From an uncultured Selenomonadaceae bacterium (GTDB lineage Bacteria > Bacillota > Negativicutes > Selenomonadales > Selenomonadaceae), in contig CAJOPN010000166.1 of the NCBI GenBank assembly GCA_905236285.1, forward strand, positions 1 to 43,096: DNA of 43,096 bases. The letters run 5' to 3'. The position numbers and the translations under genes are program-made. The notes beneath the pieces are model-generated. The model worked only from the letters and a program-made list of their open reading frames with translations. It had not been told where the DNA came from and did no database searches. Shown here piece after piece: positions 1-43,096 of this stretch (positions are counted from its first letter, which is position 1; every line of letters starts with the position of its first letter).

Positions 1-147
1 GCGTCAGGCGAATTTAAACGTTTCAAGGCTTATAAATCTCACATTCTCGAAAAAAAATCTCCGAAACGTAAACGTAATTTGCGTAAATCCGCTTTAGCAT
101 CTGCCGGAGATCGTCGCAATCTTATTAAAATTCTCCCTTATGCTTAA
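1..147 (+). CDS. rpmI: 50S ribosomal protein L35 (5'-truncated by window edge)
   Basis: Frame 1 translates to [48 protein letters not shown], an L35 C-terminus; directly upstream of rplT. Confidence 0.93.
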
Positions 148-183
148 AAAAAAATTTTTTGTACTTAGATTGGATATGATAAC

Positions 184-537
184 ATGAGAGTTAAATCCGG
201 CGTGACAGCTCATGCTCGCCACAAGAAAATTTTAAAGCTCGCCAAGGGCTACCGCGGTGCAAGACATCGCCAGTTTAAAAAGGCCAATGAATCGGTTATG
301 AAAGCCGGTTTTTATGCCTATCGCGATCGCAAAACCAAAAAACGCAATTTCCGTCGTCTTTGGATTATTCGTATCAATGCGGCGGCTCGTTCCTTCGGTA
401 TGACTTACAGTCGTTTGATTGCAGGTCTCACTAAGGCAGGTGTTGCCGTCGATCGCAAGCTCCTTGCCACGTTGGCTGTCTCCGATACTGCCGCGTTTGC
501 CAAGTTCGTCGATTTGGCAAAAGAGCAAGTTAAATAA
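184..537 (+). CDS. rplT: 50S ribosomal protein L20
   Basis: [42 protein letters not shown]... is a canonical L20 sequence. Confidence 0.98.
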
Positions 538-561
538 TTCAACAATAAATAAACGTAAAAT

Positions 562-601
562 AAAAAGTGCAGTTTCTCGTTTGAATGATTCTGCACTTTT
601 T
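562..601 (+). terminator. Intrinsic terminator after rplT
   Basis: Inverted repeat aaaaagtgcag...ctgcactttttt just downstream of the rplT stop. Confidence 0.8.
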
Positions 602-627
602 GATTACTCTTTTTTTATTCTAAAAAA

Positions 628-1209
628 TTATTTTTTATCTTTCTCGCCTTTTTGTATTTTCTTCTCTTCAGTTTGTACCGCTTTTTCAAATGCTCTGTAA
701 AATTCTTCTGCCATTTCTTTATATGTTTTTACATTTTTCGTTTCGTCACTCTTACTGCCTTCAACTCTCAACACATATACCAATTCATTTGTATTCGGCA
801 AATATACTTCACAGAACAAATTTAATCGGCTGTTATTCGCCAATGTTGCATATAAATATCCGTCTGCATATTTGTATACATGCTCTTTAAATATTCTTCG
901 TGCTTCCGCTTTCGGCAATACTTTTATATCAATTCCCGTATCTGCTTTGATATTGTTCACCATCGAATCATACGATACAACATATGTATCTCTGGCTACT
1001 CTTCCCGCCTCAAACAATGCTGTCATAAATTCATTGAGTGTAGGTTCTTTCTCAAGTGTTTGATAATAATCGGGATATGCTACTGCAAGTCTTTTCATTC
1101 TCGCAAGTTCGGCTCCGTTATTGACTGTTTCCGCCGTTGCCGCCTCACACACTCCTATCATCAACACAAATGCAAATATCAAAGTCAGTATAGTTTTCAT
1201 TATTCGCAT
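628..1209 (-). CDS. Hypothetical exported protein with N-terminal signal peptide
   Basis: 193-aa ORF; MKTILTLIFAFVLMIGVCEAATA signal-like start; no family recognised. Confidence 0.7.
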   Translation of the reverse strand: MRIMKTILTLIFAFVLMIGVCEAATAETVNNGAELARMKRLAVAYPDYYQTLEKEPTLNEFMTALFEAGRVARDTYVVSYDSMVNNIKADTGIDIKVLPKAEARRIFKEHVYKYADGYLYATLANNSRLNLFCEVYLPNTNELVYVLRVEGSKSDETKNVKTYKEMAEEFYRAFEKAVQTEEKKIQKGEKDKK

Positions 1210-1221
1210 TCAATCATCTCC

Positions 1222-2106
1222 TTATATCAATTTGTGTGCTTTCAATGATTTTTTCAATACTTCCAAATTATTTTCTTCCATTTCACTAAGCGGCATTCTC
1301 AATTCGCCGACATTATAGCCCATTAATCTCATTGCCGTTTTCACAGGTATCGGATTTACTTCACAGAAAAGCGCGTCTATTAAATCTGCATATTCAATTT
1401 GTAATTTCGAGGCTTCTTTCATGTCACCGTCAAAATAAAGTTGGCACATATCGTGAGCAACTTTCGGCGCAACATTGGCAAGTACCGAAATTACTCCCAA
1501 GCCTCCGAGTGAAAGTATCGGCAATATTTGATCGTCATTTCCGCTGTAAATATACAATTCGTCTCCGCATGCCGCTCGCGTTCTCAATACTGATGTCAAA
1601 TCGCCGTTTGCCTCTTTCACGCCGACTATTCTTTCATGTTTCGACAACTTTGCATATGTCTCAGGTTTAATATTGACTCCTGTCCGTGACGGTACATTGT
1701 AAACTATCATCGGTATTTTAACGCTGTCGGCTATCTTGTAATAATGCGCTACGAGTCCGTTTTGAGTGCATTTATTATAATACGGCGTTACTGCCAATAT
1801 CGCATCTGCTCCCACTTCTTCGGCATGTTTTGCCAATTCTACCGCGTAAACTGTTTCATTTGATCCTGCTCCGGCTACGACAGGTATTCTTTTATTGACT
1901 TTTTCGACTGTGTATTTGATTACCTCTCGATGTTCTTCGTCCGTCAATGTCGCCGATTCTCCGCTCGTCCCGGCTATTACGATTGAATCCGTTCCGCCTG
2001 AAATTTGATCTTCTATGATTCGTCCGAGTTCTTCAAAATTAACTCCGTCTTTCGTAAACGGTGTTATGATTGCCACTCCCGAACCTGTAAATATTTTTTT
2101 CTTCAC
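1222..2106 (-). CDS. dapA: 4-hydroxy-tetrahydrodipicolinate synthase
   Basis: GTSGESATLTDEEH, YNVPSRTGVNI and VGVKEANGDL motifs of DapA. Confidence 0.97.
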   Translation of the reverse strand: MKKKIFTGSGVAIITPFTKDGVNFEELGRIIEDQISGGTDSIVIAGTSGESATLTDEEHREVIKYTVEKVNKRIPVVAGAGSNETVYAVELAKHAEEVGADAILAVTPYYNKCTQNGLVAHYYKIADSVKIPMIVYNVPSRTGVNIKPETYAKLSKHERIVGVKEANGDLTSVLRTRAACGDELYIYSGNDDQILPILSLGGLGVISVLANVAPKVAHDMCQLYFDGDMKEASKLQIEYADLIDALFCEVNPIPVKTAMRLMGYNVGELRMPLSEMEENNLEVLKKSLKAHKLI

Positions 2107-2123
2107 GCTCTCACTTCTCCTTT

Positions 2124-4973
2124 TTAATTTTTACTCTTTATTATTCTTTCAAACAATGCAGAATTTTCATTGACGATTTTTTCATTGCCGAATACACAAA
2201 TATTTTCTTCCTTCATACATGCGTCAATTATTTCTGCCAATTTTTTAATGTCTTCAAGTGTCGTCGACAATATTTCATCTCTTGTACGCTGTCTGTCTTC
2301 GTAACTTACTCCCGCTATTACATCACTTATTACCGCTGCTCCTTTCATCGCCGGTGTCTTCGGTGTATCCAATTTGCTTATCGTTCCGATTATATATTTT
2401 CTTATTTCGCGTTCATTCAAATCAAGATTTCTTATAAATTCTGCCGTCCCGTCAAATACTTCAAGCGTTCTTTTCAAATTCGGATCGCGATATGATTCAA
2501 ATATCAAATTTCCGTTGCGGTACATATTTACAAATGCCCCGTATGCTCCTCCTTCCACTCTTATTTTCTTCCAAAAATATTCATATCTCAAAATCGTTTC
2601 AAGTACTTCCATTACTCCGCTGTATTTGTAGCCGAGATTTACAAAATTTGCTCCCTTTCCGACGTATTGCACCATACTTTGGCTTGTTATTCCCTCTTTG
2701 TGCACCGTCTTTGGATAATAATATCTCGCAACTTCATATTCATCTACAGGCAAACTTTTTATCAAGTACGAAAGATGCGGTTTAAATTCGTTATAAACTT
2801 CCTCCGTCGCCGCCACTCCAATTAATATTCCGTTGCGGTTTATCAATCTGTCTTTCACGTCATACAATTCATCAATCAATTTTTCAAATCTCTTGTCAAA
2901 ATCTTTCAGCAAATTTTTCAAATAGGCATTGTACGGCAAAAAACTTTCATTCGCATATGCTCCGGATTTTGTTTGATATGATACAAGTCTTGCTCCTACT
3001 ACTTGATGTGCTCCTCTTTCTATACTCAATTCAAGATTTATTTGTTCCTCTTCTACCAATTCACGAATTCGCTTTTTATCTATGAATACCGATTCATTCA
3101 AAATTTCACTCAATATTTCGCCGAGTTTTTCCTGTTTCGATTTTAATACTTTCGTCGTGATTGCAAGTTTCGGCATGAATGAATCTGCTTTTCCTATCTT
3201 TGTATATGCACTTAAATTCATTCCCAAGCCGCCGAGATTTAAATTTATTTCATTCGATATTTCTTCATATGTGTGATTTTTCGTGTCGACTCGTCCGAGC
3301 AAATCTATCAGCAAATACGCCGTCAACTGCATATCCTGCGGAACTTTTGAGGCATCAAGATACATTTTCAAATAAATTATTCCGTTCGTCTGCACATTTG
3401 AATGAACTATTCTCACGCCGTCCAAATCTCTGAATTTCATCGGCAGTCGCTCAGTTTCTTTCGTTATATCTGAAAGCTGCAGCAACGGCAATACTTCCAA
3501 ATTATCCGTGTACGGTGACGGTGTTTCTTTAAATTCAGGTTCTTTCGGCAATTCTGTTTTTTCTTCAATTTCAACTGCAGGTTTTAATATTGTTCTTACT
3601 ATATGATTGTTTTTAAGGAAACAAATTTCAATCAAAAATTCAAATAATCCGTTATCAATTTCCGATTTAATAAATTCAAGTGCATCTTCATACTTCAAAA
3701 ACGTATCGACTGCTCCGCCGTAAAGTACACTTCTCATTAATGTCAAAGCATAAACCAAACCTTTCGGCGTTGCTCCGAAATCCGATTCACGAAGATTAAA
3801 TTCAATCGTATTAAGTGCAGCATTGAGTTGAGTTTTATTAAGTCCTTTTGAAAGTTCAGAAAGTTTTTTCGTCACCAATTCATTAAATCGATCTGCATTT
3901 TCAGGTTCTGCTCCGTTGACATTTATTCCGATTGTCGGTTGTCTTATATCCAATTCAAAATCCAAATCAACATCTTTTCCGATTCCTTCATCAATTATCA
4001 CTTTACGAAGCGGTGCCGCCTCTATTTCAATTATCGCTTTCAATAATACTCTCAATGACATTAAAAATATATTTTGCGCTGAATTTTTATCTTCAATTTT
4101 ATATTTCTCCGCAAAAATTTTATATTTTTCGTCATCTATCAAATAATTCAACGTTAAAAAACTTTTCTCTTTAGTGTCGTCGCCTTCACTTATCGGATAT
4201 GTTCCTTCGACTTTTCGCGGCTCTTTAAACGGCTTTTGCAATTCTATTTCCGTATCTACTTCTATTTTTTCATACTTCGACAAATATTCTCTGTCCAAAT
4301 ATTCAAGTCTCTCATCAATATCAATGTCACCGTACAAATAAATTATCGAATTTGAGGGATGATAATGCTTTTTATGAAAGTCTATGAACATTTGATATGT
4401 AAGATTCGGAATTGATTTCGGATCGCCGCCTGATTCAAATCGATAGCAGCTTTCAGGAAACATTGCCCGCATCGTCAAATCTTCAAGTTTTGCCTCCGGA
4501 GTTGACAATGCTCCTTTCATCTCGTTGTAAACCACTCCGCTTATTTCATTTCCTTCTATGTGCCAGCCTTCCTGTCTGAAAATTCCTTCGTCAACATAAA
4601 CCAACGGATTAAATACAGCGTCAAGATATACGTCAGTCAAATTTTTAAAATCTTTATCGTTGCGGCTCGCCACAGGATAAACCGTTTTATCCGGATATGT
4701 TATTGCATTTAAAAATGTATTCAATGAACCTTTTGCAAGTTCCACAAACGGATCTTTTAAAGGATATTTTTTTGAACCGCACAAAACGCTGTGCTCCATG
4801 ATATGCGAAACTCCCGTATCATCAACAGGCGGCGTTCTGAATCCAATCATAAATACTTTGTTATCGTCATCTGTTTTGACGTAAATTATTTTCGCTCCCG
4901 TTTTTTTGTGTTCATATTCTTTTATCGTTCCGTTTATCTCAGGTATTTCCGTTTGTTTTATTTCTTTATACAT
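2124..4973 (-). CDS. M16C-family metallopeptidase (insulinase/presequence-protease-like)
   Basis: 949 aa with the inverted zinc motif HIMEH and SGVVYNEMKGALS; PreP/falcilysin-like length. Confidence 0.93.
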   Translation of the reverse strand: MYKEIKQTEIPEINGTIKEYEHKKTGAKIIYVKTDDDNKVFMIGFRTPPVDDTGVSHIMEHSVLCGSKKYPLKDPFVELAKGSLNTFLNAITYPDKTVYPVASRNDKDFKNLTDVYLDAVFNPLVYVDEGIFRQEGWHIEGNEISGVVYNEMKGALSTPEAKLEDLTMRAMFPESCYRFESGGDPKSIPNLTYQMFIDFHKKHYHPSNSIIYLYGDIDIDERLEYLDREYLSKYEKIEVDTEIELQKPFKEPRKVEGTYPISEGDDTKEKSFLTLNYLIDDEKYKIFAEKYKIEDKNSAQNIFLMSLRVLLKAIIEIEAAPLRKVIIDEGIGKDVDLDFELDIRQPTIGINVNGAEPENADRFNELVTKKLSELSKGLNKTQLNAALNTIEFNLRESDFGATPKGLVYALTLMRSVLYGGAVDTFLKYEDALEFIKSEIDNGLFEFLIEICFLKNNHIVRTILKPAVEIEEKTELPKEPEFKETPSPYTDNLEVLPLLQLSDITKETERLPMKFRDLDGVRIVHSNVQTNGIIYLKMYLDASKVPQDMQLTAYLLIDLLGRVDTKNHTYEEISNEINLNLGGLGMNLSAYTKIGKADSFMPKLAITTKVLKSKQEKLGEILSEILNESVFIDKKRIRELVEEEQINLELSIERGAHQVVGARLVSYQTKSGAYANESFLPYNAYLKNLLKDFDKRFEKLIDELYDVKDRLINRNGILIGVAATEEVYNEFKPHLSYLIKSLPVDEYEVARYYYPKTVHKEGITSQSMVQYVGKGANFVNLGYKYSGVMEVLETILRYEYFWKKIRVEGGAYGAFVNMYRNGNLIFESYRDPNLKRTLEVFDGTAEFIRNLDLNEREIRKYIIGTISKLDTPKTPAMKGAAVISDVIAGVSYEDRQRTRDEILSTTLEDIKKLAEIIDACMKEENICVFGNEKIVNENSALFERIIKSKN

Positions 4974-5130
4974 TTATTTTATCACCTCAAATTTTATTTT
5001 CTACTTTGCTTGATTTATTCCTTCTATCAATCGATTTCATTTTAACAGAAATTTTTTTAATCTGCAAAATAAAAAAAAGAAAAATAAATAACGCTCCGAG
5101 TCGGAACGAAAAATATTTTGAAAAATGTCA

Positions 5131-5480
5131 GAGGAATATCGATAAGCCGGATTCTGTCATTGGGCAATCATTTATCTTGATCGATCGTCGCCGACCGACT
5201 CCAGCTGTCAACCCGTTCGCTCGTCGAGCAGAGTCTGCACGAACCTATCTGACATTGCACCGCGTGAGGTTTATCAGTCCTGAATGTTGCCACTCAGCCG
5301 GTGAGCTCTTACCTCGCCTTTCCACCTTTGCGAAGATTTATAAAAATCTTTTACGCCGTTTTCGTTTCTATGACACTTTCTCGCGGATTACTCCGGGCAG
5401 GCGTTACCTGTCACGCTGCTCTTTGGTGTCCGGACTTTCCTCAACTTTTTTCAAAGTCGCGATTGCCTGATATTCCTCTT
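5131..5480 (-). ncRNA. rnpB: RNase P RNA, bacterial class A-like
   Basis: Reverse complement reads GAGGAATATCAGGCAATCGCGAC...GAGGAAAGTCCGGACACC...GACAGGTAACGCCTGCCCGG...ACAGAATCCGGCTTATCGATATTCCTC, including the conserved 5' and 3' P RNA segments. Confidence 0.96.
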
Positions 5481-5487
5481 GGGCGAA

Positions 5488-5516
5488 ATATTACCACTTT
5501 ACTTTTTTCAAGTCAA
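5488..5516 (-). promoter_or_regulatory. Promoter of rnpB
   Basis: On the minus strand TTGACT-17 bp-TAATAT, placing the TSS near 5480 at the predicted rnpB 5' end. Confidence 0.75.
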
Positions 5517-5562
5517 CAAAAAAATTTCTCCGATCAAAATCATCAGAGAAAAATTTTTTTAT
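5517..5562 (-). terminator. Intrinsic terminator downstream of serS (possibly bidirectional)
   Basis: Imperfect inverted repeat (aaatttctccgat / atcagagaaaaattt) flanked by A/T tracts. Confidence 0.55.
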
Positions 5563-5571
5563 TTTTTCAAA

Positions 5572-6849
<1,278 letters not shown>

Positions 6850-6939
6850 TTATGACCTCCAAAAAAAATTTTTTGATTCGTATATTTTAGCAAAAAAAAA
6901 AAATTTCTTCAATCTCCAAAAAAATTTTTTAAATAAAAT

Positions 6940-6968
6940 TTGCCTTTATTGACAATATCGTTTATAAT
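6940..6968 (+). promoter_or_regulatory. Promoter for the HTH/RodZ-like gene
   Basis: TTGCCT-17 bp-TATAAT, 28 bp upstream of the ATG. Confidence 0.65.
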
Positions 6969-6995
6969 ATCTCAAAACGAAGGGAGATGTTATAA

Positions 6996-7865
6996 ATGGT
7001 AGGCGACATCTTGCGTCGAGAACGCGAGCGTCAGAAACTTTCCGTTAAAGACATTGAACAAGGCACGAGTATTCGCGCTGTTTATATTGAGGCTATAGAA
7101 AACGGTGAATATGATAAACTTCCGGGCAACGTTTACACAAAAGGTTTCATTAAAAATTATGGAAACTTTTTAAAACTTGAAGGCGATGTTCTTTCGCGTC
7201 AATTCACCGAAGAAGTAGCTCCTCCACCTCCTCCGCCGGTAATGACGGAGACGAATACCAAACCATCAAAATCATCTGCGCCGATTCAAACTGAACCTCA
7301 ACAGCCGATTCAAAATTTCGCGGCGGAAGATCAAACGGCGGCGGTTGTTTCAGAACCCATTCCAAATATGAATAATCAGCGGAATTATGAGCAATCGGAT
7401 TTGAAAATAAATTCTTCACCGAAATTGGTTCGCAAAAAATCAAACAGCGGCTTGCTTGTTGCGGCGATAATTTTAATTGCGGCGATTGCAGGCGGACTTT
7501 GGTATTATTTCACGAATATTGAAGGAACAGAAATTGCACAGAATCAGAATCCGCAAACGCAGACGGTCTCAAATACAAATACAACTTCCGCCTCAGCCTC
7601 AACTCCGGATTCTGCGGCAGTAATGAACGGCGTAAATCTTCAAGCAAAATTTAATGATCGCTGCTGGACTAAAGTTGTCGTTGACGGAAGAATTGCATAC
7701 GAAGGAACAGCGGAGGCAGGTCAAACACTCAACTGGCAGGCTACCGATCGAATCAGCGTTACGGCAGGAAATGCAGGCGCAGTTGAATTTATCGAAAACG
7801 GCAGAAATTTGGGAACAGCAGGAGCAGTCGGCGATGTCATTGAAAAAACTTTCGTCGGAAGATAA
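6996..7865 (+). CDS. RodZ-like protein: N-terminal HTH, transmembrane segment, C-terminal DUF4115-like domain
   Basis: MVGDILRRERERQKLSVKDIEQGTSIRAVYIEAIENGEYDKLPGNVYTKGFIKNY, TM helix LLVAAIILIAAIAGGLWYYF, C-terminal CWTKVVVDGRIAYEGTAEAGQTLNW. Confidence 0.88.
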   Translation: MVGDILRRERERQKLSVKDIEQGTSIRAVYIEAIENGEYDKLPGNVYTKGFIKNYGNFLKLEGDVLSRQFTEEVAPPPPPPVMTETNTKPSKSSAPIQTEPQQPIQNFAAEDQTAAVVSEPIPNMNNQRNYEQSDLKINSSPKLVRKKSNSGLLVAAIILIAAIAGGLWYYFTNIEGTEIAQNQNPQTQTVSNTNTTSASASTPDSAAVMNGVNLQAKFNDRCWTKVVVDGRIAYEGTAEAGQTLNWQATDRISVTAGNAGAVEFIENGRNLGTAGAVGDVIEKTFVGR

Positions 7866-7908
7866 TTTTTAAAATTTAAAAATTTTTTTGATATATTTTT
7901 GTGCATAA

Positions 7909-7947
7909 AATAAAAAGTGCCGATTTTAAAAATTTTCGACACTTTTT
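7909..7947 (+). terminator. Intrinsic terminator
   Basis: aaaaagtgccga...tcgacacttttttt hairpin plus T-run between convergent genes. Confidence 0.75.
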
Positions 7948-7960
7948 TTGTTGCAGTCAA

Positions 7961-9625
7961 TTATTTGAAGTCGACAAATTCATTTATGTTTGCTCCGCCT
8001 TTTATCATCGGTTCGACAAAACTTCTCCATACATTCAAAACGATTACACGCGGATGATCTGTATCTTCAATCGCTTTCGCCAATGCTTGAGCAAATTCTT
8101 CCTGAGTTGAAACCGACGTTGCTTTTATTCCGAAACTCTGAGCATATGCAACATAATCCATAGAATAATCAAGTTCGCAGGCAATATATCTTTCTTTGTA
8201 CATAACTTTTTGAAGCTGTCGAATCATTCCGAGACTTGTATTATTGACAATCAATGAAATTATCGGCAAATTTAATCTTGCAATCGTGTAAAATTCATTG
8301 CCGGTCATTTTGATTCCGCCGTCTCCGCTTATTGAAATTACACGTCGATTTTTTCCGTAAGCAATTTGAGCACCCATCGCTGCAGGAAGTCCGAAGCCCA
8401 TCGTTCCGAGTCCTCCGCTGGTAAGCCATGTTCGAGGCTCTTCAATTTTTAAATGTAGTGCTGCCCACATTTGATGTTGTCCGACATCGGTAGCAAATGC
8501 AAATTTTTTTCCTGCAGTTTTTTTTGCAATCTGATTCATTGCCCAAGGAACAGTTAAACGACTGACTTGATAATCGTAATCGTATTCATCAAGCCATGAA
8601 TCTATTTGCCGCCACCATTCATTTCGCTTTGCCAAATTTTCATGCCTCATTAAAAGTTTTAAAATTGTTTTCATATCACCGGCAAGTCCCAAAGAATTTT
8701 CAATATTTTTATCTATTTCAGCCGGATCAATATCAATGTGAATAAATTTTCTGCCTTTAGTGTATTTGCTTAAATTTCCCGTTTGACGATCTCCAAATCT
8801 TGAACCGATTGCAATAACCAAATCAGCAGCGGCGATTGCATTATTTGCGGCTTTTTGTCCATGCATTCCCGCGAATCCCAAATTATTTTGATGTGAACGC
8901 GGTACTGCTCCCAAACCCATTAATGTTTGAACGACGGGAAGATCAAATTTTTCAATGAAGTCAATTATTTCTTTTGATGCTCCCGCACTTATCGCACCTC
9001 CTCCGACGATTGCAACCGGTCTTTCTGCTTTTGCAATTTCGTCAGTTGCCTCTGCCACACAAATTAAAAAATCTGCGTCAGGTTTTCCGATTGATTTTTC
9101 TTTCGACGCTTCAATTTTATAATCGACTTCGGCAAAAAATAAATCGCGCGGAATATCGACGAGTACCGGTCCGCGTCGTCCGCTCGTTGCAATTTCAAAC
9201 GCCTGACGAATTGTCGTTACCAAATTCCGAATATCTTTTACTTTAAAATTATGTTTAGTAATCGGCATTGTTATATCCAAAATATCGGTTTCTTGAAATG
9301 AATCGCGGCCGAGTGAACTTGTATCAACCTGACCGGTAATTGCAACTACAGGAATTGAATCCATGAACGCCGTAGCAATTCCTGTGACTAAATTTGTTGC
9401 ACCCGGTCCGCTCGTCGCAATGCAAACTCCGACTTTCCCCGTTGCTCTTGCATATCCGTCCGCCGCATGTGCTGCATTTTGTTCATGCGTCACCAATATT
9501 TGATTTATATTTTTTTCATCGTAGAGTGCATCATAAAGAGGTAAAATCATTCCGCCGGGATAACCAAATATTGTATCAACTCCCTGTTCTTTAAGACATT
9601 CTACAACTGCTTGAGCTCCTTTCAT
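7961..9625 (-). CDS. ilvB: Acetolactate synthase large subunit
   Basis: MKGAQAVVECLKEQGVDTIFGYPGG, VTHEQNAAHAADGYAR, SGPGATNLVTGIATA. Start placed at the ATG at 9625 after an AAAGGTGATATT ribosome-binding site. Confidence 0.96.
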   Translation of the reverse strand: MKGAQAVVECLKEQGVDTIFGYPGGMILPLYDALYDEKNINQILVTHEQNAAHAADGYARATGKVGVCIATSGPGATNLVTGIATAFMDSIPVVAITGQVDTSSLGRDSFQETDILDITMPITKHNFKVKDIRNLVTTIRQAFEIATSGRRGPVLVDIPRDLFFAEVDYKIEASKEKSIGKPDADFLICVAEATDEIAKAERPVAIVGGGAISAGASKEIIDFIEKFDLPVVQTLMGLGAVPRSHQNNLGFAGMHGQKAANNAIAAADLVIAIGSRFGDRQTGNLSKYTKGRKFIHIDIDPAEIDKNIENSLGLAGDMKTILKLLMRHENLAKRNEWWRQIDSWLDEYDYDYQVSRLTVPWAMNQIAKKTAGKKFAFATDVGQHQMWAALHLKIEEPRTWLTSGGLGTMGFGLPAAMGAQIAYGKNRRVISISGDGGIKMTGNEFYTIARLNLPIISLIVNNTSLGMIRQLQKVMYKERYIACELDYSMDYVAYAQSFGIKATSVSTQEEFAQALAKAIEDTDHPRVIVLNVWRSFVEPMIKGGANINEFVDFK

Positions 9626-9642
9626 AATATCACCTTTCAATT

Positions 9643-10218
9643 TTATTTTACTCGATCAAAAATTTCTTCGACATTGACCAAAAAATCATCATACAATGAA
9701 ACTTTTATGTCATATCGGATTTCTTCTTTTTCTTTTTCTGTCAATTGTTCCAATTCACCTTTATAAATACTTCCGTAAATATAATCAAGCACTAATTTTT
9801 CATCTTTGCGAATGTAGACTTCAACAAATTTATCTTGCGGACTTATTATCCAATATTCTTTCACGCCGTATTTTTCATACTTAAAAAATTTTTCGGCCCG
9901 ATCTTTTCTTGCAGTCGATCTTGAAAGAATTTCAACGACAAGATCAGGTACTCCGTAAACTGCATCTTCTTTGACAATATCGGGATCACAAACAATCATT
10001 TCATCGGGAATAAAATGATCTTCTTCACTAAGATAAAGTTCAAATTCAGTAAATGATTCGCATGTTTTTCCTTTAAGATAATTTGCAAAAATGTTGCTGA
10101 TATTTTTACTGACTCTTGCATGGTTTGCCTTTGGTCTAGACATCATATAGACTTGACCGTTGATAAGTTCATATTTTTGGTAATTCTCTTGATAAGAATA
10201 AGCAGCTTCATTTGACAT
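9643..10218 (-). CDS. Uma2-family (DUF820) restriction-endonuclease-fold protein
   Basis: VPDLVVEILSRSTARKDRAEKFFKYEKYGVKEYWIISP is the Uma2 core. Start at MSNEAAYSYQ behind GGAGGTG. Confidence 0.9.
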   Translation of the reverse strand: MSNEAAYSYQENYQKYELINGQVYMMSRPKANHARVSKNISNIFANYLKGKTCESFTEFELYLSEEDHFIPDEMIVCDPDIVKEDAVYGVPDLVVEILSRSTARKDRAEKFFKYEKYGVKEYWIISPQDKFVEVYIRKDEKLVLDYIYGSIYKGELEQLTEKEKEEIRYDIKVSLYDDFLVNVEEIFDRVK

Positions 10219-10234
10219 TAAAAACACCTCCAAT

Positions 10235-10807
10235 TTATTTTATGTCTTCAAAAATATCATCAAGTTTAACATAAAAATCATCGTAAAGCGAAATTTTTAT
10301 TTCATGTTTAACTTCGGCTTTTTGTTCATCAGTCAATTTATCCCATTCATAATCTTCAAAAATCGAATAAACATCATCAAGTTCAAATTTTCCTTCTTTA
10401 AGAAGATAAACTTCAACACGTTTTTCTTCAGGAAAGACAAGCCAATATTCTTTCACGCCGTATTTTTCATATTTAAAAAATTTTTCCATGCGATCGCGTC
10501 TTGCAGTTGACGGAGATGAAATTTCAACGATGAGATCGGGAACTCCATAAATTCCTTTTTTTTCAATAATATCAGGATTGCAGACAATCATTACATCAGG
10601 AACGAAATTATCTTTTTCGCTGAGAAACACATCAACTTCATTAAAAGGTCTGCATTTTTTCCCTTTAAGATAATTTTTAAAAACCGTGACAATATTTCCT
10701 TCAACTGTCATGTGATCGGTATTAGGACGCGACATCATATAAATCACGCCGTCAATTACTTCATAATCATTGTTTTCTTCTTTGTAAGCCAAATTCATTT
10801 CGTTCAC
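10235..10807 (-). CDS. Uma2-family (DUF820) protein, tandem paralog
   Basis: GVPDLIVEISSPSTARRDRMEKFFKYEKYGVKEYWLVFPEEKRVEVY; shares a near-identical 45-bp DNA block with the neighbouring Uma2 gene. Confidence 0.9.
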   Translation of the reverse strand: MNEMNLAYKEENNDYEVIDGVIYMMSRPNTDHMTVEGNIVTVFKNYLKGKKCRPFNEVDVFLSEKDNFVPDVMIVCNPDIIEKKGIYGVPDLIVEISSPSTARRDRMEKFFKYEKYGVKEYWLVFPEEKRVEVYLLKEGKFELDDVYSIFEDYEWDKLTDEQKAEVKHEIKISLYDDFYVKLDDIFEDIK

Positions 10808-12141
10808 TTTAAATTACCTCCCCAAAAAATCGGTTGCTTTTCACCGCGCAAATTATTTACGATCGTTGAAGATTTATCGGCATGATCGAGATAATATTGT
10901 TCATCTTCGGGCAAATTATCGTAATCAAAATACCAAGGCAAATGTTTCGCCATCAAATCGCCGAGTGTTCTCAATGAAAATCTTAAATTGTAATGACGAA
11001 CATTTTTATAAAGTGCAAAAGTTGTATCGACTTGAACGTAATAAAGATTCGGCTCAATATTCGTTCCTTCATAATATTTTCTTTCGGTATCTTTCATATT
11101 CGTCTTATCAAAAAATGTTATGTCGTCATAAACCAAGCCGAGACCGATTTTTTTAATTATCGGATGTTTTTTGAGAATTTTTAATTGCTGCTGAACAAAA
11201 TTTTTCGGACAGGAATCAATCGGCACGAGATCGGAATCAGTATAAACATAAGGCGTTCTTATATCCAAAACTTCAAGAATATTGCTTTTCCAAAGTGATT
11301 TAAATCCGAGATTTTGATCCATTCCGATAATTTTGATTCGATTGTTTCCATCCAAAGATTTGTAATATTCAATGAGAGGAGGATAAGAAGAATTGTTGTC
11401 AAGAATAATTATATTTGTGTAACCTGCATCAAAAAGCCAATCAACTTGCTGTTTGAGAACTCCTACGCGGTCACGTGAATTTATAAAAATCGGAATGTTA
11501 AAACAAGCCGCATCATCATTTTCATCAACATTCAAAAGATTATTTTCATCAATGTGCCGGCGAAGTTTTCTGAGTTCAAGCCAATTGTTTGTATTGAGAA
11601 TATTTTTGACGATTGCAAAATTTTCAGCCGCTTCAGGAAAAAATTTTTTCATTTTAAGACATTGTTGATAAGCAGCAGCCGCCATTTGAAAATTTTGTTC
11701 ATGTGCAAAAGTGTTGCCCAGATAGAAAAGTACAATTTCATCTGAATCCTGCCAAAGTTGTTCGCGAGCAGTTAAATACATTCTGAAATACATTTCTGCC
11801 TCTTGAAATCTGTCGACTTCATAAGCGGCAAGTCCCATCAAATAATAAAGATGAAACATTGTATTTGCAAGCTGCGGCGAAACATTCAAAATTGCACCGA
11901 GATATTTAACGGCATTTTCTCCGTTATGTTTGCCGAGTTCATTTATTACGACATAACTGTAAGCGTCAATATGTTTATAAAATTTCATAAATTCAGCCGG
12001 TACTTTGAGATTATTTTTCATAAATTCGCTTTGAATTTGAAAAAGTTCAACCATGCAATCGGCGAAACTTGTCAAATCATAAGTTGAACGAGCCAAATCA
12101 AATTTTTTCTTGAATTTTTTAATATCAAATTTAAATTTCAT
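10804..12141 (-). CDS. Glycosyltransferase with N-terminal TPR-like repeats
   Basis: GT-A-like core IPIFINSRDRVGVLKQQVDWLFDAGYTNIIILDNNSSYPPL...YVYTDSDLVPID; start re-assigned to MKFKFDIKKF behind GGGAG. Confidence 0.8.
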   Translation of the reverse strand: MKFKFDIKKFKKKFDLARSTYDLTSFADCMVELFQIQSEFMKNNLKVPAEFMKFYKHIDAYSYVVINELGKHNGENAVKYLGAILNVSPQLANTMFHLYYLMGLAAYEVDRFQEAEMYFRMYLTAREQLWQDSDEIVLFYLGNTFAHEQNFQMAAAAYQQCLKMKKFFPEAAENFAIVKNILNTNNWLELRKLRRHIDENNLLNVDENDDAACFNIPIFINSRDRVGVLKQQVDWLFDAGYTNIIILDNNSSYPPLIEYYKSLDGNNRIKIIGMDQNLGFKSLWKSNILEVLDIRTPYVYTDSDLVPIDSCPKNFVQQQLKILKKHPIIKKIGLGLVYDDITFFDKTNMKDTERKYYEGTNIEPNLYYVQVDTTFALYKNVRHYNLRFSLRTLGDLMAKHLPWYFDYDNLPEDEQYYLDHADKSSTIVNNLRGEKQPIFWGGNLK

Positions 12142-12157
12142 AATTATCTCCCAAAAA

Positions 12158-13228
12158 TTAAATTCTTTTACAAATTTCTTGAGTTGCTTCAACCGTTCCG
12201 ATCTTTTTAAAATTGAAACCATCGGAATAAATATCAGCAGTTCTGAAACCATCGGCAAGAGTTTTTTCAACGGCACTTTCGATTGATTGAGCTGCCTTTT
12301 CCGCATGAAGAGAATATCTCAAAAGCATTGCTGCCGAAAGAATTGTACCCATAGGATTTGCAATTCCTTTTCCTGCAATGTCAGGTGCACTTCCGTGAAT
12401 CGGTTCATAAAGACTTGTAAGTTCACCAATTGACGCTGAAGGCATTAAACCGATCGAACCGCCGATAACTGCCGCTTCATCACTCAAAATATCACCGAAA
12501 AGATTTCCTGTAACGATAACATCAAATTGTTTCGGATTAACGCAGAGCTGCATTGCACAGTTATCAACGTAAAGGTGATTTAATTCAACATCAGAAAAAT
12601 TTTCTGCAATTTTATTGACGGTTCGTCTCCAAAGTCTCGAAGTCGCAAGAACGTTTGCTTTGTCAACCGAAGTCAATTTGCCGCGACGAATTTTTGCAGT
12701 CTCAAATGCCAATTTTGTAATTCTTTCCACTTCCGGCACAGAATAATTTTCCAAATCCCAAGCACGTTCGGAATTATTTTTGATTTCGGATTCACAGCGA
12801 TCGCCAAAATAAATTCCGCCGACGAGTTCACGGACGATAACGAGATCAACGCCTTTGACGAGTTGAGGTTTGAGCGGAGAATTATCGACGAGTGAATCAA
12901 TAACTTTGACGGGACGTAAATTTGCATAAAGATTTAAACCTTTTCTTAAACCGAGAATTGCCTTTTCGGGACGAAGTTCGGCTTTAACGTTGTCCCATTT
13001 GTTGCCGCCGACTGCTCCGAACAAAACTGCATCTGCATTTTTACAGGCGTTGAGCGTTTCTTCCGGCAAGGGCATTCCGAATTTGTCGTAAGCCGTTCCT
13101 CCTGCGTCTTTAAATTCATATTCCAAGTTCAAATTAAATTTCGCATCTGCTTTTTTCAATACTTCAACGGCACTTTCGGTAATTTCTTTTCCGATTCCGT
13201 CGCCGGGTATAACAACTATTTTACTCAT
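12158..13228 (-). CDS. leuB: 3-isopropylmalate dehydrogenase
   Basis: VIPGDGIGKEIT, FGAVGG, RELVGGIYFGDR, NLFGDILSDEAA, EPIHGSAPDIAGKGIANP. Confidence 0.98.
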   Translation of the reverse strand: MSKIVVIPGDGIGKEITESAVEVLKKADAKFNLNLEYEFKDAGGTAYDKFGMPLPEETLNACKNADAVLFGAVGGNKWDNVKAELRPEKAILGLRKGLNLYANLRPVKVIDSLVDNSPLKPQLVKGVDLVIVRELVGGIYFGDRCESEIKNNSERAWDLENYSVPEVERITKLAFETAKIRRGKLTSVDKANVLATSRLWRRTVNKIAENFSDVELNHLYVDNCAMQLCVNPKQFDVIVTGNLFGDILSDEAAVIGGSIGLMPSASIGELTSLYEPIHGSAPDIAGKGIANPMGTILSAAMLLRYSLHAEKAAQSIESAVEKTLADGFRTADIYSDGFNFKKIGTVEATQEICKRI

Positions 13229-13250
13229 AAAAAATTTTCTCCTAACTTAT

Positions 13251-14039
13251 TTAATTTGGCAAAATTTCCGCGATCGCATACAGCGCAGTTTTGCCTGAAA
13301 TTTTAATTCGATCTCCGATCAATTCGCAATACAAAATTCCTGTTCGTTTCGATGCTTGAAGTGCTGTCAATTTATTTTTTCCGAGTTTTTTCGACCAATA
13401 AGGAGTTATAAGGCAATGAGTTGAGCCTGTAACGGGATCTTCATTAACGGCAACTTTCGGCGCAAAAACTCTCGATACGCAATCAAAATCTTTTCCTTTT
13501 GCGGTTACTGATTGCGTCAAGCCTTCCAATTTTTTTAATTTTTCAAGATTCGGTTTAAGATTTTTAACTTCGTCTTCAGATTTTAAAATCATCAATAAAT
13601 CGCGGCTCAAAACTGCCTCTATCGGACGAACTCCCAGAGCCTCTTCCATTTCATCGGTTACTTCAACTTCTTTAAATTCGTAAGCAGGAAAATTCATTTC
13701 ATACAAATCATTTCTCTTCGTGACGATTAAATCACCGCTCAATGTTTTAAATTTGACTGACGAAATATTTTTGTCGTAATGGTTCAAAATTACGTAACCG
13801 GTTGCAAGTGTTGCATGTCCGCAGAGATCAACTTCAGCCGACGGAGTGAACCAGCGTAATTTATAAAAATCATTTTCCTTTACTACGAAAGCCGTTTCAG
13901 AAAAATTATTTTCATTTGCAATTTTAAGCATCATTTCATCGGGCAACCATTCATCAAGAACGCAAACCGCCGCTTGATTTCCTGTGAAAATTTTTTCGGC
14001 GAATGCGTCAACTATAAACTGTTTCATAAATATTTTCAC
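13251..14039 (-). CDS. PhzF-family isomerase
   Basis: FIVDAFAEKIFTGNQAAVC, NNFSETAFV, LRWFTPSAEVDLCGHATLA, EDPVTGSTHC. Confidence 0.94.
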   Translation of the reverse strand: MKIFMKQFIVDAFAEKIFTGNQAAVCVLDEWLPDEMMLKIANENNFSETAFVVKENDFYKLRWFTPSAEVDLCGHATLATGYVILNHYDKNISSVKFKTLSGDLIVTKRNDLYEMNFPAYEFKEVEVTDEMEEALGVRPIEAVLSRDLLMILKSEDEVKNLKPNLEKLKKLEGLTQSVTAKGKDFDCVSRVFAPKVAVNEDPVTGSTHCLITPYWSKKLGKNKLTALQASKRTGILYCELIGDRIKISGKTALYAIAEILPN

Positions 14040-14091
14040 CTCTCCATTTAAATTATATCATAAAAAATTTTTCAACACAAAAAATAACAAT

Positions 14092-14961
14092 TCAAATATT
14101 TTCGCATGGAATATTTAATTTTTTCAATATCGAAACAAAATCTGTGACGATATTATCATTATCTTTCAAAATCAAATATTCAATTCCTCTTGCGGCTAAC
14201 TGATTGCAATTTTGTTGACTTAATGTATCTGCAACAAAAATATCGCTGTCCCTTGCAATAGTAGCATCTGCACTTTCAGGGTTTCCTTTGCCCATTAATT
14301 TTACTTCGATCCGATAAATTTTTCCGTCTCGATCAATCAATTTATAATCAACTTCCCTGTCGAATGATTTATTCTTATCTTTAACAAAGATTTTATTGTC
14401 AATATTTTTATTTGGAACTCCTGCCAATTCACATAATTTGTCAAGCAAAGGTTTTTCGACTTTTTTACCGATTGAACTCCAAGCCCCGCCTCTGATTTGC
14501 AATTTTTTTGTTGCAAGTGCATTTATCACAAGTAAACTTTCTGACAGAGACAATTTCACATCGACATCGTTATAACTTATACTGATTGTAACTGCCAAGC
14601 CTTGATTTGAATCATCTTCCAGTTCGGACAATAAATTTCTTAGATATTTAAAATGTTCTTTGGCTGCATCTAATACAACTTTTTTTGTCGCAGTTCCATA
14701 AATATTTGTAATTGTTTTTTTATTGAGACCTGCATAAATTGCAACTTCATCAGGTGAAAAATTTTCCGATTTGATAAAATATTTTTTGTACCATTTCATG
14801 TTCATTTCCTTGCCATTGAACTTTGCATAAACAATTTTTTTGAAAAAATCAACAGTAAAATCAAAAAATACAGCGTTAATTGAGTTGATAATTTCGTCTC
14901 GATAATCCAATCCATTCAGTAATTTAATGACGGTGCGACTTATAACGTCATCTTCGTACCT
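14092..14961 (-). CDS. Type II restriction endonuclease, CfrBI-like
   Basis: REVDYKLIDRDGKIYRIEVKLMGKGNPESADATIARDSDIFVADTLSQQN resembles CfrBI-type endonucleases from memory; adjacent methyltransferase. Start re-assigned to MRYEDDVISR. Confidence 0.75.
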   Translation of the reverse strand, partial: RYEDDVISRTVIKLLNGLDYRDEIINSINAVFFDFTVDFFKKIVYAKFNGKEMNMKWYKKYFIKSENFSPDEVAIYAGLNKKTITNIYGTATKKVVLDAAKEHFKYLRNLLSELEDDSNQGLAVTISISYNDVDVKLSLSESLLVINALATKKLQIRGGAWSSIGKKVEKPLLDKLCELAGVPNKNIDNKIFVKDKNKSFDREVDYKLIDRDGKIYRIEVKLMGKGNPESADATIARDSDIFVADTLSQQNCNQLAARGIEYLILKDNDNIVTDFVSILKKLNIPCENI

Positions 14962-16081
14962 CATAATAATTTTCACTTCCTTCAATAATTTTTGCATAAT
15001 CTTCATTAATTTCACACACGACAGGAATTCTTTTCATCTTTCTTGCAACTCGTCCGAATGTGCCTGAACCTGCGAACGGATCCAATACGACATCATTTTC
15101 ATATGAATAATATTTGATAATTTTTTGGCATAATTCTTCCGGAAAAACTGCAGGATGATTTTTATCCGATTTAGGAGAAATATACCAGCAATTTGTCATA
15201 TCTGTTTCATCGTCATCGGCAATGAAATTTTTGTAATCGTTAATATTTTTGTCCAAGAGGAAATTACAATTCTTTCTGTAAACCATAATCGTTTCTGTTA
15301 TGCAATTCGGCTTATAAGACAAAGGTTTTTTAGTCTGCTGATAACCTCCCATTCTGTTTGGAACGGAATATTCAGGCTTTATCCAAATAATTTCGTCGAT
15401 AAAATAAAATCCTGTCTCTTCAAATATTTTATGAAAGTCGTAAGGTATCGGATAACGTACGCTTTCAAATTCTCTTCCGGCTCTTTTTGTTATAACCGGT
15501 GAAATATTGACAATAAAAAATCTGCCTTCCTCCAAAATTTCATTGCAAGCCGAAAAAACTTCTTTCATTTTTTCAAGATATTCTTTGTATGAGTGATAAT
15601 TTGAATATTCTCTTGCATTGTAATAAGGCGGCGAAGTAAAAACTAATTGAATTGAATTTTGAGGAATTTTTTTTAAAGTTTCAGCTGAATCACCAATCAA
15701 AAGCAACGGTTTATATATCAATTTATTTTTTTTCCTTGAAGTTCTTCTTTGTCTGTATTCGTAATAAGATTTCATTTTTTCGATAATTTCATTATTATAA
15801 GCCGCGCGAATTTTTTCGCCTAATTCAAATAAATTTTTATACAAACAAGTTCGATACATTTGATAAATTAATTCCATTGGATTGTTATTAAAACCTTCTT
15901 TATTGATGAAAGTGATAATTTTATCAATGTCATTCTGTCGACCTATCGAAGACACAATTTCTCGTTTCAAATCAATTTCTTTTGTTGAATAGAATAATTG
16001 CAGCAATTCATCAAAAGATTTTTCGGATTTATTTTTTCCGAGCGATTTAATATATTCAATCGACGTGTTCAATTTTTTCAT
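14948..16081 (-). CDS. Site-specific DNA methyltransferase (probable N4-cytosine type) with N-terminal helical extension
   Basis: Catalytic TSPPYYNAREYSNY and AdoMet motif DPFAGSGTFGRVA. Confidence 0.92.
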   Translation of the reverse strand: MKKLNTSIEYIKSLGKNKSEKSFDELLQLFYSTKEIDLKREIVSSIGRQNDIDKIITFINKEGFNNNPMELIYQMYRTCLYKNLFELGEKIRAAYNNEIIEKMKSYYEYRQRRTSRKKNKLIYKPLLLIGDSAETLKKIPQNSIQLVFTSPPYYNAREYSNYHSYKEYLEKMKEVFSACNEILEEGRFFIVNISPVITKRAGREFESVRYPIPYDFHKIFEETGFYFIDEIIWIKPEYSVPNRMGGYQQTKKPLSYKPNCITETIMVYRKNCNFLLDKNINDYKNFIADDDETDMTNCWYISPKSDKNHPAVFPEELCQKIIKYYSYENDVVLDPFAGSGTFGRVARKMKRIPVVCEINEDYAKIIEGSENYYEVRR

Positions 16082-16160
16082 TATAAAAAATCCTCATGTA
16101 AAAATTTTTTCTGATTTTAATTTTTTAAAATTTTTATGTCAAGAAAATTTTTTGAAACAC

Positions 16161-16188
16161 TTGCAAAAAATCGAATAAAGAGTATAAT
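16161..16188 (+). promoter_or_regulatory. Promoter for the NlpC/P60 gene, long leader
   Basis: TTGCAA-16 bp-TATAAT, about 180 nt upstream of the predicted start. Confidence 0.55.
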
Positions 16189-16371
16189 TCAGTTCGTTCG
16201 ATGTCGCAAATTATTTAAAAAAATTACATTTTCAGATTTATTTTCGATTAAATTCATAAATTTATCAGTTTGAACGTTTATAATAGCGAAAGATTAAAAT
16301 TACATTAAAAAATGTGCTTGACGATTCGATAAGGATTTTGCACATTTGATTAAATGTCAGGGGGCTTTTAT

Positions 16372-17037
16372 GTGGGTTATTTCTTGCGCGTATTCACTTT
16401 GTCGGCGATGATTTTTTCAATGGCAACGGTTGCATCGGCTGACAACTCATTTCAACAAGGAGATCAGGGAACGGAAATTGCTGAAATTCAAGGACAACTG
16501 ATTGATTTGGGATATGATGTCATTGCAGACGGCGAGTATGGACCGGCTACAGTTGATGCGATCAGACAATTTCAAGAGTCTCAAGGAATTAATCCGGACG
16601 GATTGATTGGACCTGCAACATATGAAGCACTTCTCGGACGAGATATGCCGGATGTTTCAAGAGGTTCAAGCGTCATTGCACGCAGAGTTGTTCAAACTTC
16701 CATGCAGTATATGGGCGTTCCGTACGTTTTCGGCGGCACTTCTCCGAGTGGATTCGATTGCTCCGGCTACGTTCGTTACGTTTTCGCTCAAGCAGGCATT
16801 TCACTTCCGCGCATGGCTGATGAACAATATTATTCGACAACTCCGATTTCAACCGCAGAACTCAGAGCCGGCGATCTCGTTTTCTTCAGCACTTACACTT
16901 ACGGACCCAGTCACGTAGGAATTTATCTCGGTGACGGACAATTTATTCATGCGTCATCAAGCTACGGCGTTTCGATTGCATCTTTGAGCGGTTCTTATTG
17001 GACGGCGACATATATCGGTGCACGTCGAGTTCTTTAA
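16372..17037 (+). CDS. Secreted peptidoglycan hydrolase: PG-binding domain plus NlpC/P60
   Basis: QGDQGTEIAEIQGQLIDLGYDVIADGEYGPATVDAIRQFQ; SGFDCSGYVRYVFAQAGISLPR; HVGIYLGDGQFIHASS. GTG start at 16372 behind AGGGGG preferred over the ATG at 16354, which has no SD. Confidence 0.92.
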   Translation: MGYFLRVFTLSAMIFSMATVASADNSFQQGDQGTEIAEIQGQLIDLGYDVIADGEYGPATVDAIRQFQESQGINPDGLIGPATYEALLGRDMPDVSRGSSVIARRVVQTSMQYMGVPYVFGGTSPSGFDCSGYVRYVFAQAGISLPRMADEQYYSTTPISTAELRAGDLVFFSTYTYGPSHVGIYLGDGQFIHASSSYGVSIASLSGSYWTATYIGARRVL

Positions 17038-17056
17038 AAAATTTTGAAATAAAATT

Positions 17057-17083
17057 GAGGCTGCGTTGAGGGCAGTCTCTTTT
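17057..17083 (+). terminator. Intrinsic terminator
   Basis: gaggctgc-gttgag(g)-gcagtctc followed by T-run. Confidence 0.65.
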
Positions 17084-17102
17084 AATTTTGGAGTTGATTT
17101 TT

Positions 17103-17933
17103 TTGAATGATTTTGAAACGGTTGATCGACGTGGCTTATTAAAATTCATTTCGCCTAATTTTTTTGAAATTAATGTTTTGGTGATTGAGAGTCTTGATTA
17201 TCTTCGTGAACTTCGTGAACTTTTACCGAGTGCAAAAATTTTTGTGATTACAAATTTTCGTGATGAATCAATTAATTTTGATGATTTAAAAATTGATTGG
17301 ATTTTTGACGATTACAAAAAAAATTATCTTCCGTTTGAGGAAAATTTTTTTGACATAATTATTTCTGAAGATTGTTTAACTTACGTTTATGAAATTTACA
17401 AAACACTTTTCGGAATCAATCGCCGACTTAAAGAGACAGGTTTTTTGGTGACGCAATTTGAAAATATCAGATATATCGGAGTGCTTGAGAGTCTGCGGCA
17501 AGGTTATTATCCCGAACGTGAGCGGCGGCTTTATGCAAAGACTGAAATTGTTCGTTTATTGAATGATTCTCTTTTCAAAGAAATTTCTTTCGCCGCAAAT
17601 GAAAAAATTGATTATGATATTGACGATTGGCTGAAATTCGGTTTCGACAATTTTAATGATGAATTGCTTACAAAAAATTGGATCGTCAAAGCGTGCAGAT
17701 CAACGGCTGAAGTTGCAAATTTGAAACAATTTTATACTCCCAAAATCAGAAAGGAACTTGCAAAAATTTTACATCGAATTGAATATAATGTTGAACGTGA
17801 AGAAAATTTAAAACGATTACAAAAATTTTGTGAAAAGTATATGATTTTTGATGATTATCTTCAGGATTTTATTTCACAAATCGTCATTCATCGAGATATT
17901 TTTGACGAAATTAAATATCCGATGAAAACGTAA
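17103..17933 (+). CDS. Methyltransferase-like hypothetical protein
   Basis: TTG start behind GGAG; LPFEENFFDIIISEDCLTYVYEIYKTLFGINRRLKETGFLVTQFEN resembles class I SAM-methyltransferase strands 4-5, but motif I is not obvious. Confidence 0.55.
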   Translation: MNDFETVDRRGLLKFISPNFFEINVLVIESLDYLRELRELLPSAKIFVITNFRDESINFDDLKIDWIFDDYKKNYLPFEENFFDIIISEDCLTYVYEIYKTLFGINRRLKETGFLVTQFENIRYIGVLESLRQGYYPERERRLYAKTEIVRLLNDSLFKEISFAANEKIDYDIDDWLKFGFDNFNDELLTKNWIVKACRSTAEVANLKQFYTPKIRKELAKILHRIEYNVEREENLKRLQKFCEKYMIFDDYLQDFISQIVIHRDIFDEIKYPMKT

Positions 17934-18511
17934 ATTGAAAAAATTCCAATCATCAGCAGTAAAAATAATCCGAATGATAAACTTGTCGCGTCGGTTGCAA
18001 AAATATGCTGCATTAATAATCTGTCGCCGATTCGATTCATAAACGAGCCATAAATTCCGATTGCAATCAAAATAAAAATTAATATTCGTTGAAAAATCTT
18101 CGGCACATTCAAATTGATTAGATTATTGAACCGCTGTCGAAAACTTTTAAAATTAAAACCGAAATGCAGACCGATTAAAATCATCATAAGAAACGGCGTT
18201 GATACATGAAGTTGATGGATTGTAATATTTCGCTGAAGATTTATATCAATAATATCTTTAAAGATAAAATTTGAAATGCAAACGCCGCTGAAAATTGTCA
18301 CGAGTAGACACAAAATTAAAGCGACATCAACAATTTGAGAGAGCCGCTTTTTTTGATTTTTAAAAATTTTCCAATTCCAAATAAAATGTCCGACCATAGC
18401 AATCGGTAAAATTAAGCCTGCAATTTCGTGAAATATTCTCGGTAAAAAATGAAAACTCATCACGAGCAGAAATAATATAAATAAAAAAATATCGAGATAA
18501 AATTTTTTCAA
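17888..18511 (-). CDS. DUF4405-like multi-TM protein (cytochrome b-type fold)
   Basis: Multiple TM helices with conserved His, including HEIAGLILPIAMVGHFIWNW and IHQLHVSTPFLMMILIGLHFGFN. Confidence 0.7.
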   Translation of the reverse strand: MKKFYLDIFLFILFLLVMSFHFLPRIFHEIAGLILPIAMVGHFIWNWKIFKNQKKRLSQIVDVALILCLLVTIFSGVCISNFIFKDIIDINLQRNITIHQLHVSTPFLMMILIGLHFGFNFKSFRQRFNNLINLNVPKIFQRILIFILIAIGIYGSFMNRIGDRLLMQHIFATDATSLSFGLFLLLMIGIFSIYVFIGYLISSKISR

Positions 18512-18548
18512 ATTGACTCACCTTTTTGGGTCAAAATTTTTTTAAATT

Positions 18549-19802
18549 TTAAAGAACTCTTTGCAATTCGTTAATTGTCGTTAGACCTGCAGCAACTTTT
18601 TGAAGACCGTCATCAAACATCGTCACGAATTTTTTTGAAAGTGCAAGCCGTCGAATATCATCAACATCATTAAAATTCAAAATTATTTTACGAAAATCTT
18701 CATCAATCTGCAAAATTTCATGTATTGCAATTCGTCCACTGAATCCCGTATGACGACATTTTTCACAGCCGACACCTTTATAAATTTTCATTCCTTCTTT
18801 AAAATATTTTCCAAAAATTTCAGCGTCGATTGAATTTTTGTCGACTTCGTAACTTTGTCGGCAATGAGGACAAATTTTTCTTACAAGACGTTGAGACATA
18901 ACTCCGTTTAAAGTCGCCGCAAGAAGATAAGGTTCAACATTCATTTCAAGCAATCGAAATATCGCGCTGCAACTGTCTTTTGCGTGCAAGGTCGTCAAAA
19001 TTAAATGTCCCGTTAATGCTGCTCTTATTGCAATCTGTGCAGTTTCGTTGTCTCGTGCCTCACCGACCATTATTATATTGCAATCCATTCTCAGCATTGA
19101 ACGAAGTCCGCTTGAAAAATTTAATCCGACTTTTTCATTTACTTCCATTTGATTTATTCCGTCAACAAATTGTTCAATCGGATCTTCAAGCGTCATTATA
19201 TGTTGTTCTCCCGTGTTTCGTTCGCGAAGTGCTGCATAAAGTGAAGTCGATTTTCCCGAATTCATCGGACCTGTAACAATGAACATTCCTGACGACAAAT
19301 TTATCAAACGTCTGAAAATTTTTTCTGTCTCCTCATTCATTCCGAGTTCGGAAATATTTTTGAGCTTCTCTCCGACATCCATCAATCTTATTACGAGATT
19401 TTCGCCGTATTTGATTGGAATCGACGCTACACGCATATCAATTTTTTTGCCGTTGAAATCAAAATCAATATGTCCGTCGAGAGGTATAAAATGTTTCGTC
19501 GTGTCCATTCCTGCCATTATTTTTAATCGTGCCGTGAATGTCGGAATTATTGCCGAATCAAGCGGCTTATGCAATTCACACAAATCGCCGTCAAGTCTGT
19601 AACGTATTCGTAAATTATTTTTCTGCGGCTCTATGTGAATATCGGTTGCCTGACTTTCAGCCGCCGTATTCAAAATTAAATTCACCAATCGAACTATCGG
19701 CGCATTTTCAAATGTCTGCACAGAATGACTTATATTATAAATAACTTGCCGCGATAATTTAAAAATCGTGTCGTCCAAATTTTTTTGATTATTGCCATCC
19801 AT
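18549..19802 (-). CDS. GspE/PulE-type secretion/pilus ATPase, N-terminal domain absent
   Basis: ATDIHIEPQKNNLRIRYRLDG, Walker A GPMNSGKSTSLYAAL, LRMDCNIIMVGEARDNETAQIAIRAALTGHLILTTLHA, two CxxC pairs. Confidence 0.92.
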   Translation of the reverse strand: MDGNNQKNLDDTIFKLSRQVIYNISHSVQTFENAPIVRLVNLILNTAAESQATDIHIEPQKNNLRIRYRLDGDLCELHKPLDSAIIPTFTARLKIMAGMDTTKHFIPLDGHIDFDFNGKKIDMRVASIPIKYGENLVIRLMDVGEKLKNISELGMNEETEKIFRRLINLSSGMFIVTGPMNSGKSTSLYAALRERNTGEQHIMTLEDPIEQFVDGINQMEVNEKVGLNFSSGLRSMLRMDCNIIMVGEARDNETAQIAIRAALTGHLILTTLHAKDSCSAIFRLLEMNVEPYLLAATLNGVMSQRLVRKICPHCRQSYEVDKNSIDAEIFGKYFKEGMKIYKGVGCEKCRHTGFSGRIAIHEILQIDEDFRKIILNFNDVDDIRRLALSKKFVTMFDDGLQKVAAGLTTINELQRVL

Positions 19803-21945
19803 AATTTTTTTTCATGTACCTTTTCATTTTTTCAATTCGGTTTTCCGTATCAATTCCATTATTCTGATTAATTTTAATTCTTGAAATTTTATTTGTGATA
19901 ACTTCTTTTATTAAATATGAATCGTTTTTACATTCAATATATTTGTCGCCGAATATAAAAATTCTTCCGTAATCATCGAAATTTTTTATTTTTGCATGAA
20001 TTGCTTTTATAAACGGCTGATAAGATGATTTGGCTCGTTTCAAATTTTCAAGCACAACAAATTCATAAGTTTTATTTGAATCATACCAATAATATTTTCC
20101 ATTGAATTTTTTCGGTCTGAAATCTTCATATTTTACGAAATAATAATTCCAATCGAAAATTGATTCAGCCTCACATTTTTTTATGTACTTATCAATAATT
20201 TCTTCCTTCAAATATTTATCAGTAAAATTTTGAGTTCTCGACAACAAATTTTTCAAAATTTTTTTTGTATCATCGAAGCCGAGTGATGAACTGTGATGAA
20301 AAAGATTTTGCCAAGAAATTTCTTTTTGAGAACCATATTGAAATCTGTTGTAATTATCCTGTTGGCAATAATCTCCATCTATAGACAAAAGTGCACAATT
20401 TATTAAATCGTAATTGCAATTAAACAACGAAATAAATCTTTCAAAAAAATTTTGATTTTCAAGACCGACAATATCAATTTGACCGTAAAGCAGTTTATGA
20501 TCTTCAAGTTCAAAAAGTAATTCTGACTCATTCGGATTTTTTTCAGTCCATATAAGTTTTGATTTTTCTTCCTTACGTTGATAACTGTTGAAACCACCGG
20601 ATTTAACTTCAATATCAATTTCGCCTTCGATGATAATTTTTTCGACTTGATTTACAAATGCATTCATATCCTCTTCTCTTATGTCAAATTCCGAATTGTT
20701 GATTAAATTGTTAATTATTCGTATTCGACGGCGAAAATCTTTATCGTCAATTTTATTTTTATTGAGCAGATATTTTTGAAAAGCATAGAGCATTAAAAAA
20801 TCTCTCAACGGAAATCTTTCTCTCCGCAGACAATCTTTAAAATAATTTGCGTTGTCAGTCAAAATTTTATCGGCGACATGTGATTCTGTCGTGACATAAT
20901 CATCAAAAAATTTATCAATCATCTTATGATTTTGAATTTCACACCAGCAATCAAAATATTTTTCAAAAAGTTCAATGTTTTCCTTTTTATAAATTATATT
21001 AAAGTCAAAATTTGAAAGAGAATTTTCGTAACGAATGACATTGCAAATAAATCGAAAATAATTTAAAAATGAATCGTCAATAACGTAAGGACTGCCGTTT
21101 TTAATATTTTTGTCCCGACAATTCCAGAGCATATCGGTCCAGTCAATGTCAATTTTTTTGCTGATACGTTCGGTTGTGCCGACATCAATTTTTGAATTTT
21201 CTTCAAGCTGAGAAATTTTATCGATAAATTCCGCCTTCAAATTTTCAAAATCCGTCAAAGGTTTCCCGCGTGAATTCATTTTTATATATAAATCGTCAGT
21301 CAAACCCATGTCTTCTATCGGCAAAAAATAAAATGAAATTAAACCACTCTGTAATTTCTTCCATAAATCTTTTTCATACTTAAATTTATCATCAATCGCA
21401 TCGAGCATGACGAGCATTGAACTTACAGTAGGATCATCTTTCCAAGAGAGAGGAAACCAGGCTTGATTTATTATATCTTCGGACAAATTTTTTTTAAATG
21501 ACGGCTTGAATTTTTCATCAAATAATTTTTCACAAAAATGTCTTGCAGTATAACGCGTATCATATGAAAAATTTTTCAAAAAATTGAAATCTATCAATTC
21601 ATTAGGATTTTCAAATTCAAATTTTCTGTAAGCATACCAATGAAGTAAAAATAAAGTCGTCAAACGTTGCTGACCGTCAAGCGGAATCATCACACCTTTG
21701 TTGTTAATGTCGCCGTAAACGAGATCGAGCGTCAAAGGTTCATTTTTATTGATGGATTCAAAGAGTGCCTTCAAAAATTTTTCGCGAATGACTTTAATTT
21801 TTTTGGTCTGTCTTCCTTGAGCATAATCACGTTGAATTTTCGGAATGATAATTTTTTCGATATTTAAATTTTTTGTGCCGAAACTTTTTTTAAATATTTC
21901 ACTAAAAGTTATCGGCTCTAAACGAGTTTTAATTTGATCCGCCAT
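19789..21945 (-). CDS. DUF262-domain protein (GmrS/ParB-like NTPase fold), no recognisable HNH
   Basis: IIPKIQRDYAQGR and PLDGQQRLTTLFLLHWYAYR in the N-terminal DUF262 domain. Confidence 0.9.
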   Translation of the reverse strand: MADQIKTRLEPITFSEIFKKSFGTKNLNIEKIIIPKIQRDYAQGRQTKKIKVIREKFLKALFESINKNEPLTLDLVYGDINNKGVMIPLDGQQRLTTLFLLHWYAYRKFEFENPNELIDFNFLKNFSYDTRYTARHFCEKLFDEKFKPSFKKNLSEDIINQAWFPLSWKDDPTVSSMLVMLDAIDDKFKYEKDLWKKLQSGLISFYFLPIEDMGLTDDLYIKMNSRGKPLTDFENLKAEFIDKISQLEENSKIDVGTTERISKKIDIDWTDMLWNCRDKNIKNGSPYVIDDSFLNYFRFICNVIRYENSLSNFDFNIIYKKENIELFEKYFDCWCEIQNHKMIDKFFDDYVTTESHVADKILTDNANYFKDCLRRERFPLRDFLMLYAFQKYLLNKNKIDDKDFRRRIRIINNLINNSEFDIREEDMNAFVNQVEKIIIEGEIDIEVKSGGFNSYQRKEEKSKLIWTEKNPNESELLFELEDHKLLYGQIDIVGLENQNFFERFISLFNCNYDLINCALLSIDGDYCQQDNYNRFQYGSQKEISWQNLFHHSSSLGFDDTKKILKNLLSRTQNFTDKYLKEEIIDKYIKKCEAESIFDWNYYFVKYEDFRPKKFNGKYYWYDSNKTYEFVVLENLKRAKSSYQPFIKAIHAKIKNFDDYGRIFIFGDKYIECKNDSYLIKEVITNKISRIKINQNNGIDTENRIEKMKRYMKKNYGWQ

Positions 21946-21964
21946 TAAATTTTCCTCCGCTTTG

Positions 21965-23665
21965 TCAATTCAAATAACATTTCAATACGGCTTTAATTTC
22001 TTTGATGTATTCTTTACGATCGTCTTGGCTCCAAAAATGAATTTGATTTTTTTCCGAAGGAGTATAATATTTCAAAAAAATCATTTTAGTGGCGAACGGA
22101 ATAAATTTGCCGTGTTTATCCATATCAATAATAAGATTACGTTTGACATCGAAAGTTGAATTACTTAACGCCGCATTTTTTCCGCAATCCAAAAGTGCAA
22201 GATTGGAAACTGAATTTATATAATCGCCTGTGTCGCCGTCTTCCGACAAAATTTTGACGATTCTCTCCTGCAACGGATTAAAATTAATTTCTTCAATTTT
22301 ACTTCGATTCAAAATTTTTTCAACGTCATTGATTAAATTTAAATGATTGCCTTCGATTGATTTAATTGATTTTAAATGATCTTCCAACCATTTACGCCAT
22401 TGCTCTTGTTTTTTGAGTGATTTAGATTGTTTGGCATGAATGTGTTCCAAAGACCAATCAACTTTGTCTTTTCCGAAAAATTTAAATTTGCTGAACGGAA
22501 ACCATTGAGTATTTTCACCGTTGCGTCTGACTGATTCGACATTGAAAAGCAAAAGCAGTTTAAATATTGTCTCGTAATCTTCTTCGTAATTTAAATCTTC
22601 AAGGTCTTTCGGCGACTCAATACTTTTTTTGATTTGTTCATTCAAAATTTTTAAAAATTCTTCTTTCGTCTTGCCTTTGGATTCTTTGTAAATTTCTAAA
22701 AGTGTTTTGGTTCTCGATGCAATCAAATAACCGATTTTATGATAAAATTCGTGATCGTTGAACCAATCTTTCAATATCAAAAATGTATGTTGAATATCTT
22801 CTTTCCAAATTTTATTTAAATCCTTTGAACTTCGCAATTTATCAATTTCAAAGAACGTAAAATTTTTTTCAGATTCATTAATTTTTTTCTCAGAGATTAA
22901 ATCAAGTACCAGATTAATTTTTGTTTGATATGATTCAGAGAAATTATTGGTCAAAAAATACCAAAGTGATTTATTATGAAGTTCTCTTTCAATATTGTCC
23001 CATTGAAAAGCAATTTCTTCTTGATGAGCAGCTCCATTGCCGGCAAAAAACATTGCTTTAACCAATTCGGCACTCGTCAGTTCAATTTTTCCGCTGTTGA
23101 GACGTTTGAAAAGTTCTATTGCATCTTTATTTTGATTGTCGTCAGATTCTATTTCGTACCAAATAATTTTAACATTGAAAGTAAAATATTCGTCGATTCT
23201 GTTCATTATGGCTTTTGGTCTTTCGGAAAACCATTTTTCGATAACGTCATAAGCGTTTGCCATAAAATAAAAATCAATATATTCATCGCGACGATCATTT
23301 CTGTTTTTTTCATCATGAATATTTTCAAGAAAATTTTGCGATTCGTTACGCGTTTCATATTCAATAGAAAAATTCGGCTCGTCAAAATCTCGTTTTTCAT
23401 GCATATATTTACGAATGAGATAAATTGTCGTGAGTCGCTGCTGACCGTCGATCAATTCATACTTATTATTTTGATTTTTTTGAACGACAATCGGCTGAAG
23501 ACAATAATTTTTATTGCAGAGTTCATTTAAAGAATAAATATCATCAAGCATACGCTCAATTTCCGATTCGCTCCAACGATAACCGCGTTGATAAGACGGA
23601 ATAATAAAATTGCCTTCAATTTCGTAAACCAATTTGGTTTGAATATTAACGTTTTTGATTGCCAT
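21965..23665 (-). CDS. DUF262 plus DUF1524/HNH-type protein (GmrSD/SspE-like architecture)
   Basis: IPSYQRGYRW, LIDGQQRLTTIYLIRKY; C-terminal LEHIHAK...NLALLDCGKNAALSNSTFDVKRNLI HNH-like signature. Confidence 0.92.
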   Translation of the reverse strand: MAIKNVNIQTKLVYEIEGNFIIPSYQRGYRWSESEIERMLDDIYSLNELCNKNYCLQPIVVQKNQNNKYELIDGQQRLTTIYLIRKYMHEKRDFDEPNFSIEYETRNESQNFLENIHDEKNRNDRRDEYIDFYFMANAYDVIEKWFSERPKAIMNRIDEYFTFNVKIIWYEIESDDNQNKDAIELFKRLNSGKIELTSAELVKAMFFAGNGAAHQEEIAFQWDNIERELHNKSLWYFLTNNFSESYQTKINLVLDLISEKKINESEKNFTFFEIDKLRSSKDLNKIWKEDIQHTFLILKDWFNDHEFYHKIGYLIASRTKTLLEIYKESKGKTKEEFLKILNEQIKKSIESPKDLEDLNYEEDYETIFKLLLLFNVESVRRNGENTQWFPFSKFKFFGKDKVDWSLEHIHAKQSKSLKKQEQWRKWLEDHLKSIKSIEGNHLNLINDVEKILNRSKIEEINFNPLQERIVKILSEDGDTGDYINSVSNLALLDCGKNAALSNSTFDVKRNLIIDMDKHGKFIPFATKMIFLKYYTPSEKNQIHFWSQDDRKEYIKEIKAVLKCYLN

Positions 23666-23671
23666 TTTAAA

Positions 23672-24535
23672 TTATTCGCCTTCTTCGTATTTAAGCGCGT
23701 CTTCAAGAGCTTTAAGCATAACTTTTTCATCAGGTTCAATTCCCGTGAAAAGTCTGAAGGCCTCCATTCCTTGATGAAGTAACATTTTCATTCCATTAAT
23801 TATCGGATAACCCAACTCTTCAGCTTTAGCCAAAAATTTTGTCTTTGCCGGAGAATAAATTAAATCGTAAACAAGAGCACCTTCAGGCAAAAGTGAAATA
23901 TCAACCGGCGGCATTTCGTCAATATCGGGAGTCATTCCGAGCGGTGTCGTATTTATTAAAATATCTGCATGTTTCATTTGCGTTTTAAATTCTTCCGTCT
24001 CCCAATGAAAAATTTCAACTGATTCAAAAATTTTAAAGTCTTCAATCATTGATTTATATTTTTCGGGATTTCTTACACCGACGGCAATATGATTTGCATT
24101 TCGTTTGCAAAGTCCCCAGATAACCGAACGAGCAGCACCTCCTGCACCGAGCACGACTGCATTGCAATCATTCGGCATGAAATCAACTTCATTAAGAGAT
24201 TTTACGAAACCGATAACGTCTGTATTATAGCCGGTAAGTATTCCGCCGTCATTGACTACCGTATTTACTGCGCCTATCATTTTTGCATCTGTATCAAGTG
24301 AATCGAGCAGAGAAGTTATCATTGTCTTGAGAGGAATAGTTACATTCCAGCCGCGAAAATTCAATGCACGAAGTCCATCGACTGCAAAAATTAATTTTCC
24401 TTTTTGAATCGGAATTGCAATATAAGAATAATCAAGATTTGCCGCATTGATTGCCGCCATTTGCATTACAGGCGAAAGTGTATGACCTATCGGATAGCCG
24501 ATTATTCCAAGATTTTTCGTTGCTACTTTTATCAT
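23672..24535 (-). CDS. aroE: Shikimate dehydrogenase
   Basis: GYPIGHTLSPVMQMAAINA, NVTIPLKTMI, VLGAGGAARSVIWGL, NTTPLGMTP, YDLIYSPAKTKFL. Confidence 0.97.
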   Translation of the reverse strand: MIKVATKNLGIIGYPIGHTLSPVMQMAAINAANLDYSYIAIPIQKGKLIFAVDGLRALNFRGWNVTIPLKTMITSLLDSLDTDAKMIGAVNTVVNDGGILTGYNTDVIGFVKSLNEVDFMPNDCNAVVLGAGGAARSVIWGLCKRNANHIAVGVRNPEKYKSMIEDFKIFESVEIFHWETEEFKTQMKHADILINTTPLGMTPDIDEMPPVDISLLPEGALVYDLIYSPAKTKFLAKAEELGYPIINGMKMLLHQGMEAFRLFTGIEPDEKVMLKALEDALKYEEGE

Positions 24536-24663
24536 TTTAAAAGACCTCCAAAAAAATTTTAATTTTTCTGATTATATCATTACAAAAAATTTGTTGCAAC
24601 AAAAAGAAAGGAATATAATTTAATTCGGAATGCAGAATTTTTTTATTGAGGAATTTTTCAATC

Positions 24664-26061
24664 TCAAAAATTCTTTGTGTAACCTGCATTGCTCTGCCAC
24701 ATATAATTATTTTCTTCGGCACGTGATTTGTGATAATTATAAAAATCGGTAAGCGCACGTTTAAATTCCGAACCGGATTGCACAGGCTCAATTCTTGCTG
24801 AGGGAAAATTATTTTTGAGTTCATCAAGTGTAATATCATCGAGAAAAATATCTTCGCCACTTCTCAATGCTGATTCGGGAATCAAAATTCCGTCGCGATC
24901 TCCTCCGATTGATTCCAACGTTTTAATTATGTCAATTCCCGTCAAAAGTCCCGAAACATTCACCGTTTCACCGAAAAATTCATTTACGACCGGCAAAATT
25001 CTAACTTTTAAATTTTTTTTATGCGACATTGCCTCTTCAGATAAATTTTTTAAAACGGATGCAACAGACATTCCGCAAATTACATCAATTTTAATTTCTT
25101 TGTCGTAATTATTTTTTGAAAATGATTCGTTCTGCCAATCACTTATAAAACTTCGCGTTAAACCGATTCCGTTGTCAAGTTGAGGAAAATCGTCATAAAA
25201 TTTTTCGGGAGGCATTTCGCGGTTCGCCAAAAAATAAAATTCATCGCCGAGATATACAAAAGTTTTTCCGATTTCGCGGCGTAATTTTTTTTGCCAAATT
25301 TCAACCTGCTCAATAACTTTGACTGCACCGTCATGATCGAATTGTTTCAAAATAAATTTATCGCGTCTGTGCTTGGTAATGCCGACAGGTACAATCGCGA
25401 GTGATAAAACATTCGGACGACGTGCAACCAATTCAGAAATTGTTCTTTCAAGTTCAGTGCCGTCATTTAAATCTGCACAGAGGACAATTTGCGTATGATA
25501 TTCAACTCCCGCCGATTCAAGTTTGTCGAGATTTTCAGAAATTTTTTCAGCAAGCGGAGTTCTTAACATTTTTGCACGAATTTTGGGATTCATTGCATGA
25601 ACCGATACGAAAAGCGGCGACAAATGAAATTGTTCAATGCGTCGATAATCTGAATCAGTCAAATTCGTCAGCGTGATGAAATTTCCGTATAAAAATGACA
25701 TTCGATAATCATCATCTTTGATTGAAAGAGTTTTCCTCATTTTCGGAGCAATCATATCAACGAAACAAAAGACGCAATGATTTTTGCAACGATGGATTCC
25801 GTCGAAAACTGCCGATTCAAATTCAACTCCGAGTTCTTCATCAATATCCTTGTCAAATTCAATCAATTCTTTTTCGCCGTTAGAATGTTCAATCAGCATT
25901 TCAATTTCTTCATCTGCAAGTTCAAAACTTAAATCAATTATGTCACAAATTTTTTTGCCGTTAATTTCCAAAATCGAATCTCCCGCTTTGAGTTCAATTT
26001 CTTCAGCAAGTGAATTTTCATTGACACGAATTATTTTTGCTTTATACGATTTATTAAACAT
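24664..26061 (-). CDS. DUF512-domain radical-SAM-like protein with N-terminal PDZ
   Basis: HRCKNHCVFCFVDMIAPKMRKTLSIKDDDYRMSFLYGNFITLTNL (CxxxCxxC). Confidence 0.9.
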   Translation of the reverse strand: MFNKSYKAKIIRVNENSLAEEIELKAGDSILEINGKKICDIIDLSFELADEEIEMLIEHSNGEKELIEFDKDIDEELGVEFESAVFDGIHRCKNHCVFCFVDMIAPKMRKTLSIKDDDYRMSFLYGNFITLTNLTDSDYRRIEQFHLSPLFVSVHAMNPKIRAKMLRTPLAEKISENLDKLESAGVEYHTQIVLCADLNDGTELERTISELVARRPNVLSLAIVPVGITKHRRDKFILKQFDHDGAVKVIEQVEIWQKKLRREIGKTFVYLGDEFYFLANREMPPEKFYDDFPQLDNGIGLTRSFISDWQNESFSKNNYDKEIKIDVICGMSVASVLKNLSEEAMSHKKNLKVRILPVVNEFFGETVNVSGLLTGIDIIKTLESIGGDRDGILIPESALRSGEDIFLDDITLDELKNNFPSARIEPVQSGSEFKRALTDFYNYHKSRAEENNYMWQSNAGYTKNF

Positions 26062-26127
26062 AGATTAAAATTTTCTCCAAGTATTGATTTTTTTGTGAAT
26101 TTATGAGTAATATGATTCGTCTTTGTT

Positions 26128-27267
26128 CTATTTTAAAAAATTAATCAATCTGAAAATTTCTTCAACTGTTCGAGACAAATTAATTTCGGCGGCTTCAAAT
26201 CTCATTGCCTCATCAGTTGAAATCGGTGTTTGAAGTATCGGAAAATATGAATCAATTCCGACTTCGTGAACTTTTATTGCGTCAATCGTTGCACAACCGC
26301 AGACTGCAATCGTCAAAATTTTTTTGTTGATCGATTTTGCAAGTTGAGCAACTCCCACAGGTGATTTTCCCATAACCGATTGACCGTCAAGTCTGCCTTC
26401 ACCGGTTATCAATATATCAGCGTCGGAAAATTCTTTTGAAATATTTATTAAATCCAAAATTAAATTTATTCCTTTGACAAGTTCAGCGTTTAAAAATGTC
26501 CTGAATGCAAAACCCAATCCGCCTGCCGCTCCGTCTCCTTCAATGCTTGTCTTTTCAATATTCAATGTTTTTATTGAGAGAGCAGAAAATTTTTCAATCC
26601 AGCCGTCCATCTGCGAAACAATTTCAGGCGTTGCACCTTTTTGAGGTCCGTAAATTACCGAACAACCGTTTGAACCTGTCAGCGGATTTTTTACATCGCA
26701 GGCAATTTTGAAATGGCATTTTTTTAAAATCGGATTTATTTTTGAAATTTCAATCTCAGAAATATTTTGTAAATCTTTGCCGAAAACTCCGCTTTTAAAG
26801 CCGTGATTTTCTCTGAACTCAAAACCGAGAGCTGTTAACATACCGAGTCCGCAATCATTCGTGGCACTTCCGCCGATTCCGATGATAAAATCTCGACAGC
26901 CGTCCTCAGCCGCACGAAGTATTAATTCACCGAGTCCGTAAGTCGTGGTGTTGAGCGGATTTTTTTCATTTTCAGGGACAAGTGTTAAACCTGCTGCATC
27001 AGCCATTTCAATTATCGCAGTCTGATTTATTCTGCCGTATCGACTTTGAATTTTCGTTCCGAGCGGTCCGGTTACTTCAACTTCAATTATTTCTCCGTTT
27101 AATCCGTCAGTCAAAGCGTCAACCGTTCCTTCACCTCCGTCAGCCAAAGGATATATTTTTACTTCGGAATCAGGCAGAATTTTTTTTATCGCCTCACTTG
27201 AAATTTTTCCGGCACTCATTGATGACAGACTGCCTTTAAATGAATCAATCGCAATTATTATTTTCAT
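26128..27267 (-). CDS. Glycerate kinase
   Basis: IAIDSFKGSLSSMSAG, PLADGGEGTVDAL, GIGGSATNDCGLGML, ITGEGRLDGQSVMGKSPVGVA. Confidence 0.96.
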   Translation of the reverse strand: MKIIIAIDSFKGSLSSMSAGKISSEAIKKILPDSEVKIYPLADGGEGTVDALTDGLNGEIIEVEVTGPLGTKIQSRYGRINQTAIIEMADAAGLTLVPENEKNPLNTTTYGLGELILRAAEDGCRDFIIGIGGSATNDCGLGMLTALGFEFRENHGFKSGVFGKDLQNISEIEISKINPILKKCHFKIACDVKNPLTGSNGCSVIYGPQKGATPEIVSQMDGWIEKFSALSIKTLNIEKTSIEGDGAAGGLGFAFRTFLNAELVKGINLILDLINISKEFSDADILITGEGRLDGQSVMGKSPVGVAQLAKSINKKILTIAVCGCATIDAIKVHEVGIDSYFPILQTPISTDEAMRFEAAEINLSRTVEEIFRLINFLK

Positions 27268-27380
27268 TTAAATCACTCCAACATAAAAAAAAGACTTTAA
27301 CGCCTCAAAGAATTTTTAATAAAAAATTTAAAAAATATTATAATTGTGGTTCAAATTAATTGCAAGAAAAAATTTTGAGC

Positions 27381-27421
27381 AAAAAAAAACTGCCGACGAT
27401 TATTTTTAAATCATTCGACAG
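27381..27421 (-). terminator. Intrinsic terminator downstream of the MCP gene
   Basis: Minus strand CTGTCGAATGATT...AATCGTCGGCAG hairpin (G-U tolerant) followed by nine T. Confidence 0.7.
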
Positions 27422-27437
27422 AAATTTTTTTAAGAGA

Positions 27438-29414
27438 TTAAATTTTAAATTGACCGATAGCCGTTTGCATGTCGGTAGCAAGATTTGCAAGAGCTTGAGA
27501 TGCAGCAGCGATTTCTTCATTAGATGCAGACTGAGTTTCGGTAGCCGATGAAATTGCCTGAGTTCTCTGATCGGTTGCATGACTTGCCTTGTCGATCGAT
27601 TCGGTAGCCTCGACGATATGAACCGCACCGTCTGAAACCGTTTGCACCGATTGATTGATTCCTGCAATTTCTTCTTTGATTCCTTCAACCATTCTCATAA
27701 TTTCTTTGAATTGTTCGCCGACTTCACGAATTGCATTTGTTCCTGCTTTTACGTCTTCAGTTCCGCCTTTCATTGATTGAACTGCTTCTTCAGTTGCCGC
27801 TTGAATACTTTCAATTCTTGAGCGAATTTGTTCAGCCGATTCCTGAGATGCCGTTGCAAGTTTTCTGACTTCTTCGGATACAACCGCAAAACCTCTGCCG
27901 TGTTCACCTGCACGAGCCGCCTCAATCGCCGCGTTAAGTGCCAAAAGATTTGTTTGATCTGCAATTCCTGCGATTGTTTCGACGATTTGACCGATTTGTT
28001 TTGAATTCTCTCCGAGTCTTTCAACAACTTCAGCACTTGCCAAAACTGATTTTTCTATACTGCTCATCTTTGAAACTGCCTCTTGCATTAAAGTTTCGCC
28101 TGTCTTTGCCGCCTCAGCAGTTTTTTCTGAAGTTACCGCAACATTGGTAGCTTTGTCCGAAACAACTTGAATATCGTCCGATACAACGCTTATACTGTTT
28201 CGTGCCGCCTCAATGTCTTGCATTTGTTGAGAAATATCGTTGCCGACTTCAGAGACCGTCTCGGCAACATGAACAGATGCATCTGCCGATTGATGAGCCG
28301 ATGCCGTCAACTCTTCACTTGCTGCCGCTACTTGTTCTGAAGTAGTCGCCATTTTCGTTATCAATTTTCTCAAATTGTTGCTCATTGTATTAAATGCTTG
28401 AGTGAGTGAACCGATTTCATCCGAAGAATTGACTGCAATATCCTTCATTGTCAAATTTCCGTTTGCAAGTTCTTTTGCATGTGCCTCAAGTTCAATAATC
28501 GGACCTGTAATACTTGCCGAAAGTCTCATGCACATGAAGAGCATTAAGGCAAGACCGACGAGCGTCAATGCTCCGAATGTGACTCTCAAACTTTTTACTG
28601 CCGAAAATACAAAATCGGAATCAACTTCAATTCCTACTATCCAGCCTGAACCTGGAACCGTTGCATAAGCAAAAACTGTTTCGTCTCTGTCGGAAGTGCT
28701 TTCAACAATGAAATATCCTTCGCCGTTTTTAACCATTTCATCAAAATGATTTCCGAGTACCGCAACTTGTTTGAAATCTGACATTTTTTGTACAGGTCCG
28801 GTCGTCGCGAGAATATTTCCCGATTTTTCAATAATTATTCCGTAACCTTCGCCGTGATATTTTAATTTTGCAACTTCATCATCAAGAGTATTCAAATCAA
28901 TATCAACAAAAATTGTTCCCGCAAATTGTCCGTTGTTTTTGAAAGGAGAAACGGCTGAAATTACGAGTTGATTTGTAAATTTATCGACATATGCCTCAGT
29001 AAAAACAGTTTTTCCTGCATTTTTTCCTTCTTTGTACCAGCCGCGTTCACGAGGATCTATTGAGCCTGTTTTATTTCCTGCGTGACGACCTTGAAAGAAA
29101 GCTTTTTCATTGCCAACACCAACTTCCAAAATATCGGCATTGTTATCTGCAAGTGCGAGTATTTCACTCATATTTGCAACGGTATCATTTCCATTGAGTG
29201 CAGTCATAACATTCGCCGCACCGGTTGCAATCGCCGCATTTGAATTGAGCCAGCCGTCAAGTTGATTTTTTTGTGCGTTGACTGTCGCTACAAGTTCAGA
29301 TTCAACACTTTTCTCAAGATTATTATATGCGCTGATATATCCGACGATTGAAACGATTGCCATTAAAAGACCTGCAAGTCCTGCCAAGATAAAAAATTTT
29401 TGCCTTAATCCCAT
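27438..29414 (-). CDS. Methyl-accepting chemotaxis protein (Cache sensor, HAMP, signalling domain)
   Basis: Signature hairpin [40 protein letters not shown]; two TM segments; Cache-like periplasmic region. Confidence 0.97.
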
Positions 29415-29452
29415 GATAAATTTTCCTTTCCTTGTGACAGAGAAATTTTTCC

Positions 29453-30628
29453 TTATTGTAATTCAAGAATTTTGTTTGTAATTTCTTCAAGCTGCGCAGA
29501 AGTAGGAACGTTTGCAATTCTAATTTTATCAAGAATAATTTCCATTCCTGCCGCTTTCAATTCTTCTTCGACTAGTCCCGGACTTTGTCCTCCCCAGCCG
29601 TATGAACCGAATGCAAATGCTTTGTGATTTTGAGGTCTTAACCCTTTAAGATAACAGAGGAAAGATGCAATGGTCGGCATCATCTGATTATTGATAGTCG
29701 GCGAACCTACTGCAAGATATTTACTCGTGAAAATATCCGTTACAATATCACTCATCGGAGTTGTTTTAATATCGTAATAAGCCGCAGGTATTCCCTTTCT
29801 TGCAAATGCCTCAGTAATGGTTTGAGCCAAAATTTCAGTCGATCCCCACATTGAATCAAAAACAATTACTGCACGTTCTTCAACGTCTCCGCTTGCCCAT
29901 TCGCTGTAACAATCCAAAATTGTTTCAATATTTTCACGCCAAATTATTCCGTGTCCCGTTAAAATCATTTTCATATCGAGACCGCCGAGTGAACTCAATG
30001 CCGCAAGTGCCTGCTTTCCGAACGGCATTAAAATATTTGCGTAATATTTTTTTGCCTCGAAAAGAATTGTATTTAAATCATTTTCGTCATCAAATCGCAT
30101 TGATGTTGCAAGATGTTGCCCAAATGCGTCATTTGAAAACAAAAATTTTTCTTCGGGACAATACGTAACCATTGAATCGGGCCAATGTAACATTGGAGTA
30201 GGAACAAAATTTAAAGTGCGTGAACCGATTGAAATTGAATCTCCCGCTTTAACCGGCGTGTAATTTAAATTGCCGTATCGTGCAGTCAATCCTTTCAATC
30301 CGTTAGGCTGACTGGTTATAATTTCGGCATTGCGTGCATATTCTTTGACGAATGGCAGCGCACTTGAATGATCAGGCTCGACGTGACTTGAAACTATCAC
30401 ATCAATTTTTGCGGGATTGACTACGGATGCTATTCTTCTTAAAAGTTCATCTTTAAAAGGAGCTTTCACCGTGTCAATCAAAGTAATTTTTTTGTCGAGA
30501 ATAAGATAAGCATTGTAACTTGTGCCGCGTGAAGTTTCATAGCCGTGAAAATTTCTCATCGACCAATCAACCGCACCGACCCAATAAATATCTTTGCGAA
30601 TCTCAACGGCTTTAAGAGAATTGTTCAT
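29453..30628 (-). CDS. FprA-type A-type flavoprotein (diiron beta-lactamase-fold plus flavodoxin)
   Basis: [13 protein letters not shown] metal motif and flavodoxin [18 protein letters not shown]. Confidence 0.94.
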
Positions 30629-30646
30629 TTAAAGACCTCCATTCAT

Positions 30647-30988
30647 TTAAGAAAAAATTTGATAATACATTACCACCGCGAAAAGTGCCAGCGCAAAACC
30701 CATTGCCGCTATGCTCGCTCTGTCAACCCAATTTTCCATTTTCTCACTAAGATTGAATTGTCGTCGAACATAAGTAAGTGAAAGAGAAGTAATCAGCATT
30801 ACATAGAGTGCGCGATTCAAAGCAGCCAAACTTTCCCAAGCGGCAATAGTAACCATAAGCGTAAAAGAAATTACGGCTATCAATAAATAATCTTTTCCGC
30901 CTTTTTTCTTCTCCTTTGGTTTTGATACCTCCTGCGTTTTCGTTTGCGCTTTGATATTTTTTTTAATCTTTTTTTGGATTCTTGCCAA
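30647..30988 (-). CDS. Hypothetical small membrane protein
   Basis: Lys-rich N-terminus and hydrophobic segments. Confidence 0.6.
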   Translation of the reverse strand: MARIQKKIKKNIKAQTKTQEVSKPKEKKKGGKDYLLIAVISFTLMVTIAAWESLAALNRALYVMLITSLSLTYVRRQFNLSEKMENWVDRASIAAMGFALALFAVVMYYQIFS

Positions 30989-31105
30989 TCATATCACCTG
31001 CAAAATTTTTTTGAATTTTTCTTTTAAAACTTTTCAACAGAAAATATTTTACCATAAAATTTTTATTTAGTAACAATTTTTTGACAAATAATTTTAAAAA
31101 ATTTG

Positions 31106-31134
31106 TTGCCTTATTGAATTATTAGTGCTATACT
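31106..31134 (+). promoter_or_regulatory. Promoter for ispH-rpsA
   Basis: TTGCCT-17 bp-TATACT; predicted TSS near 31141. Confidence 0.65.
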
Positions 31135-31141
31135 GCACTCT

Positions 31142-31218
31142 AGTTGCAGGTTAATTTAAAAAAAGTTTATAATTGGGAAGTTTTTATAATTGTTGAGGGA
31201 CAATTAAAAACTGCAACT
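31142..31218 (+). promoter_or_regulatory. Candidate structured 5' leader upstream of ispH-rpsA
   Basis: 8-bp closing inverted repeat agttgcag (31142-31149)/ctgcaact (31211-31218), with internal hairpin agttttt-at-aattgt-tgaggg-acaatt-aaaaact (31179-31212). Confidence 0.5.
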
Positions 31219-31237
31219 TGATTGAAAAGGTGATCAA

Positions 31238-32068
31238 ATGGAAGTAGTTTTGGCGGAATATTTGGGTTTTTGCTACGGCGTGAAACGAGCAATAAAAATT
31301 GCGCGAGAGAATGCCGACGGTAAAAGTTGCACACTCGGCCCGATTATTCACAATCCGCAGATGGTTGCACGGCTTAAAAGTGAAGGCGTGGATTCTGTGG
31401 AGAATTTGACCGACATAGAGGGGGGAACAATAATAATCCGTTCGCACGGAGTCGGTCCACAAGTTTATGAGCAGGCAAAAGCAAAGGGATTGAAAATTAT
31501 CGATGCAACGTGCCCGTATGTCAAAAAAGCTCAACTTTCGGCAAAAAAACTTGTCGAAGAAGGTTATCAAGTCGTGATAATCGGCGAAAAAAATCATCCG
31601 GAAGTAAAAAGTATTTTTGAATGGTCAAATAATGAAGCTGTTATACTTGAGACTGAGGAAGAGGCAAAACAGTTTTCGTCTTGTCAAAAACTGGGGATAG
31701 TTTCGCAGACGACAGTTTCGGGAGAACGTTTCAAAAAAATTGTAATGCAGCTCACAGACAAATCGACAGAAATAAAAATTCTGCGTACGATCTGCACGGC
31801 AACCGATCAAAGACAAGCTGCGGCGATGGAACTTGCAGAAAAAGTTGAATTGATGCTCGTTATCGGCGGAAAAAATAGTGCAAACACAACCAGACTCGCG
31901 CAACTTTGTCGGAGTAAGTGCAAAACATATCATATAGAAACTGCTGAAGAACTTTCACCTGAATGGTTAAATGAAATTGAAAAAATAGGAATCACAGCCG
32001 GAGCCTCAACGCCGGGCTGGATAATCCGGGAGGTACAAAAGAAGTGTCAGACGATATTAAACGAATAG
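31238..32068 (+). CDS. ispH: 4-hydroxy-3-methylbut-2-enyl diphosphate reductase
   Basis: EYLGFCYGVKRAI, LGPIIHNPQ, IDATCPYVKKAQ, EKNHPEVK, TICTATDQRQ, GGKNSANTTRLAQLC. Confidence 0.97.
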   Translation: MEVVLAEYLGFCYGVKRAIKIARENADGKSCTLGPIIHNPQMVARLKSEGVDSVENLTDIEGGTIIIRSHGVGPQVYEQAKAKGLKIIDATCPYVKKAQLSAKKLVEEGYQVVIIGEKNHPEVKSIFEWSNNEAVILETEEEAKQFSSCQKLGIVSQTTVSGERFKKIVMQLTDKSTEIKILRTICTATDQRQAAAMELAEKVELMLVIGGKNSANTTRLAQLCRSKCKTYHIETAEELSPEWLNEIEKIGITAGASTPGWIIREVQKKCQTILNE

Positions 32069-33156
32069 AAGATATGGGTTCGCTTCTTGAAGAAGCCGGA
32101 GACATGGAAAATCTCAGAGAACATGAAGTTGTCGAAGGTACTGTTGTTCAAGTCAATCGTAATGAAGCATTTGTTGACATAGGTTATAAACAAGAAATTC
32201 CCGTTCCGAAAAGAGAACTTGCTTATCCGGAGCCTGAATCTGCCGAAGATGTTGTTAAAGTCGGAGATAAAATTGATGTTTATATTCAATCACTCGGCGG
32301 CGAAAACGGCGGAGCACTTTCAAAAGTCAAAGCCGACAGAATGGTTGCTTGGAAAGATATTGAAGAAATCAGAGATCGCGGCGAGGCTGTAGATGCAAAA
32401 ATCAATTCGCTTACAAAGGGCGGTCTCGTTGCAATCGTTCATGGTCTTCGCGGTTTTATTCCTGCTTCTCAAATGGAACTTCATTACGTTAAAGACCTCA
32501 GCGTTTATGTAGGTCAAACAGTTAAGGTTGTCCCGATTGATATTGACATTCGTAAACAACGTCTCGTACTTTCGCGTCGTCGTCTTTTGGAAGAAGAACA
32601 GGTTAAAAAGCAGGACGAAATTTTTTCAACGATTGAAGCAGGTCAAACCGTCAAAGGCACGGTTAAACGTCTCGTTGATTACGGTGCATTTATTGACATC
32701 GGCGGAGTTGACGGTCTTGCTCATATCTCTGACCTTTCTTGGGAGCGTGTTAAATCGCCGTCTGATGTTCTCAAAGTCGGTGATGAAATTGATGTTTACA
32801 TTAAAAATGTTGACAACGATTCAAAAAGAATTTCGCTTTCAGTAAAAGAAACTCTTCCAGATCCGTGGCTTGAAAAATCCGAGAAGTATCACGAAGGAGA
32901 TCACATTGAAGGAAAAGTTATCAAGCTGACAGATTTTGGTGCCTTCATGGAAATTGAATCCGGTTTTGACGGACTTATTCCGATGGGAGAGCTTTGCGAT
33001 CACAGAATTGAAAAAGCTGAAGAGGCTGTTAAAGACGGTGAAATTGTCGTTGTTAAAATTATGAAGATTGATCCGAAACGTAAAAGAATTTCTCTTTCAA
33101 TCAATAGAGCAAAACGCGATCCCAATGCTGAAGTTGTTAAACGTTATCAAGAGTAA
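32044..33156 (+). CDS. rpsA: 30S ribosomal protein S1 (four S1 repeats)
   Basis: Repeats GTVVQVNRNEAFVDIGYK..., DAKINSLTKGGLVA..., VKGTVKRLVDYGAFIDIGGVDGLAHISDLSW, IEGKVIKLTDFGAFMEI. GTG start inside the ispH 3' end. Confidence 0.94.
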   Translation: MSDDIKRIEDMGSLLEEAGDMENLREHEVVEGTVVQVNRNEAFVDIGYKQEIPVPKRELAYPEPESAEDVVKVGDKIDVYIQSLGGENGGALSKVKADRMVAWKDIEEIRDRGEAVDAKINSLTKGGLVAIVHGLRGFIPASQMELHYVKDLSVYVGQTVKVVPIDIDIRKQRLVLSRRRLLEEEQVKKQDEIFSTIEAGQTVKGTVKRLVDYGAFIDIGGVDGLAHISDLSWERVKSPSDVLKVGDEIDVYIKNVDNDSKRISLSVKETLPDPWLEKSEKYHEGDHIEGKVIKLTDFGAFMEIESGFDGLIPMGELCDHRIEKAEEAVKDGEIVVVKIMKIDPKRKRISLSINRAKRDPNAEVVKRYQE

Positions 33157-33175
33157 GAAAATTTTTTTGCACATT

Positions 33176-33206
33176 AAAAATCTTCCGTTTGGGAGATTTT
33201 TTTTTT
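33176..33206 (+). terminator. Intrinsic terminator after rpsA
   Basis: aaaaatcttccgtttgggagattttttttt. Confidence 0.8.
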
Positions 33207-33280
33207 TACGGCTAAAAATTATTGACTTTCAAAGAAAAAATTTGTCAATGAATTTCATATTTTGCTTTTTTAATTATCTA

Positions 33281-33309
33281 TTTACAGTTAAAAAATATTC
33301 GATTATAAT
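33281..33309 (+). promoter_or_regulatory. Promoter for the DUF3084 gene
   Basis: TTTACA-17 bp-TATAAT. Confidence 0.6.
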
Positions 33310-33366
33310 AAGTTGCGATTGAGTGAACTCTCAATATAAAAACAAAGAAAGCAGGGCATTCAAAAA

Positions 33367-34617
33367 TTGTATGGCTTATACTTAATATTGGTGTTGGTAG
33401 TGACGGGAGGAGCAATAGCATTTATAGGCGATCGACTCGGCACGAAGATAGGCAAGAAAAGATTGTCGCTGTTCGGCTTGAGACCTCGACACACTTCAAA
33501 TATTATAACCGTAATCACCGGATTTGTGATAACAGCTTTGACGATCGGAATAATGTCGGCTACCTCTGAAAATGTTCGTACAGCTTTATTCGGAATGGAA
33601 GAACTTAACGCAAATCTTGCATCAAAACAGCATGAACTTGAAAATCTTTCCGATGAATTAATTTTGGCTACGAATGAATATCAGCAAGCAAATGAAGATT
33701 TAAAAAAATCGAAAGATGAAATAGAAGAATTAAAAAATGAGCAGACCGAATTGAAAGAAGAATCCGATCGACTCAAGCAAGGCAATGAAGAACTTGAATT
33801 GAAAAATGCAAAATTAATTTCGGACAATGAAAATTTATCAAACACGAATGAAAATCTCACATTAAACAATGCAAAACTTTCAAGCGACAACGAAACATTG
33901 ACAAAAAATAATTCCGAATTGACGGCGAACAATGAAAAACTTCAGAGCGACAATCAAAATTTGGAAACGCATAACGAACAACTTCGCGACGGAATAGTTG
34001 CAATTCGTGAAGGGGATATAATATTTCGTGCCGGTGAAATTTTGGCAAGCGGAATTATAAAAGGAAATAGAGAGGCATCTGAAATTGTCAAGGACATAGA
34101 TAATTTGGCAGACATTGCAACGACGAATGTATCAAGAAAAATCGGCAGCACGGGAGAAGATTCGTCCGTTTGGATTTATCAGCCTGAATTGTCGGAGGCA
34201 GTCAAGGCAATTTCTGCGAGTAATCAAGATGTTTTTTTAAGAATAGTTGCGGCAGGAAATTTAATGCGCGGTGAACCTGTCCGCAGTAATTTGGAACTTT
34301 TCAAAAACAATAAAATTTATGACAAAGATGAATTTATAATTGCGAAGGCATACGAGATAAAAGACGGAATCAATTCGGAGCAAATCATCAGAAATTTCTT
34401 GCATGATGTAAATCAAGCAGCAACGGCAAAAGGAATTTTAACAGATCCGATAACAGGTTCAGTCGGAGTAATGGAAGGTTCACAATTATATCAGTTGGTC
34501 GATGCAATTTCAAAAACGAAAGGTTTAATAGTTTTAACAGCATTTGCAAGAGACGAAACAACGACAATGGGACCTTTGAGATTGAATATCAAACTTGAAC
34601 ACTCGAAAGAAGGATAA
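33367..34617 (+). CDS. DUF3084-like membrane protein with long coiled coil
   Basis: N-terminal YLILVLVVTGGAIAFIGDRLGTKIGKKRLSLFGLRPRHTS followed by coiled coil; TTG start. Confidence 0.85.
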   Translation: MYGLYLILVLVVTGGAIAFIGDRLGTKIGKKRLSLFGLRPRHTSNIITVITGFVITALTIGIMSATSENVRTALFGMEELNANLASKQHELENLSDELILATNEYQQANEDLKKSKDEIEELKNEQTELKEESDRLKQGNEELELKNAKLISDNENLSNTNENLTLNNAKLSSDNETLTKNNSELTANNEKLQSDNQNLETHNEQLRDGIVAIREGDIIFRAGEILASGIIKGNREASEIVKDIDNLADIATTNVSRKIGSTGEDSSVWIYQPELSEAVKAISASNQDVFLRIVAAGNLMRGEPVRSNLELFKNNKIYDKDEFIIAKAYEIKDGINSEQIIRNFLHDVNQAATAKGILTDPITGSVGVMEGSQLYQLVDAISKTKGLIVLTAFARDETTTMGPLRLNIKLEHSKEG

Positions 34618-34627
34618 AAATTTGATA

Positions 34628-35026
34628 ATGGCGATAGATCCCGGTCGTGACAAATGCGGCGTTGTCGTGATTGATGAAGTCGGCGAAATAAAATTTCAAC
34701 GTGTAATTGAAACTTCGACATTGGAAAGTGTAATTTTGGAACTTGAAAAAAATTTTGAATTAAAAAAAATAATTTTGGGAGACGGCACGACGAGCAAATC
34801 AACGGCGAAAAAAATTTCAGAAACGACAAAGGCAGAAATAAAAATTGTCGATGAGAAACATACAACCGAAGAGGCTCGAAAACTTTATTGGGAAAAAAAT
34901 TCTCCCAAAGGCTGGAGAAAATTATTGCCGACTTCAATGCAAGTGCCGCCTGTTCCCGTTGATGATTTGGTTGCGGAAATTTTGGTGAAAAGATTTCTGA
35001 AAAGTTTGGAGAGTGATGAAAGATGA
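34628..35026 (+). CDS. RuvC/YqgF-like RNase H-fold protein
   Basis: MAIDPGRDKCGVVVID and VDEKHTTEEARKLYWEKNSPKGWRKLLP; start re-assigned from the TTG at 34595 (alternative TTG at 34622). Confidence 0.75.
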   Translation: MAIDPGRDKCGVVVIDEVGEIKFQRVIETSTLESVILELEKNFELKKIILGDGTTSKSTAKKISETTKAEIKIVDEKHTTEEARKLYWEKNSPKGWRKLLPTSMQVPPVPVDDLVAEILVKRFLKSLESDER

Positions 35027-35493
35027 GCGAGACAAAAAAATATCAAAGACCCGATTGGGACGAATATTTTTTAGAAATTGCAAAATCAGTAGGACGGCGT
35101 GCGACATGTTTAAGGAGACGTTACGGAGCAATAATCGTCAAAGATAAAATTATCATCAGCACAGGTTATAACGGTTCTCCTCGTGGTGAGGCAAATTGTA
35201 TTGACACTGGAATTTGTGAACGTGAAAGATTAAAAGTTCCTAAAGGTGAACGTTATGAACTTTGTGTTGCAGTTCACGCCGAACAAAATGCAATAATAAA
35301 TGCCGATCCTATTAAAATGGAAGGATCGACGATTTATATCGCAGGTTTTAATGTCGCCGATGACTCGATTGCATCGGGAGAACCTTGCAAACTTTGCCGC
35401 CGTATGATTCAAAATGCAAAAATTTCAACGGTTATTTTTCAAAATGAGTTCGGCGAATTAAAAAAATTAAAGCCGAGTGAAATTAAAAATTAA
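35023..35493 (+). CDS. dCMP deaminase / ComEB-like cytidine-deaminase-fold protein
   Basis: HAEQNAI and PCKLCRRMI zinc motifs; RPDWDEYFLEIAKSVGRRATCLRR. Confidence 0.93.
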   Translation: MSETKKYQRPDWDEYFLEIAKSVGRRATCLRRRYGAIIVKDKIIISTGYNGSPRGEANCIDTGICERERLKVPKGERYELCVAVHAEQNAIINADPIKMEGSTIYIAGFNVADDSIASGEPCKLCRRMIQNAKISTVIFQNEFGELKKLKPSEIKN

Positions 35494-36797
35494 TCATTGC
35501 AGGGACAAATCGGCTTATCGAAATATTGACTTACAATTTTAACTGCACAGTACTGACCGCACATTGAGCAAGCCTCTTCATCAGCTTGATTGCGAGTACT
35601 GCGTTTTTTTATTGCAAGTTCGGGATCAATTGCGAGTTTCATTTGTTCATTCCAGTCAAGATTTTTTCTTGCACGTGCCATTTTCAAATCCCAATCGCGA
35701 GCTCCGTTAATTCCTTTTACAATATCGGCAGCGTGAGCGGCAATTCTCGAAACAATAACGCCGTCGTGAACGTCTTGAATTGTCGGCAATGCCAAATGTT
35801 CGGCAGGAGTAACGTAACAAAGAAAATCTGCGCCGCTGACTGCCGCCAAAGTTCCGCCGATTGCTGCCGTTATATGGTCATATCCCGGTGCAATATCTGT
35901 TACAAGCGGTCCGAGTACATAAAACGGAGCATTTCGGCACAGACGTTTTTCAAGTTTCATATTCGCTTCAATCTGATCAAACGGAACATGTCCGGGACCT
36001 TCAACCATGACTTGTACTCCGCGTTTCCATGCTCTGTCAACAAGTTCGCCGAGTGTAATCAATTCAGTCAACTGTCCGCGATCGGTGGCATCAGCAATGC
36101 AGCCCGGTCTCATTCCGTCGCCGAGACTTATCGTCACGTCATATTTTTCACAAATGTCAAGAATATCATCGTAACGTTCATAAAATGGATTTTCTTTTTC
36201 ATTGTGAAGAATCCAGGCCGCAATAAATGATCCGCCTCGACTTACTATATCCATTTCGCGTTTCTGCCGACGCATTTTTTCAATCGCCTCTCGTGACACT
36301 CCGCAATGAAGAGTCATAAAATCCGCACCGTCTTTTGAATGCATTTCAATCGTCTGCAAAATATCTTCTTCAGTCATTTCGACTACTGCTCCGTGCTCGC
36401 GAATTGCTTTTACTGCCGCTTGATAAATCGGAACTGTACCGACCATTATCGTTGAATGTTCAATTATTTTTTTTCTCGACTCATCAATATTGTTTCCCGT
36501 AGACAAATCCATAACCGAATCTGCTCCGCATTTAATCGCCTCGTCAAGTTTTTCAAGTTCAGGCTCGATATTCGGAAATGTGCTCGACGTTCCGATATTT
36601 GCATTGACTTTTGTTTTCAACCCTTCGCCGACTCCGCACGGTTTCAAATTTTTGTGATTGATATTCGCACAAATTGCAATCGTTCCTTTCGCAACTCTTT
36701 GACGAATTATTTCAACCGACAAATTTTCTTGTTCGGCAATTATTTTCATTTCATCGGTAATTTTTCCTTCGCGTGCTTTTTGCATTTGTGTTGACAT
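35490..36797 (-). CDS. thiC: Phosphomethylpyrimidine synthase
   Basis: MTLHCGVSRE, SRGGSFIAAWILHN, VEGPGHVPFDQIEANM, ACSMCGQYCAVK. Confidence 0.98.
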   Translation of the reverse strand: MSTQMQKAREGKITDEMKIIAEQENLSVEIIRQRVAKGTIAICANINHKNLKPCGVGEGLKTKVNANIGTSSTFPNIEPELEKLDEAIKCGADSVMDLSTGNNIDESRKKIIEHSTIMVGTVPIYQAAVKAIREHGAVVEMTEEDILQTIEMHSKDGADFMTLHCGVSREAIEKMRRQKREMDIVSRGGSFIAAWILHNEKENPFYERYDDILDICEKYDVTISLGDGMRPGCIADATDRGQLTELITLGELVDRAWKRGVQVMVEGPGHVPFDQIEANMKLEKRLCRNAPFYVLGPLVTDIAPGYDHITAAIGGTLAAVSGADFLCYVTPAEHLALPTIQDVHDGVIVSRIAAHAADIVKGINGARDWDLKMARARKNLDWNEQMKLAIDPELAIKKRSTRNQADEEACSMCGQYCAVKIVSQYFDKPICPCND

Positions 36798-36821
36798 TTT
36801 TTTCTTTCCTTCCAAAAATTT

Positions 36822-37466
36822 TTAATTCGTTTTGTTTCTGTCCATGAAATTTAATAATCTTTCAAGCGGCAGAATTTTTAAAATGATGAAACAGATTATA
36901 CTTTCAGGCAAAAAATAAGTTGAATTTGCAGTCAATGAATAAATTATCGGTGACATTCCTTCGGGAGCATATGACGAGAAAAATACCACGCCTGAAATAA
37001 AATGACATGCAAATCGACTTAAAAAAGCAATCGCCGTTGACAAAAATTTGTGTGCGGGAATCAATGCTGCCAATCCCAATGACATGTAAGGCAGAGGATA
37101 ATCAAATAAAACTTGTATCGGATGCAAAATAAACGGATCTTGCAAAATTGCAATCAATCCGTATAAAAATCCTGCCAATGCTCCCGTACTTATTCCGTAT
37201 CTGTAAGACAGCAGCAGTAATGGTATCATTGATCCCAAAGTTACGCTGCCGCCTTGAGGGAAATGATAAATTCTCAGCTGCTGAAGTATCACGGAGAACG
37301 CCAGCATTAACGATATATAAACAAGCATGCCGGCTGTAAATTTTATTTTGCTTATGTAAATTGAAAAACAAATTAAAATGAAAACTCCGAGTATCGCGAA
37401 TGAAACGCTCGGACTTGATAAAATTTCTGATACATTATTGAAAAGAGTGTCAATCAAAAATATCAC
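36822..37466 (-). CDS. thiT: ThiT-like ECF transporter S component (thiamine)
   Basis: YHFPQGGSVTLGSMIPLLLLSYRYGISTGALAGFLYGL; downstream of a TPP riboswitch. Confidence 0.85.
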   Translation of the reverse strand: MIFLIDTLFNNVSEILSSPSVSFAILGVFILICFSIYISKIKFTAGMLVYISLMLAFSVILQQLRIYHFPQGGSVTLGSMIPLLLLSYRYGISTGALAGFLYGLIAILQDPFILHPIQVLFDYPLPYMSLGLAALIPAHKFLSTAIAFLSRFACHFISGVVFFSSYAPEGMSPIIYSLTANSTYFLPESIICFIILKILPLERLLNFMDRNKTN

Positions 37467-37483
37467 CTCTCAAAAAAATTTTT

Positions 37484-38083
37484 TCACCAGCCGCTGAAAT
37501 ATTCTTCAACATTTTCACATTGCATAGGTCCGCGCATTGCACATGCTCCGATTGCTCCGGCTTGCAATACTTCAGAAATATTATTTTTATTTATTCCACC
37601 GATTGCATAAACCGGTATTGTTACATTTTTTATGACATCTCTGAAAAAATCCATTCCGCGCGGCTCAATATGTCTTTTGCTGAGTGTGTCGAAAATATGA
37701 CCGGCAATTATATAATTGCAACCTGCCGATTGAGCTTTTCGAGCCTCCTCTTCGCTGTGACATGATGCACCGATATTTTTAAAAAATTTTTTCTCGTCCG
37801 CACTCATTATTCTTAAATTTGTAAATGTCATATGAATTGATTCGGCTTTGAATTTGATTGCCGTTTCGATGAAATTATGCAGAATACATTTAACATTTTC
37901 TTTTTCACAAATTTTAATTACATCTTTGGCGAGGTCTTCATATTCCGATTCAGTCAAATCTTTTTCGCGGAGTAATATTGCTCTCGGTTTATACTTAACT
38001 ATTTCTTCCACTCTTTTCAAAAGATCTCCGTTGCAAATTTTTCGATTCGTCACACAAATTAATTTTTGAATTGCCGTCTCCAT
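37484..38083 (-). CDS. ThiE/TenI-family protein
   Basis: LICVTNRKICNGDL, LLREKDLTESEY, IAGHIFDT, PVYAIGGINKNNISEVLQAGAIGACAMRG. Confidence 0.85.
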   Translation of the reverse strand: METAIQKLICVTNRKICNGDLLKRVEEIVKYKPRAILLREKDLTESEYEDLAKDVIKICEKENVKCILHNFIETAIKFKAESIHMTFTNLRIMSADEKKFFKNIGASCHSEEEARKAQSAGCNYIIAGHIFDTLSKRHIEPRGMDFFRDVIKNVTIPVYAIGGINKNNISEVLQAGAIGACAMRGPMQCENVEEYFSGW

Positions 38084-38125
38084 TTTCGCACCTCATTAAA
38101 ATTTTTTTAAAGATTTTCAATGAAA

Positions 38126-38626
38126 TTATTTCTCTTTAACAAAAATTTTTCCTTTTAATTTTTTAACGACAATTCCAGCTAAAATTGAACCGCAGACGGT
38201 AGAAATCAAAAACGGAATTACATAAACATAAAAAGCAATGTCACCGGCATTTTTTCCCATGAACAAAATTGCAATCGGATATGACAATAAACCGCCGATA
38301 ATTCCCGTTCCGAATGATTCGGCCAAAACCGTATAAAAAATATTTTTCGTCTTTGAATAAATTATTCCGCTTAAAAATGCTCCGCACATACTGCCGGGAA
38401 ATGCAAGAAGACTTCCCAAGCCAAGCAAATTTCTTAAAAGACTTGCGGTGAAAGCGACTGAAACTCCGTAACGACTGCCGAGAAGTACCGCGCAAAAAAT
38501 ATTTACCATATGTTGAACAGGTGCGCATCTGCTGCCGAAAATCGGAAACGATAAAACACTTCCTGAAACGGCGACTGCAGTCAAAAAAGCAGCAAGGACA
38601 ATTTTTTTTGTCGAATCATCTTTCAT
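38126..38626 (-). CDS. thiW: ThiW-like ECF transporter S component
   Basis: SGSVLSFPIFGSRCAPVQHMVNIFCAVLLGSRYGVSVAF; first gene after the TPP riboswitch. Confidence 0.88.
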   Translation of the reverse strand: MKDDSTKKIVLAAFLTAVAVSGSVLSFPIFGSRCAPVQHMVNIFCAVLLGSRYGVSVAFTASLLRNLLGLGSLLAFPGSMCGAFLSGIIYSKTKNIFYTVLAESFGTGIIGGLLSYPIAILFMGKNAGDIAFYVYVIPFLISTVCGSILAGIVVKKLKGKIFVKEK

Positions 38627-38637
38627 TTAATCACCTC

Positions 38638-38688
38638 AAAAAAAAATTTTTAGAAAAATTGCCTGAAAAGATAATTTCTCTAAAAATT
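38638..38688 (-). terminator. Riboswitch-controlled intrinsic terminator
   Basis: Minus strand aatttttagagaaatt...aatttttctaaaaatt stem followed by a T-run, between riboswitch and thiW SD. Confidence 0.7.
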
Positions 38689-38717
38689 CTTTCTGATTTA
38701 AAAAATTTAAAAAAATT

Positions 38718-38797
38718 CCTACGTCGGCATTATCCGAATCAGGTCAAGCGGTCGAAGTTTTAAACTTCCTCTCAGCCCATTCAATGAGCTCCCATTT
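38718..38797 (-). promoter_or_regulatory. TPP riboswitch (THI element)
   Basis: Minus strand GGGAGCTC...GGGCTGAGAGGAAG...CTTCGACCGCTTGACCTGATTCGGATAATGCCGACGTAGG. Confidence 0.97.
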
Positions 38798-38889
38798 TTT
38801 TTATTTCATTTTCAATTTTATTCAACAAAATTTTTTATTTTTTTTTTATTTATTTCGTCACAGCAAAAATTTTTCCTTCTTTAAAATTG

Positions 38890-38918
38890 TTGACGCAATT
38901 TGACAACTGATTTATAAT
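38890..38918 (+). promoter_or_regulatory. Promoter for glmS
   Basis: TTGACG-17 bp-TATAAT; short leader. Confidence 0.7.
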
Positions 38919-38960
38919 TTAAAAATTCTTAAAAAATTTTTTTTGATTGGAGAAATTTAT

Positions 38961-40829
38961 ATGTGCGGAATAGTCGGATACATTGGAGATAAATCGGCTG
39001 CAAATTTTTTGATTGACGGCTTGACGAAATTGGAATATCGCGGCTACGATTCAGCAGGGATTGCAGTTTTCGACGGCAATGAAATTTTTATTGAAAAATC
39101 GGTCGGTCGTCTGGCCTCGCTCAAGGAAAAACTCAAAGGATACACGCCGAAAGGTTCAATCGGAATCGGTCACACACGCTGGGCTACTCACGGCAGACCT
39201 TCCGATATAAATGCTCATCCTCATACAGATTGCCACGGTGATTTTGTCGTCGTTCACAATGGTATTATTGAAAATTATATGGCTCTCAAAGAAGATTTGA
39301 TTGAACGCGGTCACAAATTTTTATCCGAAACTGATACCGAAGTAGTTCCTCATTTGCTCGAAGAATTTTATAAAGGCGATTTTGCATCTGCCGTTCGCGA
39401 AGTTTTGAAAAAAATTGAAGGTTCTTATTCCCTCGTTTTCATGTCGAAAAATCATCACGACGAATTAATTTGTGCAAAACAAGATAATCCGTTAATCGTC
39501 GGAATCGGTGAAGGAGAAAATTTTATTGCGTCGGACATTCCGGCAATCATTAACAAAACTCGTTCAACTTATATTTTGAATGACGGAGAAATCGCAATCG
39601 TCAAGAAAAATTCAGTCGAGATAACCGACAAAAACGGAAATAAAATTGACAAAAAAATTTTTAATGTAAGCTGGAATGCAGAAGCGGCAGAAAAAGGCGG
39701 CTACGAACATTTTATGCTGAAGGAAATTAATGAACAGCCTAAAGCAATTCGCGATACAATGCGCGGATTTATAAAACAAATTCGACCGTCAAAAAATAAT
39801 GATGAAAGAATTGCAAAGGATGGCAGCAGTATAATTTTTCCTGAATTGAAATGGAATCCCGATTTTTTAAAAAATATCGACAAGGTTTATATTGTTGCAT
39901 GCGGTACTGCTTATCATGCAGGATTGGTTGGAAAATTTTACATTGAAAAATTGGCGAGAATGTTGGTTGAAGTTGATCTTGCATCTGAATTTCGTTATCG
40001 CGACCCGATTATTGACGAAAAAACTTTGACGATTTTTATTTCACAATCAGGCGAAACGAGCGACACCATTGCCGCGATGAAAGAATCAAAACGACTCGGC
40101 GCAAAAACTCTTGCAATTACAAATGTCATCGGTTCATCTCTTGCACGTGAGGCGGATCAAGTTTTGTATACGATTGCTGGTCCTGAAATTGCAGTTGCCT
40201 CGACAAAAGCATATACGACACAATTAATTTTAATGTTTATGCTTGCTCTTTACATGGCGCAACTCAGAAAAACCGTTTCGGAAGATCGAACACGCGAATT
40301 AATTTCTTTGCTTAAAAAAATTCCTGCACAAATTAGTGAAACTCTTTCAGATGTCGATCCGATAAAAACTTTTGCACGCAGTTACGGATTTAATGAACAT
40401 GTTTTTTATATCGGTCGTTCACTCGATTATGATGTTGCACTTGAAGGAGCTTTGAAACTCAAAGAAATTTCTTACATTCACGCCGAAGCATACGCGGCAG
40501 GAGAATTGAAACACGGAACTTTGGCATTAATTGTTGAAGGAGTGCCGGTTATTGCGCTTGCTACTCAAAAATCCGTTTACGACAAAACAATTTCAAATAT
40601 CAAAGAAGTCAAAGCACGTGACGCGGTTGTGATTGGAATTGCTGCAGCCGGTGATACCGAACTTGAAAAATATATTGATCATGTAATTTATGTTCCCGAT
40701 ACTGATGAACTTTTGATTCCGCTTTTGACTGTCGTACCTCTTCAACTTCTTGCTTATTATTCTGCAATTACTCGCGGCTGTGATGTCGATAAACCGAGAA
40801 ATTTGGCAAAATCGGTTACTGTTGAATAA
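38961..40829 (+). CDS. glmS: Glutamine-fructose-6-phosphate aminotransferase (isomerizing)
   Basis: MCGIVGYIGDKSAANFLIDGLTKLEYRGYDSAGIAV...GHTRWATHG...KPRNLAKSVTVE; start at the Cys1-generating ATG. Confidence 0.98.
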   Translation: MCGIVGYIGDKSAANFLIDGLTKLEYRGYDSAGIAVFDGNEIFIEKSVGRLASLKEKLKGYTPKGSIGIGHTRWATHGRPSDINAHPHTDCHGDFVVVHNGIIENYMALKEDLIERGHKFLSETDTEVVPHLLEEFYKGDFASAVREVLKKIEGSYSLVFMSKNHHDELICAKQDNPLIVGIGEGENFIASDIPAIINKTRSTYILNDGEIAIVKKNSVEITDKNGNKIDKKIFNVSWNAEAAEKGGYEHFMLKEINEQPKAIRDTMRGFIKQIRPSKNNDERIAKDGSSIIFPELKWNPDFLKNIDKVYIVACGTAYHAGLVGKFYIEKLARMLVEVDLASEFRYRDPIIDEKTLTIFISQSGETSDTIAAMKESKRLGAKTLAITNVIGSSLAREADQVLYTIAGPEIAVASTKAYTTQLILMFMLALYMAQLRKTVSEDRTRELISLLKKIPAQISETLSDVDPIKTFARSYGFNEHVFYIGRSLDYDVALEGALKLKEISYIHAEAYAAGELKHGTLALIVEGVPVIALATQKSVYDKTISNIKEVKARDAVVIGIAAAGDTELEKYIDHVIYVPDTDELLIPLLTVVPLQLLAYYSAITRGCDVDKPRNLAKSVTVE

Positions 40830-40850
40830 ATTTTAATTTGGAGGAAAAAA

Positions 40851-41564
40851 ATGAAGAAGAAAAAAATTTTGTCAATGCTCTGTGCAGGATTAATTACGTT
40901 GAGCGTATCATTCAACGCAGAGGCAATTAATCCGAGTGATTCATCAGGATTTGTAATTTTGTCGGACGTTGTTCCCGACATCATTCAGGAAATTCGTTAT
41001 CACTCGACTTACAATTTTGTTGGAGAAAGAATTGACGGATATGAAGAACCTTGCGCAATTATGACAAAAGAGGCGGCGAATGCATTAAAAAAAGTCAGCG
41101 ACGAATTGATTGAAAAAGGTTACAGACTTAAAATTTATGACGCATATCGTCCGCAAAAAGCCGTTGATAATTTTGTGAGATGGGCAGCAAATACCGGCGA
41201 TAAAAAAATGAAAAAATATTTTTATCCGAAAGTCGATAAGAAAAATTTATTTTCGGAAGGATATATTGACGAAAAATCCGGACACAGCAGAGGCTCGACT
41301 GTTGATTTGACACTTTTTGACATGAAGACAGGCAAAGAAGTTGATATGGGAGGAACGTTTGATTACTTCGGTGAATTGTCTCATCCCGATTACAAAGGAA
41401 ATTTGACGAAACAACAACTTAAAAATCGAAAAATTTTGCGTGATGCGATGATTCGTCACGGCTTTAAACCTCTCGCGACCGAGTGGTGGCATTTCACTTT
41501 GAAAAATGAACCTTATCCCGATACTTATTTCACATTTGCAGTAAATTCAAAAATAAATAAATAA
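40851..41564 (+). CDS. Exported VanX-like D-Ala-D-Ala dipeptidase (M15D)
   Basis: IRYHSTYNFVG, YDAYRPQKAV, SGHSRGSTVDLTLFD, EWWHF; N-terminal signal peptide. Confidence 0.93.
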   Translation: MKKKKILSMLCAGLITLSVSFNAEAINPSDSSGFVILSDVVPDIIQEIRYHSTYNFVGERIDGYEEPCAIMTKEAANALKKVSDELIEKGYRLKIYDAYRPQKAVDNFVRWAANTGDKKMKKYFYPKVDKKNLFSEGYIDEKSGHSRGSTVDLTLFDMKTGKEVDMGGTFDYFGELSHPDYKGNLTKQQLKNRKILRDAMIRHGFKPLATEWWHFTLKNEPYPDTYFTFAVNSKINK

Positions 41565-41579
41565 AGGTGAGTGTTTTAA

Positions 41580-42659
41580 TTGAAGAAGAAAAAATTAATT
41601 GCGAGTATCTTAGCCGGATTAATGGCATTAAGTGTTTCATTCGGAGCACAGGCGGCAACTCGTGACGAAATTGCTGCAATCAAAGTTGAGAAAGCAAGCG
41701 ATTTTAAATATTGGAATGAAAATTCGCCGACGAAGAAAAAAATTATTAATTTTGTTGAGGACGCAATCAATCCGAACAGTAAAAATTATATTCCACCTGA
41801 AGACAGGATAGCAACTTTCGACATGGACGGAACTTTTTACTGCGAAACGGCACCTTTGTATTTTCAAGAGACAATGTTTTTTTATCGCGTCCTTGAAGAT
41901 GAATCATATAAAGCACCGAAAAAAATTGTCGACTTTGCAAAAAAAATTAAACCGAAAATTTATAACAAAACAGGAATAACACCGGCAGAAAATAAAATTT
42001 TATTTCAACAGTTGACGAAAGCATACGAAGGAATGACACCTGAAGAATACAGAGCATACGTCAGAAAATTTATGAATACAAATGAAACCGGATTGACAAA
42101 TTTAAAACGAGGTGAGGCATTTTATTTGCCGATGGTCGAAATAATTTCTTATCTCAGCAACAATGGTTTTGCAGTTTACGTTGATTCTGCCTGCGGAATT
42201 GATACCACACGCGAACTTGTCGGAAATATTATTCCAATTCGTCAGGACAGAATTATTGCTTCAGATTTTGTTTACACTACAACCGAAATGGGAAAAGATG
42301 AAGCGAAAAATCATTTCTTCGATCGCAATAAGGAAAAAATAATAATATCAGGCAAAACTCTCATTGAGAATGGACAGACAGTCAAAATATTTTCGATTCT
42401 GAACCATATAGGGAAAAAACCTGTCCTGTCATTTGGAAATTCGATGGGTGACAGCGGCATGTTTGAATACACTTTACAAAATAATAAATATAATTGTGCT
42501 GCATTTTGTGTTCTCTGTGATGATACCGAACGTGAACTAGGAAATATTTCAAAAGCTGAAAAAATGAAAGCAACTGCAATTAAACGCGGCTGGGAAACAA
42601 TATCAATGCGCGATGAATTTAAAACGATTTACGGCGAAAGTGTCAAACGTGAAAAATGA
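41580..42659 (+). CDS. Exported HAD-family phosphatase
   Basis: FDMDGTFYCE, VYVDSACG, SFGNSMGDSGMF HAD motifs; signal peptide; TTG start behind GGTGAG. Confidence 0.85.
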   Translation: MKKKKLIASILAGLMALSVSFGAQAATRDEIAAIKVEKASDFKYWNENSPTKKKIINFVEDAINPNSKNYIPPEDRIATFDMDGTFYCETAPLYFQETMFFYRVLEDESYKAPKKIVDFAKKIKPKIYNKTGITPAENKILFQQLTKAYEGMTPEEYRAYVRKFMNTNETGLTNLKRGEAFYLPMVEIISYLSNNGFAVYVDSACGIDTTRELVGNIIPIRQDRIIASDFVYTTTEMGKDEAKNHFFDRNKEKIIISGKTLIENGQTVKIFSILNHIGKKPVLSFGNSMGDSGMFEYTLQNNKYNCAAFCVLCDDTERELGNISKAEKMKATAIKRGWETISMRDEFKTIYGESVKREK

Positions 42660-43096
42660 ATCGCAGAAATTTTTTAAAAATGATTTCAATTTCAACACTC
42701 GGAATTTATTTAAATTTGTTTGACGAAACGGCGGCGAAAAATTTTTTTGAAACTGCCGAACCGATGATTTACAAAAAATTTTTGCAGTTCAAGGAATATG
42801 AAAAGAGATTGACGACGGAAATAATTGTAATTCATCACACAGACAAATTAAATCCGCAGTCAAATGAACCGCTTGACGAAGATTCTACAGTCGAAAGGAT
42901 TCACAAATGGCATATTGAAAAAAACGGCTGGGCAGGAATCGGCTATCATTATTTAATACGAAAAAACGGAATGATTGAACAAGGTCGGTTGCCTGAAATG
43001 ATCGGAGCGCATGTTTACGGACACAATAAAAATTCAATCGGAATTTGTCTTGCGGGAAGTTTTCACTCAAAAGTTGCAAAGCCGACGAGTGAGCAA
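42656..43096 (+). CDS. PGRP/N-acetylmuramoyl-L-alanine amidase-like protein, 3'-truncated by window edge
   Basis: MNRRNFLKMISISTLGIYLN twin-Arg-like signal; IIVIHHTDK...WHIEKNGWAGIGYHYLIRKNGMIEQGR...GAHVYGHNKNSIGICLAG. No stop in window. Confidence 0.9.
   Translation, partial: MNRRNFLKMISISTLGIYLNLFDETAAKNFFETAEPMIYKKFLQFKEYEKRLTTEIIVIHHTDKLNPQSNEPLDEDSTVERIHKWHIEKNGWAGIGYHYLIRKNGMIEQGRLPEMIGAHVYGHNKNSIGICLAGSFHSKVAKPTSEQ

What the first reader, a model, noticed from the sequence alone, without database searches (positions are those of the whole stretch)
19789..23665. Tandem DUF262 two-gene module, one member with and one without an HNH domain
Seen: two minus-strand genes 19 bp apart, each with a DGQQRLTT DUF262 motif. 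The upstream gene (21965-23665) also carries a DUF1524/HNH-like C-terminus (LEHIHAK...NLALLDCGKNAALSNS). The downstream, longer one (19789-21945) has a C-terminus I cannot match to any nuclease. Known: DUF262 (GmrS-like NTPase) and DUF1524 (GmrD-like HNH) occur in type IV restriction GmrSD and in SspE. Inference: a two-subunit nucleotide-dependent anti-phage system, with the HNH protein as effector and the other as sensor or regulator.
Basis: partly seen in the sequence, partly recalled or inferred. Interest (0 to 1): 0.68.

Follow-up and report, generated by a model that had tools for sequence, protein, structure and literature searches.

The report
GrwAB-like two-gene phage-DNA restriction module
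Two neighbouring genes in an uncultured bacterium almost certainly encode a two-protein enzyme that cuts chemically disguised phage DNA, of a kind (GrwAB) described in cholera bacteria in 2025, so it is a well-supported new member of a known kind and not a new system.

Summary
Two minus-strand genes 19 bp apart each start with a DUF262 (GmrSD_N) domain. The upstream one (A, 566 aa) ends in a DUF1524/His-Me nuclease; the downstream one (B, 718 aa) has a C-terminus that matches no library or solved structure. The pair is a real, obligate unit: B homologues from many phyla have A directly upstream in 78 of 78 assessable genome contigs, 17 of 17 plasmids and 12 of 12 viral contigs. A and B diverge in step (Mantel r = 0.81), and one Victivallis genome encodes them fused. 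Here the pair is a clean insertion between aroE and a gspE-like gene that are adjacent in sister species; a relative carries its pair elsewhere. Architecture, gene order and catalytic residues match GrwAB of V. cholerae (2025), a two-gene modification-dependent restriction system needing both proteins. I could not obtain V. cholerae GrwAB sequences for direct alignment. What is new is comparative: the fusion, the obligate pairing, an invariant E/K/E cluster in B, and a hypervariable C-terminal module that could be the target reader.

The parts
21965..23665 (-). Gene A (GrwA-like): DUF262/GmrSD_N NTPase-sensor domain (about residues 14-207), helical linker, C-terminal DUF1524/His-Me nuclease (about 400-566); 566 aa
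   Evidence: Pfam GmrSD_N 5e-36, GmrSD_C 1.8e-4; PADLOC HEC-06 2.9e-24; AlphaFold pLDDT 87, only significant PDB fold match SspE
19789..21945 (-). Gene B (GrwB-like): DUF262/GmrSD_N domain (residues 28-240), then an all-helical middle (about 250-610) and a hypervariable strand-rich C-terminal module (about 611-718); 718 aa
   Evidence: Pfam GmrSD_N 2.8e-20 only; AlphaFold pLDDT 88.9; no PDB fold match E<0.001; variability profile
23435..23449 (-). DGQQR motif of A (residues 73-77)
   Evidence: present in all 83 homologues that cover it
22442..22444 (-). Catalytic His codon (H408) of A's His-Me nuclease, in WSLEHIHA
   Evidence: 85/85 homologues; strand 404-408 in the model
22175..22204 (-). 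N488-x8-N497 of A's His-Me nuclease (NLALLDCGKN)
   Evidence: 85/85 homologues for each Asn; same 9-residue spacing as GrwA N521/N530 (PMC12137116)
21664..21678 (-). DGQQR motif of B (residues 90-94)
   Evidence: 91/91 homologues apart from one G->C
20482..20568 (-). Conserved E460/K463/E481/G488 cluster in B's helical region, function unknown
   Evidence: each 86/91 homologues; zero entropy at E460, K463, E481 in the 46-member alignment
23672..24535 (-). aroE (shikimate dehydrogenase), left host flank of the insertion; its stop is 6 bp before the start of A
   Evidence: adjacent to gspE in sister species
18549..19802 (-). gspE/pilB-like secretion ATPase, right host flank; start overlaps the end of B by 14 bp
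   Evidence: adjacent to aroE in sister species

Best explanation
The two genes are a mobile, two-protein type IV (modification-dependent) restriction system of the GrwAB kind. A and B form an obligate complex. The DUF262 domains of both proteins bind and hydrolyse NTP and gate activation on recognising hypermodified phage DNA. The His-Me (DUF1524) domain of A then cuts that DNA. B contributes a second DUF262 protomer plus a helical scaffold with a variable C-terminal module, which most likely sets or extends target specificity. Shown here: both genes, motifs, obligate pairing, a natural fusion, co-divergence, mobility, and defence neighbourhoods of relatives. Inferred: complex formation, NTP hydrolysis, DNA cutting and modified-DNA recognition, all carried over from GrwAB and the GmrSD family; B as specificity subunit is my inference.
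For: A has the full DUF262-linker-DUF1524 plan and its only significant PDB fold match is the GmrSD-family nuclease SspE. B homologues, found by scanning with B alone, have A immediately upstream in every assessable locus, as do 17/17 plasmid records and 12/12 viral contigs. A-B fusion ORF of 1262 aa in Victivallis L099. Mantel r = 0.81 over 81 pairs, best of 999 permutations 0.19. Empty site aroE-gspE in sister species, pair elsewhere in G015. Pair embedded between HsdS and HsdR in L183 and beside HsdM/HsdS in L180. GrwA/GrwB share order and architecture; DGQQR or HNH mutants and single genes lose protection (PMC12137116).
Against: No direct alignment with V. cholerae GrwAB was possible. No phenotype. 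The immediate neighbourhood in this genome is housekeeping, not a defence island. DUF262 also occurs in proteins with other roles. Foldseek did not recover B's DUF262 domain against PDB.
Confidence: 0.78

Rival explanations
1. A is a self-sufficient single-chain GmrSD/BrxU-like type IV enzyme, and B is a helper that protects it from phage-encoded inhibitors such as IPI*.
For: A alone has the complete GmrSD/SspE architecture. Single-chain enzymes such as Eco94GmrSD work alone, and an anti-inhibitor role was suggested for TgvA.
Against: A of this subfamily was not found without B: the 13 plasmid records covering at least 80% of A are all paired. GrwA and TgvB gave no protection when expressed alone, although those assays do not exclude an inhibitor.
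Confidence: 0.12
2. An SspE-like phosphorothioate-gated system, sensing PT marks on host DNA rather than phage hypermodification.
For: SspE is the nearest solved structure for A by fold and among the nearest by sequence.
Against: No DndC homologue was found in the (81% complete) genome and no dnd/ssp genes were seen near the pair. The fold match is family-level.
Confidence: 0.03
3. An abortive-infection or toxin-like nuclease pair in which B restrains A and phage infection releases it, killing the cell.
For: Tight operon and obligate pairing are also typical of toxin-antitoxin pairs. GrwAB-protected cultures later filament and lyse.
Against: [quoted passage not shown]
Confidence: 0.05

Closest known systems
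[quoted passage not shown] cholerae VSP-II; Nat Microbiol 2025, PMC12137116
   Same: Two genes, HNH-bearing DUF262 protein first, second DUF262 protein with unmatched C-terminal domains; QR, DGQQR and FxxxN motifs; His...Asn-x8-Asn nuclease residues; mobile; widespread (the paper reports about 1% of genomes).
   Different: Host here is an uncultured Selenomonadaceae-like bacterium; the pair sits inside an aroE-gspE gene run instead of a genomic island. Sequence identity to GrwA/GrwB not measured. Target range unknown.
[quoted passage not shown] J Bacteriol 2024, PMC11411939
   Same: Two DUF262 proteins, only one with DUF1524; both needed; acts on hypermodified phages. A family member here (L183) is also embedded in a type I RM operon.
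   Different: Gene order is reversed (HNH protein second). The paper on GrwAB states GrwB and TgvA are distinct beyond DUF262. Published TgvB His-Asn spacing is 31 residues versus 80 here (a weak criterion).
Single-chain GmrSD (Eco94GmrSD) and BrxU
   Same: A has the same DUF262-linker-DUF1524 plan.
   Different: They work as one protein without B.
SspE (PT-dependent)
   Same: Only significant PDB fold match of A (7drs, E = 1.1e-5).
   Different: SspE is PT-gated and has no B-type partner; no DndC found in this genome.
PADLOC HEC-06
   Same: Best PADLOC profile for A (2.9e-24), matched by 43/43 homologues.
   Different: The best-scoring stretch of the match covers little more than part of the DUF262 domain (18-84); no PADLOC 2.0 profile matches the window's B.

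Membership tests
GrwAB | Two adjacent genes: GrwA (DUF262 + DUF1524) then GrwB (DUF262 + extended unknown C-terminus) | tested here: met
   same order in 78/78 assessable contigs
[quoted passage not shown]
   Q26R27, D73-R77, F186xxxN190 conserved in homologues
[quoted passage not shown]
   Q38R39, D90-R94 conserved; third motif is YxxxN in the window (Y in 85, F in 5 of 91)
GrwAB | GrwA His-Me residues H431, N521, N530 | tested here: met
   H408, N488, N497 invariant in 85/85; Asn-Asn spacing 9 in both; AlphaFold beta-beta-alpha placement
GrwAB | Sequence homology to V. cholerae GrwA and GrwB along full length | not testable with these tools
   no V. cholerae WASA copy reached in the collections; attempts
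GrwAB | Both proteins required; act on 7-deazaguanine- or sugar-hmC-modified phages | not testable with these tools
   needs plaque assays
TgvAB | Gene order tgvA (no HNH) then tgvB (HNH) | tested here: not met
   HNH gene is first here and in all family loci
TgvAB | TgvA-type partner C-terminus | not tested
   TgvA sequence not obtained; the GrwAB paper says TgvA and GrwB differ beyond DUF262
GmrSD/BrxU single-chain | One protein, no obligate DUF262 partner | tested here: not met
   obligate partner B
SspE | Co-occurrence with PT modification genes | tested here: not met
   no DndC in the 81%-complete genome

The most novel reading that the evidence does not exclude
B is the target-recognition subunit. 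Its hypervariable strand-rich C-terminal module (residues about 611-718; 33-177 aa across the family) is a swappable reader of phage DNA modifications, and the conserved E460/K463/E481 cluster is an undescribed functional site. The many-phylum family would then cover modifications beyond those tested for GrwAB.
Probability: 0.25. Interest if true: 0.5.

Novelty: new member of a known kind. Interest (0 to 1): 0.3.

Why it matters
How GmrSD-family enzymes recognise modified DNA, and why some need a second DUF262 protein, is stated as open in the GrwAB and TgvAB papers. The comparative set assembled here (about 100 pairs from many phyla, a natural fusion, near-invariant residues in B, a hypervariable C-terminal module) makes B's role directly testable by mutation and domain swap. 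The window's pair itself is an ordinary member.

Tried and rejected
Direct comparison with V. cholerae GrwAB: no route worked. Genome scan with single-sequence B found nothing; the alignment scan gave many phyla but no Vibrio in the best 80; a class-wide gammaproteobacterial search found only two further members; E. coli distant search and phage search gave no match; a Vibrio 16S probe to locate a Vibrio handle gave none; viral contigs gave 12 pairs, none identifiable as Vibrio. SspE-like PT gating: no DndC. A nuclease in B's C-terminus: no Pfam, NCBIfam, PADLOC or PDB fold match; the only BFVD match below 0.001 is another DUF262 protein. His-Asn spacing as a discriminator between GrwA and TgvB is weak, because it ranges widely within this family; only Asn-Asn spacing is near constant. 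Matching exact GrwA/GrwB residue numbers (R81/H431/N521/N530/R86) to identify an orthologue failed: no homologue has all of them.

Full report
OBSERVATION. Both ORFs are at the stated coordinates without stops. A = 21965-23665 minus, 566 aa; B = 19789-21945 minus, 718 aa; 19 bp apart. Pfam GmrSD_N (DUF262) scores 125 bits for A and 73.7 for B, against a cut-off of 33.2. GmrSD_C (DUF1524) touches A at 21.9 bits, just below its 23-bit cut-off. B has no match outside DUF262 in Pfam, NCBIfam or PADLOC, nor do 45 aligned homologues in Pfam beyond one stray hit. The two proteins are homologous to each other only over DUF262.

NUCLEASE DOMAIN OF A. In 85 A homologues E407, H408, N488 and N497 are invariant, and DGQQR is present in every sequence covering it. 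The AlphaFold model (pLDDT 87) puts H408 at the end of strand 404-408, N488 before strand 489-493 and N497 in helix 494-500, the His-Me finger arrangement described for TgvB (PMC11411939). Foldseek against the PDB finds only SspE (7drs, 7drr) below E = 0.001.

B. The AlphaFold model is confident (pLDDT 88.9): a DUF262 domain, a long all-helical region and a strand-rich C-terminal segment. No PDB match passes E = 0.001; the one BFVD match that does is another DUF262 protein. Across 46 sequences E460, K463 and E481 have zero entropy in an otherwise poorly conserved region; in a wider set of 91 each is kept in 86. Residues 611-718 are the most variable part, with length 33-177 aa across the family. 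That this segment reads the target is inference.

OBLIGATE PAIRING. A scan of 84,980 species genomes with an alignment of B returned 80 loci. A profile of A then found A directly upstream on the same strand in 72. In four more (L042, L062, L063, L088) A is there but the mechanical start of B overlaps it by more than the script's limit. L045 holds a decayed A remnant and a frameshifted B. L049 and L107 are cut at the contig end. L099 (Victivallis MAG) encodes A and B as one 1262-aa ORF. So 78 of 78 assessable loci keep the order A-B. The same holds in 17 of 17 plasmid records, although an IS3 copy separates the genes in one Paenarthrobacter plasmid, and in 12 of 12 viral contigs. Distances of A and B across 81 pairs correlate at r = 0.81, the best of 999 permutations being 0.19; part of this reflects shared inheritance, which is what a unit predicts. 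Hosts span Bacillota, Bacteroidota, Actinomycetota, Pseudomonadota, Campylobacterota, Spirochaetota and others.

MOBILITY AND CONTEXT. In the window the pair lies between aroE (stop 6 bp upstream of A) and a gspE/pilB-like ATPase gene (start overlapping B by 14 bp). In sister species aroE and gspE are direct neighbours: G015, G014, G425, G016, G020 and others. The host gspE is not truncated (417 aa; open frames of relatives mostly about 390-420). G015 has its own pair at another site, next to a gatB-like gene. Three other genomes of the genus carry B (G005, G011, G015), and one (G002) an A cut by its contig end. GC of the pair (0.31, 0.29) is below that of its neighbours (0.36-0.42), though GC3 is not distinct. 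Together these indicate horizontal gain. Elsewhere the pair sits on plasmids, near IS elements and recombinases, near QatA, near a type I methyltransferase, beside HsdM/HsdS (L180) and between HsdS and HsdR (L183).

HOST. The genome is an 81%-complete draft in 199 contigs. A neighbouring radical-SAM protein is 65% identical to that of a named Selenomonadaceae MAG and about 39-40% identical to clostridial ones, so the host is probably in or near Selenomonadaceae. The genome holds two other DUF262 loci.

WHAT IT IS. GrwAB (PMC12137116) is a two-gene system: GrwA with DUF262 and DUF1524 first, GrwB with DUF262 and unknown domains second. Both are needed; mutants in either DGQQR or in H431/N521/N530 lose protection; it acts on sugar-hmC and 7-deazaguanine phages; escapers map to dpdA. 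The pair here matches in order, architecture, motifs and the Asn-x8-Asn spacing. TgvAB (PMC11411939) has the reverse order and a different partner. A direct alignment with V. cholerae GrwAB was not possible (see Tried and rejected), so I call it GrwAB-like.

MECHANISM. Most likely a hetero-complex whose DUF262 domains sense modified DNA and use NTP to license the His-Me domain of A to cut. The fusion and co-divergence support a complex; everything biochemical is carried over from family knowledge and the cited papers.

VERDICT. The system type was published in 2025, so this is a new member of a known kind. The interest lies in the large comparative set and the testable features of B.

Noticed in passing
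L099:1878-5663 (+): Natural A-B fusion (1262 aa ORF, true start probably about 120 residues in) in a Victivallis MAG: a ready-made construct to study the complex.
   Followed up: partly
L040, L059, L071, L077, L078, L080 (upstream of A); plasmid loci L023, L027: In Bacteroidota a DEDDh 3'-5' exonuclease (RNase_T) gene often lies directly upstream of A, in several loci behind a WYL-domain regulator: possibly a four-gene variant.
   Followed up: partly
L183:2-12865 (+): Pair embedded between HsdS and HsdR of a type I RM operon, as TgvAB is in V. cholerae, although it is of the GrwAB-like type.
   Followed up: partly
window 20482-20568: E460, K463, E481, G488 of B are almost invariant across phyla in an otherwise divergent helical region with no known fold; function unexplained.
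   Followed up: partly
G000 contigs C109:19388-20014 and C148:255-641: Two further DUF262 loci in the same genome; the C109 copy carries an internal TAA and looks broken.
   Followed up: no
L029:3004-7503: An IS3 element has inserted between A and B in Paenarthrobacter sp. AT5, while a related plasmid (L020) keeps them adjacent.
   Followed up: no
L171:1387-2085 (+): Another sister genome (G424) has a different 233-aa ORF between aroE and gspE, so this junction may accept insertions repeatedly.
   Followed up: no
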